A stretch of 64,000 nt of DNA from Candidatus Ferrigenium altingense (GTDB lineage Bacteria; Pseudomonadota; Gammaproteobacteria; Burkholderiales; Gallionellaceae): contig JAHRYS010000004.1 in NCBI GenBank assembly GCA_020621985.1, positions 62,001-126,000 of the forward strand. Reading direction: 5' to 3'. Position 1 is the stretch's first letter, and every line of letters starts with the position of its first letter. The position numbers and the translations under genes are program-made. Shown one piece after another: positions 1 to 64,000 of this stretch. The notes beneath the pieces were generated by a model, which saw only the letters and a list, made by a program, of their open reading frames with translations, was not told the DNA's origin and made no database searches.

Positions 1-1
1 G

Positions 2-697
2 CAGGTGGGTTGTGCCGTGGGGTGCGTGTTCTGCATGAGCGGCCGCGCCGGCTTGCTGCGCCAGCTCGGCAGCGCCGAGATCGTCGCCCAGGTGGTGCTT
101 GCGCGCAAACGCCGCGCCGTGAGCAAGGTGGTATTCATGGGCATGGGCGAACCGGCCCACAATCTCGACAATGTGCTCGAAGCGATTGAGCTGCTTGGCA
201 CACAAGGCAACATCGGCCACAAGAACCTGGTCTTCTCCACGGTCGGCGACCTGCGCGTGTTCGAGCGTCTTTCTCACGAAACAGTGAAACCGGCGCTCGC
301 CCTCTCGCTGCACACCACCGATGCGGCACTGCGCGCCCGATTGCTGCCTCGCGCGCCGCAGATCGCCATCGAAGAGCTGGTGGAACGCGCCGAAGCGTAT
401 GCGCGCGCCACCGGCTATCCGGTTCAATATCAATGGACGTTGATCGAGGGCGTCAACGACAGCGATGCCGAGATGGAGCGGATCGCGCAGCTCCTCGCCG
501 GGAAATACGCCATCATGAACTTCATCCCCTTCAACGAAGTCGACGGACTCGACTATCGCCGCCCCTCACCAGAACGCACTGCGTTCATGGTGCAAACCCT
601 TAAGCAGCATGGCATCCTCGCCAGGATACGCGATTCAGCAGGGCAGGAGATCGAAGGGGCGTGCGGGCAGTTGCGCGCACGGGCAGTGAAAGCATGA
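2..697 (+). CDS. rlmN: RlmN/Cfr-family 23S rRNA (adenine-C2)-methyltransferase, 5' truncated by window edge
   Basis: Radical SAM methyltransferase of the RlmN type, which in characterised members methylates C2 of A2503 in 23S rRNA. The frame is open to the left window edge, so the N-terminal part is missing. The visible part starts just before the radical SAM cluster motif C-x3-C-x2-C (CAVGCVFC) and runs 230 residues. Other family marks are the GMGEP loop, a STVG stretch, and the conserved C-terminal cysteine in GACGQL about ten residues from the end, which carries the methyl intermediate in RlmN. The family assignment is firm; RlmN rather than a close paralogue is inferred, because the N-terminal domain cannot be seen. 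Confidence 0.85.
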   Translation, partial: QVGCAVGCVFCMSGRAGLLRQLGSAEIVAQVVLARKRRAVSKVVFMGMGEPAHNLDNVLEAIELLGTQGNIGHKNLVFSTVGDLRVFERLSHETVKPALALSLHTTDAALRARLLPRAPQIAIEELVERAEAYARATGYPVQYQWTLIEGVNDSDAEMERIAQLLAGKYAIMNFIPFNEVDGLDYRRPSPERTAFMVQTLKQHGILARIRDSAGQEIEGACGQLRARAVKA

Positions 698-748
698 GCC
701 CACTCAATTCAAAATACCTATCTCCCCATATGGGAATCTTTAATAATC

Positions 749-951
749 CGTCATTCCCGCGAAGGCGGGAATCCAGCGGTTTTATTCAATATACCTTTCG
801 GGTGCCAGGCCATAACCAGCCACTTGGCTGTCGTTCTTTGATAGCCTAGTGGAATGGCTAGTAGTTCCATCAAAAGTTTTTCGGAGATGTTTATCCTTGC
901 TACGCAAGAAATTTTTTGTTTGACTGGATTCCCGCCTTCGCGGGAATGACG
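749..951. repeat. REP-like element: pair of inverted 28-bp hairpin units
   Basis: The sequence at 749–776 is the exact reverse complement of 924–951 over 28 bases. Each arm is itself a hairpin (ATTCCCGC, 4-nt loop, GCGGGAAT; 753–772 and 928–947). The 147-bp centre carries two stretches found elsewhere in the window: 812–827 recurs at 62729–62744, and 847–871 recurs with 3 mismatches, reverse-complemented, inside the transglutaminase gene at 61261–61285. This looks like a REP doublet or a small non-autonomous mobile element. No gene is supported between the arms. Confidence 0.85.
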
Positions 952-976
952 TTGTTGAATTTTTAGAGATGTCCAT

Positions 977-1648
977 ATGAAAAAAATCGCCCCGACCAAG
1001 GATGAGATCGCCCTTTTGCAACCATTCGCCGGCCTCACGCTGGAGCGCATCCATGTGCCAACAACCACCGAAGAGTTTGCGGCCGCCACTGCCGAGATCA
1101 AGGCTGCGGGCATCGTTGGTTTCGATACCGAATCCAAACCGACGTTTGTCACGGGCGATGTCAGCGAGGGGCCGCACGTGGTGCAGTTCGCGCTGCACGA
1201 CAAGGCCTATCTGTTTCAATTGCATCGGGCGGATGGGCGCACCTATCTGCTCGAGCTGCTGCAATCGGAACAGCTCATCAAGGTGGGCTTCGGCCTGAAA
1301 TCGGATCGCGGGCATATCCTCGCGAAACTGGGCGTGCATTTCAACGCAGTGGTCGATCTCAATACGGTGTTCCGCATGGACGGCTACCACAAGGAGATGG
1401 GCGTCCGGGCAGCGGTGGGGCTGGTCTTCAAGCAGCGCTTTGCCAAGGCGAGGCATGTGACCACCTCCAACTGGTCGCAGCCCCAGCTCACCCCGCAGCA
1501 AATGCTCTACGCGGCAAACGATGCCTACGCGGCGCTGAAAGTTCTGGAGGCCCTGGGCTTGGCCCGTGAAGATTTGCCCATCATGGGCTTGCCCCCTGAA
1601 ACTTCGGGGGAAACTTCGGGGGATACCCCAGGGACGGAGCCTGAGTAA
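977..1648 (+). CDS. 3'-5' exonuclease domain protein (DEDDy, RNase D-like)
   Basis: A 223-residue single-domain DnaQ/RNase D-fold 3'-5' exonuclease. The catalytic motifs are visible: ExoI D50-x-E52 in GFDTES, ExoII Asp in FGLKSDRGH, and ExoIII with the DEDDy pattern in YAANDAYAAL near residue 180. There is no HRDC domain, so it is shorter than RNase D and resembles stand-alone 'exonuclease domain-containing 2'-type proteins. The likely role is processing of RNA or DNA 3' ends; the substrate cannot be told. It stands alone between the REP-like element and a strong palindrome. The ATG follows GAGATGTCCAT, a modest ribosome site. Confidence 0.85.
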   Translation: MKKIAPTKDEIALLQPFAGLTLERIHVPTTTEEFAAATAEIKAAGIVGFDTESKPTFVTGDVSEGPHVVQFALHDKAYLFQLHRADGRTYLLELLQSEQLIKVGFGLKSDRGHILAKLGVHFNAVVDLNTVFRMDGYHKEMGVRAAVGLVFKQRFAKARHVTTSNWSQPQLTPQQMLYAANDAYAALKVLEALGLAREDLPIMGLPPETSGETSGDTPGTEPE

Positions 1649-1650
1649 TT

Positions 1651-1688
1651 GCAAAGAGAAAGCCCGGCATGCCGGGCTTTCTCTTTGC
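1651..1688. terminator. Long perfect palindrome, probable bidirectional terminator
   Basis: A perfect 38-base palindrome (19-bp arms, GC-rich AGCCCGGC centre) starts 2 nt after the exonuclease stop. The outer arms are A-rich on one side and T-rich on the other (CTTTCTCTTTGC). It can therefore act for the plus-strand exonuclease and as a boundary before convergent yebC. A long uninterrupted U tract is absent, so efficiency is uncertain. Confidence 0.6.
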
Positions 1689-1803
1689 AGCAATTTCTTA
1701 ACCCTTCCCGAACGAATTAAAGGGGCCGGCCAGATGATTTTCAGGGCTTCGCATTTCTATTTGAACAAATCGAATTGCTTCGCCCCTCTCTCAAGAAACG
1801 CCT

Positions 1804-2508
1804 CTAGCCCGCCAGCCCCACATAGACATTCTGCACGTCATCATCCGCATCAATCGCCTCCAGAAACGCTTCCACCTCTTCACGCTCGGCATCGTTGCCG
1901 AGTGTAACGGCATTCTTCGGGCGATAGCCCAGCTGGGCGGAGATGACGGTGAAGCCTTGCGCCGGCAAGGCGCGGCACACGGTATCCAGATCGGTGATGT
2001 CGGTGATGAACAGGGTTGCGCCTTCGTCGGCCGGTTCAAAGTCCTGCGCGCCTGCTTCGATGGCGGCGACTTCCGCGTCGGCTTCTTTGGAGTTCGGTGT
2101 GGCTTCAATCATGCCGACATGGCTGAAGTCCCACGAGACGGAGCCTTCCGCGCCGAGCTGCCCCTTGCGGAACAATACGCGCATGCTGGACATGGTGCGG
2201 TTGATGTTGTCGGACAGGCATTCGACGATCACGGGGACGCGGTGCGGCGCGAAACCTTCATAGACGAGGCGTTCCAGATTCGCGCCTCCGTCGAGCAGGC
2301 CTGCGCCCTTCTTGATGGCGCGCTCCAGCGTTTCACGCGGCATGGAGGCTTTCTTGGCTTGCTCGACCACGAGGCGCAAGCGCGAGTTCGAGTCCGGATC
2401 GGCACCCCCTCGCGCGGCAACCGTGATTTCTTTGCACAGTTTGCCGAAAATCTTACCCTTTGCGTTCGCTGCGATTTCTTTGTGCCTTGCTTTCCACTGT
2501 GCGCCCAT
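1804..2508 (-). CDS. yebC: YebC/PmpR (TACO1) family protein
   Basis: A 234-residue protein with the family opening [11 protein letters not shown] and the conserved [19 protein letters not shown] block. In other bacteria the family has been described both as a DNA-binding transcriptional regulator and as a ribosome-associated factor helping translation through proline-rich stretches; TACO1 is the mitochondrial relative. The N-terminus resembles the YeeN/YebC subgroup. It is usually about 240 residues, so full length. It is monocistronic here, convergent with the upstream exonuclease. Which of the two proposed activities applies cannot be judged from sequence. Confidence 0.9.
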
Positions 2509-2832
2509 AGCTATTCTCTTGTTTGTCTGTGCAAAAAATTCAGGGAGCGTATCTTGCCCTAAGTGTGGAGATGCATCAATCTCGAATGGGATTTTCAGAA
2601 GGAAATTTCAATGATCGGAACACCAAAGGCGTACCGGAGCCGAATTGTTTTTGGCGGGCTAAACCAAGGAAGCGATGCGGTGATGGCGCATACGTGGGGA
2701 ATCTTGTAGACGAAGTTGTAACGCGCGTAAACAGAACCCGCCATAGGGCGAAAAAGCACCTTCCGCCCTATGCTTCAGATGTCACTCACATCCGGCGGAT
2801 AACGCCTGTGCGAACTCTGACAGCAAAACCCG
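2509..2832. other. Intergenic region, no supported gene
   Basis: 324 bp between yebC and the 3' end of the ankyrin/FGE gene. It must hold the yebC promoter on the minus strand. The only structure seen is a 9-bp inverted repeat (CATAGGGCG at 2742–2750, CGCCCTATG at 2764–2772, 13-nt loop). It could serve as a weak terminator for the minus-strand gene ending at 2833, although no U tract follows it. Confidence 0.5.
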
Positions 2833-4263
2833 CTACGGGAGCGTTCTCGCGAGACGAAAGCCGAGGTTGTAGTAACTGTTCCCGGGCTCGTTCCAGTTGC
2901 GGCTGGCCTCTTCCCCGACCCGTGGACTGACGATCCACGATCCGCCGCGCAGCACGCGGTTCGCGCCATCACCCTGCCATGCGCTACCGTCAACCGGGGC
3001 GCCGTTATAGTCGGCATGGTGGCTGTCCTCTACCCACTCCCATACGTTGCCGCTCATGTCGTACAGGCCGAAGGCATTGGCCTGTTTTTCAGCCACCGGG
3101 TGGGTTTTGTTGCCGCTGTTGCCGTCATGCCACGCCACGCTGCCCAGATCGTCGCTGCCGCAGTATGCCTGCCGCCCTCCCGCATGGCAGGCGTATTCCC
3201 ATTCGGCTTCGCTCGGCAGGCGGTATTGTTTGCCGGTCTTGGCGTTGAGTTTCTGGATGAATGCCTGGATATCGTTCCAGCTTACTTGCTCCACCGGGCA
3301 GTTGTCGCCGCAGCGGGTAAAGTGGCCGGGGTTGTTGCCCATGACCGCTTTCCACTGGCCTTGCGTGACTTCGGTCTTGCCCAGCGCAAAGCTCTTCAGC
3401 GTCACCCGGTGTTTCGGGCCCGTTTCACCCATGTCATAACTGCCTGCGGGAATGACGGCCAGTTGGGGGCAGTCCGGGCAATCGTGGAGGGGTGTTTCGG
3501 CTTTCGGTGCGCCGGGTTCGACCTTGCTGATGGCGGCAAGTTTTTCCTGCGCGGCGGCGGCATGGCTGCCGTTGGGGTATTTGTCGAGATAGGCCTGCAC
3601 GGCACGGGCGTTTCCTCCGGCCTGCGCCTGTTGCCAGAGCTGCTGTTCCTGCCGCGCGGCAATGGCGGCAGCATGGCTGCCAGTGAGGTACTGGCCGAAA
3701 TAGGCCTGCACTGTTTTGGCATCCTCACCCGACTGCACTCTTTGCCAGAGATCTTTCTCATCGCGAGCCGCCTGATTGGTTTGAAGTTTTTGGATGCGGG
3801 CCTTTTCCTGGTCATTGGCGTCCGCCCCCTTCGCGATCAACAGTTCGGCAAGATCCTTGTTTCCCCAAAGGGCTGCGATATTAAGGGTGTCGACTTTAGC
3901 GCCCTTGGCGATCAGCAGTTCGGCAACATCCTTGTATCCCATAACGGCGGCGAAATAAAGAGGAGTGCCGCCATGCTTTTCCCTGGCATTGATATCCGCG
4001 CCTTTGGCGATCAGCAGTTCGGCAACATCCTTGTGCCCCGAAAGGATCGCGAAATGAAGAGGCGTGGCGCCATCATGGTTTTTGGCATTAACGTCCGCGC
4101 CATAGACCAGCCTTTGGCTGACTTCTTTTACGTCACCCGATTCTGCCGCCGACAGAAGACCATTATTGGTGCTCGTAAGCGTGTTTGTCGCGAAGACACA
4201 GACGGCCAGCGTCAGTATGAAGCAAAACATTAGGCCTGATAACTTCGAAAATTCAAGATTCAT
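2833..4263 (-). CDS. Secreted ankyrin-repeat protein with C-terminal formylglycine-generating-enzyme-like (SUMF1) domain
   Basis: A 476-residue protein. Residues 1–26 form a signal peptide or membrane anchor. Residues about 33–150 carry three to four ankyrin repeats (TPLHFAILSGHKDVAELLIAK and related units), one of them shortened. Residues about 165–250 hold two near-identical helical repeats (QLWQQAQAGGNARAVQAYL type, ending NGSHAAAAQEK). Residues about 262–474 are an FGE-sulfatase domain with the marks GKTEVTQGQW, RLPSEAEWEYA, GNVWEWVED and RVLRGGSW. Many such domains lack sulfatase-activating activity and act in binding or signalling. Neighbours do not indicate a role. The combination suggests an envelope protein–protein interaction factor; function unknown. 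Confidence 0.8.
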   Translation of the reverse strand: MNLEFSKLSGLMFCFILTLAVCVFATNTLTSTNNGLLSAAESGDVKEVSQRLVYGADVNAKNHDGATPLHFAILSGHKDVAELLIAKGADINAREKHGGTPLYFAAVMGYKDVAELLIAKGAKVDTLNIAALWGNKDLAELLIAKGADANDQEKARIQKLQTNQAARDEKDLWQRVQSGEDAKTVQAYFGQYLTGSHAAAIAARQEQQLWQQAQAGGNARAVQAYLDKYPNGSHAAAAQEKLAAISKVEPGAPKAETPLHDCPDCPQLAVIPAGSYDMGETGPKHRVTLKSFALGKTEVTQGQWKAVMGNNPGHFTRCGDNCPVEQVSWNDIQAFIQKLNAKTGKQYRLPSEAEWEYACHAGGRQAYCGSDDLGSVAWHDGNSGNKTHPVAEKQANAFGLYDMSGNVWEWVEDSHHADYNGAPVDGSAWQGDGANRVLRGGSWIVSPRVGEEASRNWNEPGNSYYNLGFRLARTLP

Positions 4264-4344
4264 AATGTCATATTCCTCTGGCTAAACAATTGAACCAATG
4301 CCGTGGCCTGTTCGCGACAGGAGTGGGCTTGGCGGGGTACCCCA

Positions 4345-4394
4345 GCTGCTGTCTGTCACCGTGATGCGTCAGCTTCCCGGTGACAGACAGCAGC
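4345..4394 (-). terminator. Large hairpin downstream of petC
   Basis: GCTGCTGTCTGTCACCG at 4345–4361 pairs perfectly with 4378–4394 (17-bp stem, 16-nt loop). It lies 73 bp beyond the petC stop and upstream of the next minus-strand gene, so it most likely ends the petABC transcript. There is no clear U tract on the minus strand, so it may instead protect mRNA 3' ends. Confidence 0.5.
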
Positions 4395-4466
4395 GTTTTC
4401 ATTGCCGCAACCACTCTGGACTGGCCTCGTGGCATAAAGCGATTAATAGATCAAACCCGATATGTG

Positions 4467-5219
4467 TCAGTGAAGATCCTTCCAGACTTCCTTCTTCAGC
4501 GCATAGAGCAGCGCAAAGAGCACGAACAGGAAGCCCAGCACGATGTAGCCCAAGTCATAGCGCACCATTTTCGACGGGTCGCTCATGAAGACCAGGTAGT
4601 TGGTCAGGTCGGCGATCGCCGCATCGTATCCGGCGACGCACAGCGAGCTTCCGGCGGTGCACATCGTGCCCGGCGATTCCAGCACCAGTTTCTTGACTTC
4701 GTGGCCTTTTTTATTTTCGACGCGCAGCACCTGCTTGCCTTGCAGATCGGCCAGTACGAACGGCATGCCCACGCTGGGGAAAACCAGATTGTTCCAGCCG
4801 CTCGCGCGACCGGGGTCCGCGTAGAAGGTGCGCATGTAGGTGTACAGCCAGTCGGCGCTGCGCGAACGGGCGATCACGCTCAGGTCGGGCGGCGCTTCGC
4901 CGAAGGCCAGTTTGGCCGAGTTGGCGTCCATCGCGGCCTGCATGGTCGAACCGAGCTTGACGTCCTCGGGAAGCTCCAGATCCTTCTTGATCTGGTCCTC
5001 GCTCATGCCGATGTCCCGCAGGCGGTTGTAGCGCATGTAGGAGGCGCTGTGGCAGGCCAGGCATCTTGAGGTGAACAGTTTTGCGCCGCGTTGCAGCGAG
5101 GCGGTGTTTTTCAGGTCGATCGGCGCCTTGTCCAGATGAACGTCGGCTCCGCTGGCGAGCGCCATGGCCGAGGCGGTCAGGAGCAGCGCCAGCATTCCCA
5201 GTTTGTGGATAACTTTCAT
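4467..5219 (-). CDS. petC: Cytochrome c1 of the bc1 complex
   Basis: A 250-residue cytochrome c1 that carries electrons from the Rieske centre to soluble cytochrome c in complex III. Residues 1–22 form a cleavable signal peptide. The heme-binding motif CLACH is at 53–57, the region around GMPFVLAD is likely to supply the methionine ligand, and one C-terminal membrane anchor (about 222–245, YIVLGFLFVLFALLY) precedes a charged tail. It is last in petABC, 19 bp after petB. The large hairpin at 4345–4394 follows. Length and layout match proteobacterial PetC. Confidence 0.95.
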   Translation of the reverse strand: MKVIHKLGMLALLLTASAMALASGADVHLDKAPIDLKNTASLQRGAKLFTSRCLACHSASYMRYNRLRDIGMSEDQIKKDLELPEDVKLGSTMQAAMDANSAKLAFGEAPPDLSVIARSRSADWLYTYMRTFYADPGRASGWNNLVFPSVGMPFVLADLQGKQVLRVENKKGHEVKKLVLESPGTMCTAGSSLCVAGYDAAIADLTNYLVFMSDPSKMVRYDLGYIVLGFLFVLFALLYALKKEVWKDLH

Positions 5220-5238
5220 GTCAACGAACCTTTCTGTC

Positions 5239-6477
5239 CTATTTGGAGGTCACGCGGTCGGGCTCGGGCTTGCACGTGTCGATCCGGGTGTACCAGGGCA
5301 TCAGCAGGAAGAACGCGAAGTACACCACGGCCAGGATCCGCGAGATCAGGGTGTAGGTCGGGGTGGCGGGCATCAGGCCCAGCCAGCCGAGGCCGACGAA
5401 GCTGACCACGAACAGCGCCAGGAAGGTCTTGTAGATCGGGCCGCGATAGCGGATCGATTTGACCTTGCCCCGGTCCAGCCACGGCAGGAAGAAGAAGATC
5501 ACCGTCGCGACGCCCATCGCGACCACGCCGGGAAACTGCGAGCCGAACAGCGGCGGTACGGCGCGCAGGATCGCGTAATACGGGGTGAAGTACCACACCG
5601 GCGCGATGTGCTCGGGGGTCTTCATCGGGTTGGCCGGGACGAAGTTGTTGTATTCCAGGAAGTAGCCGCCCATGTCCGGCGCGAAGAAGACGATCGCGCA
5701 GAAGATGATCAGGAAGCCCACCGCGCCCACGCCGTCCTTGACGGTGTAATAGGGGTGGAACGGGATGCCGTCCAGCGGATGGCCGTTGGCGTCCTTGTGC
5801 TTCTTGATCTCGATGCCGTCCGGGTTGTTGGAGCCGACTTCGTGCAGGGCCACGAGGTGGGCGACGACGATCAATACCAGGATCAGCGGGATCGCGATGA
5901 CGTGCAGCGCGAAGAAGCGGTTCAGCGTGGTATCGGAAACCACGAAGTCGCCGCGGATCAGGATGGCCAGGTCATGGCCGATGAACGGCACGGAGGAGAA
6001 CAGGTTGACGATCACCTGCGCGCCCCAGAACGACATCTGCCCCCAGGGCAGCAGGTAGCCCATGAACGCTTCGCCCATCAACGCCAGGTAGATGATCATG
6101 CCGATGATCCACAGCAGTTCGCGCGGTTTGCGGTAGGAGCCGTACATCAGGCCGCGGAACATGTGCAGGTAGATCACCACGAAGAACATCGAGGCGCCGG
6201 TGGAATGGATGTAGCGCAGCAGCCAGCCCCATTGCACGTCGCGCATGATGTATTCGACGGAGGCGAAGGCGAACAGCGCATCCGGCTTGTAGTTCATGGT
6301 CAGGAAGATGCCGCTGGCGATCTGGATCACCAGCACCATCAGCGCCAGCGAGCCGAAGAAATACCAGAAGTTGAAGTTTTTCGGGGCGTAGTATTCGGAG
6401 ACATGCGCCTTCCAGGTGGAAATGAGCGGGAAGCGCGCGTCGATCCAGCCGATCAGGTTTTTCAGCAGGTTCATCAT
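5239..6477 (-). CDS. petB: Cytochrome b of the bc1 complex
   Basis: A 412-residue integral membrane subunit carrying hemes bL and bH and both quinone sites of the Q cycle. The heme-ligand histidines are in the pairs HSTG…YLHMF and HVIAI…VAHLVALHE. The Qo-site PEW-type motif appears as APVWYFTPYYA. The start is set at 6477 because its ATG overlaps the petA stop (ATGA at 6474–6477). Longer upstream readings run inside petA and lack a membrane-protein character. It is translationally coupled to petA and followed by petC. Confidence 0.95.
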   Translation of the reverse strand: MMNLLKNLIGWIDARFPLISTWKAHVSEYYAPKNFNFWYFFGSLALMVLVIQIASGIFLTMNYKPDALFAFASVEYIMRDVQWGWLLRYIHSTGASMFFVVIYLHMFRGLMYGSYRKPRELLWIIGMIIYLALMGEAFMGYLLPWGQMSFWGAQVIVNLFSSVPFIGHDLAILIRGDFVVSDTTLNRFFALHVIAIPLILVLIVVAHLVALHEVGSNNPDGIEIKKHKDANGHPLDGIPFHPYYTVKDGVGAVGFLIIFCAIVFFAPDMGGYFLEYNNFVPANPMKTPEHIAPVWYFTPYYAILRAVPPLFGSQFPGVVAMGVATVIFFFLPWLDRGKVKSIRYRGPIYKTFLALFVVSFVGLGWLGLMPATPTYTLISRILAVVYFAFFLLMPWYTRIDTCKPEPDRVTSK

Positions 6478-7064
6478 GCGGCCTCCTTGCTGTCGTCGCC
6501 GATCAGGAGCCGGCCTTCGCCGAGGTATTTGTGCGGCGGTACGATCATGTTGCTGGGCGCCGGCACGCCTTTGTACACGCGCGCCGCCAGGTCGAAGCGC
6601 GAGCCGTGGCAAGGGCAGAACCAGCCGCCCGGCCAGTCCGCGCCGAGATCGGCCGGCGCGACTTCGGGGCGGTAGGTCGGCGAGCAGCCCAAGTGGGTGC
6701 AGACGCCGAGCACCACGAGGTATTCGGGTTTGATGGAGCGGTAGGGGTTGTTGCAGTATTCGGGTTGCTGCGGGACGGTGGATTTCGGGTCGACCAATTT
6801 ATCGTCGTGCCTGGCCAGCAAATCGAGCATTTCCTGGGTGCGGCGCACGATCCACACCGGCTTGCCCTGCCACTCGACGCCGATCATCATGCCCGGCTGG
6901 ATGGCGCTCACGTCCACTTCGACCGGCGCGCCGGCCGCTTTGGCGCGCTCGCTCGGCATCAGACTCAAGACGAACGGCGTGCCCGCCCCCGCTGCCGCGA
7001 CCCCGCCCGCCGCCGTCGTGGCGATCAAGAGCCGCCGCTTGCTGAGATTCACATTTTCGGTCAT
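6474..7064 (-). CDS. petA: Ubiquinol–cytochrome c reductase Rieske iron–sulfur subunit
   Basis: Rieske [2Fe-2S] protein of complex III. The cluster-binding boxes CTHLGC and CPCHGS are intact. The N-terminus has a twin-arginine-like signal/anchor (SKRRLLIATTAAGG) typical of folded-export Rieske proteins. The start at 7064 is preferred because a GATGAGGA ribosome site lies at the right distance. An ATG three codons earlier (7073) has purines abutting it with no spacer. It is first gene of petABC with ATGA overlap into petB. The promoter must lie in 7074–7270. Confidence 0.93.
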   Translation of the reverse strand: MTENVNLSKRRLLIATTAAGGVAAAGAGTPFVLSLMPSERAKAAGAPVEVDVSAIQPGMMIGVEWQGKPVWIVRRTQEMLDLLARHDDKLVDPKSTVPQQPEYCNNPYRSIKPEYLVVLGVCTHLGCSPTYRPEVAPADLGADWPGGWFCPCHGSRFDLAARVYKGVPAPSNMIVPPHKYLGEGRLLIGDDSKEAA

Positions 7065-7270
7065 GTTCCTCATCCCTTTTGTTAAAACGTTATTTATAAT
7101 TTTCGATCCGGGCCGGCACTACGGTTGCCCGGAAATCTCGTTAGTCATGGATGATGGATAGGTACTGCTTGCCCGGAGGAATCCGGACAAGCATAAGGTT
7201 TGGCCTCCCAACACAAACCCAATACCAGCGGCGAATGCTAAATAGCTAAATGCCCGCCGCGAATAATCGA

Positions 7271-7696
7271 TCAGTTATTTTTGGCGCCCTGTTTGACCCA
7301 CTTCCTCAGAATCAGGATGTATTGGCGATCCAGCGTGCCGGCCGCATTCAAACCCATGGGCATCTTCAACCCCCTGTTGGTGCCGGCAAGCAGTTTGGTG
7401 AACGTGCTGGCATCGCTATTGCCGGGGATGACGACGGGGCCGAACTTGGTGCCCTTCATCAGCCCCTCGTAGGACGTTAAATCCAGGCCGCTTTTGGCAT
7501 GCCCTTTACCGCCCGGGGAATGGCAGCTCACGCAATAGTCATGCAGGATGGGCTGCACGTCTTCCCTGAAACTCACTTCCTCTCGTTTCAAGACCTTGAT
7601 GGCATCATGCGCCGGCGCCAGCGCCATATCCTCGGCCGGCGCGTTGAAGGAAAGCGCTGCCAACACGACTGCACCCAGCAACATTCTAGTTTTCAT
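7271..7696 (-). CDS. Small periplasmic c-type cytochrome (planctomycete-type cytochrome C domain)
   Basis: A 141-residue protein with a signal peptide (1–21) and a single heme motif CVSCH at 55–59, preceded by the phrase SFREDVQPILHDYC that is typical of the so-called planctomycete-type cytochrome C domain. A likely axial methionine is in GLKMPMG. It sits upstream of petABC but 198 bp separate them, so it is probably a separate transcript. It is preceded by a strong ribosome site (AAGGGGG) and, 33 bp upstream, by a tiny membrane-peptide gene in the same direction. Electron-transfer role is inferred; the partner is unknown. Confidence 0.85.
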   Translation of the reverse strand: MKTRMLLGAVVLAALSFNAPAEDMALAPAHDAIKVLKREEVSFREDVQPILHDYCVSCHSPGGKGHAKSGLDLTSYEGLMKGTKFGPVVIPGNSDASTFTKLLAGTNRGLKMPMGLNAAGTLDRQYILILRKWVKQGAKNN

Positions 7697-7729
7697 ATCA
7701 CCCCCTTGGAAAACGCATTGTGTTCAAAC

Positions 7730-7807
7730 TTAAACCAAGTTCAAAACCAGAATGAGATAACCTACGCATGCTGCGATCAAAGCAAAAGCAAAATTATGTG
7801 TTGTCAT
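7730..7807 (-). CDS. Putative 25-residue single-span membrane peptide
   Basis: A very short frame: ATG at 7807, TAA at 7730, 25 residues. The start is preceded by an excellent ribosome site, AAGGAG with 7-nt spacing. The product is MTTHNFAF followed by an uninterrupted hydrophobic stretch (ALIAACVGYLILVLNLV), enough for one membrane span. It lies 33 bp upstream of the c-type cytochrome on the same strand, so the two probably share a transcript. Small hydrophobic peptides of this kind occur as accessory subunits of respiratory enzymes; that role is only inference. It could also be a leader peptide. Confidence 0.5.
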   Translation of the reverse strand: MTTHNFAFALIAACVGYLILVLNLV

Positions 7808-8006
7808 GACGAGTCTCCTTGTTTAGTTGAACCAAGTTACATTTTTGATGCATCGGCTCTCTTACGAAAACACATGCTCATTTAACGGGCGCATCCTTTA
7901 TTAACCAGCATGAATCATGCCTATATTTATCTAGTTGAAACCAATAGAATTATTTTTTCGCAACCGCAGAATATGTTCACTCTAGACGCGCGGCATGTTA
8001 ACGAGT

Positions 8007-8034
8007 GAACACGTCAACAATTGTTAACGCGTTC
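8007..8034. promoter_or_regulatory. 28-bp near-perfect palindrome, possible operator
   Basis: Two 14-base half sites centred on 8020/8021 (GAACACGTCAACAA and TTGTTAACGCGTTC) are inverted copies with 2 mismatches. The site sits in a gene-free stretch (7808–8132) that must hold the promoter of the small peptide/cytochrome unit. The symmetry and AT-rich core suit a dimeric regulator, but no regulator gene is adjacent. Apart from this palindrome I see nothing else in the stretch. Confidence 0.4.
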
Positions 8035-8132
8035 ATAGACAGAAAAACCAAGAAGGGGGATTCGACGCCGGCATGTTGATTTCTGGCGCGAATCCGCTGG
8101 AAATTTTCCATATCCTCATGCTTATAAAAACG

Positions 8133-8161
8133 AAGGGCTGCCGAAGCAGCCCTTGTCGTTT
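8133..8161 (-). terminator. Rho-independent terminator of clpB
   Basis: On the minus strand, AAGGGCTGC–TTCG–GCAGCCCTT (9-bp stem with a stabilising UUCG tetraloop, 8133–8154) is followed by CGTTTTTAT. It begins about 22 nt after the clpB stop. This is a textbook intrinsic terminator. Confidence 0.9.
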
Positions 8162-8176
8162 CATGCGCCGTAGAAA

Positions 8177-10756
<2,580 letters not shown>

Positions 10757-10788
10757 AGCGCACTCCTCAGAAAATTTGACTTCCCAGC

Positions 10789-10817
10789 AAGTGGGGGGAT
10801 GACGCGACAATTTCAAG
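10789..10817 (-). promoter_or_regulatory. Sigma-32-type heat-shock promoter of clpB
   Basis: Reading the minus strand, CTTGAA (10817–10812), a 15-nt spacer and CCCCACTT (10796–10789) match the sigma-32 consensus (CTTGAA, 11–16 nt, CCCCATnT) well. The predicted start site would leave a short leader before the clpB ATG at 10756. Heat-shock control is the expected mode for clpB. Confidence 0.75.
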
Positions 10818-10839
10818 CCTCAACGTCTTCCTTTATACT
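10811..10839 (+). promoter_or_regulatory. Probable sigma-70 promoter of nadC
   Basis: TTTCAA (10811–10816), a 17-nt spacer and TATACT (10834–10839) lie 25 bp before the nadC start, with AAGGAG at 10851–10856. The -35 hexamer is poor and overlaps the -35 box of the divergent clpB promoter, so the two promoters may compete. Confidence 0.5.
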
Positions 10840-10863
10840 GCAATCCGCCCAAGGAGAACAGCA

Positions 10864-11703
10864 ATGCCGCATCAAAGCCTCATACCGCACATCCAGCTCA
10901 ACGTATCCACCGCACTGAAAGAAGACATTGGCGGCGGCGACCTGACCGCGCATTTGATCCCCGCTACGCAAACTGCGACAGCCCGCATCATCTCGCGCCA
11001 GGAAGCGGTGCTGTGCGGCATGCTGTGGTTCGAAGAATGCTTCCTCAGCCTCGACCCCGGCTGCGATATCCACTGGACAGCGCAGGAAGGCGATGTCATT
11101 CAAGCCAACCAGCAACTCTGTGAAATTCGCGGCAATGCGCGCGCGCTGCTCAGCGCGGAGCGCAGCGCGCTGAATTTTCTGCAAACCCTGTCCGGCACCG
11201 CCACCTTGGCGCGCCGTTATGTCGAAGCCGTGGCGGGCACCCAGGCGAAAATCATGGATACGCGCAAGACCCTGCCGGGGCTGCGCATGGCGCAAAAATA
11301 CGCGGTTCGCATCGGCGGCGGGCACAACCAGCGCATCGGATTGTTTGACGGTGTGCTGATCAAGGAGAACCACATCGCCGCTGCGGGCAGCATCCGCGCA
11401 GTGCTGGAACAGGCGTTCCGCAACACGCCGCTGGGGGTACCCATCCAGATCGAGGTGGAAAACATGGCGCAACTGGACGAGGCGCTCAACGCCGGCGCGC
11501 GGCTGATCCTGCTCGACAACTTTTCCCTGGTGGACATGCATACCGCCGTGACCCATGCCGCCAAACGCGCCGAACTGGAAGCCTCCGGCGGCATCACGCT
11601 GGACGATGTGCGCCTCGTCGCGGAGACCGGCGTGGACCGGATTTCCATCGGCGCGCTAACCAAGGATGTCACGGCGATCGATTTGTCGATGCGTCTCGCT
11701 TGA
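10864..11703 (+). CDS. nadC: Nicotinate-nucleotide pyrophosphorylase (quinolinate phosphoribosyltransferase)
   Basis: A 279-residue enzyme converting quinolinate and PRPP to nicotinate mononucleotide, CO2 and PPi, the third step of de novo NAD synthesis. Family marks include the DIGGGDLT N-terminus, the active-site stretch DTRKTLPGLR, and GGGHNQR followed by FDGVLIKENH. The ribosome site AAGGAG is 7 nt upstream. It is divergent from clpB and distant from nadA, the preceding pathway enzyme, which lies at 28125–29222, so the pathway genes are not one operon. Length is normal for bacterial NadC. Confidence 0.95.
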   Translation: MPHQSLIPHIQLNVSTALKEDIGGGDLTAHLIPATQTATARIISRQEAVLCGMLWFEECFLSLDPGCDIHWTAQEGDVIQANQQLCEIRGNARALLSAERSALNFLQTLSGTATLARRYVEAVAGTQAKIMDTRKTLPGLRMAQKYAVRIGGGHNQRIGLFDGVLIKENHIAAAGSIRAVLEQAFRNTPLGVPIQIEVENMAQLDEALNAGARLILLDNFSLVDMHTAVTHAAKRAELEASGGITLDDVRLVAETGVDRISIGALTKDVTAIDLSMRLA

Positions 11704-11863
11704 ACCTAAAGAACCACGAAGAGCGCGAAGACTGCGAAGAACAACGGGGCATTCACAAAGTGGGTTTCACCTTGGTTATGTGTTCTTCGTGGTGAAGTGA
11801 GTTTTTTGGTTGAATTTCGATTATCCGCCCTAACCTCGGAAGCTATTGTTCCAGGAGTCCGCC

Positions 11864-12298
11864 ATGAGTGAATCGCTGCATATCGTCTGCCCGCACTGCG
11901 ATGGGATAAACCGCGTGCCCGCCGCCAAGCTGCATGAGCACCCGGCTTGCGGCAAGTGCAAGCAGGCCCTGTTCGATGCGCACCCCGTGGAACTGGGCAG
12001 CGGTAATTTTGCCCAGCACATCAGCCGCAACGATATTCCGGTACTGGTGGATTTCTGGGCGCCGTGGTGCGGCCCGTGCCGCGCGATGGCGCCCGCCTTC
12101 GCCCGTGCTGCGGAAAAACTGGAACCCGGGATGCGGTTGGCCAAGCTGAACACCGAAGAAGCCCAGGAGTTGGCGGCGCGTTACAACATCCGCAGCATCC
12201 CCACCCTCGCGTTATTCAGGGGCGGGCGGGAAATTGCACGCCAAGCCGGCGCGATGGATGCCGGCGGCATTGTGCAGTGGGCAAGAAGCAAGGTTTAG
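11864..12298 (+). CDS. trxC: Thioredoxin 2 (zinc-containing thioredoxin TrxC)
   Basis: A 144-residue cytoplasmic disulfide reductase. The N-terminal 35 residues hold two CxxC pairs (CPHC and CGKC), the zinc site that distinguishes thioredoxin 2. The thioredoxin fold follows with the active site WCGPC and the cis-proline segment SIPTL. The start at 11864 is chosen over upstream alternatives because CAGGAG lies 7 nt before it. It is one of two thioredoxins in the window; the other is trxA at 18472. It converges on the histidine kinase gene at 12314. In E. coli, trxC is under oxidative-stress control; no such site was recognised here. Confidence 0.92.
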   Translation: MSESLHIVCPHCDGINRVPAAKLHEHPACGKCKQALFDAHPVELGSGNFAQHISRNDIPVLVDFWAPWCGPCRAMAPAFARAAEKLEPGMRLAKLNTEEAQELAARYNIRSIPTLALFRGGREIARQAGAMDAGGIVQWARSKV

Positions 12299-12313
12299 GA
12301 TTTCTGCTCCGCG

Positions 12314-12964
12314 CTACTTGGGCAGCCACAGCGCGAAGCAGGCCCCGGCATCGTTTGAACAGGATATTCTGCCGCCGTGGGCTGCCGCAATGCGCTCATT
12401 GAAGCGCAGGCCGAGCCCCGTTCCTTTTCTTGATTCCCCGCCTTTCAATTCCTGTGGCAAGGCCTCCGGGCGAAAGCCGGGCTGATCGGGATAGCCCGCC
12501 CCGTCGTCCCGGATCGTGAACAGCAGACCGTCCGCTTCTTCGCGGCAGCCGAGAACAACGCGCGAGTTCGCAAATTTGAAAGCGTTATGCAACGCATTCA
12601 TCAGCACCTGTGAGACCAGGTAGCGGTCGATGAACCAGAACGGCACATCGCTCACCCCGCTATCCAGTTCGAATGCCATGCCCGCCGGCAGCATCAGCCT
12701 CGCATCCGCAGCCACCTCCTCAAGCAGTTCCTCCGGATGGATCGCCTCCGTGTTTATCCTCAGCTGATCTCCACCCTGATTCTGCAAAATCAGGATTTGT
12801 ACCAGGCGATCCTGCAATATGCGTGACAGCGCATGCATTCTTGCCACCTCGGCGTCGGGGTGCCGTCGATAGTATTCGCCCAGATTGAGAGACAACTCCC
12901 CCATCATATTTTTCACCTCATGCACGGCGGTTGCCAGCACGGTGTCGGTGTCAATCGCCGTCAT
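12314..12964 (-). CDS. Soluble sensor histidine kinase (no sensor domain)
   Basis: A 216-residue kinase made only of a dimerisation/phosphoacceptor part (VHEVKNMMGEL, predicted His15) and an HATPase domain with N box (NALHNAFKFA), G1 (DDGAGYPD) and G2 (GTGLGLRF) motifs. There is no membrane span or input domain, so stimulus must come through a partner. Its ATG overlaps the stop of the preceding response regulator gene (ATGA at 12961–12964), which marks that TPR regulator as its cognate partner. Target process unknown. Confidence 0.85.
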   Translation of the reverse strand: MTAIDTDTVLATAVHEVKNMMGELSLNLGEYYRRHPDAEVARMHALSRILQDRLVQILILQNQGGDQLRINTEAIHPEELLEEVAADARLMLPAGMAFELDSGVSDVPFWFIDRYLVSQVLMNALHNAFKFANSRVVLGCREEADGLLFTIRDDGAGYPDQPGFRPEALPQELKGGESRKGTGLGLRFNERIAAAHGGRISCSNDAGACFALWLPK

Positions 12965-14559
12965 GCGCCTCCTCCGGCTTTAAGCTGCTGGCGCATGGCC
13001 TGCACTTTGGGCAGCCCCTTGGGCGGATTGGGCGATTGCGCCACCATGTCGATGTAGCGATCCAACCTGGCCAAATCTTCCCCGGTCACGCCGTTCTTTT
13101 GCAGGTTCAGCAATAGTGCATAGGCGGCATTCAGCACGATGGCGGCATTGCGCGGCAGTTTTTCGGCCGCCTCCACCAGCAGCCGCGCCGCCTCTTCCAG
13201 CTGCCCGTCGCGCAGCAATAAGGCGCCGCTGTTGTTGAGCGCAATCACCTCCTGAATGGCATCCCCCACCAGTTCCTTGGCTCGGTCGCCCATGCCGACA
13301 GACTCCAGCATCTTGATCGCCTCTTCCTTGAGCGCTGTGTTGTCGTGATTGTTTTGCATCATGCCGCTCAACAGCTTGGCAGCGACCTCATCGTCCCCGG
13401 CCAGGAAACAGGCTTTTGCCAAATCCATCCTGACGGATTCGGGCAAATCATCCGGATTGGCCAGCAACGGCTCCAGCAAGGCTTTTGCCTGTTCGGGCTT
13501 GCCTTCCTTCTGCCAGGATATCGCCTTGAGTACCTGAACCTTGGCCTTGATCTCAGGCGTTGCGGCAAAACGCTTTCCCACCATATCGAGCACCGAACGC
13601 GCCTGTTCGGTATCGCCCTTCTCCATGTGGATATGGGAAAGCAAGGTGTAATCTTCCGGATCCTTGAAGAAAGAATACTTGCCGCGCTCGACCACTTCGC
13701 TCAGGTATTGCTGCGCCTTGTCGATGTCGCCGCTTTCCAGCGCAAGCTTGCCGGCACGCTTCTGCCGGTGCATCGCCGGAACGACCGCAAGGGCCTTCTC
13801 GACCTGTTTTTGCGCTTCCGCGGTATCGCCTGCCTCGGCGCACAGGGTCGCCATCATGTCGTAGCCCGCGAGGTACTCGGTGTGCTGCTGCAGCAATGCG
13901 CTCAGCAACTGCCGCGCCTCAGCCACCTTGCCCAACCCTTTCAGCCCCTTGACCTTGCCCATTACCGCCCAGGGAATTTCTTTCAGCTTGAGAATTTCCT
14001 CGAACACCGAAATGGCATCGGCATAACGCTCCATCTGAACCAGGCTGCCGCCCATCAGCCGGACGGCATCGATCCAGTACTTGTTTTTATTCGCGCACAG
14101 TGGCTCAAGCCGGTTGATTGCCAACCCATGCTTGTCATCGTCGAGCGCGGCATAAACATCCTGGAAATATTCCCTTTTTTCCAGCAGGCTCAAGGCCCGC
14201 TTGCCAAGCGTATCGGCGGTGAACGGCTTGACCAGGTAATCGTCGGGAAGAAAATCTGCGGCGCTGACGACGCGGTCTTGCGTGCGCTCGGCGGTAACGA
14301 TGATGAACAGCGTCTTGTGGCTGATGATCCGGTTGCGCCTCACCATCTCCAGGATCTGTTGCCCGTCGGTGGCGTCGCCCAGATAGTAGTCGCAAACGAC
14401 GAGGTCATAGAACTTGGCGCGCATCTTCTCGACCGCCTCGCGTGCCGTGCCGGTCTGGTCGCAACTCTCTATGCCCAGCGAAGACAACGTGGCGCGCATG
14501 GAACCGCGCATCCCCGGCAAGTCGTCGATAATGAGCGCTTCTTTTCCTTTTAGGTACAT
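12961..14559 (-). CDS. Response regulator with C-terminal tetratricopeptide repeats
   Basis: A 532-residue protein. Residues 5–120 form a receiver domain with the acidic pair D12-D13, phosphoacceptor D57 in VVCDYYLG, and K111 in LVKPF. The rest (about 130–510) is a run of TPR-like helical pairs (for example YADAISVFEEILK, GDTAEAQKQVEKALAVVP). There is no DNA-binding output, so phosphorylation probably alters protein contacts. It is translationally coupled to the soluble kinase downstream. Similar receiver–TPR proteins are known in Proteobacteria without a settled function. The neighbouring PilZ gene, divergent, may hint at a motility or surface role. Confidence 0.85.
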   Translation of the reverse strand: MYLKGKEALIIDDLPGMRGSMRATLSSLGIESCDQTGTAREAVEKMRAKFYDLVVCDYYLGDATDGQQILEMVRRNRIISHKTLFIIVTAERTQDRVVSAADFLPDDYLVKPFTADTLGKRALSLLEKREYFQDVYAALDDDKHGLAINRLEPLCANKNKYWIDAVRLMGGSLVQMERYADAISVFEEILKLKEIPWAVMGKVKGLKGLGKVAEARQLLSALLQQHTEYLAGYDMMATLCAEAGDTAEAQKQVEKALAVVPAMHRQKRAGKLALESGDIDKAQQYLSEVVERGKYSFFKDPEDYTLLSHIHMEKGDTEQARSVLDMVGKRFAATPEIKAKVQVLKAISWQKEGKPEQAKALLEPLLANPDDLPESVRMDLAKACFLAGDDEVAAKLLSGMMQNNHDNTALKEEAIKMLESVGMGDRAKELVGDAIQEVIALNNSGALLLRDGQLEEAARLLVEAAEKLPRNAAIVLNAAYALLLNLQKNGVTGEDLARLDRYIDMVAQSPNPPKGLPKVQAMRQQLKAGGGA

Positions 14560-14756
14560 AACAGATCCATTGATAATTATAAATTTTCGGCAACCCTCTG
14601 AAAATCCAGAGTTCGCCCAATAACATGCAATTCTATCCTACTCGTCACGATTTACGATTCCTGCATTATGCCCCTGCATAAATATAACCAGCAGAAACAC
14701 GCAAAATCTCCGATAATGCATAAATTATTTCAGCGTGAATATACGCTGGTCAGATC

Positions 14757-15212
14757 ATGCCAAATTCGAACGAACATATCATTAACCTCATCAACGGCAC
14801 TGCGGCAGGCCTGCCGCAGCAACCTGCCAAGGCATCCCCGGCAACCGCACAAGGGAGCAAAGAGCACCGCAGCGCGCCGCGTTTTTACGTCAAGTGGCGG
14901 ACTGTGGCCTTCGTTGATGCGCAAAACCAGCATCATGGTTTTATCAAGGATATTTCCACAAAAGGGGCGTCGGTTTTCCTGGATAGCAACTTGCAGTCGC
15001 TGGAATTTATCAAGCTGCACATCCACGTCCCGCCGTCCCATACTTCAAAGGCATCCCGCCTCATAGAGGTATATGGGAAGATCGTTTATACGACCCATGA
15101 CATCAATGAGCTTCTTTTCCGGACAGGCATCAGTTTCCTCAAATTCGAATCGCAACACGACCCTGTGTTTCTTGAAAAATACCTGACCGATTACCAGACG
15201 AGAATCGTTTAA
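14757..15212 (+). CDS. PilZ-domain protein (probable cyclic-di-GMP receptor)
   Basis: A 151-residue protein with one PilZ domain. The basic stretch HRSAPRFYVKWR precedes the DISTKGAS signature ((D/N)xSxxG), the usual c-di-GMP contact elements, although the first arginine pair is spaced a little differently from the classic RxxxR. The first 35 residues look disordered. It stands alone, divergent from the TPR response regulator gene and convergent with pgeF. A diguanylate cyclase is encoded at 57815–58435, showing that the signal is made in this organism. The output partner is unknown. Confidence 0.85.
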   Translation: MPNSNEHIINLINGTAAGLPQQPAKASPATAQGSKEHRSAPRFYVKWRTVAFVDAQNQHHGFIKDISTKGASVFLDSNLQSLEFIKLHIHVPPSHTSKASRLIEVYGKIVYTTHDINELLFRTGISFLKFESQHDPVFLEKYLTDYQTRIV

Positions 15213-15230
15213 CGCCCCGCCTCGCGGCGT

Positions 15231-15965
15231 TCACGTTAACCAGATGAACGTGCCCATGCGTCCGGTCACGCCATCGCGGCGGTAAGAAAAAAACTGCCCG
15301 CGCTCACGATAGGTGCAGTGGCCGCCGCCGTAAATTTGCGTGACACCCAGTGCATTCAGGCGCAACCGCGCCAGCGCGTAGATGTCGGCAAACCATTTTC
15401 CGGGTTGCCCGGCGATGAATGCCGATGCGGCCTGCGGCTGTATAGCGACAAAAGCGGCGCGCACTTCTTCCCCAACTTCAAAAGCCTCCTGGCTGATCGC
15501 CGGACCCAGCCATGCCATCAGGCTTTGCGGCGCAACACCCATCGCCAGCACGGTAGCTTCGATCACTCCATCGCGCAATCCGCGCCAGCCGGCGTGCGCC
15601 GCACCGACCACGCTGCCTTGCGCATCGCATAGCAATACCGGCAGGCAATCGGCGGTCATCACCGCGCATACCGCCGCGCGATGCCGCGCGATGCAGGCAT
15701 CTGCCTGCGGCTGGCAGCTTGCCCGATCCGCGTTGGCGACCAGCGTGCCGTGGATCTGCTCCAGCCATACCGGTTCGCTGGGCAACAGCTTGTTGAGCAA
15801 GATGCGGTTGCGCTCCACCGCCAGCGGGTTATCGCCGACATGCCCTCCAAGGTTCAGGCTGTCGTAGGGAGCAATACTCACGCCGCCTTGGCGGGTAGTC
15901 TGGATGGCTTTAACCCGCGCAGGCGCGGGCCAATCCGGAATAATGCAATGTTCAAGCGGGTTCAT
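15231..15965 (-). CDS. pgeF: Peptidoglycan editing factor PgeF / multicopper-oxidase-like purine nucleoside phosphorylase family (YfiH)
   Basis: A 244-residue DUF152/YfiH protein. In E. coli the family member keeps L-serine out of peptidoglycan precursors, and related proteins have purine nucleoside phosphorylase and adenosine deaminase activity. The metal-site residues are visible in LEQIHG, MTADCLPVLL and AAHAGWRGL, with GGGHCTY near the C-terminus. The start is at 15965, where ATG overlaps the rluD stop (ATGA). The rluD–pgeF pairing, facing bamD, is the same as in E. coli. Confidence 0.92.
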   Translation of the reverse strand: MNPLEHCIIPDWPAPARVKAIQTTRQGGVSIAPYDSLNLGGHVGDNPLAVERNRILLNKLLPSEPVWLEQIHGTLVANADRASCQPQADACIARHRAAVCAVMTADCLPVLLCDAQGSVVGAAHAGWRGLRDGVIEATVLAMGVAPQSLMAWLGPAISQEAFEVGEEVRAAFVAIQPQAASAFIAGQPGKWFADIYALARLRLNALGVTQIYGGGHCTYRERGQFFSYRRDGVTGRMGTFIWLT

Positions 15966-16978
15966 GGCCGCCCTTTTCCCTCTTCCGCTTCGGGGAGATG
16001 GGAAATTATTTTGCGCAACTGTTGCAGCAACAGTTGCATGTCCTGCGGCAGCGGCGCGTGCCATTCCATCAACTCGCCGCTGACCGGATGTTCCAGCGCC
16101 AGGCGCGTGGCGTGCAAAGCCTGGCGCGGGAAGCCGTGCAGCAAGCCGCGCAGATGCGGCACGCATTTCTGCGCGCCTTTCAGATATACGCTGTCGCCCA
16201 CCAGCGGATGGCCGATATGCGCCAGATGCACGCGGATCTGATGGGTGCGCCCGGTTTCCAGGCGGCAGCGCAACAGCGTGCAACTCGGAAATTTCTCTTC
16301 GATTTGGTAATACGTGACAGCGGGCTTGCCGTTTTCCAGCGCCGCCATTTTGACGCGCTGGGTGGGATGACGGCCTATCGGCATATCCACTGTCCCGCCA
16401 TGGCGCACCTCGCCCCACACCAGCGCGAGGTATTCGCGCTTGACGCTACGCGCCTGCAATTGCCGCACCAGCGCGGTTTGTGCCGTCAGGGTTTTGGCCA
16501 CGACCAGCAAGCCGCTGGTGTCCTTGTCGAGGCGATGTACGATGCCGGCGCGCGGCACGCCTTCCAGTTGCGGCGCATGGTGCAACAGCGCGTTCAACAG
16601 CGTGCCTTCCCAGTTGCCGCTGCCAGGGTGCACCACCAGTCCGGCGTGTTTGTTGACCACCAGCAAGGCGTCGTCCTCATAAACGATATCGAGCGCGATA
16701 TCCTCGGCCTGATGCGGCTGCTCGGCAGGATGCGATTGCGGTTGCACGACGATGGTTTCACCACCCCATACTTTCTGTTTTGCGGCAGCGGCAGCCCCGT
16801 CCAGGCTGGCCTGCCCCGCCGCGATCCATTCCTGCAAGCGGCTGCGCGAATACGCCGGCAGCAGTTTCGCCAGCACTTGGTCGAAACGCAGACCCGCGCA
16901 ATCATCGGGCACAACGAAGGCCTGCGAGTTGGAGACGGCTGCGCTATAATTGTGCAAATTTTTTCTGGATTCAGTCAT
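15962..16978 (-). CDS. rluD: 23S rRNA pseudouridine synthase RluD
   Basis: A 338-residue RluA-family pseudouridine synthase expected to modify the helix 69 uridines 1911/1915/1917 of 23S rRNA. An S4-like RNA-binding domain occupies about 30–90. The catalytic motif HRLDKDTSGLLV holds the active Asp, and the RTHQIRVH motif is present. The start codon at 16978 overlaps the divergent bamD start: both ATGs lie within CATG at 16976–16979. The gene therefore has almost no leader of its own that is not bamD coding sequence. It is followed by pgeF with a 4-nt overlap. Confidence 0.94.
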   Translation of the reverse strand: MTESRKNLHNYSAAVSNSQAFVVPDDCAGLRFDQVLAKLLPAYSRSRLQEWIAAGQASLDGAAAAAKQKVWGGETIVVQPQSHPAEQPHQAEDIALDIVYEDDALLVVNKHAGLVVHPGSGNWEGTLLNALLHHAPQLEGVPRAGIVHRLDKDTSGLLVVAKTLTAQTALVRQLQARSVKREYLALVWGEVRHGGTVDMPIGRHPTQRVKMAALENGKPAVTYYQIEEKFPSCTLLRCRLETGRTHQIRVHLAHIGHPLVGDSVYLKGAQKCVPHLRGLLHGFPRQALHATRLALEHPVSGELMEWHAPLPQDMQLLLQQLRKIISHLPEAEEGKGRP

Positions 16979-17792
16979 GCGCCATAGTTTAGCCTTATTC
17001 CTGCTGCTTACGTTAACCGCTTGCAGCATCTTCGATCCGCTGCCGACCGGTTCCGCGCCAATCAAGCAGATGCCCGTCGAGGAAATGTACAGCCAGGCCA
17101 AAGAAGAATTGAACGATGAGAACTACGAATCGGCCATCAAGCTGTATGAAACGCTGCAATCGCGCTACCCCTACGGGCGCTATGCGCAGCAGGCGCTGCT
17201 GGAAATGGCTTATGCCTATTACCGCCAGGGCGAAGCGGAATCGGCCGTTTCTTCCGCCGACCGCTTCATCAAGCAATACCCCAACAACCCGCATGTGGAT
17301 TACGCCTATTACGTAAAAGGCCTGGCCAATTTCCATGGCGAAATCAGCCTCCTCCAGTCGGCAGGAGGGCAGGATCCCACCGAACGCGACCCAAAGGCCG
17401 CGCAGGATTCGTTTGCCGCCTTCAAGGATCTGGTGACGCGCTTCCCCAACAGCAAGTACGCGCCCGACTCCAGAGTGCGCATGCAATACTTGGTGAACAT
17501 GCTGGCCAAATATGAATTGCATGTCGCCGGTTATTACCTGCGCCGTGGCGCCTATATCGCCGCAGCCAACCGCGCTCGGGGAGTCTTGACGCAATATCCG
17601 AACAGTCCCTCGACGCGCGATGCACTGGAGATACTGGTGCAAGCCTATGACGCGATGGGGATGACCGACCTGCGCGACGATGCCCGGCGTGTGCTGGCGA
17701 AAAACAGCGGCGCATCCGGCTCTCCCGCCGGCAATGAAATCCCTGCCGGCGAAACCAGATCGGGGAAATCCTGGTGGCAATTCTGGAAATAA
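16977..17792 (+). CDS. bamD: Outer membrane assembly lipoprotein BamD
   Basis: A 271-residue component of the BAM complex that inserts beta-barrel proteins into the outer membrane. The signal MRHSLALFLLLTLTACS has a lipobox with lipidated Cys16. Several TPR units follow (YSQAKEELNDENYESAIKLYE, GRYAQQALLEMAYAYYRQG). The start at 16977 is preferred because it gives an ideal lipoprotein signal; an ATG nine codons earlier (16950) is less fitting. A TATAAT hexamer at 16945–16950 lies inside rluD and may be the -10 box, though no good -35 box was seen. The 3' end overlaps the Nudix gene by 19 bp. Confidence 0.94.
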   Translation: MRHSLALFLLLTLTACSIFDPLPTGSAPIKQMPVEEMYSQAKEELNDENYESAIKLYETLQSRYPYGRYAQQALLEMAYAYYRQGEAESAVSSADRFIKQYPNNPHVDYAYYVKGLANFHGEISLLQSAGGQDPTERDPKAAQDSFAAFKDLVTRFPNSKYAPDSRVRMQYLVNMLAKYELHVAGYYLRRGAYIAAANRARGVLTQYPNSPSTRDALEILVQAYDAMGMTDLRDDARRVLAKNSGASGSPAGNEIPAGETRSGKSWWQFWK

Positions 17793-18349
17793 ACTTCTGC
17801 CCGTCCTGCGGCGCAACGGTTGAGTTGCGCTGCCCGGACGACGACAACCGCCCGCGCCACATCTGCGTTGCCTGCGGCGCGATCCATTACCAGAACCCCA
17901 AGATGGTGATCGGCTCAATCCCGGAATGGGAGAACCCTGAAGGTGAAAACAAGATCCTGTTGTGCCGCCGCGCCATCGAGCCGCGCCACGGATTATGGAC
18001 ATTGCCAGGCGGCTTCATGGAAAACGGCGAGACCACGGCTGAGGCGGCGATCCGAGAGACACTGGAGGAAGCCAACGCGCGCATCGCGATTGGCGATTTG
18101 TATTCGATGTACAGCCTGCCTTATATCAACCAGGTGCACTTGCTGTTCCGCGCCAGGTTGCTCGATCTGGATTTCGCCCCCGGCCCGGAAAGCCTGGAGG
18201 TCGGGCTCTTTACCGAGGCAGAAATCCCGTGGGATGAAATCGCCTTCCGCCCGGTCAAATTCAGCCTGGAGCATTATTTTGCAGACCGCCGGAAAGGGCA
18301 ATTCTGCTTCCATATGGGCGAGATAGCGCCCCCCACAAACACCAAGTGA
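17774..18349 (+). CDS. Nudix hydrolase with N-terminal zinc ribbon
   Basis: A 191-residue protein. The N-terminal CPSCG and CVACG pairs form a zinc ribbon like that of NADH pyrophosphatase. The Nudix box follows in GGFMENGETTAEAAIRETLE with the catalytic REtleE core intact; the usual final Gly position is Asn. COG1051-type ADP-ribose or nucleotide-sugar pyrophosphatases look like this, but the substrate cannot be fixed. The start is a GTG at 17774 inside bamD, with GGGGA upstream, so translation is probably coupled to bamD. Confidence 0.85.
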   Translation: MAILEINFCPSCGATVELRCPDDDNRPRHICVACGAIHYQNPKMVIGSIPEWENPEGENKILLCRRAIEPRHGLWTLPGGFMENGETTAEAAIRETLEEANARIAIGDLYSMYSLPYINQVHLLFRARLLDLDFAPGPESLEVGLFTEAEIPWDEIAFRPVKFSLEHYFADRRKGQFCFHMGEIAPPTNTK

Positions 18350-18471
18350 GCACACTGCACTTCACAGCACAGCCGTTTTTGGTTAGGATGCCGTTTGAAA
18401 CCCAGCAACCCATCCCGACACGCCGCGTATTGCATCACCGATCAACCCTTATTCAAAGCGAGACCTAAACC

Positions 18472-18798
18472 ATGAGCGAACACATCCAATACGTTTCCGA
18501 TGCCACTTTTGATGCCGATGTATTGCAATCCCCCCTACCCGTACTGGTGGATTACTGGGCCGAGTGGTGCGGCCCGTGCCGCATGATTGCGCCTATTCTG
18601 GATGAAATCGCCAAGGAATATGCCGGCCGCCTGAGTGTCGCCAAGCTGAACGTGGATGAAAACCAGCAAACCCCGCAAAAATTCGGCGTTCGCGGCATCC
18701 CGACCCTGATGCTGTTCAAAAACGGCAACATCGAGGCCACCAAGGTCGGCGCCTTGTCGAAATCCCAATTAGCGGCTTTTATTGACAGCCACATCTAA
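18472..18798 (+). CDS. trxA: Thioredoxin 1
   Basis: A 108-residue classic thioredoxin with active site WCGPC in [11 protein letters not shown], the buried lysine region AKLNVDEN, and cis-proline in GIPTLML. It is a cytoplasmic electron donor for ribonucleotide reductase, PAPS reductase and methionine sulfoxide reductases. It is followed by rho after 167 bp, the same order as in E. coli and many other Proteobacteria. It has a GAGACC ribosome site. No strong terminator was recognised before rho. Confidence 0.96.
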
Positions 18799-18965
18799 AG
18801 CGTTTACTGTCGCACCCGCATCGCCTTCTGTATCGTCCGCTGAGTTTTTCCCTCTTGGCACTCAAAACATAAAACGAATACGCTCCAGGCCATGCGGGTG
18901 ACCGTCTTCCACCCGACCAAACCCCTTATCTTTTCGTTCTTCTCAATCATCATTCTCGCACCGCT

Positions 18966-20222
18966 ATGCATCTATCCGACCTAAAAACCAAACACGTCAC
19001 CGAACTTGTTGAAATGGCTGCGGCCAATCAAATCGAAAACGCCAACCGAATGCGCAAGCAAGACCTGATTTTCGCCCTGCTGAAAAGCGAGGCGAAAAAA
19101 GGCGAGAGCATCTTTGGCGACGGCACGCTGGAAATCCTGCCGGACGGTTTCGGCTTCCTGCGCTCACCGGATACCTCGTACCTGGCGGGCCCGGACGACA
19201 TTTACGTCAGCCCGAGCCAAATCCGCCGTTTCAACCTGCACACCGGCGACTCGATCGATGGCGAGATACGCACCCCCAAAGACGGCGAGCGCTATGTCGC
19301 GCTGGTGAAGGTAGACAAGGTGAACGGCGAACCACCCGAAAATGCCAAGAACAAAATCCTGTTTGAAAACCTGACCCCCTTATTCCCGACCGAGCCGCTG
19401 ATACTGGAGCGCGATATACGCGCCGAAGAAAACATCACCGGGCGCATCATCGACATCGTCGCACCGATCGGCAAAGGGCAGCGCGGGCTGCTGGTGGCCT
19501 CGCCGAAATCCGGCAAGACCGTGATGCTGCAACATATCGCCCATTCCATCTCCTCGAACAACCCCGACGCCATCCTGATCGTGCTGCTGATCGACGAGCG
19601 CCCGGAAGAAGTGACCGAGATGACCCGCACCGTGCGCGGCGAAGTGGTCGCCTCCACCTTCGACGAGCCGGCCAGCCGCCACGTACAGGTTGCGGAAATG
19701 GTGCTGGAGAAAGCCAAACGCCTGGTCGAGCACAAGAAGGATGTCGTCATCCTGCTCGACTCCATCACCCGTCTGGCGCGCGCCTACAACACCGTGGTTC
19801 CCTCTTCCGGCAAGGTATTGACCGGCGGCGTGGACGCCAACGCGCTGCATCGCCCCAAGCGTTTCTTCGGCGCGGCGCGCAACATCGAGGAAGGCGGCTC
19901 GCTGACCATCATCGCCACCGCGCTGGTCGATACCGGCTCGCGCATGGACGACGTGATCTACGAGGAATTCAAGGGTACCGGCAACATGGAAATCCACCTG
20001 GATCGCCGCATGGCCGAGAAGCGCATCTATCCGGCAATCAACGTCAACCGTTCCGGTACGCGCAAGGAAGAACTGCTGATCAAACCGGATATCCTGCAAA
20101 GAATCTGGCTGCTGCGCAAGCTGCTCTATCCGATGGACGAACTGGAAGCGATGGAATTCCTGCTCGACAAGGTCAAGGCGACCAAGAACAACGCAGAATT
20201 TTTCGACTCCATGCGCCGTTAA
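18966..20222 (+). CDS. rho: Transcription termination factor Rho
   Basis: A 418-residue hexameric RNA-dependent ATPase that ends transcription. The N-terminal helical Rho_N domain ([18 protein letters not shown]) is followed by the cold-shock-like primary RNA site (GFGFLRSPD, about 62–69). The ATPase core has Walker A SPKSGKT at 179–185, Walker [17 protein letters not shown], and the R-loop GGVDANAL. It is full length with no insertion in the RNA-binding domain. It is downstream of trxA and is followed by the strong promoter of rplU. Confidence 0.97.
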
Positions 20223-20230
20223 AAAGGGTT

Positions 20231-20258
20231 TTGACGGGGCCGGATATTTAGGTATAAT
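20231..20258 (+). promoter_or_regulatory. Strong sigma-70 promoter of rplU–rpmA
   Basis: TTGACG (20231–20236), a 16-nt spacer and a perfect TATAAT (20253–20258) begin 9 bp after the rho stop. They lie about 50 bp before the rplU ATG. This is the best sigma-70 match seen in the window and suits a ribosomal protein operon. Confidence 0.85.
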
Positions 20259-20310
20259 GCGCGCCTTCGCGAAGAATCGCCCCAAAATCACAATAGTAAT
20301 CGAGGTTGTT

Positions 20311-20622
20311 ATGTACGCAGTCATTAAAACCGGTGGTAAGCAATATCGCGTTACATCCGGTGAAACTTTAAAAGTTGAAATCATCCCCGGCGACGTGGGC
20401 AGTGCCATTGTGCTGGATAAAGTGCTGATGGTAGCCGACGGCGACAAGCTGTCCGTAGGCAGGCCTTTGCTGATCGGAGCCTCCGTGAAAGCGACTATCG
20501 TTGCGCACGGGCGCGGCGACAAGGTACGCATCTTCAAGATGCGCCGCCGTAAGCACTATCAGAAGAATCAAGGTCATCGTCAAAACTACACCGAAATCCG
20601 CATCGACGGCATTTCCGCGTAA
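20311..20622 (+). CDS. rplU: Large ribosomal subunit protein bL21
   Basis: A 103-residue 50S protein that binds 23S rRNA. The family opening [14 protein letters not shown] and the basic block [18 protein letters not shown] are clear. The start is at 20311, because the family begins exactly there; a longer frame upstream would run through the promoter. It is the first gene of rplU–rpmA, with rpmA 23 bp downstream. Confidence 0.97.
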
Positions 20623-20645
20623 TTCTCGTTTAAGGAGCAGATAAC

Positions 20646-20903
20646 ATGGCATCAAAAAAGGGCGGCGGCAGTACCAGTAACGGACGCGACTCACACTCAA
20701 AACGACTGGGCGTGAAGAGCTACGGCGGCGAACTGATCAGCGCGGGCAGCATCATCGTGCGTCAGCGCGGCACTGAATTCCATCCCGGCGAGAACGTCGG
20801 CATGGGCAAGGATCACACGCTGTTTGCCAAGATCACCGGCAAGGTAGTGTTCGCCATCAAGGGCGCGCAACAGCGTAGAACAGTTTCCATCGTAGCTGCT
20901 TAA
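20646..20903 (+). CDS. rpmA: Large ribosomal subunit protein bL27
   Basis: An 85-residue 50S protein near the peptidyl transferase centre. It has the characteristic [16 protein letters not shown] start, whose N-terminal tail reaches toward the P-site tRNA, and the block [23 protein letters not shown]. The tail starts directly after Met, without the cleavable extension found in Firmicutes. The ribosome site AAGGAG lies upstream. A terminator follows at 20926. Confidence 0.97.
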
Positions 20904-20925
20904 ACGGCTCTATCTGGAACAAACT

Positions 20926-20952
20926 AGCCCTATCGCAAGGTAGGGCTTTTTT
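20926..20952 (+). terminator. Rho-independent terminator after rpmA
   Basis: AGCCCTA (20926–20932), an 8-nt loop, TAGGGCT (20941–20947) and then TTTTT continue the stem into a U tract. It lies 23 bp after the rpmA stop and 34 bp before obgE, so it separates rplU–rpmA from obgE or lets only part of the transcription through. Confidence 0.85.
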
Positions 20953-20976
20953 ATTTGCCAGAACTTAACTTGGTAG

Positions 20977-22050
<1,074 letters not shown>

Positions 22051-22055
22051 ACGCC

Positions 22056-23174
22056 ATGAAAACCGTATTAACCCAATGCAAGCGCATCGTCGTCAAAGTA
22101 GGCAGCAGCCTGGTGACGAATCAGGGCGCGGGACTGGATCTTGACGCGCTGGGCGATTGGGCTCGGCAGATTGCCGCACTCAACACCGGCGGCCGTGAAG
22201 TAGTGCTGGTATCCTCCGGCGCGATTGCCGAAGGTATGCAACGCCTCGGCTGGAGCACCCGCCCTACTTCGATACACGATTTGCAGGCCGCAGCGGCGGT
22301 CGGGCAGATGGGGCTGGTGCAGGCCTATGAAAGCTGTTTCCGCAAACATGGTTTGCATGCCGCGCAAGTGCTGCTCACCCATGCCGATCTGGCCAATCGC
22401 GAGCGCTATCTGAACGCGCGCACCACGCTGACCACGCTGCTTTCGCTGCGCGTCATCCCGATCATCAACGAGAACGATACGGTGGTGACCGACGAAATAA
22501 AATTCGGCGACAACGACACGCTGGGCGCGCTGGTCACCAATCTGATCGATGCCGACGTGCTCATCATCCTCACCGATCAAAGCGGCCTCTACACCGCCGA
22601 CCCGCGCAAAGATCCTGGTGCGACGCTGGTCGGCGAAGCGCAGGCCGGCGATATACAACTGGAAAGCATGGCGGGCGGCGCGGGCAGCCAGATCGGACGC
22701 GGCGGCATGATCACCAAGATACTCGCGGCAAAGCGCGCGGCGCGCAGCGGCGCGCATACCGTCATCGCCTCGGGCCATGAACGCGATGTGCTGTTGCGTT
22801 TGATGCAGGGCGAAGCCATCGGCACGCTGCTCACCGCCCCTGCCCTCACCTTGGCCGCGCGCAAGCAATGGCTGGCCGATCATCTGCAGGTTGCGGGGAA
22901 GCTGGTGCTGGACAGCGGCGCGATCAGGGCATTGCGTTCCGAAGGCAAGAGCCTGCTGCCGATCGGCGTCAAGAGCGTGTTCGGGGAATTCGAGCGCGGC
23001 GCGGTCGTCGCCTGCGTCGGCGAGGACGGCAGCGACATCGCGCGCGGCCTGACCAACTACAACGCCGACGAAGCGCGGCGCATCGCGCGTCATGCCAGCC
23101 AGGAAATCGAGGCCTTGCTCGGGTACGGCGGCGACGAAGAAATCATCCACCGTGACAATCTAGTCCTGTTGTAA
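22056..23174 (+). CDS. proB: Glutamate 5-kinase
   Basis: A 372-residue enzyme phosphorylating L-glutamate to gamma-glutamyl phosphate, the first step of proline synthesis and usually feedback inhibited by proline. The amino-acid kinase domain ([33 protein letters not shown]) is followed by a C-terminal PUA domain (about 275–360), the long form typical of Proteobacteria. It is probably co-transcribed with obgE. The final codons and stop form a hairpin (23157–23191). Confidence 0.95.
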
Positions 23175-23191
23175 AACAACGGGACTAGATT
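23157..23191. terminator. Hairpin spanning the proB stop codon
   Basis: A 15-bp stem (AATCTAGTCCTGTTG pairing with CAACGGGACTAGATT, one G·T wobble) encloses a 5-nt loop holding the proB TAA. The last five codons of proB are thus half of the stem. It lies between convergent proB and pbpG and probably ends transcription or protects both mRNAs; no long U tract is present. Confidence 0.6.
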
Positions 23192-23230
23192 GCGGCGCAG
23201 GCTAATTCCATTGAAATAAAATTGGGCTGA

Positions 23231-24136
23231 TTAGCTGCGCGCCATCATGCGGACGCGGACGCGCGTGTTATTGCTTTCCATCCACTTCTTGATGCGGTTG
23301 GCATCGCCGATGCGGGTGCGTTTTCCCCAGGAATCGAGCAACACGATGATCACCGGGCGCTGGTTGATTGTCGCCTCCATTACCAGGCAGCGCCCCGCTT
23401 CGCTGATGTAGCCGGTCTTGCTCACACCGATATCCCACGAGGCATTTTTGACCAGCGGGTTGGTGTTGACGAACCGCAACTCGCGCCCTCTCCAGCCGTC
23501 CACGGAATGTGACGCGGCAGTCGTGTATTGATGTATCAAGGGGTAGTCGCGCGCTGCCGCAACCATTTTGACCAGGTCGTGTGCGGTCGAAACGTTGCTG
23601 CTGTTTAATCCGGCAGGGTCGAGGAAGCGCGTGTTCTGCATGCCGAGTTCACGCGCCTTGTCGTTCATCGCCGAGATTGCCGCGTTGTATCCCCCCGGAT
23701 AAGTGCGCGCCAAGGCGGCGGCGGCGCGATTTTCAGAAGCCATCAAGGCCAGCTTGAGCAGTTCGCTGCGTGTCAGCGTCATGCCGATGCGCAGGCGGGA
23801 ACGCGTGCCTTTAAGCGTGTCGATATCGGCCACATCGATGCTGATTTCTTCATCCAACGGCAACTGGGCATCCAGCACCACCATCGCTGTCATCAGCTTG
23901 GTAATGGAGGCTATGGGGGTCTGCGCGTCGGAATTTTTGGTGTACAGCGGGCGCTGTGTCTGCTGGTCGTAAATCAGCGCAATCGCGGAATGCAGCTTGG
24001 GTGCGGAACCTGCGCTGGATATTGCGTTGGCCTGAGCCCGCTCCGGCTTGAATGCAGCGTGTTTTGCGCCATGTTCTCCCGCATGAGCCACCAGCATTTG
24101 TCCGGTCAACAGACAAACCAGCAGTATTTTTTTCAT
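23231..24136 (-). CDS. pbpG: D-alanyl-D-alanine endopeptidase (PBP7/8 type)
   Basis: A 301-residue periplasmic serine peptidase of the S11 family that cleaves D-Ala–mDAP cross-links in peptidoglycan. It has a signal peptide (1–20), the catalytic S77-x-x-K80 motif in PIASITK, an SEN motif and a KTG motif in VSKTGY. The C-terminal domain of DacA-type carboxypeptidases is absent, matching PBP7. The start at 24136 has GGGGG 9 nt upstream; an in-frame ATG at 24145 is also possible. It converges on proB and follows the ABC exporter gene. Confidence 0.9.
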   Translation of the reverse strand: MKKILLVCLLTGQMLVAHAGEHGAKHAAFKPERAQANAISSAGSAPKLHSAIALIYDQQTQRPLYTKNSDAQTPIASITKLMTAMVVLDAQLPLDEEISIDVADIDTLKGTRSRLRIGMTLTRSELLKLALMASENRAAAALARTYPGGYNAAISAMNDKARELGMQNTRFLDPAGLNSSNVSTAHDLVKMVAAARDYPLIHQYTTAASHSVDGWRGRELRFVNTNPLVKNASWDIGVSKTGYISEAGRCLVMEATINQRPVIIVLLDSWGKRTRIGDANRIKKWMESNNTRVRVRMMARS

Positions 24137-24194
24137 GTGCGACATCCCCCTGAACCACTTATTGCCACGCAGCATACATGAATATCGATATAAA

Positions 24195-26021
24195 TCAATC
24201 AGCAGGATGAATTTTCTCTTCCTGCTTCTGAAGATTCCACATTTGCGCATAGAGTTTGTTCTGTACCAGCAATTCGCGATGCGAGCCGCGCTCGACGATG
24301 CGCCCCTTGTCCATGACCAGTATCTGGTCGGCATCCACCACGGTGGACAAGCGATGCGCGATGATCAGGGTGGTGCGATTTTGCGCAATCGCATGCAGCT
24401 CGGCCTGAATCGCCTTTTCCGATTTTGAGTCGAGCGCGGAAGTCGCTTCGTCGAAAATCAATATCGCCGGGTTTTTCAGGATGGCGCGCGCGATCGCCAC
24501 GCGTTGCTTCTCGCCGCCGGACAGCTTCAGGCCACGTTCGCCCACCATGCTCTCGTAGCCCTGCGGCAACGATTCGACGAATTCATGGATATGCGCGGCC
24601 TGCGCCGCGGCGATGATTTCCTGTTGCGTCGCAGCGGGGCGGCCATAGGCGATGTTGTAATAGATCGTATCGTTGAACAGCACGGTGTCCTGCGGCACGA
24701 TGCCGATCGCCGCACGCAGGCTGCTTTGCGTCACCGAGCGGATATCCTGCCCGTTGATCAGGATGCGCCCCTGCTGCACATCGTAGAAACGGAACAGCAA
24801 GCGCGACAGCGTGGATTTGCCCGCCCCGCTCGCCCCGACCACCGCGACGGTATGCCCCTCCGGGATCGCAAAGCTCACATCAAACAGAATCTGCCGATCC
24901 GGCGCATAACCGAAGGCAACCTGTTCAAAACGCACCTCGGCCTGACCCACCGACAAAGCCTGCGCATCCGGCGCATCGGCGATTTCGCGATGCTCATGCA
25001 GCAGGCTGAACATTTTCTCCATGTCCGCCAGGGCGTGGCGGATTTCGCGATACACGAAGCCGAGAAAATGCAGCGGCATATACAACTGGATCATGAATAC
25101 GTTGACCAGCACCAGATCCCCCAGCGTCATCGTTCCTTTCACCACCTCGTCGGCGGCCAGCAGCATCAGCGCCGTGATGCCGATGGCGACAATAAAGCTC
25201 TGCCCCGCATTCAAATAGGCCAGCGAGGTGGTATTGCGCACCGCCGCAACCTCCCAGCATTGCATATGCTCGTCGTAACGCCGCGCTTCATATTGTTCAT
25301 TGCCGAAATATTTCACCGTTTCATAATTCAGCAGGCTGTCGATGGCACGGCTGTTCGCCTTGGAATCAAAATCGTTCATCGAACGGCGCACCACCATGCG
25401 CCACTCGGTGACGAACAAGGTGAACGAGATATAAATCAGCAGCGTGACAAACGTGATCACCGCGAACCAGATGTTGTATTTGCTAAACAGGATCGCGGCC
25501 ACCAGGCCAATTTCCAGCAGGGTGGGCAGGATGTTGAACAGCATGAAATTCAGCAAAAAACCGATGCCGCGCGTGCCGCGTTCGATGTCGCGCGACACCC
25601 CGCCGGTCTGCCGGTCGAGATGGAAACGCAGGCTCAGGCTGTGCAGGTGGCCGAACACCTGCAACGCCACGCGCCGGATCGCGCGCTGCGTCGCCTTGGC
25701 GAACACCGCGTCGCGCAATTCGCCGAACAGCGTGCTGAGCAGGCGCAGCACGCCATAGCCGACAACCAGGAATACCGGCACTGCCAGCGCCGCCTGAGGC
25801 TTATCCATCGCATCGATAATCTCCTTGAGCACCAGCGGCACGGAAACATTGGCGAGTTTGGACAACACCAGCAGGCTCAGCGCGATCACCACGCGCCACT
25901 TGAATTCCCAAAGATAAGGCAGCAGGGAACGGATGGTCTGCCAATCGCCACGGTGATCGTTGGGGGTATCAGAGTGCGTGGAAGGTCGCATGTTGAAGCG
26001 GGGAAAATAACCAAAATGCAT
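24195..26021 (-). CDS. Atm1/ABCB7-type ABC exporter (fused permease and ATPase)
   Basis: A 608-residue half-transporter. The N-terminal membrane domain has six spans (about 35–330) and includes the Atm1 hallmark LLNYETVKYFGNE. The ATPase has Walker A GASGAGKST, Q loop, signature LSGGEKQR, Walker B ILIFDEATSALD and the H loop in AHRLS. Bacterial and mitochondrial Atm1 proteins export glutathione-linked sulfur or metal conjugates, so a metal-detoxification or iron–sulfur role is likely. The start at 26021 gives a full N-terminus; an ATG ten codons later is possible, and neither has a strong ribosome site. It is separate from clsB upstream. Confidence 0.9.
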   Translation of the reverse strand: MHFGYFPRFNMRPSTHSDTPNDHRGDWQTIRSLLPYLWEFKWRVVIALSLLVLSKLANVSVPLVLKEIIDAMDKPQAALAVPVFLVVGYGVLRLLSTLFGELRDAVFAKATQRAIRRVALQVFGHLHSLSLRFHLDRQTGGVSRDIERGTRGIGFLLNFMLFNILPTLLEIGLVAAILFSKYNIWFAVITFVTLLIYISFTLFVTEWRMVVRRSMNDFDSKANSRAIDSLLNYETVKYFGNEQYEARRYDEHMQCWEVAAVRNTTSLAYLNAGQSFIVAIGITALMLLAADEVVKGTMTLGDLVLVNVFMIQLYMPLHFLGFVYREIRHALADMEKMFSLLHEHREIADAPDAQALSVGQAEVRFEQVAFGYAPDRQILFDVSFAIPEGHTVAVVGASGAGKSTLSRLLFRFYDVQQGRILINGQDIRSVTQSSLRAAIGIVPQDTVLFNDTIYYNIAYGRPAATQQEIIAAAQAAHIHEFVESLPQGYESMVGERGLKLSGGEKQRVAIARAILKNPAILIFDEATSALDSKSEKAIQAELHAIAQNRTTLIIAHRLSTVVDADQILVMDKGRIVERGSHRELLVQNKLYAQMWNLQKQEEKIHPAD

Positions 26022-26079
26022 TATAGCCGCACATACCGAAATGGGCGGGTACTCAGATATCCACTTACTAACTGTTCGC

Positions 26080-27261
26080 TTATGAACCGCGCCTGCGATA
26101 CCCCAGCATACCGGTCAACATGCGCACTACGCCGTAACTGAGCCGTGCCACCAGGCGGCCAAAAAAGCTGTGCGTCCCGCCGTATTCGTTCCCGATACGC
26201 ACCGCATCGTTGTCAATCGCGACCAGCAAACTCGCGCGCAATTCACCGGCAAATCCGGTATCCCATACTGCAAGATTTGCCTCACGCGCCAGCAGCAAAC
26301 TGAACGGATCGATATTGGAGGAACCCACGGTCGCCCACTTCCCATCCACCACGGCAACTTTGGCGTGCATATAACTGGCCTGATATTCGTAGATCTCCAC
26401 GCCCGCCACCAGCAATTGGTCATAGAGCGCATGCGTCGCATAATGCTGCAAACGGTATTCCACCTTGCCCTGCAGCAGCAGCACTACACGGACACCGCGC
26501 TGTACGGCACGATTCAAGGCACGACGAAAGGCGCGCCCGGGCAAAAAATAGGCATTGGCAATAATGATTTCGCGTTGCGCGCCGGCAATCGCCTTCAGAT
26601 AAGCGCGTTCAATATCGCGCCGATGGCGCAAATTATCACGCAGCAAAAAAGTGATCTCCGGCGCGACGGCATGCTCCTCCTTCTCCAGCACCAGCCGCCT
26701 GAGTTCCTTGCCGCGCTTGCGGAAATTGACCCATGACACCACCCCCCACAAACGCAGCATGGCCGCATGGATCTCGCCGGTCACCGCGCCTTGCACACGC
26801 ACCGCATAGTCCAGCCGCGGCACGGTGAAATCGCTGTATTCCGGAATATCGTCAATGATGTTGATGCCCCCGACAAAAGCCACTTTACCGTCCATCACCG
26901 CCAGCTTGCGGTGCAGGCGGAACAGGCGGCGCTTCCGGCTGCGCCGCAGGGTAAAAGGGGAAACTTCGCGCCTGAACCATTGCACCTCAATCCCCGCCAT
27001 GCGCAACTCATCCACCCAATGCTGCGGCAGCTCTGCCGAGCCGAAGCCATCCAGCAATACGCGCACTACCACCCCGCGCGCAGCGGCGCGCTGCAAGGCA
27101 GCGGTAATCATGCGCCCGGTTTCGTCGGCGGCAAAAATATAGGTTTCCAGATAAATCGAATGCTGTGCGGCATCGATGTCGTCGCACAATTGCGGAAAAA
27201 ATTCCGCGCCGTCTTGCAACAGCAACAGGTCATTCCCTGCCACCTGATGCACGCTGGTCAT
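26080..27261 (-). CDS. clsB: Cardiolipin synthase B
   Basis: A 393-residue phospholipase D-superfamily enzyme making cardiolipin from phosphatidylglycerol. Two HKD motifs are intact: HRKLAVMDGK and HAKVAVVDGK. The N-terminal opening GNDLLLLQDGAEFFPQL is ClsB-like, and it lacks the N-terminal membrane spans of ClsA. The start at 27261 overlaps the stop of the preceding endonuclease-family gene (ATGA). E. coli has the same pairing (clsB with ybhP), which supports the assignment. Confidence 0.92.
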   Translation of the reverse strand: MTSVHQVAGNDLLLLQDGAEFFPQLCDDIDAAQHSIYLETYIFAADETGRMITAALQRAAARGVVVRVLLDGFGSAELPQHWVDELRMAGIEVQWFRREVSPFTLRRSRKRRLFRLHRKLAVMDGKVAFVGGINIIDDIPEYSDFTVPRLDYAVRVQGAVTGEIHAAMLRLWGVVSWVNFRKRGKELRRLVLEKEEHAVAPEITFLLRDNLRHRRDIERAYLKAIAGAQREIIIANAYFLPGRAFRRALNRAVQRGVRVVLLLQGKVEYRLQHYATHALYDQLLVAGVEIYEYQASYMHAKVAVVDGKWATVGSSNIDPFSLLLAREANLAVWDTGFAGELRASLLVAIDNDAVRIGNEYGGTHSFFGRLVARLSYGVVRMLTGMLGYRRRGS

Positions 27262-28013
27262 ACGCTTTTGAGTTGCGCGGAAAGTGCGGCGTGATCGGAC
27301 AAGCGTTGCCAATTCCCGCCGACATGCACATCGCAATGCGATACGGTGAAGCCGCGCACATAAATGCGGTCGAGGCGTAGCAGCGGCAAAGCGGCCGGGT
27401 AGCTGCGCGCGGGACTCCCGTTATGCAGGTGAAACACATCATGCATGCCCAGCTCGCCGGACATTTTCCGGCTCATCTGGTTGTGCCAATCGTTGAAATC
27501 GCCCGCAATGATCAGCGGCGCATCGGGCGGAATCCCGTTGCGCACATACTCGATCAGAGCCAAGGTTTGCGCGCGTTTGCCTTTGGCGAACAGGCCGAAA
27601 TGCGCGCACAGGCAATGCACGCGCCGCCCGTCAAAATCGATCTCGCAATGCAGCAGCCCGCGGCTTTCAAAGCGATGTGCGGAAACATCCATGTTCAGCG
27701 ATTGCAGAATTGGAAAGCGGCTGAGTATCGCGTTGCCATGATGTCCCGCCTCATACACCGAATTCTTGCCATAGACGGAATGCAACCAGACTTCTTCCGC
27801 GATGAACTCATGCTGAGCGCAGCCCGGATAGTTATGAAAACGCTCGGCATGGCGCGTATGTTCGCCCTGCACTTCCTGCAGGAACACGATGTCGGCGTCC
27901 AGTTCGCGCAAGCGATCGCGCAGCTCGTGCAACACCACACGGCGATTGAAATGGGAAAAGCCTTTGTGAATGTTGTAGGTGGCGATTTTCAGCATGTTTT
28001 CGCTAACGGGCAT
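27258..28013 (-). CDS. Endonuclease/exonuclease/phosphatase family protein (YbhP-like)
   Basis: A 251-residue EEP-fold hydrolase. Motifs: ATYNIHKGF near the start, FLQEVQG, AGDFNDWHN and SDHAALSAQL at the C-terminus, together the Mg-dependent phosphodiesterase active site shared by ExoIII, DNase I and sphingomyelinases. It is coupled to clsB by a 4-nt overlap, the same arrangement as ybhP–clsB of E. coli, so it may act on a phospholipid head group rather than DNA; that is inference. The start could be 28013 or six codons later (27995). Confidence 0.85.
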   Translation of the reverse strand: MPVSENMLKIATYNIHKGFSHFNRRVVLHELRDRLRELDADIVFLQEVQGEHTRHAERFHNYPGCAQHEFIAEEVWLHSVYGKNSVYEAGHHGNAILSRFPILQSLNMDVSAHRFESRGLLHCEIDFDGRRVHCLCAHFGLFAKGKRAQTLALIEYVRNGIPPDAPLIIAGDFNDWHNQMSRKMSGELGMHDVFHLHNGSPARSYPAALPLLRLDRIYVRGFTVSHCDVHVGGNWQRLSDHAALSAQLKSV

Positions 28014-28046
28014 GGCGAAGTTGCCACTCCTGATGATGAAACCAAT

Positions 28047-28096
28047 GTAGGGGCGCGATTCATCGCGCCCTTGGGCGCAATGAATTGCGCCCCTAC
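28047..28096. repeat. GTAGGGGCG-family inverted repeat, copy 1
   Basis: GTAGGGGCGC (28047–28056) is inverted at 28087–28096, and each half holds a further palindrome (GGGCGCGAT…ATCGCGCCC type; GGGCGCAAT…ATTGCGCCC). The 50-bp element sits between the nadA stop and the endonuclease start. Related copies occur at 53520, 54929, 56243 and 56732. Confidence 0.85.
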
Positions 28097-28124
28097 GGTG
28101 TTGCGAATCGTTCGTTGTTTCACG

Positions 28125-29222
28125 TTAGGCGTTGCCGATGCCGCGCGTCGGCAGATTGATCTGCTTGGCGAAATCCAGCATGCGCCGGATCGGCAGCACG
28201 GCACGCCGAATGATCGCCGGATCGACAAGGATTTCATTCTTGCCCGTCTCCAACACTTCGGCGAGGTTGAGCAGGCCGTTCATCGCCATCCACGGGCAAT
28301 GGCTGCAACTGATGCAGGTCGCGCCATGCCCGGCAGTGGGCGCCTCGATAAACACCTTGTGCGGCGACAGGGTGCGCATCTTGTGCAGGATGCCGTTGTC
28401 GGTCGCGACGATGAATTCGTTGACGCCGGGTTGCTGCGATGCCTTGATGAGCTGCGTCGTGGAGCCGACCACGTCCGCCAGCATGACCACCGCGCGCGGC
28501 GCTTCGGGATGCACCAGCACCTTGGCCTGCGGGTGCTGCGCCTTCAACTCGAGCAGCTCGCGCGCCTTGTATTCGTCATGCACCACGCACGAGCCCTGCC
28601 ACAGCAGCATGTCCGCGCCGGTCTGTTCCTGGATGTAACTGCCGAGGTGCCGATCCGGCGCCCACAGGATCTTCTCGCCGCGCTCCTTGAGATGCCTGAC
28701 GATGGGCAGCGCGATCGAGCTGGTCACCATCCAGTCGGCGCGCGCCTTCACCGCCGCGCTGGTGTTGGCATACACCACCACGGTGCGGTCGGGGTGCGCG
28801 TCGCAGAACGCGCTGAACTCGTCCACCGGGCAGCCCAGATCGAGCGAGCACTCCGCCTCGAGATCGGGCATCAGCACGCGCTTCTCCGGATTCAGAATCT
28901 TTGCGGTCTCGCCCATGAAACGCACGCCTGCGACCACGATGGTCTGCGCCGGATGCTGATGGCCGAAATTGGCCATATCCAGCGAATCGGAAACGATGCC
29001 GCCGGTCTCCTCCGCCAGATCCTGCAAATCGGGATGCACGTAATAATGCGCCACCAGCACGGCATCCTGCTCGCGCAACATGCGCTTGATATGCGCGATC
29101 AGTTCGGCCTTTTCGCTGGCGTCCGGTTCGCGCGGCGCCTTCGCCCACGCCTGCACCGTGCTGCAGCCGGTCTGTGCGGCATCGGGATGGTCGTACGGAA
29201 TATAGATGATGTTTTCGCTCAT
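28125..29222 (-). CDS. nadA: Quinolinate synthase A
   Basis: A 365-residue [4Fe-4S] enzyme condensing iminoaspartate with dihydroxyacetone phosphate to quinolinate in NAD synthesis. The three cluster cysteines fit NadA positions: one in [11 protein letters not shown] or nearby (GCSTV early), one in [13 protein letters not shown], one upstream. HYYVHPDLQ and [11 protein letters not shown] are family blocks. The start overlaps the nudB stop (ATGA at 29219–29222), so it ends the long minus-strand operon. nadC is at 10864; no nadB is in the window. Confidence 0.94.
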
Positions 29223-29692
29223 GGCATTTTCCTGATCGCGCGCGCCGGTCTGATCGTATGCTTAGGCAACTCCAGTATCGCCGCGCGATTGCTCGGTGAA
29301 AAAACTTTCTCCGCCGCATCCTGCCACGCCAGCCACTGAAAGTTCAAGTGCTCGCGCGGCGCAAGTTGGGCAGTAACGGGATGCGGCAGTTGCAAACCGA
29401 ACACATGCTCGGTGTTGTATAGGGTGTCGGGAGCGTAGCGATGCCGCCACTGCGGGTAAATCTCGTAGACGTTTTGCGCCTGCCAGTCGGTCAGCGCATA
29501 TTGCCGCACATCCAGCCCGGTCTCCTCGCGCACCTCGCGCAGCACTGTCTCGATCAGCGTCTCGCCGGTTTCGCAACTACCCGTCACGGACTGCCAATAA
29601 CCGGGGTGATCGGCGCGCTCCAGCAACAGCACTTCAAGATCAACCGTGTGGATCACCACCAGCACCGAGACCGGTTGCTTGTAGCGTGCCAT
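29219..29692 (-). CDS. nudB: Dihydroneopterin triphosphate diphosphatase (NudB-type Nudix)
   Basis: A 157-residue Nudix hydrolase. The Nudix box [20 protein letters not shown] is intact. The opening [12 protein letters not shown] and the WQSVTGS block are those of NudB, which removes pyrophosphate from dihydroneopterin triphosphate in folate synthesis. It follows aspS in many Betaproteobacteria, although here the RNase/barstar pair lies between. It is coupled to nadA by a 4-nt overlap, and the barstar gene ends 3 nt upstream. Confidence 0.92.
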
Positions 29693-29695
29693 GCG

Positions 29696-30094
29696 CTAGA
29701 CGAAAAAAACCCAGAATGGTTTCTTGCGCTGCCGCCAGTACACCACCGTGTCGGCAAACAGATCCTGTGCAATTTCCCTGTCGTTGGCGGAAAGGCCGAG
29801 CGTGTCGCTGGCGTTACGCAACAGCAGCACATAACCGGCCGTCTCGCCACACCAGGACAGATCGCACAATGCGTCGGCCAGCGCATCCCAGTTCACGCCG
29901 AATCCGGACGGGAAATCGGCCGCTTGCGCCATGGCATTAAGCAGGTTCTGCTTGCCTTTGATCCCCTTGAGATCGGCATCGAACAGTGCGAAGCCGGCTT
30001 CGCTGGCCGCGTTGCGCAGCTCGTCCACGCTGCATTGCAGTGAATAACTGCCCGCAGCTTCCAGATTGCTCAGTTGTTGTGCCAATGCATTCAT
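29696..30094 (-). CDS. Barstar-family ribonuclease inhibitor
   Basis: A 132-residue cytoplasmic protein with the barstar fold marks: FALFDADLKGIKGKQNLL, the segment DFPSGFGVNWDALADALCDL that forms the RNase-binding helix and loop, and a final WRQRKKPFWVFF strand. Barstar binds and blocks barnase-type RNases inside the cell. The RNase gene lies immediately upstream (2-nt gap), so the two form a cognate enzyme–inhibitor pair. It is transcribed between aspS and nudB. There is no signal peptide, as expected for an immunity protein. Confidence 0.88.
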   Translation of the reverse strand: MNALAQQLSNLEAAGSYSLQCSVDELRNAASEAGFALFDADLKGIKGKQNLLNAMAQAADFPSGFGVNWDALADALCDLSWCGETAGYVLLLRNASDTLGLSANDREIAQDLFADTVVYWRQRKKPFWVFFV

Positions 30095-30096
30095 GG

Positions 30097-30456
30097 CTAC
30101 TCCCGGATGCGTTTGAAGGTTTGGTAATGATCAGCGCTGTAATAGCATTCCACCGGCTCTCCGCACACGATGCGGCGCGCGCCTCGGTTGCGTGCACCGG
30201 GTGTTTTGACCGTGTATTCGCGGTAGTAGCCGCGCGGCTGCTGCGGCAGGATGCGCTCGTAGTTTTTGAACGCCGCGCCGTCGCGTTCATAGGCGAACGG
30301 CCCGCCCTGTTTGATGGCATGCAAGGTTTCGCGCGCCTCAGCAGGCAATTCGGCCGCCGCGATAACCGGCAAGCCGGCCTGCTTCACCGGTTCGGCCTGT
30401 CCGGACGGCAGCCACAGCAAGGCTGCCAGCATCCAAAGACGCAAGTGGCGCGACAT
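30097..30456 (-). CDS. Secreted guanyl-specific ribonuclease (RNase Sa/barnase superfamily)
   Basis: A 119-residue protein with a signal peptide (1–21, WMLAALLWLPSGQA). The microbial RNase fold has the catalytic triad in place: Glu80 in GYYREYTV, Arg94/95 in GARRIV, His110 in SADHYQTF, as in RNase Sa. It lies 3 nt after aspS and 2 nt before its barstar partner, so production and inhibition are linked. Possible roles are extracellular RNA scavenging or competition; neither is shown by sequence. Confidence 0.85.
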   Translation of the reverse strand: MSRHLRLWMLAALLWLPSGQAEPVKQAGLPVIAAAELPAEARETLHAIKQGGPFAYERDGAAFKNYERILPQQPRGYYREYTVKTPGARNRGARRIVCGEPVECYYSADHYQTFKRIRE

Positions 30457-30459
30457 CGT

Positions 30460-32274
30460 TTATTCCTTGGAAACTTCCACAGTAGCTTGCACCTGCTGGC
30501 GCAGGCGAATGTGCAGATCGCGCAACTGCCGCTCGTCCACCGCGCTCGGCGCCTGGGTCAGCAGGCATTGCGCGCGCTGCGTCTTGGGGAAGGCGATCAC
30601 GTCGCGGATGGATTCCGAACCGGTCATCATCGCCACGATGCGGTCCAGCCCGAACGCCAGGCCGCCGTGCGGCGGCGCGCCGTATTGCAGCGCATCGAGC
30701 AGGAAGCCGAACTTGAGCTGCGCTTCTTCCGCGCCGATATTGAGCGCGCGGAACACCTGCGATTGCACCGCTTCCTGATGGATACGTACCGAGCCGCCGC
30801 CGAGTTCCGAGCCGTTCAGGGCCAGGTCGTAAGCCTTGGCCAGACACTTGCCCGGATCGCTTTCCAGCAGCGCGAGGTGTTCGTCCTTGGGCGCGGTGAA
30901 CGGATGATGGCAGGCCGTCCAGCGCTTGGCTTCCTCGTCGTATTCGAACATCGGGAAATCCACCACCCACAGCGGTTTCCATGGCTCAGCGCTCAGGAAG
31001 CCCATCGCGGCGCCCTTTTCGTGGCCGATCCTGGTACGCAACGCGCCGATCGCGTCGTTGACGATCTTCTCCTTGTCCGCGCCGAAGAAAATGATGTCGC
31101 CGTTCTGTGCGCCGGTGCGTTCGATGATGGCGCGCAGCGCGGCTTCGTGAAGGTTCTTCACGATCGGCGATTGCAGGCCGGTGTCGTTGAGTTGCGCAAT
31201 GTCGTTGACCTTGATGTAAGCCAGCCCCCTCGCGCCGTAGATGCCGACGAACTTGGTGTATTCGTCGATCTCACCGCGCGTGAAGGCCGCGCCGCCCGGC
31301 ACACGCAACGCCGCAACGCGGCCGTTTTCAGAATTGGCCACGCCGGAGAACACCTTGAACGCGACATCCTTCACCGCGTCGGTCACTTCGGTCAGTTCCA
31401 GCATCACGCGCAAATCCGGCTTGTCCGAACCGAAGCGCGCCATCGCCTCCGCATGGGTCATGCGCGGGAACGGGTTGGGCAAATCCACATCCAGCGATTC
31501 CTTGAACACGGTGCGGATCAATTCCTCCATCAGCGCGGTGATCTGCACTTCGTTCAGGAACGAAGTCTCGATATCCACCTGGGTGAATTCCGGCTGGCGG
31601 TCGGCGCGCAAATCCTCGTCGCGGAAGCATTTGGTGATCTGGTAATAGCGGTCGAAGCCCGCCACCATCAGCAGCTGCTTGAACAGCTGCGGCGACTGTG
31701 GCAGCGCGAAAAACTCACCCGGATGCACGCGCGACGGCACCAGGTAGTCGCGCGCGCCTTCCGGCGTGGACTTGGTCAGCATCGGCGTCTCGATGTCGAT
31801 GAAGCCGCGGCTGTCGAGGAAGCGGCGGAACGCCATCGCCACCTTGTAGCGCAGCATCAGGTTCTTCTGCATCTGCGGGCGGCGCAGGTCGATCACGCGA
31901 TGGGTCAGGCGCACATTTTCGGAGAGGTTCTCGTCGTCCAACTGGAACGGCGGGGTCACCGACGCGTTCAGCACCTCGATCTCGCGGCACAAAATCTCGA
32001 TCTCGCCGCTGGTTATGTTGGCATTGGTCGCGCCTTCAGGGCGGCGGCGCACCTTGCCGGTGATGCGCAGCACGAATTCATTGCGCACCGACTCGGCAAT
32101 CTTGAACATCTCGGCGTGATCCGGATCGCAGACGATTTGCGCCATCCCCTCGCGGTCGCGCAGGTCGATGAAGATCACCCCGCCGTGGTCGCGGCGGCGA
32201 TGCGCCCAGCCGCACAGGCTGACGGTCTGGTCGAGTTGATCGATGTTGAGTGTTCCGCAATAATGAGTTCGCAT
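30460..32274 (-). CDS. aspS: Aspartyl-tRNA synthetase
   Basis: A 604-residue class II synthetase charging tRNA-Asp. The N-terminal OB anticodon-binding domain (about 1–105) and the bacterial GAD insert domain (about 290–400) are present. The class II motifs are visible: [15 protein letters not shown] (motif 1), [16 protein letters not shown] (motif 2) and GLAFGLDRI (motif 3). Length is typical for bacterial AspRS. It lies between DUF502 upstream and the RNase gene 3 nt downstream in a long minus-strand operon. Whether it also charges tRNA-Asn cannot be told. Confidence 0.97.
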
Positions 32275-32295
32275 GGTTCGATTTCTGAAAAAAGA

Positions 32296-32925
32296 TTAGT
32301 CTGGTATGGAATCGTGGTGGATGGTGCGGTGCTTCCCGGTTTCGGAATTTGCCACCACCCCCATCGAAACGATGGAGCGCAATGCCACGTCCACCGACAT
32401 ATCCAGCTCGATGGTGTCCGCCTTGCGCACGAAAAAATAAAAGCCGTTCACCGGGCTCGGTGTCGTGGGAATGAATACCGCGACATAGGCCTCATCGAAC
32501 TGATCGATCACCTCGCCCGGCACACTGGTCTGAAACGCCAGCGACCAGGCTTGCGGATGGGGATAGCGCACCAGCAGCACCTTGCGGAAAGAATTGCCGC
32601 TGCCGGACAGCAGGGTATCGCTGACCTGCTTGACGCCCTTGTAGATGCTGCCGACGAACGGTACATGCAGCATCACTTTTTCCGAATATATCCACAGCTG
32701 CTGGCCGAACACGTTGCGGATCAGCAAGCCGGTCACCAGCACGACCAGGAACGTCAGGATGATGCCCCAACCGGGAATGTGAATGCCCAATATCTTGTCG
32801 GGATGCCACTGTTCCGGCAGCAGCAACAGCGTCTGATCCATCGTGCCAATGGTCAGATTCAGCACCCAGATGGTAATACCGAGCGGAACCCAGACCAGCA
32901 GGCCGGTGATGAGGTATTTTTTCAT
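32296..32925 (-). CDS. DUF502 inner-membrane protein
   Basis: A 209-residue membrane protein of the DUF502 family, with two N-terminal spans (about 5–27 and 48–72) and a soluble domain with the family stretches HVPFVGSIYKGVKQV and VFIPTTPSPVNGFYFFV. Function is not established. The fmdB–DUF502–aspS order is conserved across Betaproteobacteria, which supports the call. It starts 6 nt after fmdB and ends 21 bp before aspS. Confidence 0.92.
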   Translation of the reverse strand: MKKYLITGLLVWVPLGITIWVLNLTIGTMDQTLLLLPEQWHPDKILGIHIPGWGIILTFLVVLVTGLLIRNVFGQQLWIYSEKVMLHVPFVGSIYKGVKQVSDTLLSGSGNSFRKVLLVRYPHPQAWSLAFQTSVPGEVIDQFDEAYVAVFIPTTPSPVNGFYFFVRKADTIELDMSVDVALRSIVSMGVVANSETGKHRTIHHDSIPD

Positions 32926-32931
32926 CGATGG

Positions 32932-33177
32932 TCAGCTTGCCGTCGAACAGGAGCCGCCGCCACAGCAGCCCGAGCTGGCGGGTTCGGGCTTGGGCGGATT
33001 CTTGAAGTCGGTGGCGTAATAGCCGCTGCCCTTCAACTGAAAACCGGCGGCGGTCAATTGTTTGACGAAAGTATCCTTGCCGCATTCCGGGCAAGTGGTG
33101 AGCGGCGCATCGCTCATTTTCTGCAACACGTCTTTTTGCAGGCCGCAACTGGAACAACCGTAAGCATAAATAGGCAT
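32932..33177 (-). CDS. FmdB-family zinc-ribbon protein
   Basis: An 81-residue protein with the FmdB zinc ribbon: MPIYAYGCSSCG supplies the first cysteine pair and CPECG the second. The tail is Gly/Cys/Ser-rich (SSGCCGGGSC), also common in the family. It was named from a putative regulator in formamidase clusters; the real role is unknown. It is first gene of the operon leading into aspS, and its ribosome site AGGAGG lies 7 nt upstream of the ATG. Confidence 0.92.
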   Translation of the reverse strand: MPIYAYGCSSCGLQKDVLQKMSDAPLTTCPECGKDTFVKQLTAAGFQLKGSGYYATDFKNPPKPEPASSGCCGGGSCSTAS

Positions 33178-33322
33178 GACATCCTCCTATCGGGTAATTT
33201 ACAAAGGCGCGCATTATACCCGAGCGAAGGGCGGAAGCGCAGCCCGTGGCGATGCTTTTGCCGTGTTTTAGGGGTATATGGTGTGAATCCGCCCGGCATA
33301 AAGTTCGTATATCCGTTGAGTC

Positions 33323-33532
33323 TTATAACGGCGACAAAAACACGCTCTCGCGCAATTTCTTCAACTGGTCGCGCAATTCCGCCGCCTTATCAAACTCCAG
33401 GTTTTTCGCGGCCCGCAGCATGTCTTTTTCCAGCCGTTTGATCTTTTTCGCTACATCCTTTTCGCCCATCGCCCGGTATTTTGCCTCGTCTGGGCCGCTT
33501 GCAGTTGCGCCCCGCAAAATTCCGCGTAGCAC
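33323..33532 (-). pseudogene. Truncated second copy of the uvrB 3' end (UVR domain)
   Basis: A 69-codon frame whose last 52 residues align without gaps to the C-terminus of UvrB encoded at 40237: 41 of 52 are identical, and both end LSPL and a stop. Homology begins near KYRAMGEKD; the 17 residues before it do not match the local UvrB. The DNA is clearly diverged, so this is not a fresh duplication. It lies just beyond jetD, so the two uvrB ends bracket the Wadjet genes. It is probably a relic left by integration of the cassette at the uvrB terminus, or the end of a former uvrB allele. Expression as a free UVR peptide is possible but unsupported. Confidence 0.8.
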
Positions 33533-33550
33533 TATACGCCCCGCAAAATT
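33508..33550. repeat. 14-bp direct repeat at the island edge
   Basis: CGCCCCGCAAAATT occurs at 33508–33521 and again at 33537–33550. The pair sits exactly between the uvrB fragment and the jetD stop, where homology to uvrB breaks down. It may be a junction scar; no third copy was seen at the uvrB/jetA side. Confidence 0.6.
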
Positions 33551-33569
33551 TTCCCAAAAGAAGGTGATG

Positions 33570-34763
33570 TCATTTCAATCCAGCTCTCGCCAGTTCGGCC
33601 TTTATCCATGCGAAGCCGATGCGTTCCTGTTCCAAGCGCAGCGATGGCGCAATACGGTCAAATCGCAAATCATCGTACAGCGCCGATTCCTCGGCATTCA
33701 ACCGCTCCAATTGCCGGGAAGCCGGGCGATCTTCGTTTCCCCAGAACATCCGGTGCTCCAGTAATGTGGCGCGATCCATCACCAACGACCGCGCCGAGGG
33801 AAATTGGCTCCTGAATTGATCCAGAATCGCAAAGCCATCAGTATCGATGTCGCCCCAGTAAAAAATCTCTTTTTGCCGCAGCCAGTCGGCTTGAGAAAGG
33901 TGTTCAAAGCCGTAGCCTCCGCCGAACAATATCAGGCCATCCGCCACATCCGGAAAACTCAGGAAATTGATTTCGTTTTCTGTAACGAACACCCGCTTGA
34001 TGGGCAGCGCCATCTGTACAAATACTTCACTCGTGACTGCGATGTCGGACAATCCGTGCAGGGATAGCTTCCTGTCCAGGAAGCGAAAGCGCACCTGTAG
34101 CGGTTTGCGCTTGAAACCATAGCGTTGCTCAAAGTTTTTTGCGCCGGAATACCGTTCATCTATTCTTTCCGGGAGAAGCACCCTGTCCAGCAAATCACCC
34201 AGCAGGCCGCGATGTTGCTCGATGAATTTGGTATCTACGCCCGATGCATCAATCTGGCGCAAATAAATGTTAGCTCCCGGATGGCGCACAACCCAATCCA
34301 GCACGGCCAGCAATCTCGGCCAATTCTCGGCCTGATCGAGAACTTTCAGCGGATACTGCCGCATCCATGGAACAAGCGCTGGGAAAGCATCAGCGACGGT
34401 TGCTGTCAGTTCGCGGAATCTGTCTGCATCGGATTGCGTTCCGATCAGACCCAATCCATCTTTTTCGCTTTCGACAATCGCTGCAACGGGTATGCGGTTG
34501 CGCCCCAGTTGCCGGTGCGCAAACTCCTGCCATTCCAAACGGCACCCGCTGCCCGCCTGCTCCTTGTCCATTGCGCTCAATGCCGCGATCCATAGCCGCG
34601 CAGCTTCGAACTGTTCCGCCAATGCCTTACTGTCCGGCCTTTTCAGTGGAATCCGCAACGGAAATACCGCTTCCTCCCCCTGCATCGCAGCGAGTATGCG
34701 TCCATTGTCCCATTCGCGCTGGATGCGCTTGCGAATATCCTCCGGCGTGGTCCAATCATTCAT
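33570..34763 (-). CDS. jetD: Wadjet defence protein JetD (Toprim nuclease)
   Basis: A 397-residue protein with an N-terminal DUF3322-like part and a C-terminal DUF2220/topoisomerase VI-like Toprim domain. The metal-binding residues are visible: Glu in VFVTENEINFLSFP and the DxD pair in YWGDIDTDGFAIL. In characterised Wadjet systems JetD is the nuclease that cuts small circular DNA after the JetABC motor has extruded a full loop. The start overlaps the jetC stop (ATGA at 34760–34763). It is last gene of jetABCD; the uvrB fragment follows 37 bp later. Confidence 0.9.
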   Translation of the reverse strand: MNDWTTPEDIRKRIQREWDNGRILAAMQGEEAVFPLRIPLKRPDSKALAEQFEAARLWIAALSAMDKEQAGSGCRLEWQEFAHRQLGRNRIPVAAIVESEKDGLGLIGTQSDADRFRELTATVADAFPALVPWMRQYPLKVLDQAENWPRLLAVLDWVVRHPGANIYLRQIDASGVDTKFIEQHRGLLGDLLDRVLLPERIDERYSGAKNFEQRYGFKRKPLQVRFRFLDRKLSLHGLSDIAVTSEVFVQMALPIKRVFVTENEINFLSFPDVADGLILFGGGYGFEHLSQADWLRQKEIFYWGDIDTDGFAILDQFRSQFPSARSLVMDRATLLEHRMFWGNEDRPASRQLERLNAEESALYDDLRFDRIAPSLRLEQERIGFAWIKAELARAGLK

Positions 34764-37700
34764 ACCCGCCTCGCGTCCCGTTCGGCGCGGTATTCGGCGA
34801 TGGTGAGATTGCGCAAACGCGAATCGCGCCCCTCATCGTTGTGGACGAAGCCGACACTGGCAACGAAGGGCTCGATGATGTGTATTTTTTGCAGCGGGGT
34901 AACAATCAACAATTGCAGGTTGAGCCGCTTGAACAGCTCCAGCCCGAAGCGCGCCGATTCATCCGAACCGCGACCGAAAGCCTCGTCTATCACGACGAAA
35001 CGGAAAGTGCGCGAACGCACGACACCCCATTCCAGACCGAACTGATAAGCCAAGCTGGCAGCCAGCACGGTGTAAGCCAGTTTCTCTTTTTGCCCGCCGG
35101 ACTTGCCGCCCGAATCGGTATAGTGCTCGTGTTCCGTATTGTCCTCGCGCCAACGCTCGGAAGCCGAAAACACGAACCATTGCCGCACATCGCTGACCTT
35201 GCGCGTCCAGCGCCGGTCGGGTTCTGTCTGGCCCTCTCTGCCGCGAAATCGCTCGATGATCATTTTCACTTGCAGGAATTTTGCTTCGGAATACTGCTCG
35301 TCGTCGGAACCGGTCAAGGCCCCTTCCGTGCAGGCGCGCAATTCCTGTTTGAAGTCGCGTATCTCCACATCGGGGTTGTCCTGCATTTCCAGCAGAATGA
35401 ACCGTCCGGGGTTGTAGTCGATCTGCTCCAGCGAACCGTTAATACGCTCGACCCGTTCGCGGATGGTTTGCTGCTCACGCGCCAATTGCGACTGGAATCC
35501 GGCCACTTCGCGGATGGTGTTCTCGTTGAGCAATTCCTTGAAGCGTGCCTCGAAACGCGGCAAATCGTCTGCCTGCAATTGTCCCAGCATGGAGCGGTAC
35601 TCGTCTGCCGCATCCACGCTGGCATCTGCCTCTTTCGTCTCGAGCGGATAGGCGTTGCGGTACTCCTGCATCGCCTTGACGATCTTCTCCTGCAATCGCT
35701 TGATCTTGCCATCTTCTGCATCAATCCTCGCCTGAAGCCAGTCGCGCATGTCGCGCTCGCGGTTGTCGCAGGATTCGACGGTTAAAGTATGCTCGCCTAA
35801 TGCTTCCACGCGCAATGCGCCAAGCTGGGCAAAGAGGCTTTCCCGTTGCGCCTGATCGAATGCTTCGACAATAGCCAAGCTCTCGGTTAGCAGTAAATTC
35901 GCCTGTTCCAGCTTCTCTTCATTCTTGGCTGCCTCCCTATTGCGCTCGTCTAGGGTGCTTTCGGTATGCTTGAGTTTGGCTTCAGCATCCTTGAGTTGCC
36001 CTGCCAATGTTTGCAGCAAATCCGATGCGGCCTCAAGTGCGCGCTTCTCCTCTTCCAGTTCCGAAATGGCGACCGCAAGCGGCTGCCAGTCGAGGTCGTT
36101 GAAGTTGCCGTATTCGCCGATCTTGCTCAAAGCATCCTGCCGCTCGCGCAGCACCTCTTGTTCCTGCCTTGTTTTCTCAATCTGACCGACAATGGTTTGC
36201 TTGCGCTGTTCCAGCAGATGAGCCTGCTTCTCCAGCACGGCGATCTTGCCTTCGTTGCTCCAGCCCAGGACGTAATGGCTGCGGTCGTCCAGCCTGCGGC
36301 GGTCGTCCTTTTCATGCCGCTCGCCTCCGCCCTTGGTTTGCCCCGCTTGGGTGATGGCCTGCCGTTCGCGGCGGAATTGCTCCATCGAAACACAGCAGGC
36401 GTAATCGAAACGCCGGGAGAGTTCGTTTTCGAGCCACGCATAGAAAGGGGAATCTGGCTTAACGGAAAGTTTGCGCACCAGCGAGTCGGCATGCAAGCTG
36501 TGGCGATCTGGACTTGCCGCTTCGCGTACCCTGAAATAGACCATGCGCGCCCCCAAGTGGGTCTTATCAACCCACGCAGCGACATCGGAATAATGCCGTT
36601 CGGGAACCAATAAGGACACGCCAAAGCCGTGCAATACACGCTCGGCAGCGCCTTCCCATGCCGCCTCGTCCGCGCGCACCTGAATTAACTCTCCGGCGAA
36701 AGGCATGGTTTCTTCCGAGACATTCAAAGCCGAACACAGTACACGGCGGATGGCGATTTGTGTTTCCGGGATGTTGCTGCGCCGCTGCCTGAGCGACGCG
36801 AGTTCGCCCGCTATCGCGTCGTGCTCCTGTTTGAGCGCGCGCAGGTTGACGCCCGCCTCGGTCTGCCGGTTCTGCAATTCCGCTTCCTTCGCATCGCAGC
36901 CCTCGCGCAGTTCGGCAAGCAGTTTGCGGTTGGCGAAAAAACCTTCCGCGTCGCTGGCGGGCGGCAAATCGAGTTGCCGCGCCAGTTCCGCATAACGCTC
37001 CGATCGCGCCAGCTTGTTGGTTTTTTCCTGTTGCTTGGCCCCGATGTCGGCGGCGATGCGCTCGATGCGGTCGCCGCCATTGGCCCTGATTGCATCCTGT
37101 ATGCTTTCACGCTCTTTTTGTTGCGCATTGCGCATCTCGGATAGAGCCGCGATCTTTCCCGCAAACTGCTCCGCTTCGCTATTGAGGTTGCTTATCCGCT
37201 TTTCGAGCAACCCAGTTTTCAGCGACGCGAAATAAGGCTTCAGCGCTTCACGGCAAACGCGCCAATCGTCAACTTGCGTGATCAGCCCGGCAAAGCGCCC
37301 GCAATCCTCCACCAAGGGTGCTAAGCGCGCGACCTGATCCTTGGCCTTGAGCACGGCTTCGTGCGCGCGGTTGAGGTCGTCGAAATGATGGATCAGCGCC
37401 GCGATGCGGGCTTCCACATCGAAAGCTTCCAGCATGTGTTCGCGCACGAAATCGGTGAGGTTGCCCACCGATTTCATCGACACCGTTTGATGGAACAATT
37501 CGAGTGCCTGCTCGTTTTCGATGCCGAAGCGGCGGCGGAAAGCGGCCGCATAGGGCGGGAAACTGTCGAACAATTCCACACCGATTGATGCGCGCAGGCG
37601 TTTCCTCAAATTGTTGATGTCCGCCCCGAACCCGGCGAAATCCGCCGCGATGGACAGCTCGCGGTCGGCCACCAGATAAAACCGCGCGGGCTGCCCCTGC

Positions 37701-38161
37701 AATTCCTTGTTCCAGAACACTTGCGCCAGCGTGACATCCAGCCCGTAGCCTTCGTTGCGGAACACCCCGAGGATCACCGAATAGCTGTTGTGGTCGCGCA
37801 AGGCGACCGGCTTGGCCGACAGCCCGGCTTCGCCGCGCTCGGACTTGTAGTAACCCAGCACGTAGGAGCGCAGCGTCCGCTCCCTGGCTTCCGCACCTGC
37901 GGCCTTGTTATAGGCGATGCGCTGAGCTGGCACCAGCAAAGTTGTGACCGCATCCACCAGCGTGGATTTCCCGGAACCGATGTCGCCCGTCAGCAGCGAG
38001 TTATCGCCGCCCGCCTGCAACGACCAAACCTTGCCATCGAACGTGCCCCAGTTGTAAACCTCTAGGCGGCGCAGCCGGAAACCCGCGCGTTCTTCCAGCG
38101 CGGGGAAATCATCCTCAACGGGAATGCGCGTTTGATTATCCGCAGGCTGCGCATCACTCAT
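34760..38161 (-). CDS. jetC: Wadjet defence protein JetC (SMC/MukB-like ATPase)
   Basis: A 1133-residue SMC-like motor. The head begins RRLEVYNWGTFDG with Walker A GDIGSGKST at 59–67. Long coiled coils occupy about 280–450 and 660–930 with a hinge-like middle part. The C-terminal head has the signature SGGKSGGQKEKLAYTV and Walker B FRFVVIDEAFGRG. JetC is the loop-extruding ATPase of Wadjet, related to MukB. The start at 38161 overlaps the jetB stop (ATGA); an upstream extension would lie inside jetB. It appears complete, with no frameshift. Confidence 0.92.
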   Translation of the reverse strand: MSDAQPADNQTRIPVEDDFPALEERAGFRLRRLEVYNWGTFDGKVWSLQAGGDNSLLTGDIGSGKSTLVDAVTTLLVPAQRIAYNKAAGAEARERTLRSYVLGYYKSERGEAGLSAKPVALRDHNSYSVILGVFRNEGYGLDVTLAQVFWNKELQGQPARFYLVADRELSIAADFAGFGADINNLRKRLRASIGVELFDSFPPYAAAFRRRFGIENEQALELFHQTVSMKSVGNLTDFVREHMLEAFDVEARIAALIHHFDDLNRAHEAVLKAKDQVARLAPLVEDCGRFAGLITQVDDWRVCREALKPYFASLKTGLLEKRISNLNSEAEQFAGKIAALSEMRNAQQKERESIQDAIRANGGDRIERIAADIGAKQQEKTNKLARSERYAELARQLDLPPASDAEGFFANRKLLAELREGCDAKEAELQNRQTEAGVNLRALKQEHDAIAGELASLRQRRSNIPETQIAIRRVLCSALNVSEETMPFAGELIQVRADEAAWEGAAERVLHGFGVSLLVPERHYSDVAAWVDKTHLGARMVYFRVREAASPDRHSLHADSLVRKLSVKPDSPFYAWLENELSRRFDYACCVSMEQFRRERQAITQAGQTKGGGERHEKDDRRRLDDRSHYVLGWSNEGKIAVLEKQAHLLEQRKQTIVGQIEKTRQEQEVLRERQDALSKIGEYGNFNDLDWQPLAVAISELEEEKRALEAASDLLQTLAGQLKDAEAKLKHTESTLDERNREAAKNEEKLEQANLLLTESLAIVEAFDQAQRESLFAQLGALRVEALGEHTLTVESCDNRERDMRDWLQARIDAEDGKIKRLQEKIVKAMQEYRNAYPLETKEADASVDAADEYRSMLGQLQADDLPRFEARFKELLNENTIREVAGFQSQLAREQQTIRERVERINGSLEQIDYNPGRFILLEMQDNPDVEIRDFKQELRACTEGALTGSDDEQYSEAKFLQVKMIIERFRGREGQTEPDRRWTRKVSDVRQWFVFSASERWREDNTEHEHYTDSGGKSGGQKEKLAYTVLAASLAYQFGLEWGVVRSRTFRFVVIDEAFGRGSDESARFGLELFKRLNLQLLIVTPLQKIHIIEPFVASVGFVHNDEGRDSRLRNLTIAEYRAERDARRV

Positions 38162-38757
38162 ACCTGCTCTCCTTTGCCCAGCGCATGGGTGCGATATGCC
38201 GCCAGACGCAGTTCGAAGTCTGCCAGCCATTGCGCATCCACAAATGCTTTCAGGATGCGGCGCACTTCGATGTGGTTCTCCTGCCCGCTCAGCCGTCGCA
38301 CAAAACCCAGCTCGACGATTTTGTTCAGGTGCGTATCCACCTGATCCACGATGCGCGCCTCATTGGTGCCTGCGGGCAAAAACAGCCGGATCAGTTCGAC
38401 GACTTCATCGCGGGAAAGAATCAAGCGTACATCGCCGCCGCCCGCATCGGACTCGGCCAGCTTCCTGCGCAGCAGCGCCAGCAACAGGCTGACCGGAAAC
38501 GAAAGCTGCCTTCTCGTCACCAGGCGCGGCAATTCGGTTTCGCCTTCGGATACCGGGCGGTTCCGCAGCCATGCATAGCCCTCCGCCTCATCCAACAACA
38601 GTTCGAGTCCCAGTGCGGCGACGTAATCGCGCACCCTGACCTGCAAGTTCAGCAATGCCTGCCAAATCTCCCCATCGGTATCCCGGTAGACGATGCCTTT
38701 CACCAATGCGATCAGCACGCGAGAAAGCGCTTGCCCGTGTATGTTCGGCTCATCCAT
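38158..38757 (-). CDS. jetB: Wadjet defence protein JetB (DUF4194, kite subunit)
   Basis: A 199-residue DUF4194 protein rich in winged-helix-like segments (for example VTRRQLSFPVSLLLALLRRKL and LNKIVELGFVRRL). It corresponds to MukE in the MukBEF-like Wadjet motor and bridges the JetC heads with JetA. It starts 3 nt after the jetA stop and overlaps jetC by 4 nt, so its expression is coupled to both. Length fits the family. Confidence 0.88.
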   Translation of the reverse strand: MDEPNIHGQALSRVLIALVKGIVYRDTDGEIWQALLNLQVRVRDYVAALGLELLLDEAEGYAWLRNRPVSEGETELPRLVTRRQLSFPVSLLLALLRRKLAESDAGGGDVRLILSRDEVVELIRLFLPAGTNEARIVDQVDTHLNKIVELGFVRRLSGQENHIEVRRILKAFVDAQWLADFELRLAAYRTHALGKGEQV

Positions 38758-38760
38758 TTT

Positions 38761-40203
38761 TCACCTGTTGAAAATAACGCGCGGCAAGCTGGCGCTGCGG
38801 GCGATACCCAACGCATCATGCCATCGCACACTGTCGCAATGCGTTTCGTCGAACAGCGCCTTGCTGTCGTCACCTGCCAAAGACAAATACGCGACCAGTT
38901 CCGCCAGCCCCTGTTCCAGCGGATGTTCATCCAGCAATTCGGCCAGCGTGATCTGCTCTCGCACCTGCAAGGCTTGGCGCAGATAAGCGGCAAGGCGCGC
39001 TTTGTCCAATACGACCTGGTCGAACAACGCATCGGCAACCACGTTGCCCTCGCCGCCATCAATCACCTGCGCGGTTATGCGCGGCTTGAGCGGCGGAGAA
39101 TACAGCGGGCGTTCCATAGGCAGTTCGATAGCGGGCGCAACGTCGTCAATTTCCATGAATATCCCTTCCGGCATATCCTCGCGCAAAGCCAGTGCATGAG
39201 CCTCGATCTCGTGCAGCACCTGCATGATGCGGCGGTTCTCCAGCCAGGCCTGGTCGTCCAGAAAGCGGCGCAACTGTTGCGAAAGCAAGGCCACGGTGCG
39301 CTGCGTGTACTCGCCTGCTTCCAGCCAGTCGTAATGAACCCGCTTCAACCGGGTGTCCGGTTCGAGGTCACGAACCGTTTTCAGTGCGAATACCGCATCG
39401 AGCAAAGCGCTCAACTCTTCCTGCCGTTCCAGTGACATAAGGAAATCCCAGAAAGCCCGGAAACTCTTGCCCTGATCGGAATCGGCAATCGCATCGCGCT
39501 CGCCGAAAATCGATTCCAGTAACTCGCCTTTAGCGCCGTCCCATAGTGCAATGCGCTCGCGGGTGCTGCGGTCCAGCATACGAAAATTCTGTTCGACTTC
39601 GCGGAAATCAGATAACAATTCCCGCGCCGTAGCAGCTACTTGTTGGAAACGATCTTTCAGCTCCGTATCGTCGAGCACGGCAATCTGGCCGTTCCGGATA
39701 CGCACGATCTCGCTATCAATTTCCGCCTTGCGTTTCTCCAGTTCGCGGATGCGCACTTCAGGATCGGTCTCGCTGCCTTCCACCATTTGCCGGAGCAAGT
39801 CGAACACCGTCATCAGGCGCGATTCGGTGCCCACGAAAGCGCGCTGCGTAAGGCTTTCCAGCCAGGCGATGGCTTTTTCGGTGGCCGGGGTCAGATCGAA
39901 ATGCGCCTCGTCCGACCCCGGCGGGTAATACTTGCGCAACCAACCGCGCGAATCCTGCGTCCAGTCTTCGAGATAGGCTGCCGCTGATTTGGGGAAGGCA
40001 TTTTCTCCCAGTGATTCGCGTAAATGGAACAATTCGTCTTCCAGCTTCGAAACAAGCTCCGGTTTCGCCATTGCGCGTACATTGGGTAATACAAACACCC
40101 GGTGCAGGAAGCTCGCCACCAATGGCGCATAGTCGGCCAATAACAATCGCCATGCGGGATGGTTGCGGCGCAGCAATTCGAGAGTGGCGTAATTAAGATT
40201 CAT
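38761..40203 (-). CDS. jetA: Wadjet defence protein JetA (DUF3375, kleisin-like)
   Basis: A 480-residue DUF3375 protein, the MukF/kleisin-like subunit of Wadjet. It is largely helical, with a coiled segment around 145–230 (RIRELEKRKAEIDSEIVRIR). The start at 40203 (MNLNYATLELL) fits the family opening; an ATG nine codons earlier (40230) is possible but unlike the family. Only 33 bp separate it from the uvrB stop, so it may be read through from uvrB. It is first gene of jetA–jetB–jetC–jetD. Confidence 0.88.
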   Translation of the reverse strand: MNLNYATLELLRRNHPAWRLLLADYAPLVASFLHRVFVLPNVRAMAKPELVSKLEDELFHLRESLGENAFPKSAAAYLEDWTQDSRGWLRKYYPPGSDEAHFDLTPATEKAIAWLESLTQRAFVGTESRLMTVFDLLRQMVEGSETDPEVRIRELEKRKAEIDSEIVRIRNGQIAVLDDTELKDRFQQVAATARELLSDFREVEQNFRMLDRSTRERIALWDGAKGELLESIFGERDAIADSDQGKSFRAFWDFLMSLERQEELSALLDAVFALKTVRDLEPDTRLKRVHYDWLEAGEYTQRTVALLSQQLRRFLDDQAWLENRRIMQVLHEIEAHALALREDMPEGIFMEIDDVAPAIELPMERPLYSPPLKPRITAQVIDGGEGNVVADALFDQVVLDKARLAAYLRQALQVREQITLAELLDEHPLEQGLAELVAYLSLAGDDSKALFDETHCDSVRWHDALGIARSASLPRVIFNR

Positions 40204-40236
40204 GACGTTCCATTGTACCGAATACGCCAAGAGCCA

Positions 40237-42273
<2,037 letters not shown>

Positions 42274-42960
42274 TTTACCGGCAAACTCAGGTCATTGTTC
42301 CCATTGCTGACATTAAGTAGACTGGAAGCATGACCAAAACATTGCCGCCCCAAGATTTTAGCGAAGAAGCCTTTTTCTCAGCTTACAAGCAGATCAGGAA
42401 TCTGTTTCGCAGTTATTCCCCGTCTTCTATTGTTGATTTCGCCTTAAATTATCTAAAGACACCAACCTCAAGTCCGATCGATGACTTGCAGAAACATCCT
42501 TGGTTGGTTTTTCTCCTGCTAAAGTGGGTCTTGCTTGACGAGCAGTTTTATCATCGTGACAAGCGCAATATAACAAAACAAGAATTCCAGATACTTCTAG
42601 GAAAAATGCATGGCTTAGGATCAAGATCAGTAGCACGAATGCCAAGCAAGTATATGCACCACCGTTTATGGTTTCGAAACATCTCTTACCAACAATTTCT
42701 CTATCAAGCAGATTTCAACGGCTCGGCATTTGCCAGGCAGAGTTTAATATTCGATAGTCTCTCCCCCAATCACCAATTTAGGCTTGAATTCCAGAGAGCC
42801 ACAAATATTCCTCTTGCCGATTTTTTTGAATTGTCAGCCATGCTATTGGCTCGCGTCATAGAGGACAGCAATTCACCAATTACCATATCTTGGTTTGACC
42901 TTGCCCCCGAAAAACGTATTTCTTAACTTATGGTAGATTTCAAGTTAAGGAGACGTAAAA

Positions 42961-43260
42961 ATGACGGCAGAAAAAAGCAAGAGAGCGGCATACACACTGG
43001 AGTACAAGCTGGAGGCGGTGCGATTGGTTCAGGGCGGCCAGGCATGTTTGATGACAGCCAAAGTGCTGGGTATTCCGAAGCAGACATTGGAGAATTGGGT
43101 CAGGCAGGCGGCAAAAGGGAAGCTGGCCGGTGCAGGTGCCAAGCCGGTGAGCGCAGAGCAAATGGAGCTGGCGCGCTTGAGAGCAGAACTTGCGCGGGTC
43201 AAGATGGAGCGCGACATCCTAAAAAAAGCGACGGCGTACTTTGCGCGGGAGTCAGCGTGA
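42961..43260 (+). CDS. IS3-family transposase OrfA
   Basis: A 99-residue DNA-binding protein: helix-turn-helix of the transposase 8 type (TLEYKLEAVRLV, TAKVLGIPKQTLENWVRQ) followed by a leucine-zipper-like helix (MELARLRAELARVKMERDILKKA). It is preceded by AAGGAGACGTAAAA. The run of seven A at 43221–43227 (CCTAAAAAAAGCG) is the probable site of -1 frameshifting that fuses OrfA to OrfB into the active OrfAB transposase. The stop overlaps the OrfB GTG (GTGA at 43257–43260). Confidence 0.94.
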   Translation: MTAEKSKRAAYTLEYKLEAVRLVQGGQACLMTAKVLGIPKQTLENWVRQAAKGKLAGAGAKPVSAEQMELARLRAELARVKMERDILKKATAYFARESA

Positions 43261-44153
43261 AGTACGCCTGGATTGAGCGGCATAAAAATCGTTGGCCGAT
43301 CACCCTGCAATGCGAAGTGCTGAACGTCAGCGCGAGCGGATACTTTGAGTATCAGCGTCGCAAAGGTTCTGGACACCCCGCGACGCCTGGCAAGCGCATC
43401 AATGATGAAGCCCTGCTGGTTCACATCAAGGCAGCGCATGCCGCCAGCAAAGGCGAATACGGCTGGCCGCGAATCTGGCAAGAACTCCGTGCCAGTGGTG
43501 TGCGTGTCTGGAAAGAACGGGTTCGGCGGCTCATGAAGGAACACGGCATCAAGGCACGAGGAAAGCGTAAATTTGTTGTTACCACCGACAGCAAGCATAA
43601 CCTGCCGATCGCGCCGAACTTGCTCAATCGCAACTTCCAGCCTGATACGCCCGACTGTGTATGGACTAGCGACATCACCTATATCCAGACCGATGAAGGC
43701 TGGTTGTATCTGGCTATCGTCCTTGATCTGTACAGCCGTCAGGTAGTCGGCTGGAGCATGCAAGCCCACATGCAGACCCGCTTGGTGACGGATGCGCTCA
43801 GGATGGCATGGTTCAGGAGACGACCGGAGCCCGGGCTGATCTTCCACTCGGATCGGGGTAGTCAGTATTGCAGCCACACATTCCAGCAAACGCTGGTTGA
43901 ATACGGCATGCAAAGCTCAATGAGCCGCAAAGGGAACTGCTGGGACAACGCGCCAACGGAAAGCTTGTGGGGGTCATTGAAGGTGGGACGGTTGTACGGC
44001 ATGCGGTTTGAAACACGGCGCCAGGCGATGGACGAGGTGATTGACTGGCTGACGTACTACAACCACAGAAGGCTGCACTCGACACTGGGCTATATCAGTC
44101 CGATGCAGTTCGAGAAAAACTGGTTGGCGGCACAGTTGAAGGATGCCGCATAA
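43257..44153 (+). CDS. IS3-family transposase OrfB (DDE integrase domain)
   Basis: A 298-residue catalytic part. It has an N-terminal HTH_21 segment (EYGWPRIWQELRASG) and an rve integrase core with the DDE triad: Asp in VWTSDITYI, Asp in IFHSDRGSQY, Glu in NAPTESLWGSLK, followed by the IS3-typical YNHRRLHSTLGYISP. It is in -1 frame relative to orfA and is normally made as the OrfAB fusion; a GTG start at 43257 would allow independent OrfB. No disabling mutation is seen. Confidence 0.94.
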   Translation: MKYAWIERHKNRWPITLQCEVLNVSASGYFEYQRRKGSGHPATPGKRINDEALLVHIKAAHAASKGEYGWPRIWQELRASGVRVWKERVRRLMKEHGIKARGKRKFVVTTDSKHNLPIAPNLLNRNFQPDTPDCVWTSDITYIQTDEGWLYLAIVLDLYSRQVVGWSMQAHMQTRLVTDALRMAWFRRRPEPGLIFHSDRGSQYCSHTFQQTLVEYGMQSSMSRKGNCWDNAPTESLWGSLKVGRLYGMRFETRRQAMDEVIDWLTYYNHRRLHSTLGYISPMQFEKNWLAAQLKDAA

Positions 44154-45188
44154 TGAGCGTGTTAAGAGATACGGATTACAGGGGCAAGGTCAGTTTTCAC
44201 CAGTAGCGCATCGCTACGATGCATCCACCCTCCAAATTTTTCTTGATCTTCTATCGTCCGACCTAAGCTCCTTGCGCCAATATTTAATTGGAGAAGACGA
44301 TCCAAAAAAGAGAAAAGCTAGTGAGTTGTATGAAGAAACTCATTTCGTAAAATTTCCTTTCCTAAAAGACAACGGGATATATTACCTATGGCATCCCATG
44401 CTATTCAATAGAGGGCTGGAGTACTTTGTGTATGACACATTAAGGTCTCCCAACCCGAGTAACTTTATGAATAAGTTTGGTGACCTCTTTGAAACTTATG
44501 TTCATCGTTCTATCGAATCCATCGGACTTCCGTACTTGAGGGAAGAGCAACTTCAAGAGTTGCTAGCTGGATCAGGAAAGGCAACAGACTTTCTTATTAC
44601 CGAGGATGGAGCCAATGTTTTCGTGGACGCAAAGGGTGTTGAAGTCGCTTATCTTGGAAAAGTAAGCCATATCCCAGAAGTAATACTTGGCAAAGTAGAG
44701 ACTTCGGCCCTCAAGGGGATTGAGCAAGGATTCCATACAGCCAAGAGATTAGCAGCTCAGGGCTCACTCAATAAAACCTTCCAAGCCGCCAGCGAAAATT
44801 ACCTCTTGATTGTTACTCTTAAAGAGCTCTATTTAGGGAGTGGTCAGGATTTCTACGATATGGCCGCAAAAAATAAGATTGATGCACTTGTCGGACAGGG
44901 GAGCTCCCCGCCCATACCCCTAGAAAACGTTTACTTTATAACTGTTGATGATTTGGATCATTTCGCCAATTGCGTGAATAAAGGCGAGGTGCGATTCATT
45001 GACTTCATCAGAAAAGCTGTTAGAGAAGATCGTTCTAACACAACAAAGAAATTTCACTTTCGACAACATTTATCGGCAATTGGAAAAGATGCCGGGCGTC
45101 CAGAATATTTGGAGGAGGAAATTGAGAAAATATTTAGCCGTGTTGAACGGTTACTCTCTTCCTCCAGATAAAAAATTAACAAGTGCCC

Positions 45189-45510
45189 ACAGGGTCAGCA
45201 TCGCATTACTTTCCCACAACCCCGCACCCCTCAAGCAACAGCCAGCATCAAATGCCCGACAGGTTCAGAGGTCGGCTTCACCTTTATTTCGATGTCGTAG
45301 CCGAGCCGGTTCAGGCAGTCCATCAGCTTGCGCTCGGACAGGTTGGAGAAATCGCCGCGCATCATGTCGGATACTTTCGGCTGGGTGATCCCCATGCGTT
45401 TTGCCGCCTCCTGTTGAGTCAGTCCAAGGCGGCGCATGGCCTTTCCAGCCAACAGGGTCAGCATCGCATTACTTTCCCACAACCCCGCACCCCTCAAGCA
45501 ACAGCCAGCA
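45189..45510. repeat. 59-bp perfect direct repeat bracketing a truncated regulator gene
   Basis: The 59 bases at 45189–45247 recur exactly at 45452–45510, 263 bp apart. The left copy holds the 3' end and downstream flank of the XRE-type gene (minus strand); the right copy replaces what should be the 5' part of that gene. The arrangement points to a segmental duplication or recombination that cut off the N-terminus. Confidence 0.92.
45231..45464 (-). pseudogene. XRE-family HigA-like antitoxin/regulator, probably 5' truncated
   Basis: A 77-residue helix-turn-helix protein: GLTQQEAAKRMGITQPKVSDMMRG is the DNA-binding core, followed by RKLMDCLNRLGYDIEIKV, the tail seen in HigA/XRE antitoxins of RelE-type modules. 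Relatives normally carry about 15–30 more residues before the HTH. Here that part is lost in a 59-bp repeat copied from the gene's own 3' end. The start at 45464 has GGGAAAG upstream, so a shortened protein may still be made. No toxin gene is visible alongside. Confidence 0.65.
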
Positions 45511-45645
45511 GCCGTATGAGTGCAGCAACCAAAAACCAATTGGGTTGAAAAGAAACCCCTAACCTTGATTCGCTTCGATGAGACGCTTTCGGAATCCTTG
45601 CTCAATTCCAGACAAGAACCGGGCGGCGCCCGATACCCGCGCCGA

Positions 45646-46683
45646 TCAGCCTTGTGGCAGCGGATAGGGCAGCGGCAGGAATTGCAATGCCTCGCCCTGC
45701 GGGGATTTCCAATGCACCGTTTGCGATTCGCGGCTGGAAGTCTGCATCACCGCCAGCGCGTCGTAGCCGCCGCCCGGTGCGGGTGCGGCGTTGGCGATCA
45801 TGCCGCTGGCCTGACCTTCCATGTCCGCGCTGAATAATTCATCGCCCGGCTGAGGCGCTGCGTTGCTGTCGATATGAACCAAGTACATGCGCCGCTTCGA
45901 TTTGCCGAGGTATTGCATGCGCGCCACGATTTCCTGGCCGGGATAGCAGCCCTTCTTGAAATTCACACCGCCGATGAGTTCGAAATTCGCCATCTGCGGC
46001 ACGAATTGTTCCTGTGTCTGCGGCAGGATGACGGGAATACCGGCGTGGATATTGAGCCAGTCCCAGCACACGCTGCCGGCCGGTTGCGCGTGCTGGCTCA
46101 GCGCTTGCCAGAGCGTTGGAGCATATTGTGCGGTCGTGCTGACCTGAAAGCGCGTGTCGCTGAATTTCAGCACGCCCGCCTGTTCGGTATCGGTGAATCC
46201 GAACGGCAGTTGCGGCAGCTCGCCGAATTGCTTGCTCAGGATTTCCTGCGCGTTTTCACCCGACAGGCCCAGCGAAACAATTTCGTCGCTTGCGTCGGAG
46301 ATTTTCACCTTGGCGCGCAGCACGTACATGCTGAGTTTCTTGCGCATCGGCTCGCACAGGGCACGCGGCAGTTGCAGCAGGTAATCGTCGCCATTGCGCC
46401 AGATCAGCATGGTCGCCTGCATGCGCCCTTTCGGGCTGTTCAGGCTGCTGAGTTGCGCATGATCGGCGCTAACCTCGTGAATATCGTTGCTCAGCATGTT
46501 TTGCAGGAAAGATTGCGCATCCTCGCCGGAAACACGCAGCGTGCCGAATTGGTTCAGGTCGCACAGTACCGTGCTTTGCACCGTTGCACGCAGCTCGGCA
46601 GCCGCGTCACCGAAGTGCTGCACCAGGCCCGCGTCAAAAGTTGCGCCTTGTTGCGTAAGGAATTGTTGCCAGTCTGAATTCAT
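45646..46683 (-). CDS. ygfZ: tRNA-modifying/folate-binding protein YgfZ
   Basis: A 345-residue GcvT-like protein that, in E. coli, uses folate to support iron–sulfur enzymes such as MiaB. The diagnostic motif KGCYPGQEIVARMQYLGK with its conserved cysteine is present, as is GEDAQSFLQNMLSND early on. The start at 46683 (MNSDWQQFL) is chosen because the longer frame adds residues without family likeness. The final residues (LPLPYPLPQG) extend slightly past most homologues. The RimO gene in the window encodes one kind of client enzyme for YgfZ. Confidence 0.92.
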   Translation of the reverse strand: MNSDWQQFLTQQGATFDAGLVQHFGDAAAELRATVQSTVLCDLNQFGTLRVSGEDAQSFLQNMLSNDIHEVSADHAQLSSLNSPKGRMQATMLIWRNGDDYLLQLPRALCEPMRKKLSMYVLRAKVKISDASDEIVSLGLSGENAQEILSKQFGELPQLPFGFTDTEQAGVLKFSDTRFQVSTTAQYAPTLWQALSQHAQPAGSVCWDWLNIHAGIPVILPQTQEQFVPQMANFELIGGVNFKKGCYPGQEIVARMQYLGKSKRRMYLVHIDSNAAPQPGDELFSADMEGQASGMIANAAPAPGGGYDALAVMQTSSRESQTVHWKSPQGEALQFLPLPYPLPQG

Positions 46684-46756
46684 AGCGTAGCGATTTACTT
46701 GACGCGCCGTCCCGGCCATTTACCGGGGCGGCGCAATTGACAGAATTATTTGAGCT

Positions 46757-47032
46757 TCAGGCGAAGGTGTTGACGTTTCCGCCCTTGCTTTCGCCTTCCA
46801 TGAACTGGATGCCGGGAGGCTCGGCGGCTTCCTGCGGCCGGGTTTCGGCACGCTCGGTGTTGATGTTCTGATTTTCGGCGCGGTTCATCTGCTGCGCCTG
46901 CGCAGACAGTTTTACCACCGTGGAATCCTGTTGTTTCTCCGGCTGTTTGTCACTCTTCGGCGCGGGCGGTTGCTGCTGCGGGCTGTTGACAATCGCGCTG
47001 ACGGAAGTGGCAGTGGCATTGCTGACGTCCAT
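46757..47032 (-). CDS. Small Pro/Gln-rich hypothetical protein
   Basis: A 91-residue, low-complexity, highly polar protein (NSPQQQPPAPKSDKQPEKQQD, then a short helical stretch VVKLSAQAQQMNRAE). No signal peptide, membrane span, cysteine or known motif is seen; it is predicted largely disordered. It has a GGAGCAAATC ribosome site. It lies between ygfZ and the histidine kinase gene on the same strand, with about 70–110 bp on each side. I do not recognise the family; short proteins of this look occur in Betaproteobacteria. Confidence 0.6.
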   Translation of the reverse strand: MDVSNATATSVSAIVNSPQQQPPAPKSDKQPEKQQDSTVVKLSAQAQQMNRAENQNINTERAETRPQEAAEPPGIQFMEGESKGGNVNTFA

Positions 47033-47144
47033 GATTTGCTCCTCGATAAACTTATGATGCTAACCCTACCCGTTTTTGTTACGGGCAGCAAGAAAAATAT
47101 GCCTGCCTGCTTGACGCTCGCCCGAAAGCACAAGCCGCCCGGGG

Positions 47145-48440
47145 CTACCCGGCCAAGCCTGCCGGCAACACCAGCCTGACCACCAGACCGCCTCCGGCAC
47201 GGTCTTCCAGTTGAAGCTTGCCGCCATGCAGGCGCGCGGCGCGTTCGACAATCGCCAGTCCCAAGCCTGACCCGGTCGCATCGCTGCGCGCGCTTTCCAG
47301 CCGCATGAACGGCCGTTTCGCGGCTTCGCGTTGCGCGGCGGGAATGCCCGCACCGCGATCCGCCACCGACAGGGTGACCCGGTTTCCATCCTGCCCGAGT
47401 TGCACACTAATCTCGCCGCCGCCATATTTGACGGCGTTATCCAGCAGGTTGGCAAGTGCGCGTTTCAACAGCAATGGGCGCACGGCAAGCGGCGGCACCG
47501 GCTGCAAATCGAGTGTGAGCCTGGCCTGTGCCGCGAATGGCTGCGCTGTTTTCTGCATCAGGGCTTGCAGGTCGGTCAAAACAGCGGTCTCGCTTTCATC
47601 GAGGCGCGCATAGTCTAGGAATTGCCGGATCACCGCATCCATCTGCTCCACGTCGGCAACCAGTCCCTCGCGCAGCGATTCGTCCGTGCTCAATTCGGCA
47701 GCAAGCCGCACGCGCGCCAGCGGGGTGCGCAAATCATGCGAGATGCCGGCCAATACCAGCGCGCGCTCGCGCTCATCGGCGGCGAGATCGGCGGACATCT
47801 GGTTGAAGGCGCGCGATACCGCGGCGATTTCCTTTGCGCCGCGTTCCGGCAACGGCTGCGGTGTTGCGCCCTGGCCGACCTGTTGCGCCGCCTGCGCGAG
47901 CCGCTTCAGGGGGTGTGCCACCTGGCGCGCGATGAAATAGGCGCCGAGCAGGGCCAATGCCAGCACTACGCCGCCCCAGATCAACAACACCTCCGATACC
48001 GGATGTTCGATACGCTCTCTGGGCAATGCCACCCAGAATTCCTCGCCGCCGATGAAGAAGCTCACCCACAACGCTTCCACACCGTTGCGCTGCGCCGCGA
48101 AGCGGGTATTACCGCCCAGGCTGTCGCGCACCTTCTCCGCCATCATGCGCAATTCCGGCGGATCATCGGGCAAGGCTTCGAGCACATCGGTCGTTTCCGC
48201 TATCTGCACAAGCAGCCCTTCGGATTCCGCCAATTCGGACAGCAGCGCACTGCGCCATTCCGGAGCGGCGGACAGCACCGCAGCCCGCGTGAGATTGACC
48301 ACCGACACCACCAGTTGCGCCGTCTGCCGGGTGCGCGGCTCCTGCTCGACATGGCGGAAGATCGCCACGGAGGCGGCAAACGACAGCACGATCAGGATGA
48401 CCATCAGCAGGAAAGAACGCGCCAGCAGGGTTCTCGGCAT
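47145..48440 (-). CDS. EnvZ-type membrane sensor histidine kinase
   Basis: A 431-residue kinase. Two membrane spans (about 8–28 and 152–171) enclose a periplasmic domain of some 120 residues. A HAMP domain (about 172–224) leads to the phosphoacceptor site ISHDLRTPLARV (His235), then the ATPase with NLLDNAVKYG, DRGAGIP and GSGLGLAIV. It lies 5 nt after its response regulator gene, a standard pair. EnvZ/RstB-type by sequence; osmotic or envelope sensing is inferred. The start at 48440 follows the regulator stop. Confidence 0.92.
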   Translation of the reverse strand: MPRTLLARSFLLMVILIVLSFAASVAIFRHVEQEPRTRQTAQLVVSVVNLTRAAVLSAAPEWRSALLSELAESEGLLVQIAETTDVLEALPDDPPELRMMAEKVRDSLGGNTRFAAQRNGVEALWVSFFIGGEEFWVALPRERIEHPVSEVLLIWGGVVLALALLGAYFIARQVAHPLKRLAQAAQQVGQGATPQPLPERGAKEIAAVSRAFNQMSADLAADERERALVLAGISHDLRTPLARVRLAAELSTDESLREGLVADVEQMDAVIRQFLDYARLDESETAVLTDLQALMQKTAQPFAAQARLTLDLQPVPPLAVRPLLLKRALANLLDNAVKYGGGEISVQLGQDGNRVTLSVADRGAGIPAAQREAAKRPFMRLESARSDATGSGLGLAIVERAARLHGGKLQLEDRAGGGLVVRLVLPAGLAG

Positions 48441-48445
48441 GCCGA

Positions 48446-49165
48446 TCAAGATTTGGCTCCGTCCGGCACGAACACATAGCCGTGCCCCCACACCGTCTGG
48501 ATGAAGCGCGGCTTCGCGGGATCGGCTTCGATCAGCTTGCGCAGCCGCGATACCTGCACGTCGATCGCGCGGTCGAACGGCTCATGGTCGCGGCCGCGCG
48601 CCAGTTCCATCAGCTTGTCGCGCGACAGCGGATGGCGCGGATGGGTCACCAGCGCCTTGAGCAGCGCGAATTCCCCGGTGGTCAGTGAAACCGGCGCACC
48701 AAGCTTGGTCAGCACGCGCGTGGCGAGGTTCAGCTCGCAATCGCCGAAGGTGATGCTCTTCTCTTCGGTATCGGGAGCGCCGGCCGGCTGCGATCCCTTG
48801 CGCCGCAGCACCGCGTTGATGCGCGCCACCAGTTCGCGCGGATTGAACGGCTTGGGCAGGTAATCGTCCGCGCCCATCTCCAGCCCGACGATGCGGTCGA
48901 CCTCGTCGCCCTTGGCGGTGAGCAGGATCACCGGCACGTTTTCGCCCGCGCCGCGCAGCCGCCGCAGGATCGCCAGCCCGTCCTCGCCGGGCAGCATCAG
49001 GTCGAGCACCAGCAGGTGGTAGCGGTTCAGCGACAAGGCCTTGTCCAGCGCGCTGCCGTCCGCCACCGCCTTGGCCGCGAAGCCCTGTTCGGACAAGTAG
49101 CGCAGCAACAACTCGCGCAGGCGCGCGTCGTCGTCGATGATGAGAATGCGTTGCGGGTTAGTCAT
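48446..49165 (-). CDS. ompR: OmpR-family response regulator
   Basis: A 239-residue regulator with receiver domain (acidic D11–D13, phosphoacceptor D55 in LLVLDLMLPG, LPKPF lysine) and a C-terminal winged helix (LTTGEFALLKALVTHP, RAIDVQVSRLRKLIEADP, IQTVWGHGYVF). It is closer to OmpR than to PhoB in style. It is first of the two-gene system. Divergent at 49328 is a secreted repeat protein, separated by about 160 bp that may hold OmpR boxes, though none was confirmed by eye. Confidence 0.92.
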   Translation of the reverse strand: MTNPQRILIIDDDARLRELLLRYLSEQGFAAKAVADGSALDKALSLNRYHLLVLDLMLPGEDGLAILRRLRGAGENVPVILLTAKGDEVDRIVGLEMGADDYLPKPFNPRELVARINAVLRRKGSQPAGAPDTEEKSITFGDCELNLATRVLTKLGAPVSLTTGEFALLKALVTHPRHPLSRDKLMELARGRDHEPFDRAIDVQVSRLRKLIEADPAKPRFIQTVWGHGYVFVPDGAKS

Positions 49166-49327
49166 GGCGGCATAATAGAACGAATGGCCTTTCAAGCTGA
49201 AAAAATTATCGCTTAACCGCAAGACTGAAACAAACTTTTACATCTTCGCCTCTGGTGGAAACACTTCACTTACGGTTCAATCGCATCATGCATCCACGCC
49301 CACCGTGGAACCCCGAAGGAGAAAACC

Positions 49328-49912
49328 ATGAACGCCATATTAAAAGCATTAGTTACCGCCGGCATCGTCGCGTCGCTCAGCCTCAATGCCCAGGCCGCGG
49401 GTATCGCACCCACCGAAACAACCACACCCTACATGCAGGAGCACCTCCAGCGTCTGGAGCGCATGAAGGCCATGACGCCCGAACAGCGCGCCCAGGAACG
49501 CAAGGCGATGCGCGAGGAAGTGCGCAAGCTGACCCCGGAACAGCGCGCCGAACGCCGCAAGGCAATGCGCGAATACTGGGACAAGATGCCCCCCGAAGAA
49601 CGCGCCAAACATCGCGCCGAAAGACGCAAGGAATGGGAAAGCATGACGCCGGAGCAGCGTACCGAGCGCCGCAAGGAGATGCACGAACGCTTCGAGAAAA
49701 TGCCGCCCGAAGAGCGCCGGGAGATGCGCGAGAAGATGAAGAAGCATTGGGAGAGCATGCCGCCCGAGGAACGCGAAGCGCGCCGCAAGGAGATGCACGA
49801 GCGCTTTGAAAAAATGTCGCCGGAAGAGCGCGAGCAATTCAAACGCGACATGGGCAAGCGCGGCGATGCGCCTGCCGATCAGCCCGGCGTCAAGCCGGAT
49901 GAGGCGCGGTGA
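49328..49912 (+). CDS. Periplasmic DUF3106-like repeat protein (Met/Pro/Glu/Arg-rich helices)
   Basis: A 194-residue protein with a signal peptide (1–23, ending AQAAG). The rest is about seven repeats of 16–19 residues built on the phrase M(T/P)PE(Q/E)R, such as MTPEQRAERRKAMRE and MPPEERREMREKMKKHW. These form charged amphipathic helices reminiscent of DUF3106 and, loosely, of CpxP/Spy LTxxQ chaperones. The ribosome site GAAGGAG is strong. Position opposite the OmpR/EnvZ-type pair suggests it may be a regulated envelope-stress target. Binding function is inference; repeats at the DNA level may vary in number between strains. Confidence 0.75.
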   Translation: MNAILKALVTAGIVASLSLNAQAAGIAPTETTTPYMQEHLQRLERMKAMTPEQRAQERKAMREEVRKLTPEQRAERRKAMREYWDKMPPEERAKHRAERRKEWESMTPEQRTERRKEMHERFEKMPPEERREMREKMKKHWESMPPEEREARRKEMHERFEKMSPEEREQFKRDMGKRGDAPADQPGVKPDEAR

Positions 49913-49963
49913 CCTGATTTTTCAACGGTAACCGGGGTTTTCAGCGGCCGGCGGGACGCGGCT

Positions 49964-51280
49964 TTATGCTATCTCCGCCCACAGGTCGTGCGTATCGGAA
50001 TCGGTAATCTTCACTTCGACGAGGTCGCCCACCTTTAACTGCTGGCCGTTTTCGATATACACCAGGCCGTCGATTTCCGGCGCGTCCGCGCTGCTGCGCG
50101 CGATCGCCCCCTCCTCGTCCACCTCATCCACCAGCACGGTGAGAGTCTTGCCGATCTTGCGCTTGAGACGCTCCTCGCTGATTTCCTCCTGCAGCAGCAT
50201 CAGCCTTGCGAGGCGTTCCTGCTGCACTTCGGGCGGGATGTGGTCCGGCAATTCGTTGGCCGCCGCGCCCTCCACCGGCGAATAGGCGAACGCACCGACG
50301 CGATCCAGTTGCGCCTCTTCGATGAAATCCAGCAGCTCCTCAAATTCTTCTTCGGTCTCGCCGGGGAAGCCGACGATGAAGGTGCTGCGCAGCGTCAGCT
50401 CGGGGCAAATCTCGCGCCATTGCTTGATGCGCGCCAGCACGTTGTCGCTGCTGCCGGGGCGCTTCATCAGCTTGAGGATGCGCTGGTTGGCATGCTGGAA
50501 CGGAATATCCAGGTACGGCAGAATCTTGCCCTGCGCCATCAGCGGAACCACTTCGTCCACATGCGGATACGGATACACGTAATGCAGCCGCACCCATACG
50601 CCGAGTTCGCCCAGCGCTGCCGCCAGCTCGGTCATGCGCGTCCTGAGCGGCCTGCCGCCCCAGAAGCCGGTGCGGTATTTAACGTCCACCCCATAAGCAG
50701 AAGTGTCCTGCGAAATCACCAGCAACTCCTTCACCCCCGCGTTGACCAGGCTCTGCGCTTCCTGCATCACATCGCCGACCGGGCGGCTGACCAGGTCGCC
50801 GCGCAGGCTGGGGATGATGCAGAAGGTGCAGCTGTGGTTGCAGCCCTCGGAAATTTTCACGTAGGCGTAATGTTTCGGCGTCAGGCGGATACCCTGCGCG
50901 GGAACCAGATCGGAAAGAGGGTCATGCGGCTTGGGCAAGTGCTGATGCACGACTGCCATCACCTCGTCGGTGGCGTGCGGCCCGGTCACCGCCAGCACCT
51001 TGGGATGCGCCTGCCGCACCACATCGCCTTTCGCGCCGAGGCAGCCAGTGACGATCACCTTGCCGTTTTCGGTCAGCGCTTCACCGATCGCATCCAGCGA
51101 TTCTTCCACCGCGCTGTCGATGAAGCCACAGGTGTTCACGATCACCAGGTCGGAGTCCTGATAGCTGTCTGAAATCAGGTAGCCTTCGGCGCGCAGGCGG
51201 GTGAGGATATGCTCGGAATCCACGGTCGCCTTGGGGCAACCGAGCGAGACAAAGCCGACTTTCGGGATAGCACTATTCAT
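49964..51280 (-). CDS. rimO: Ribosomal protein uS12 methylthiotransferase RimO
   Basis: A 438-residue radical SAM enzyme adding a methylthio group to Asp89 of ribosomal protein S12. The N-terminal UPF0004 domain ([16 protein letters not shown] with cluster cysteines), radical SAM motif CNHSCTFC and C-terminal TRAM domain (about 370–435) are all present. SLGCPK at the start separates RimO from MiaB. It is transcribed with the ZIP transporter gene upstream or alone; the gap is 15 bp, so an operon is likely. Confidence 0.95.
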
Positions 51281-51295
51281 TATTATTTTCGCCAG

Positions 51296-52054
51296 TTATT
51301 CCGGAACCAGTACGCCAACCAGAAAGATGGAGCCCACTCCCAGCATGATCAGCACCACTTGCTGGAGGGTATCGCGCAGTTGCGTGCGCTTATGCAAGCC
51401 GGGGATTAGGTCGGCAACGGCAACGTAAATCATGCTCGCCGCAGCCAATGCCAGCAAGGTCGGCACGATGCTCTGCACAAACTGCAACGCGAAATAGGCC
51501 AGCACGCCGCCCGCCAGCATCGCCAGACTGGACAGCACGTTGATGCGCAAGGCCTGCGCCTTGCTGTATCCGGAATGCAGCAGGATCAGGAAATCGCCGA
51601 CCTCCTGCGGGATCTCGTGCGCGATGATCGCCATCGCGGTGACGATGCCCAGATGGATGTCGACCAGGAACGCCGCCGCGACGATCACCCCGTCGACAAA
51701 ATTATGGAACGTATCGCCGACCATGATCATCGTGCCGCTGCGGCCATGCGTATCGTGCTCGTGCACCTCGCAATCGTCGTGGTGGCAATGCCGCCACAGC
51801 AGCAGTTTCTCCAGCGTAAAGAACAGCAGGATGCCGGCCAGCACCGTGCCGCTCACCGCCGCCGCGCTGCTGCCCGTCTCCATCGCCTCGGGCAGGATGT
51901 CGAGAAACACCGCACCGAGCAAGGCTCCGATGGCGTAACTGACCAATGAGCCAACCCAATGCGCGCGCGTGCTCAGCGCAAACAGCGCGGCGCACAGGAC
52001 GCTCAGCACGCCGCCCGCGACGCTGGCTGCAATAATCCACAATAGAACCGTCAT
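51296..52054 (-). CDS. ZIP-family divalent metal transporter
   Basis: A 252-residue membrane protein with about eight spans. Metal-site residues are in the conserved helices: GDTFHNFVDGVIVAAAF (span 4) and IIAHEIPQEVGDF (span 5, HEIPQE). A His/Asp-rich loop (HCHHDDCEVHEHDTHG) after span 3 is the usual metal-binding loop. Import of zinc or iron is expected; which metal is uncertain. The start at 52054 begins directly with the first span. It lies 40 bp after thrC and 15 bp before rimO. Confidence 0.9.
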   Translation of the reverse strand: MTVLLWIIAASVAGGVLSVLCAALFALSTRAHWVGSLVSYAIGALLGAVFLDILPEAMETGSSAAAVSGTVLAGILLFFTLEKLLLWRHCHHDDCEVHEHDTHGRSGTMIMVGDTFHNFVDGVIVAAAFLVDIHLGIVTAMAIIAHEIPQEVGDFLILLHSGYSKAQALRINVLSSLAMLAGGVLAYFALQFVQSIVPTLLALAAASMIYVAVADLIPGLHKRTQLRDTLQQVVLIMLGVGSIFLVGVLVPE

Positions 52055-52094
52055 GGGAGGTGCCTGAAAAAACCGGGAACGCAGGTATCGTGAT

Positions 52095-53501
52095 TCACGC
52101 CGGAACCCTTGCCGCAATGAATGCTTTCAACTGATCGACATCCGGCGGCAGCGTGTCGAAGCGTTGCGGCAGGTTTTCGATGTTCTCGTAACCGGCCGGG
52201 CGTTGCGGATCTTGCCCCAGCGCCTCGCGGATGGTTTCCTCGAACTTGGCCGGCAGCGCGGTTTCCAGGCATACCAGCGGGATGCCCGCCTCGCGGTGCT
52301 CCAGCCCGGCCTTCATGCCGTCGGCAGTGTGCGGATCGATCACCACGCCATATTGACTGTGCACGCGGCGGATGGTGGCGATGCGATTGGCGTGGTTGCT
52401 GGTGCCCGAGGCCACGCCGAATTCCTGCACGCGGGCAAAATAAGGTGTCTGGCTCAAATCGAAATAGCCATTCTTTTCCAGTTGCTGCCACAAGCCCTTG
52501 AGGACTTTCGGATCGCGTCCGACCAGGTCGTAGACAAAGCGCTCGAAGTTGGAGGCCTTGGTGATGTCCATCGACGGGCTGCTGGTGTGCATCGTCTCCG
52601 GGCGCGGGCGGTACACCCCGGTCCTGAAAAATTCGTCGAGCACGTCGTTCTCGTTGGTCGCGACGATCAGCTTCGCGATCGGCAAGCCCATCTGGCGCGC
52701 GATATGCCCGGCGCAGACATTGCCGAAATTGCCGGACGGCACGGCAAAGGACACCTGCTCGTCGTTCGTTTTGGTCAGCGCGAAATAAGTCTGGAAATAG
52801 TAAACCGCTTGCGCGACAACGCGCGCCCAGTTGATCGAGTTGACCGTGCCGATCTGGTATTTCTCCTTGAAGGCCAGATCGTTCGACACGGCTTTCACCA
52901 TGTCCTGGCAGGCATCGAACGGCGCGGTAACCGCGATATTGAAGATGTTCGGGTCTTGCAACGAATACATCTGCGCGGTCTGGAACGGGCTCATCTTGCC
53001 GAGCGGCGACAGCATGAACACGCGGATGCCGCGCTTGCCGCGCATCGCGTATTCCGCCGCCGAACCGGTGTCGCCTGAGGTTCCGCCGAGGATATTCAGT
53101 TCCGCGTGATCCCTGGCCAATGCGTACTCGAACAAATTACCGAGCAACTGCATCGCGACATCCTTGAACGCCAGCGTCGGGCCGTAGGACAGGCCGAGGA
53201 TATGCAGGCCGGGTTCCAGGGTTTTGAGCGGCGTGATCTCCTCGCTGCCGAAAGCCTGCGCGGTGTAGGTCCTGGCGATGATAGCTCTAAGATCATCCGC
53301 CGGAATGTCGGTGGCGAAACGGCTGATCACCTCAAACGCCAGCTCGCGGTAATTCATGCCGCGCATCGCCGCGAGTTCGGCTTTGCCCAGCTTCGGGTAA
53401 TGGTCGGGAACCGCCAGCCCGCCGTCGTCGGCTAGGCCGCCGAGCAGGATTTCGGTGAATGGTTTTGCGGCCATGCCGCCACGGGTGCTGGTGTATTTCA
53501 T
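52095..53501 (-). CDS. thrC: Threonine synthase
   Basis: A 468-residue PLP enzyme converting O-phospho-homoserine to threonine. The N-terminal MKYTSTRGG opening, the PLP lysine in GPTLAFKDVAMQ and the phosphate-binding GGTSGDTGSAAEYA mark it. At this length it belongs to the longer, class II threonine synthase group (E. coli/yeast-like), not the short plant-like one. It is downstream of hom on the same strand with a repeat element (53520–53601) between. Together with alaA they form an amino-acid cluster. Confidence 0.95.
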   Translation of the reverse strand: MKYTSTRGGMAAKPFTEILLGGLADDGGLAVPDHYPKLGKAELAAMRGMNYRELAFEVISRFATDIPADDLRAIIARTYTAQAFGSEEITPLKTLEPGLHILGLSYGPTLAFKDVAMQLLGNLFEYALARDHAELNILGGTSGDTGSAAEYAMRGKRGIRVFMLSPLGKMSPFQTAQMYSLQDPNIFNIAVTAPFDACQDMVKAVSNDLAFKEKYQIGTVNSINWARVVAQAVYYFQTYFALTKTNDEQVSFAVPSGNFGNVCAGHIARQMGLPIAKLIVATNENDVLDEFFRTGVYRPRPETMHTSSPSMDITKASNFERFVYDLVGRDPKVLKGLWQQLEKNGYFDLSQTPYFARVQEFGVASGTSNHANRIATIRRVHSQYGVVIDPHTADGMKAGLEHREAGIPLVCLETALPAKFEETIREALGQDPQRPAGYENIENLPQRFDTLPPDVDQLKAFIAARVPA

Positions 53502-53519
53502 TCGGTAAATTCCTCAACG

Positions 53520-53601
53520 GTAGGGCGCAATAACCAACGGGCATTGCGCCGTATGTACGGCAAAACATTCGGTGCAATGCGCTACGCTTATTGCACCCTA
53601 C
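53520..53601. repeat. GTAGGGCGCAATAA inverted-repeat element
   Basis: GTAGGGCGCAATAA (53520–53533) is inverted at 53588–53601 with one mismatch. Between them are GGGCATTGCGCC and GGTGCAATGCGC, so the hairpin is nested. The 82-bp element fills most of the hom–thrC gap, and is a relative of the copies at 28047, 54929, 56243 and 56732. Confidence 0.8.
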
Positions 53602-53607
53602 GAGCTC

Positions 53608-54918
53608 TTAGCCAAGTTGCTCCAGCCGCAGGCGCGTCACCTTGCCCGCCACCACCGGCAGCGCTTCCATTTTCTTGATCGCCGCATTGATGCGCTTCTC
53701 GCGCGTCTGGTGGGTGAGCAGGATCAGGTCGGTCTGCTCTTCGCCTTCGCCCGGTTCTTTCTGGATTACCGCGTCGATGGAAATCTGCTCGTCGGCGAGG
53801 ATGCGCGTGATGTCGGCCAGAACTCCTGGTTTATCAACCACGCGCAGGCGCAGGTAGTAGCTGGTGGTGACCTCGTCCATCGGCAGGATCGGCAGGTCGG
53901 ACAACTGGTCCGGCTGGAACGCGAGATGCGGCACGCGGTGTTCCGGATCGGCGGTGTGCATGCGCGTGACGTCGACAAGATCGGCGATCACCGCGCTGGC
54001 GGTGGGCTCCGCGCCCGCGCCCTTGCCGTAATACAGCGTCGAGCCGACCGCGTCGCCCTGCACCAGCACCGCGTTCATCGCGCCTTCGACGTTGGCAATC
54101 AGGCGTTTGGCCGGGATCAGCGTCGGATGCACGCGCAGCTCCACGCCTTCATCGGTGCGTTTGGTGATGCCGAGTAATTTAATGCGATAACCGAGCTGTT
54201 CGGCGTATTTGATGTCGGTCGCATCCAGTTTTGAAATCCCCTCGATATACGCCTTGTCGAACTGCATCGGAATGCCGAACGCAAGCGCGGACAGGATGGT
54301 GATCTTGTGCGCCGCATCCACGCCTTCGATGTCGAAGGTCGGGTCGGCCTCGGCGTAGCCGAGGCGCTGTGCCTCTTTCAGCACTGTGTCGAAGCTCAGG
54401 CCCTTGTCGCGCATCTCGGACAGGATGAAATTGGTCGTGCCGTTGATGATCCCGGCGATCCACTCGATGCGGTTCGCGCTCAGGCCTTCGCGCAGCGCCT
54501 TGATGATCGGAATACCGCCCGCCACCGCTGCCTCGAACGCGACCATCACGCCCTTGTCCTGCGCGGCCTTGAATATCTCGTTGCCGTGCGTCGCGAGCAA
54601 GGCCTTGTTCGCGGTGACCACATGCTTGCCGTTCGCAATCGCTTTCAGCACCAGCTCTTTCGCCACGCCATAGCCGCCGATCAGCTCGACGACGATATCC
54701 ACTTCCGGGTCGCTCACCACCGAAAATGCGTCGTCGGTAATGCGGCATGCGCCGCCGGTGACCTGCTTCGCCAGCTCCAGATTCTTGTCCGCGACTACGG
54801 TGATGCGGATCGGGCGCCCGGCGCGGCGCGCGATCTCTTCCGCATTGCGTTTAAGCACGGTGAAAGTGCCACCGCCGACTGTACCGATGCCGAGGAGTCC
54901 TACGTTGATTGGTTTCAT
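53608..54918 (-). CDS. hom: Homoserine dehydrogenase
   Basis: A 436-residue NAD(P)-dependent enzyme reducing aspartate semialdehyde to homoserine. The Rossmann motif GLLGIGTVGGGT, the catalytic region GIINGTTNFILS and GYAEADPTFDIEG are clear. A C-terminal ACT domain (about 350–430, YLRLRVVDKPGVLADITRIL) suggests threonine feedback. It is monofunctional, not fused to aspartokinase. It stands between alaA and thrC in the same direction, which is the common Betaproteobacterial order. Confidence 0.96.
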   Translation of the reverse strand: MKPINVGLLGIGTVGGGTFTVLKRNAEEIARRAGRPIRITVVADKNLELAKQVTGGACRITDDAFSVVSDPEVDIVVELIGGYGVAKELVLKAIANGKHVVTANKALLATHGNEIFKAAQDKGVMVAFEAAVAGGIPIIKALREGLSANRIEWIAGIINGTTNFILSEMRDKGLSFDTVLKEAQRLGYAEADPTFDIEGVDAAHKITILSALAFGIPMQFDKAYIEGISKLDATDIKYAEQLGYRIKLLGITKRTDEGVELRVHPTLIPAKRLIANVEGAMNAVLVQGDAVGSTLYYGKGAGAEPTASAVIADLVDVTRMHTADPEHRVPHLAFQPDQLSDLPILPMDEVTTSYYLRLRVVDKPGVLADITRILADEQISIDAVIQKEPGEGEEQTDLILLTHQTREKRINAAIKKMEALPVVAGKVTRLRLEQLG

Positions 54919-54928
54919 TTATTTCCTT

Positions 54929-55002
54929 CGTAGGGGCGTATGACAATACGCCCTATTATGCTTATCTCTGCCATCGAGGGCGTATTGCCATACGCCCCTA
55001 CG
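54929..55002. repeat. GTAGGGGCG-family inverted repeat, nested hairpins
   Basis: CGTAGGGGCGTATG (54929–54942) is inverted exactly at 54989–55002, and CAATACGCCCT (54944–54954) exactly at 54977–54987. The element fills the alaA–hom gap right up to the alaA stop codon (55003–55005). Confidence 0.88.
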
Positions 55003-56229
55003 TTATGTCCCATGCCGCTTGCGGTAGCTTTCCAGAAAACGCGCAATGCGCCCGATCGCTTCGACCAGGTCATCCACATTGGGCAGGAACACCACACGTA
55101 TGTGGTCGGGGTGTATCCAGTTGAAGCCGCTGCCCTGTACCACCAAGACCTTCTCCGCTTCGAGCAATTCCAGGATGAATTTCTGGTCGTCCTCGATTGG
55201 GTAGATTTTCGGGTCGAGGCGCGGGAACAGATACAGCGCGGCCTTCGGCTTGACGCAGGTCACGCCGGGAATCGCGGTAAGCAGTTGGTAGGCCAGATCG
55301 CGCTGTTTGCACAGCCGCCCGTTTGGTGCGACCAGATCGTTGATGCTCTGATAGCCGCCCAGCGCGGTCTGGATCGCGAACTGGCCGGGTACGTTGGAAC
55401 ACAGCCGCATCGAGGCCAGGATGGTCAGGCCGTTGATGTAATCCTGAGCGTGCTTCTTCTCGCCCGACACGACCATCCAGCCGGCGCGATAGCCGCAGGC
55501 GCGATAATTTTTCGACAGGCCGTTCAGCGTGAGGAACAGCACATCATCGGCCATTGAGGCGATCGAGGTATGCGTCGCGCCGTCATACAGCATCTTGTCG
55601 TAGATCTCGTCGGCAAAAATAATCAGTTCGTATTCGCGCGCGATCTCCACGACCTCGCGCAGCAGCTCATCGGAATACAGCGCGCCGGTCGGATTGTTCG
55701 GGTTGATGATGACGATGGCGCGGGTGTTCGGCGTGATCTTGCTGCGCATGTCGGCCAGGTCCGGCATCCACCCGTTCTGCTCATCGCAGATGTAATGGCG
55801 CGGTGTGCCGCCTGCCAGCGTGACTGCTGCCGTCCACAGCGGATAATCCGGCGCGGGCACCAGCACTTCGTCGCCGGTGTTGAGCAGCCCCTGCATCGCC
55901 ATCACGATCAGCTCGGACGCGCCGTTGCCGATGTAGATATCCTCCAGCCCGACACCCCTGATGTTCTTCGACTGACAGTAATGCATGATCGCCTTGCGCG
56001 CCGCGAACATGCCCTTGGAATCGGAATAGCCGGACGAATTCGGCATGTTCAGGATCACATCGCGCTGAATTTCTTCCGGCGCCTCAAAACCAAATGGCGC
56101 GAGGTTGCCGATGTTCAGCTTGATAATGCGCTGCCCCTCCTCCTCCATCTGCTTGGCGCGCTCCATCACCGGCCCGCGGATGTCGTAGCACACGTTGGAG
56201 AGCTTGGTCGATTTCAATATTGGTTTCAC
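55003..56229 (-). CDS. alaA: Alanine-synthesising aminotransferase (AlaA type)
   Basis: A 408-residue class I aminotransferase, predicted to transfer amino groups between glutamate and pyruvate. The PLP lysine is in LNGLSKNYRACGYRAGW, and NPNNPTGALYS and YIGNGASELIVMAMQ are family stretches. The N-terminus KSTKLSNVCYDIRGP is that of AlaA. The start is a GTG at 56229 with AGGTGA upstream. It is first gene of alaA–hom–thrC. Substrate specificity is inferred from similarity and context. Confidence 0.9.
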   Translation of the reverse strand: MKPILKSTKLSNVCYDIRGPVMERAKQMEEEGQRIIKLNIGNLAPFGFEAPEEIQRDVILNMPNSSGYSDSKGMFAARKAIMHYCQSKNIRGVGLEDIYIGNGASELIVMAMQGLLNTGDEVLVPAPDYPLWTAAVTLAGGTPRHYICDEQNGWMPDLADMRSKITPNTRAIVIINPNNPTGALYSDELLREVVEIAREYELIIFADEIYDKMLYDGATHTSIASMADDVLFLTLNGLSKNYRACGYRAGWMVVSGEKKHAQDYINGLTILASMRLCSNVPGQFAIQTALGGYQSINDLVAPNGRLCKQRDLAYQLLTAIPGVTCVKPKAALYLFPRLDPKIYPIEDDQKFILELLEAEKVLVVQGSGFNWIHPDHIRVVFLPNVDDLVEAIGRIARFLESYRKRHGT

Positions 56230-56242
56230 GGTTCACCTATGC

Positions 56243-56266
56243 GGGCGCGATAAATCGCGCCCCTAC
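56243..56266. repeat. GTAGGGGCG-family repeat, single half element
   Basis: GGGCGCGAT–AA–ATCGCGCCC (56243–56262) followed by CTAC is one hairpin arm of the family seen complete at 56732–56793. It sits just upstream of alaA. Confidence 0.75.
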
Positions 56267-56359
56267 ATGATAAAATTCTGCATGAAGCAGCAAGGGGCGC
56301 GATTTTACCCGTGCCGCCCCCGCACAGCAAATGCCATACAACATAAGAAGGACACGTCT

Positions 56360-56728
56360 TTGAAACTGCGTCAGGCCAATCTCGGCGATACCAAACTGTT
56401 TACCGCACACGGTGCGGGCCATGTCATGGTCAGCGGCGAGCGCCATGACCGCAGCATCGTGGTGCTGGCGGAAGAGGTGCGCAGCGATTGGGATGCCGCC
56501 GGTTTCGATGCGTTGAACGAAACCCATTTCACCTATTTCCTCGCATTCAAACCGGACGTATTGCTGCTCGGCACCGGCGAACAGCAACGCTTCCCGCACC
56601 CGCGCCTGTACCGCGCGCTGACCGATGCGGGCATCGGCGTGGAATGCATGACCACCCCGGCGGCGTGCCGCACCTATAACATACTGGTAGCGGAAGGCCG
56701 CAGAGTGGTCGCGGCGATATTGTTTTGA
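56360..56728 (+). CDS. Mth938-like domain protein (NDUFAF3/DUF498 family)
   Basis: A 122-residue single-domain protein. Stretches LLLGTGEQQRFPHP and GIGVECMTTPAACRTYNILVAEGRRVVAAIL are typical of the Mth938/DUF498 fold. The mitochondrial relative NDUFAF3 is a complex I assembly factor; the bacterial function is not settled. The start is taken as TTG at 56360 with AAGAAGGA upstream, because the family begins at this point and no ATG is available. It is divergent from alaA and followed by moxR after a repeat element. Confidence 0.82.
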   Translation: MKLRQANLGDTKLFTAHGAGHVMVSGERHDRSIVVLAEEVRSDWDAAGFDALNETHFTYFLAFKPDVLLLGTGEQQRFPHPRLYRALTDAGIGVECMTTPAACRTYNILVAEGRRVVAAILF

Positions 56729-56731
56729 ACT

Positions 56732-56793
56732 GTAGGGGCGCGATTTATCGCGCCCTCCCAATAAATTCAGGGCGTGATGAATCGCGCCCCTAC
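56732..56793. repeat. GTAGGGGCG-family inverted repeat, full copy
   Basis: GTAGGGGCGCGATTTATC… (from 56732) is inverted at the right end as …ATCGCGCCCCTAC (to 56793), with internal GGGCG/CGCCC arms. It separates the Mth938-like gene from moxR, whose start is 12 bp further on. Confidence 0.85.
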
Positions 56794-56804
56794 AAATAAT
56801 CTAT

Positions 56805-57737
56805 ATGAGCCAATCCCTGAAAAACGTCATCCGCCAGGCCGAACAGATCATCCTCGGCAAGCCGCAGCAGATCCGCCTCGCGCTCGCCTGCCTGCTGGCG
56901 CGCGGCCATCTGCTCATCGAAGACATGCCCGGCGTCGGCAAGACCACGCTGGCACAGGTGCTGGCGCGCACGCTTGACTTGCAGTTCCGGCGTATCCAGT
57001 TCACCAGCGACCTGCTGCCCGCCGACATCCTCGGTGTGTCGGTATACCAGCGCGGCGGTTCCGATTCGACCGGCGGAAGATTCGAATTCCACCCCGGCCC
57101 GATTTTCGCGCAAATGATCCTGGCGGACGAAGTGAACCGCGCCACGCCCAAGGCACAGAGCGCGTTGCTGGAAGCGATGGAAGAGCAGCAGGTAACCATC
57201 GAAGGCACGACGCGCGCCCTGCCCGCGCCGTTCTTCGTCATCGCCACGCAAAACCCGCTGCATCAGATCGGCACCTTCCCGCTGCCGGAATCGCAGCTGG
57301 ACCGCTTCCTGATGCGCATCCAGATGGGCTACCCCGATGCGCAGGCAGAGCGCGGCCTGCTGTCCGGCGTGGATCGGCGCGAGATCATCGCCCACCTCAG
57401 CCCGCAAATGGAAAGCGCGGAACTGCTGGCGCTGCAACAGCGCGTCAAACAGGTATTCGTCTCCCCCGCGCTGCTCGACTACCTTCAGGCCATCCTGCGC
57501 CATACGCGCGAAGCGGCGCGTTACACGCACGGCCTCAGCCCGCGCGCCGGGCTTGCGCTGCTCTCCGCCGCACGCGCCTGGGCATTGCTCGACGAGCGCG
57601 AAGCGGTCATCCCGGAAGACGTGCAGGCGGTCCTGTCAGGTGTGGTCAGCCACCGCCTGCAGGCGGTCGGCGAATACCAGAAACAAAACAGCGATACGCT
57701 GGCGCGCGAATTGATCGAGGCGGTCGCAATCCCGTAA
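56805..57737 (+). CDS. MoxR-family AAA+ ATPase
   Basis: A 310-residue AAA+ chaperone-like ATPase. Walker A MPGVGKT is at 41–47, Walker B FAQMILADEVNRATPKAQSALLEAMEE follows, sensor 1 is in ATQNPL, and the C-terminal lid domain has SPRAGLALLSAARAWA. MoxR proteins usually work with DUF58 and transglutaminase/VWA partners to mature other proteins. Here those partners start 1.5 kb later (59219 and 60175), separated by a diguanylate cyclase and a regulator gene. It starts at ATG 56805 with a weak ribosome site. Confidence 0.92.
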   Translation: MSQSLKNVIRQAEQIILGKPQQIRLALACLLARGHLLIEDMPGVGKTTLAQVLARTLDLQFRRIQFTSDLLPADILGVSVYQRGGSDSTGGRFEFHPGPIFAQMILADEVNRATPKAQSALLEAMEEQQVTIEGTTRALPAPFFVIATQNPLHQIGTFPLPESQLDRFLMRIQMGYPDAQAERGLLSGVDRREIIAHLSPQMESAELLALQQRVKQVFVSPALLDYLQAILRHTREAARYTHGLSPRAGLALLSAARAWALLDEREAVIPEDVQAVLSGVVSHRLQAVGEYQKQNSDTLARELIEAVAIP

Positions 57738-57814
57738 GTTGCATGACCACGGCTGGCCCGGCAGCCAGCATCAGCGACCGTTCAAACATCTCATGCCGAA
57801 TTCAGGTGTCGGAT

Positions 57815-58435
57815 TTACTGTGCTGCAACGCAAACCCGGTTGCGCCCGGCGCGCTTCGCATCGTAGAGAGCCTTATCCACGAGATTAAGAAGAGTGTCCA
57901 GGTTGTCATCCTTGGCGTTACGGGAGGCACACCCGATGGATACCGAAAAATGAAGCGGGGAATGCATCTCTAAAGGCACGCCCGTGCTCTCGATGGCGCC
58001 CCTCAAACGCTCTGCCAATTGAGGCGCTGTTGCAGGCGGTGTTTCCGGCAATAATATCGCAAATTCCTCACCGCCCCATCGCCCGACAATATCAAACTCA
58101 CGCAGGACCATTTTGCATGTTTCGCATAAAGCCTGAAGGACAATATCTCCAGCTTGATGACCATAAACGTCGTTGACTTCCTTGAAGCAGTCTATATCCA
58201 TCATCAGTATCGAAAGCGGCTTACCATAACGCGACGAGCGAGCCATTTCCACCTCAGCCATTTCGACAAAATAGCGGCGGTTCGCGACACCGGTAAGATG
58301 GTCGAAACGCGCCAAATATTCCACTTCCCGATAATGCCCGCTTATTGCCTCAAATAAATTGCGCATTTTCCCATCTGGCACGACGAAGTCTGTGCCCATG
58401 TAATGTTGCAGTTGGTAACTCAACAAGGGGTGCAT
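57815..58435 (-). CDS. Small soluble diguanylate cyclase (GGDEF domain)
   Basis: A 206-residue protein with a short N-terminal helical segment and one GGDEF domain. The active site is GGEEF at 121–125, preceded by an RxxD inhibitory site (R112–D115) five residues upstream, and by HLTGVANRRYF and MMDIDCFKEVND. It should therefore make c-di-GMP with product inhibition. It has no sensor or membrane span. The start at 58435 is preferred; a TTG at 58498 is the alternative. It lies on the strand opposite to moxR and divergent from the HTH gene, so the pair looks inserted into the moxR cluster. Confidence 0.88.
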   Translation of the reverse strand: MHPLLSYQLQHYMGTDFVVPDGKMRNLFEAISGHYREVEYLARFDHLTGVANRRYFVEMAEVEMARSSRYGKPLSILMMDIDCFKEVNDVYGHQAGDIVLQALCETCKMVLREFDIVGRWGGEEFAILLPETPPATAPQLAERLRGAIESTGVPLEMHSPLHFSVSIGCASRNAKDDNLDTLLNLVDKALYDAKRAGRNRVCVAAQ

Positions 58436-58482
58436 GACATTAAACCCGGATAGTGGATTGCAGATTTTAATCCTACTTACAG

Positions 58483-58516
58483 TTACTGTCAAAGACAACT
58501 GATAATTACTGTCAAA
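58483..58516. promoter_or_regulatory. Directly repeated TTACTGTCAAA sites between dgc and the HTH gene
   Basis: TTACTGTCAAA occurs at 58483–58493 and 58506–58516, start to start 23 bp, about two helical turns. CAGTTACTG within the first copy is itself palindromic. The pair lies in the 97-bp divergent region between the cyclase and the regulator and would suit binding of the regulator to control both. This is inference from spacing. Confidence 0.4.
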
Positions 58517-58532
58517 ATGTTAATTTCGCTTT

Positions 58533-58946
58533 ATGAGTCTGACACATGAGAAGGAAGCCTTTAGCAAGCGCCTAGCGCACCTGCTCAACGATGCCGGGAT
58601 CGGCATTGCCAGCCCCACCCTTGTGGCGCGCGAATTCAACCGGCGCTATCCGGGCAAACCGGTTACCGCGCAAGCCGTGCGCAAGTGGATCAACGGCGAA
58701 GCCATTCCCGCAGAAGATAAAATCCGCATCCTGGCGAAATGGCTGAAAGCTTCCCCCCATTGGTTGCACTACGGGGAAAGCGAAAAAAATGCGGGGGTGC
58801 TGAAGGTCGAGGAGAAAAGGGGCGTTTACGGTGATGAAACTATCACCACCCTGCTGGAGGGTTTCCAGCGCCTGACGCCCGAACAAAAGATCATGGTGTG
58901 CGAAATCGTGCGCGCCCTGGCCTTGTTGCGCGCACCCGACCAATAA
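58533..58946 (+). CDS. Helix-turn-helix regulator (phage-repressor-like)
   Basis: A 137-residue protein. The N-terminal half is a lambda-repressor-like HTH (KRLAHLLNDAGIGIASPTLVAREFNRR, then TAQAVRKWINGEAIPAEDKI), followed by LAKWLKASPHWLHYGE, a form common in phage-derived repressors of Betaproteobacteria. The C-terminal part is helical without a peptidase or ligand motif, ending in a helix LTPEQKIMVCEIVRALALL that may dimerise. Divergent from the diguanylate cyclase and facing the repeated sites at 58483–58516; likely autoregulatory. Confidence 0.8.
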   Translation: MSLTHEKEAFSKRLAHLLNDAGIGIASPTLVAREFNRRYPGKPVTAQAVRKWINGEAIPAEDKIRILAKWLKASPHWLHYGESEKNAGVLKVEEKRGVYGDETITTLLEGFQRLTPEQKIMVCEIVRALALLRAPDQ

Positions 58947-59045
58947 TTGGCGGGCGACGAGTTGCTCACCCCACAAAAATGCGGAAGCCATGTCAAGCGC
59001 CGGGCAATGCTAGAATAAATCTTTTAGCCTATCGAAAAGCTGACC

Positions 59046-59225
59046 ATGAACGGGATTCTGTTTATTGTCGAAGAAGCACCTGAAGGCGGATTGATTGCCC
59101 GCGCCTTGGGTGAATCCATCTTCACCGAAGCGGATGACGTGAAAAGCTTGCATCAGCAAGTACATGACGCCGTGCATTGCCATTTTGAGGAAGGCAGGGT
59201 TCCGCAAAAAATCTCCCTGTGCTGA
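59046..59225 (+). CDS. Short HicB-like antitoxin-fold protein
   Basis: A 59-residue frame from ATG 59046 to TGA 59225. The sequence MNGILFIVEEAPEGGLIARALG, then SIFTEADDVKSLHQQVHDAV, is the HicB-like beta-sheet fold of small proteins often mislabelled 2-oxoisovalerate dehydrogenase subunit. Relatives are usually 65–75 residues with a longer tail, so this one looks slightly shortened. Its end overlaps the DUF58 start by 7 bp. No HicA toxin gene is adjacent. Existence as a gene is supported by the conserved-looking fold and the coupling to the next gene. Confidence 0.65.
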   Translation: MNGILFIVEEAPEGGLIARALGESIFTEADDVKSLHQQVHDAVHCHFEEGRVPQKISLC

Positions 59226-60178
59226 CCGCACTCAAAACCCGTTTTTTCACCTGGCTGTTCCGCCCGAAGATAGAGCGCGGAACCGTCACCCTGACGCAGC
59301 GCCGCATCTTCATTCTGCCCACCCGCCAAGGCCTGGCGCTGGCCTTCTTGCTGGTGCTGATGCTGCTCGGCGACATCAACTACAACCTGAGTCTGGGTTA
59401 CGTCCTGACCTTCCTGCTGGCGATGATGGCGGTGATGTCCATGCTGCACGCCTTTCGCAATCTCGCGCATCTGGAGATCCGCGCCGGCCATGCCGATGCC
59501 GTGTTCAGCGGCGGAACCGCGCAATTTGTGCTGCACTTCCACAATCACGGCAAATTGCCGCGCTACCAGTTGTGCCTGCGCGACGACCATGGCAACACGG
59601 CCAGCTTCGATATACCTGCCCGACAGGACAGCGAAGTCGCGTTCCCGGTGCCTGCCGTAAAGCGCGGCTGGCTGACCCTAGGCAAACTGACGCTGTATAC
59701 CGAATTCCCACTCGGTCTGTTCCATGCCTGGTCATATCTGCATTTTGACACGCGCTGCCTGGTTTACCCCAAGCCCATGGCCGGCGTGCCCCTGCCCTCC
59801 GGCACTGCACCAGACGGCGCGGGCAAACGCAGCATCACCGGCGATGACGACTTCAGCGGGCTGCGCAACTATGTGGCGGGCGACGCCCTGCCGCGCATCG
59901 CATGGAAAGCGTTTGCGCGCGGGCAAGGCTTGCAGGTCAAGCAATTCTCCACGCCGGCCGGCGAAGAATTGTGGCTGGATATCGCCGCCGCGCCCGACCG
60001 CAACGACGAAGACAAACTGGCGCGCATGACGCGCTGGGTGCTGGATGCAGAGGCACAAGGATTGCGTTACGGGCTGCGCCTGCCGGACGACGAATTGCCC
60101 GCAGGCAACGGCACGGCACAGCGCGATGAATGCCTGCGCCGGATTGCGCTGTTCAATCTGCCACAGGTGCAGCCATGA
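59219..60178 (+). CDS. DUF58 domain membrane protein
   Basis: A 319-residue partner of MoxR ATPases. Two membrane spans near the N-terminus (about 34–52 and 58–77) lead to a cytoplasmic part with the DUF58 core GDDDFSGLRNYVAGDALPRIAWKA, whose PxxIxWKa phrase is the family hallmark. The start is GTG at 59219. It is coupled to the transglutaminase gene by ATGA at 60175–60178. Its exact biochemical role is unknown; with MoxR and TgpA-type proteins it is thought to act on envelope or secreted substrates. Confidence 0.88.
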   Translation: MLTALKTRFFTWLFRPKIERGTVTLTQRRIFILPTRQGLALAFLLVLMLLGDINYNLSLGYVLTFLLAMMAVMSMLHAFRNLAHLEIRAGHADAVFSGGTAQFVLHFHNHGKLPRYQLCLRDDHGNTASFDIPARQDSEVAFPVPAVKRGWLTLGKLTLYTEFPLGLFHAWSYLHFDTRCLVYPKPMAGVPLPSGTAPDGAGKRSITGDDDFSGLRNYVAGDALPRIAWKAFARGQGLQVKQFSTPAGEELWLDIAAAPDRNDEDKLARMTRWVLDAEAQGLRYGLRLPDDELPAGNGTAQRDECLRRIALFNLPQVQP

Positions 60179-62193
60179 GCAAGCCGCTGATCTACGGGCT
60201 GCTGCTGTCCATCCTGATGGTCACCGCGCCGCATGCCGACCACCTGCCGTTATGGGTCAGTGCCTTGTGCATCGCCTTGCTGACATGGCGCACTTACCTC
60301 AACTACAGCGGCAATCCGCTGCCAAAACGCTGGTTGCTGCTGGCGATCACCTTCGCCAGCATAGGCGGCATCCTGATCAGCTTCCACACGCTGTTCGGGC
60401 GCGAGGTCGGCGTCACGCTGCTGATCCTGCTCACTATGCTGAAATTCATGGAACTGCGCAGCCCGCGCGATGCAATGGTGCTGGTGTATCTTGCCTGCTT
60501 CATCATCATCACCAACTTCTTCTACTCGCAGAGCATTCCCACCGCGCTGTATATGCTCGCCACGCTGCTGGTCATCGTCACAACCTGGGTACATTTGCAT
60601 GCGCAAGGCATCACGCTCAAATCGCGGCTGCGCGTCGCCGCAACCCTGCTGCTGCAAGCCATTCCGCTGACACTGGTACTGTTCATCCTGTTCCCGCGCG
60701 TGCAGGGCCCGCTGTGGGGGTTGCCGCAGGATGCCTTCGCCAGCAGCGGGCTGGACGACAAGATGGCGCCGGGCAGTTTGAGCCGCCTGAGCCTGTCGGA
60801 TGAAGTCGCATTCCGTGTCAGCTATGCAGACAAACCGCCGCGCCGCGAGCAAATGTACTGGCGCGGGCCGGTGCTGTGGAATTTTGACGGGCGCACCTGG
60901 ACGCCGGGCGCAACCGCGTTCGGCATCGCGCCGCAATTCACCGAAACCGAACAGGCGATCGATTACAGCGTCACGCTGGAGCCGCACAACAAAACCTGGC
61001 TGTTTGCGCTCGAGATGCCCGACAGGATTTCCGTACCCGCCAACCTCACTTACGATTTCCGGGTGGTGCGGAAGGAGCCGGTGAAGGCGCGGCTACGCTA
61101 CGAAGTACGCTCTCATCTCGGCTATCACGCCAACCTGCGCGAAAACGAGAGGCAGCTCCAGCGCGCCCTGCAACTGCCGCCGTCGCTCAATCCGCAAGCG
61201 CTACGCCTTGCCGCCGACTGGCGCAGACAGGCCGAAGCCGCCCCCTCTCCCCAACCCTCTGATGAAACAACTAGCCATTCGACTAAGCCCGCAAGCGGGC
61301 GAGGGGGCAATCGTTCCCTTGCGGGAATTGATGAGTCTATCGTGCGCGCCGCCCTCGCCTATTTCAACCAGCAGAACTTCCAGTACACGCTGGAGCCGCC
61401 GCCGCTTGGCTTTCATGGTGTGGACGATTTCCTGTTCGAGACCCGGCAGGGATTCTGCGAGCACTACGCCTCGGCTTTCGTATTCCTGATGCGCGCCGCG
61501 CATATTCCGGCGCGCGTCGTGACCGGCTATCAGGGCGGCGAATTCAATGCGCTGGGCAACTACTACATCGTGCGCCAGTCCGATGCGCATGCCTGGGCGG
61601 AAATATGGCTGGCCGGGCAAGGCTGGGTGCGCATTGATCCGACGGCGGCGATCGCCCCGGCGCGCGTCGAACGCGGCCTGTCGGCTGCCGTAACGAACAA
61701 CGCCGCCCTGCCGTTCATGGCGCGCAACCCGCCACAGTGGCTGCGCAACCTGCGCCTGAACTGGGACACGCTGGCCAACCAGTGGAACCAGTGGGTGCTG
61801 GGCTACAACAGCGAACGCCAGTTCGCCTTCCTGACCCGCCTCGGCATGGAATCCATCACCTGGCAGAAGCTGGCGCTCAACATGGCGGCCGGCACAGGCC
61901 TGCTGGTCGCGCTGTTCGCCCTGTTCATGCTGCGCCACCTCACCAAACGCCAGCCGGACAAGGTGCAGGCGGCGTGGCTCAAACTGTGCCGCAGATTGGC
62001 GAAAGCCGGCCTGCCGCGCGCCGCTCACGAAGGCGCACAGGACTACGCAGGTCGCGTCGCCGCTGCGCGCCCGGAGATTGCCGGCACGATGCGCGACCTT
62101 GCGTCACGCTACAGCGCGCTACGCTACGGTGCGGTGCAAGACGAACACGCGCAACAGGAATTTCTGCGGCGCACCGCTGCTTTGAAAACCTGA
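60175..62193 (+). CDS. tgpA: TgpA-type membrane transglutaminase-like protein (DUF3488 + transglutaminase core)
   Basis: A 672-residue protein. About six membrane spans (5–185) form the DUF3488 part. A periplasmic domain carries the transglutaminase triad: Cys428 in GFCEHYAS, His472 in SDAHAWAE, Asp488 in RIDPTAA. A final span lies near 565–585, followed by a DUF4129-like cytoplasmic tail. In Pseudomonas, TgpA is essential. The start at 60175 overlaps the DUF58 stop. Residues about 356–378 (PSPQPSDETTSHSTKPASGR region) are encoded by a palindromic repeat that appears inserted in frame. Confidence 0.9.
   Translation: MSKPLIYGLLLSILMVTAPHADHLPLWVSALCIALLTWRTYLNYSGNPLPKRWLLLAITFASIGGILISFHTLFGREVGVTLLILLTMLKFMELRSPRDAMVLVYLACFIIITNFFYSQSIPTALYMLATLLVIVTTWVHLHAQGITLKSRLRVAATLLLQAIPLTLVLFILFPRVQGPLWGLPQDAFASSGLDDKMAPGSLSRLSLSDEVAFRVSYADKPPRREQMYWRGPVLWNFDGRTWTPGATAFGIAPQFTETEQAIDYSVTLEPHNKTWLFALEMPDRISVPANLTYDFRVVRKEPVKARLRYEVRSHLGYHANLRENERQLQRALQLPPSLNPQALRLAADWRRQAEAAPSPQPSDETTSHSTKPASGRGGNRSLAGIDESIVRAALAYFNQQNFQYTLEPPPLGFHGVDDFLFETRQGFCEHYASAFVFLMRAAHIPARVVTGYQGGEFNALGNYYIVRQSDAHAWAEIWLAGQGWVRIDPTAAIAPARVERGLSAAVTNNAALPFMARNPPQWLRNLRLNWDTLANQWNQWVLGYNSERQFAFLTRLGMESITWQKLALNMAAGTGLLVALFALFMLRHLTKRQPDKVQAAWLKLCRRLAKAGLPRAAHEGAQDYAGRVAAARPEIAGTMRDLASRYSALRYGAVQDEHAQQEFLRRTAALKT
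61240..61308. repeat. Palindromic intergenic-type repeat inside the tgpA coding frame
   Basis: GCCCCCTC (61240–61247) is inverted at 61301–61308, with an inner GCCCGC–AA–GCGGGC hairpin (61287–61300). Bases 61261–61285 match, reverse-complemented and with 3 mismatches in 25, the sequence at 847–871 in the REP-like element. The CCCTCTCCCCAACCCTCT phrase is typical of non-coding repeats. It keeps the reading frame and adds a low-complexity loop before the transglutaminase core. Confidence 0.75.
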
Positions 62194-62233
62194 CAGGGTA
62201 TAATCCGCGCTACTTCAACCGACCTCATACACC

Positions 62234-62689
62234 ATGCTGATTACCCGCCGCCTGGAATTCGATGCCGGACATCGCATCCCCAACCACACCAGCCAGTGCA
62301 GGCATTTGCACGGGCATCGTTACGCCATAGAAATCACCCTGTCCGGTGACATCATTACGGCTGAAGGCCAGTCCGAACAGGGCATGGTGATGGACTTTTC
62401 CGATGTAAAGCGCATCGCCAATGAAAAGTTGGTCGATGTATGGGATCACGCCTTCCTGGTCTATCGTGGCGATAGCGTGGTAAGCGATTTTCTCACCAGC
62501 CTGCCGGAACACAAGACCGTCATCCTCGATGCCGTCCCGACTGCCGAAAATCTCGCGCAAATCGCGTTCAGCATGCTCGATCCCGCTTACCGGGACATCT
62601 ACGGCAACCGCCTGCGCCTGGAGAGAGTCCGCCTCTACGAAACCCCCAACAACTGGGCGGACTGCATGCGCGCCGCAGACCATTATTGA
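62234..62689 (+). CDS. queD: 6-carboxy-5,6,7,8-tetrahydropterin synthase
   Basis: A 151-residue PTPS-family enzyme converting dihydroneopterin triphosphate to 6-carboxytetrahydropterin in queuosine precursor (preQ0) synthesis. Zinc ligands His13, His26 and His28 are visible in FDAGHRIPNH and RHLHGHRY, with the catalytic Cys22 between. MVMDFSDVK and LYETPNNWADC are family stretches. It is slightly longer than the shortest QueD proteins. It may be transcribed with tgpA or from its own start (TATAAT at 62198–62203). A terminator follows at 62804. Confidence 0.92.
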   Translation: MLITRRLEFDAGHRIPNHTSQCRHLHGHRYAIEITLSGDIITAEGQSEQGMVMDFSDVKRIANEKLVDVWDHAFLVYRGDSVVSDFLTSLPEHKTVILDAVPTAENLAQIAFSMLDPAYRDIYGNRLRLERVRLYETPNNWADCMRAADHY

Positions 62690-62728
62690 GTCGGCACTGG
62701 CTATCTTTCCACTTACCCGTTCGGGCTG

Positions 62729-62744
62729 ATAACCAGCCACTTGG
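62729..62744. repeat. 16-bp motif shared with the 749–951 element
   Basis: ATAACCAGCCACTTGG at 62729–62744 is identical to 812–827, and TTCGGG lies a few bases upstream in both. The surrounding queD downstream region also forms a TTGGTGG…CCACCAA stem (62741–62773). It seems to be another, decayed member of the dispersed family. Confidence 0.55.
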
Positions 62745-62803
62745 TGGTCACTTCAGAGTGAATCCGCCACCAAAAAATCATGTGCCGTCAATAAGCCAAA
62801 ATA

Positions 62804-62830
62804 CATAGGCATATCGGCCTATGGTTTTTT
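62804..62830 (+). terminator. Rho-independent terminator downstream of queD
   Basis: CATAGGC (62804–62810), a 6-nt loop and GCCTATG (62817–62823) are followed by G and six T. It lies about 115 bp after queD and just before the next gene's leader. Confidence 0.85.
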
Positions 62831-62892
62831 GTGAAGCCGGCTGCCGGATAGTTGTATTATGCGTAGCGCAGCATTCAACGTGAGGAGGCAAG

Positions 62893-64000
62893 TTGAGCTA
62901 TTCCGGACAACCCACCGAAGCAGAAACGCCTTCACCACACGGCCTTTTTTATTGGCCGCCTTTCTGGCTTTTCATCTTTCTGGTGCTGGCGTCCGGCGCC
63001 GTCAGTTATACCGCTTTCCAACGCCATAGCTCGAACATCAGGCAGGGAGAACTGAACGAGCTTTCCACCATTGCGGATTTAAAAGTGGCGGAAATCGCAA
63101 AATGGAGGAAAGGGCGCGAGGGGGATGCCGAAATTTTTTCGCGTGCTCCTTTCTTTGCGCGGGCAATAGAAAAATGGCTGCAACGGGGCGCACCACCCGA
63201 CGAAGACCGGCAGATGATCGTTGAGCGGATGAGGCTGATGCAAAGCGCCTATGGCTATCAGGAGATTTTCCTGTTCGATGCGCAAAGCAAGCCGGTTTTG
63301 TCCGCCTCCCCTGACGCTGCACTGCCCGGAGCGCATACCCTGGAACGGGTAAGGCAGTCCATCCAGACACGATCCGCCCTGTTTCTGGATATCGGCTCCA
63401 GCGACGATCCGGGCAGCATGGGCATGATCACGCCGATTCTGGCCAGCCACGGCGACAAGTCCATATCCATCGGTGCGGCTTACCTGCGGATGGATCCCTC
63501 CCAGTTCATTTTTCCGCTGCTGAAAGCAGCGCCGTCGGATCACAAGAGCATGGAAATGGTTCTGGTGCGCCGCGAAGGGAATGACGTGTTGTTCCTGAAT
63601 GTGCCCCGTCCCGGCGAAGGTGCTAGCCTGCTGCGGCAACCGCTGAGCCAATCGAAATTACCGGCCGCGATGGCGGTATTGGGAAGCCAGACGGAAACCG
63701 ATGGCGTGGATTACCGCGGCGTACCGGTAATTGCGGCGTTGCGCAAAATTTCCGATTCCGACTGGTTCCTGATTGCCAAGATGGAACAGCAAGAAATTTA
63801 TGCGCCGTTGCGGAAGCTGGCATGGCTGGTGACGGGTGCAATTATTGTTCTAGTCACCCTGACTGGTGCGGCGATGAGTTTGTGGTGGCGAAGCCAGCGC
63901 GCCAGATTCCTCATTGCCGAACAGGAGCGAACCGAAAAAGGCCTGCGGGCTGCATCGGCATATGCCCGCAGCCTGATCGAGGCGAGCCTCGACCCCTTGG
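62893..64000 (+). CDS. Membrane sensor protein, 3' part beyond window (periplasmic sensor, PAS start)
   Basis: The frame is open to the right window edge, 369 residues visible. It starts with TTG at 62893, chosen because GAGGAGG lies at ideal distance and an in-frame stop is just upstream at 62881. A first span (about 23–45) is followed by a large periplasmic sensing domain (about 50–310, Cache-like by layout), a second span (about 314–336) and a linker ending ARSLIEASLDPL, which is how many PAS domains begin. The output domain (kinase or GGDEF/EAL) cannot be seen. Confidence 0.8.
   Translation, partial: MSYSGQPTEAETPSPHGLFYWPPFWLFIFLVLASGAVSYTAFQRHSSNIRQGELNELSTIADLKVAEIAKWRKGREGDAEIFSRAPFFARAIEKWLQRGAPPDEDRQMIVERMRLMQSAYGYQEIFLFDAQSKPVLSASPDAALPGAHTLERVRQSIQTRSALFLDIGSSDDPGSMGMITPILASHGDKSISIGAAYLRMDPSQFIFPLLKAAPSDHKSMEMVLVRREGNDVLFLNVPRPGEGASLLRQPLSQSKLPAAMAVLGSQTETDGVDYRGVPVIAALRKISDSDWFLIAKMEQQEIYAPLRKLAWLVTGAIIVLVTLTGAAMSLWWRSQRARFLIAEQERTEKGLRAASAYARSLIEASLDPL

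What the first reader, a model, noticed from the sequence alone, without database searches (positions are those of the whole stretch)
33323..40203. Complete Wadjet type I cassette inserted next to uvrB and bracketed by a second uvrB 3' end
jetA, jetB, jetC and jetD are intact, in the known order, with 4-nt overlaps or tiny gaps, directly after the uvrB stop codon. On the other side is a diverged, truncated copy of the uvrB C-terminus. This is what one expects if the cassette entered at the 3' end of uvrB carrying (or leaving behind) a replacement terminus, as many integrating elements do with conserved gene ends. No integrase is visible, so the route is unexplained, and uvrB as a docking site for a defence system would be notable.
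Basis: partly seen in the sequence, partly recalled or inferred. Interest (0 to 1): 0.78.

Follow-up and report, generated by a model that had tools for sequence, protein, structure and literature searches.

The report
Wadjet cassette docked at uvrB's end
An intact four-gene anti-plasmid system sits between the DNA-repair gene uvrB and a second, foreign copy of uvrB's last stretch, which looks like the scar of a recombination event that slotted the system in without any integrase of its own; related bacteria carry similar uvrB scraps, some of them next to other candidate defence genes.

Summary
An intact type I Wadjet operon (jetABCD) starts 33 nt after the uvrB stop, and beyond jetD lies a 54-codon in-frame uvrB C-terminus (78% identical), then native fmdB-DUF502-aspS. 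Three same-genus relatives (G067, G072, G081) show the empty site: one uvrB, then fmdB, no jet genes. The junctions look mosaic. Intact uvrB matches these relatives at 103 of 103 shared sites up to a 23-nt block in codons 664-671, then at 14 of 21; the fragment matches at 82 of 103 before the block, then 19 of 21, and runs into native intergenic DNA. One reciprocal crossover with a molecule carrying a foreign uvrB end plus jetABCD would leave this. Caveat: the uvrB tail varies across the genus. No integrase lies in the cassette, and none of the 80 jetA relatives kept from GTDB is flush with uvrB. Extra uvrB end pieces occur in 10 of 76 genus genomes by my count. In four other genomes such pieces bracket candidate defence or toxin-like genes, but other uvrB neighbours are mostly core genes. 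I favour integrase-free homologous recombination at a recombination-prone core gene; an integrase acting in trans is not excluded. Wadjet itself is ordinary; recurrent uvrB docking is the new part.

The parts
40237..42273 (-). uvrB, intact; native up to the block in codons 664-671, last ~8 codons (EAVLLSPL) non-native
40262..40284 (-). 23-nt block in which the identity of the two uvrB copies switches (inferred crossover region)
40204..40236 (-). 33-nt gap between uvrB stop and jetA start; no promoter-like or terminator-like site found in 40050-40450
38761..40203 (-). jetA (DUF3375), 480 aa
   Evidence: PADLOC JetA1 1.7e-224; PF11855
38158..38757 (-). jetB (DUF4194, MukE-like), 199 aa
   Evidence: PADLOC JetB1 4.6e-88; PF13835
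34760..38161 (-). jetC (MukB/SMC-like ATPase), 1133 aa; Walker A, SGG signature and Walker B-like motifs present
   Evidence: PADLOC JetC1 1649 bits; motif patterns
33570..34763 (-). jetD, 397 aa; candidate Toprim-type E and DxD residues present
   Evidence: PADLOC JetD1 1.2e-146; JetD_C
33511..33569 (-). spacer between jetD and fragment, with two direct copies of a 14-nt word 29 nt apart; origin unknown
33323..33510 (-). second uvrB 3' end: foreign body (about codons 618-663), then block (33348-33370), native-like tail and stop
33178..33322 (-). native uvrB-fmdB intergenic region (85% to G072 over 139 nt; 94-96% to G067/G081 over 81-83 nt)
32932..33177 (-). fmdB-like zinc-ribbon gene, right-hand native flank

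Best explanation
An ordinary type I Wadjet operon was added to the end of uvrB by one reciprocal crossover between the resident uvrB and an incoming molecule that carried a diverged uvrB 3' end directly joined to jetABCD. The crossover fell in a ~23-nt block (codons 664-671), so resident uvrB received the incoming last ~8 codons plus jetABCD, and the rest of the incoming uvrB piece was left behind jetD as the fragment. The most likely route is RecA-type homologous recombination of a circular or repeated molecule, or of linear DNA from a donor that already had the same bracketed arrangement, in a genus whose uvrB ends recombine repeatedly. Shown: intact operon, empty site in relatives, foreign fragment body with native DNA beyond it, non-native uvrB tail, no integrase in the cassette. 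Inferred: the single reciprocal event, the form of the incoming DNA, RecA rather than an integrase, read-through transcription from uvrB into jetA, and that the Wadjet works.
For: Empty sites G067, G072, G081. Counts at sites where these three agree: intact 103/103 before, 20/20 in, 14/21 after the block; fragment 82/103, 19/20, 19/21; Fisher for the intact copy before versus after p = 1.5e-6. Sliding windows show intact uvrB at 90-99% to G072 and G081, and the right flank at 82-98% to G072 and 92-98% to G067. The fragment differs from the intact copy at 16 synonymous and 12 non-synonymous codons of 54 with no stop: a once-functional foreign allele rather than a decayed native one; its best body match among the uvrB genes compared was 85% (G017). 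Genus pattern: extra uvrB 3' pieces in G087 (two), G074, G025, G013, G021 and G071, and 5' pieces in G083, G091, G074, G013 and G026. aspS 3' control: no piece over 40 nt except a second aspS-bearing contig in G011.
Against: The uvrB tail varies across the genus: of 22 pairs at 90% identity or more before the block, after-block identity runs from 0.59 to 1.0, and 15 of 47 other genomes drop by more than 0.15 from their nearest neighbour; one (L221, G012, 0.88 to 0.45) drops more than the window (0.97 to 0.59). So the replaced tail is weaker evidence than its p-value suggests. The fragment's own coding switch is not significant alone (p = 0.36). No donor with the fragment plus spacer was found in 158 family genomes. 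Wadjet cuts circular DNA (recalled), so a circular intermediate is awkward. The window's upstream flank of uvrB also differs from G072, so uvrB may have arrived with a larger block. Enrichment over the one control gene is modest (6/76 versus 0/76 p = 0.028; versus 1/76 p = 0.12).
Confidence: 0.57

Rival explanations
1. Site-specific integration: the uvrB 3' end is an attachment site, the incoming uvrB end was the attP, and a tyrosine recombinase acted in trans or has since been lost. The 7-nt stretch shared by both copies at the end of the block would be the overlap.
For: Integration at a gene's 3' end with a restored terminus is the classical layout; the switch maps to a short block; the genome holds 13 PF00589 matches.
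Against: No integrase-like ORF in the cassette and none of the 13 matches near uvrB; uvrB C-terminus had no match in phage records, one 43.5% plasmid match, viral contigs 44-45%; pieces elsewhere start at different codons and also come from the 5' end of uvrB.
Confidence: 0.2
2. Replacement: a larger incoming block holding its own uvrB plus jetABCD (and perhaps the accessory ORFs upstream of uvrB) displaced a divergent resident uvrB, joining at one end without homology; the fragment is the stump of the old resident gene.
For: The window's upstream flank also differs from G072; in G013, G074 and G083 a uvrB 5' piece remains and another uvrB start lies behind inserted genes; G102 has two full-length uvrB genes.
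Against: The fragment body is foreign to the close relatives while its right flank is native, and the intact gene is about as close to G072 as the neighbouring genes are.
Confidence: 0.17
3. Gene-order scrambling is simply high in this genus and uvrB scraps are by-products without any link to defence genes.
For: Downstream neighbours of uvrB are mostly varied core genes (named by eye); in G071 the genes between uvrB and a 52-nt remnant look like core metabolism (by eye); both flanks are poorly conserved (111 upstream and 39 downstream of 780 genome pairs share an ORF); a few repeats in other genes could be similar scars.
Against: Cargo bracketed by uvrB pieces in the window, G083 and G013 matches Wadjet or PADLOC candidates, and G074 holds a look-alike of the G013 gene.
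Confidence: 0.25
4. Assembly chimera.
For: The genome is an unnamed, incomplete assembly; no reads were available.
Against: 222-kb contig, 9 contigs in all, 0.04% contamination; a chimera would need two separate mis-joins at the same place in uvrB.
Confidence: 0.04

Closest known systems
Wadjet type I (JetABCD)
   Same: Four genes in order, tight operon, all four proteins hit type I models over nearly full length
   Different: Only the place is unusual: just behind uvrB, bracketed by a second uvrB end
Hotspots without mobility genes, with recombination at flanking core genes (Oliveira et al. 2017, PMC5635113; passages seen, some from the abstract)
   Same: Accessory cargo beside a core gene, no integrase, homologous recombination in flanking core genes as the proposed route
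   Different: Here the event leaves partial duplicates of the core gene itself, and one gene, uvrB, is hit repeatedly on both sides
E. coli defence-island hotspots (Hochhauser et al. 2023, PMC10121019; passages seen)
   Same: Defence systems at fixed core-gene positions, some with unclear mobilisation; Wadjet-carrying elements favour hotspot 37
   Different: uvrB has 0 occurrences in that main text; the unclear islands shown there typically carry integrase or recombinase genes
Islands that split a gene and restore its end (Islander, PMC4383910; start of abstract in a search listing)
   Same: Restored gene end at one side, displaced fragment at the other
   Different: Those are tRNA/tmRNA targets with tyrosine integrases; none here
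Homology-facilitated illegitimate recombination (PMC3240628; start of abstract in a search listing)
   Same: Foreign DNA joined to the chromosome through homology at one end
   Different: Here both junctions lie in uvrB homology

Membership tests
Wadjet type I | jetA, jetB, jetC, jetD in order, type I profiles | tested here: met
   PADLOC JetA1, JetB1, JetC1, JetD1; coordinates
Wadjet type I | ATPase motifs in JetC and Toprim acidic residues in JetD | tested here: met
   pattern match only; motifs and residue roles recalled
Wadjet type I | cuts or excludes small circular DNA | not testable with these tools
   needs an experiment
Integrase-driven genomic island | integrase within or beside the element | tested here: not met
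Integrase-driven genomic island | gene end restored on one side, fragment on the other, empty site in relatives | tested here: met
   the restored tail is moderate evidence
Integrase-driven genomic island | same crossover point in independent insertions | tested here: inconclusive
   the other 3' pieces were read but not mapped against empty sites
Homologous-recombination hotspot at a core gene | repeated events at the same core gene in relatives | tested here: met
   10 of 76 genus genomes with extra uvrB end pieces by my count
Homologous-recombination hotspot at a core gene | more pieces than at other core genes | tested here: inconclusive
   one control gene, aspS

The most novel reading that the evidence does not exclude
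In this Gallionella-type genus uvrB is a two-sided, integrase-free landing pad: defence cassettes travel attached to short pieces of uvrB's own ends and are swapped in by recombination within uvrB, so that a DNA-repair gene supplies both the homology and, by read-through, the transcription for the new defence genes.
Probability: 0.25. Interest if true: 0.7.

Novelty: new variant of a known kind. Interest (0 to 1): 0.45.

Why it matters
Many defence islands lack any mobility gene, and how they move is an open question. A locus with an intact cassette, an empty site in relatives and readable mosaic junctions lets the route be worked out from sequence, and a genus in which one core gene shows such scars repeatedly, at both ends, gives a natural series of events to compare.

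Tried and rejected
Searched for jetABCD next to uvrB elsewhere. jetC: 11 of 61 genus genomes including the window's own, one marginal (G063, E 7e-4); none shows uvrB in the fetched flanks. The closest jetA (86%, L091, Sideroxydans MAG) lies between a small acetyltransferase-like gene and a recQ-like gene (both by eye). Mobile carrier: jetA on 10 plasmid records, best 61%, 1 phage record at 27%, none confirmed in viral contigs.

I first took downstream variability of uvrB as a defence hotspot; listing the neighbours showed mostly core genes, so I withdrew that wider claim. The self-repeat survey of 53 loci, 0.94 Mb, also found repeats not involving uvrB; many are palindromic intergenic repeats, internal repeats or paralogous domains, but a few, e.g. 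in L248, could be similar scars of other genes, so uvrB is not proved unique. Dropped before counting: short motif-region matches (24-44 nt) in 11 genomes, G095 (contig end), G016 (its only uvrB match is a piece) and G069 (46 nt). Kept but weak: G025, G013 and G021 3' pieces (48-52 nt by blastn, E 2e-6 to 1e-4), G026 (52 nt) and G071 (52 nt, found only by searching its own locus, which was done for 49 loci). G102 and G109 (second long uvrB matches) are not counted as pieces. G083 (5% contamination) may hold mixed strains. The ungapped identity printed last (155 of 762) compared out-of-register strings and is worthless; one search gives 90%. On re-checking I corrected the block coordinates, the tail length (about 8 codons) and a claim that the window shows the largest tail drop in the genus (L221 is larger); I lowered the main confidence from 0.6 to 0.57 and raised the replacement rival from 0.15 to 0.17 for that reason.

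Literature searches run. None of the 10 listed of 12 papers holds uvrB; PMC7466150 mentions UvrB only as ICE cargo (passages).
Full report
What is there. On the minus strand uvrB (40237-42273) is followed after 33 nt by jetA, jetB, jetC and jetD, all open and tightly packed. All four hit PADLOC's type I Wadjet models over nearly their full length. Between jetD and fmdB is a second uvrB C-terminus: 54 in-frame codons, 42 identical to the intact protein (E 2e-19), 80% identical over 161 nt, preceded by about 20 nt of further homology after a 1-nt indel. No tRNA is in the window. No promoter-like or terminator-like site was found in 40050-40450, so uvrB and jetABCD may share transcription (inferred).

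Which organism. G064, listed as the same genus as the window genome, has a 79,369-base contig that equals in length the GTDB record titled Gallionella sp. in which the same jet locus lies, so the window is from a Gallionella-type bacterium (inferred).

Empty site. The DUF502 neighbour was found in 57 of 61 genus genomes searched; the best 30 places became loci, one of them the window's own. Among the 29 others, three (G067, G072, G081) have uvrB directly before fmdB-DUF502-aspS with no jet gene; these three also have no jetC match anywhere and one uvrB C-terminus each. In the other 26 no uvrB was seen in the roughly 1.1-1.3 kb held beyond fmdB (G026 has uvrB 2.2 kb away); the remaining 27 matching genomes were not fetched for this test.

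Mosaic junctions. Aligning the window's two uvrB ends with the three empty sites shows a switch at a 23-nt block (40262-40284 in the intact copy, 33348-33370 in the fragment; codons 664-671). At sites where the three relatives agree, the intact copy matches them at 103/103 sites before, 20/20 inside and 14/21 after the block; the fragment matches at 82/103, 19/20 and 19/21. For the intact copy, before versus after differs with p = 1.5e-6; for the fragment taken alone the coding part does not differ significantly, p = 0.36, so its native end rests mainly on the intergenic DNA that follows, which is 85% identical to G072 over 139 nt and 94-96% to G067 and G081 over 81-83 nt. The fragment body, at 74-77% to G072, G081 and G026 and at best 85% to any of 49 uvrB ends compared (G017), is far more diverged than that neighbouring non-coding DNA, and its differences from the intact copy are 16 synonymous and 12 non-synonymous codons without a stop, so it reads as a foreign allele and not as a decayed native end. 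The rest of uvrB is 90-99% to G072 and G081 and the right flank 82-98% to G072 and 92-98% to G067. Against this, the uvrB tail is variable across the genus: among 22 pairs at 90% or more before the block it runs from 0.59 to 1.0, and 15 of 47 other genomes drop by more than 0.15 from their nearest neighbour, one of them (L221, 0.88 to 0.45) by more than the window (0.97 to 0.59). The replaced tail is therefore a moderate, not a decisive, argument.

Reading. One reciprocal crossover with a molecule holding a foreign uvrB end joined to jetABCD predicts native then foreign on the left and foreign then native on the right; all four segments agree with that. A stump left by a one-sided replacement predicts a native fragment body, which is not seen, unless the former resident was itself a foreign allele. 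Which enzyme did it is open. None of the genome's 13 PF00589 matches lies near uvrB. The uvrB end had no match in 50,697 phage records, one match at 43.5% identity among 72,556 plasmid records, and four at 44-45% in viral contigs. A search of 158 family genomes with the fragment plus spacer found uvrB genes but no donor with the spacer.

A genus-wide habit of uvrB. In the genus (76 genomes) extra uvrB 3' ends came up in the window genome, G087 (two), G074, G025, G013 and G021, and in G071 on searching its own locus (52 nt, 5.3 kb downstream): 7 of 76 genomes, of which the G025, G013, G021 and G071 pieces are short (48-52 nt by blastn). Extra 5' ends, several with the uvrB promoter region, are in G083, G091, G074, G013 and G026: 5 of 76. 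Together that is 10 of 76 genomes. The same DNA search with the aspS 3' end gave no piece longer than 40 nt apart from a second aspS-bearing contig in G011. The contrast is modest (6/76 against 0/76, p = 0.028; against 1/76, p = 0.12) and rests on one control gene. At family level (158 genomes) extra uvrB C-termini were G000, G087 and G074 as pieces and G102 and G109 as second longer copies; for aspS only G011.

Cargo. In G083 genes matching PDC-M45A, B, C and HEC-03A, B lie between a 773-bp uvrB 5' piece and a second uvrB that runs off the contig. In G013 a gene matching PDC-S01 lies between a 70-nt 5' piece and a uvrB copy, and its stop overlaps that uvrB's start by 4 nt; that uvrB copy is itself truncated near codon 380, so here cargo lies between two incomplete uvrB copies. 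In G074 a look-alike of the G013 gene (by eye, not scanned), a HEPN-domain gene and a ParA-like gene lie between a 90-nt 5' piece and uvrB. In G087 the insert holds a PIN-domain gene (with an AbrB-like partner by eye) and a ZapE-like gene (by eye), and beyond the piece lie a PDC-S41 schlafen-type helicase and a NERD-UvrD gene. DNA right of the G087 piece is 84% identical over 673 nt to DNA right of the G071 remnant, while what lies between uvrB and the piece differs, which suggests serial events at the same gene end. PADLOC's PDC and HEC entries are candidates, not proven systems. In G071 the intervening genes look like core metabolism, and most uvrB neighbours in the genus look like core genes (by eye), so uvrB is better called recombination-prone than a dedicated defence island.

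Relation to known work. Wadjet type I is known; membership is met by profile and order, function untested. Hotspots that lack mobility genes and show homologous recombination in flanking core genes are described by Oliveira et al. (passages), and E. coli defence hotspots with unclear mobilisation by Hochhauser et al. (passages). In six literature searches (listings only, from an open-access library) I did not see uvrB named as such a docking gene, nor terminal pieces of one core gene bracketing cargo on both sides. I rate it a new variant of a known kind.

Noticed in passing
window 42330-45171: Upstream of uvrB and divergent from it, a 198-aa ORF and a 342-aa ORF flank an IS3-type transposase (named by eye) and may be one accessory gene or operon split by the insertion; neither ORF has a Pfam or PADLOC match.
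   Followed up: partly
window 45185-45247 and 45448-45510: 63-nt direct repeat, 98% identical, 263 nt apart, just beyond the 342-aa ORF.
   Followed up: no
window 33511-33569: Two direct copies of a 14-nt word, 29 nt apart, between jetD and the uvrB fragment, not seen elsewhere in the window with up to one mismatch.
   Followed up: partly
G000 C3:736234-738663 and 749459-751888: Two copies of a trio of adjacent integrase genes, reminiscent (recalled) of GInt-type or recombinase-in-trio elements.
   Followed up: no
L212 about 10105-10197 and L215 about 7664-7756: A similar decayed uvrB 3' piece beside a P-type ATPase gene (by eye) in G087 and G025, with different genes on the other side.
   Followed up: partly
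L288, L289 (G102): Two full-length uvrB genes on different contigs in one genome of another genus of the family.
   Followed up: no
L081 / L095 (G064) between jetA and jetB: About 3.2 kb of extra DNA splits jetA from jetB in a related Wadjet locus.
   Followed up: no
L262 3959-5143 (G013): The only long uvrB copy found in G013 is truncated near codon 380, so this genome shows no intact uvrB in the calls made.
   Followed up: no
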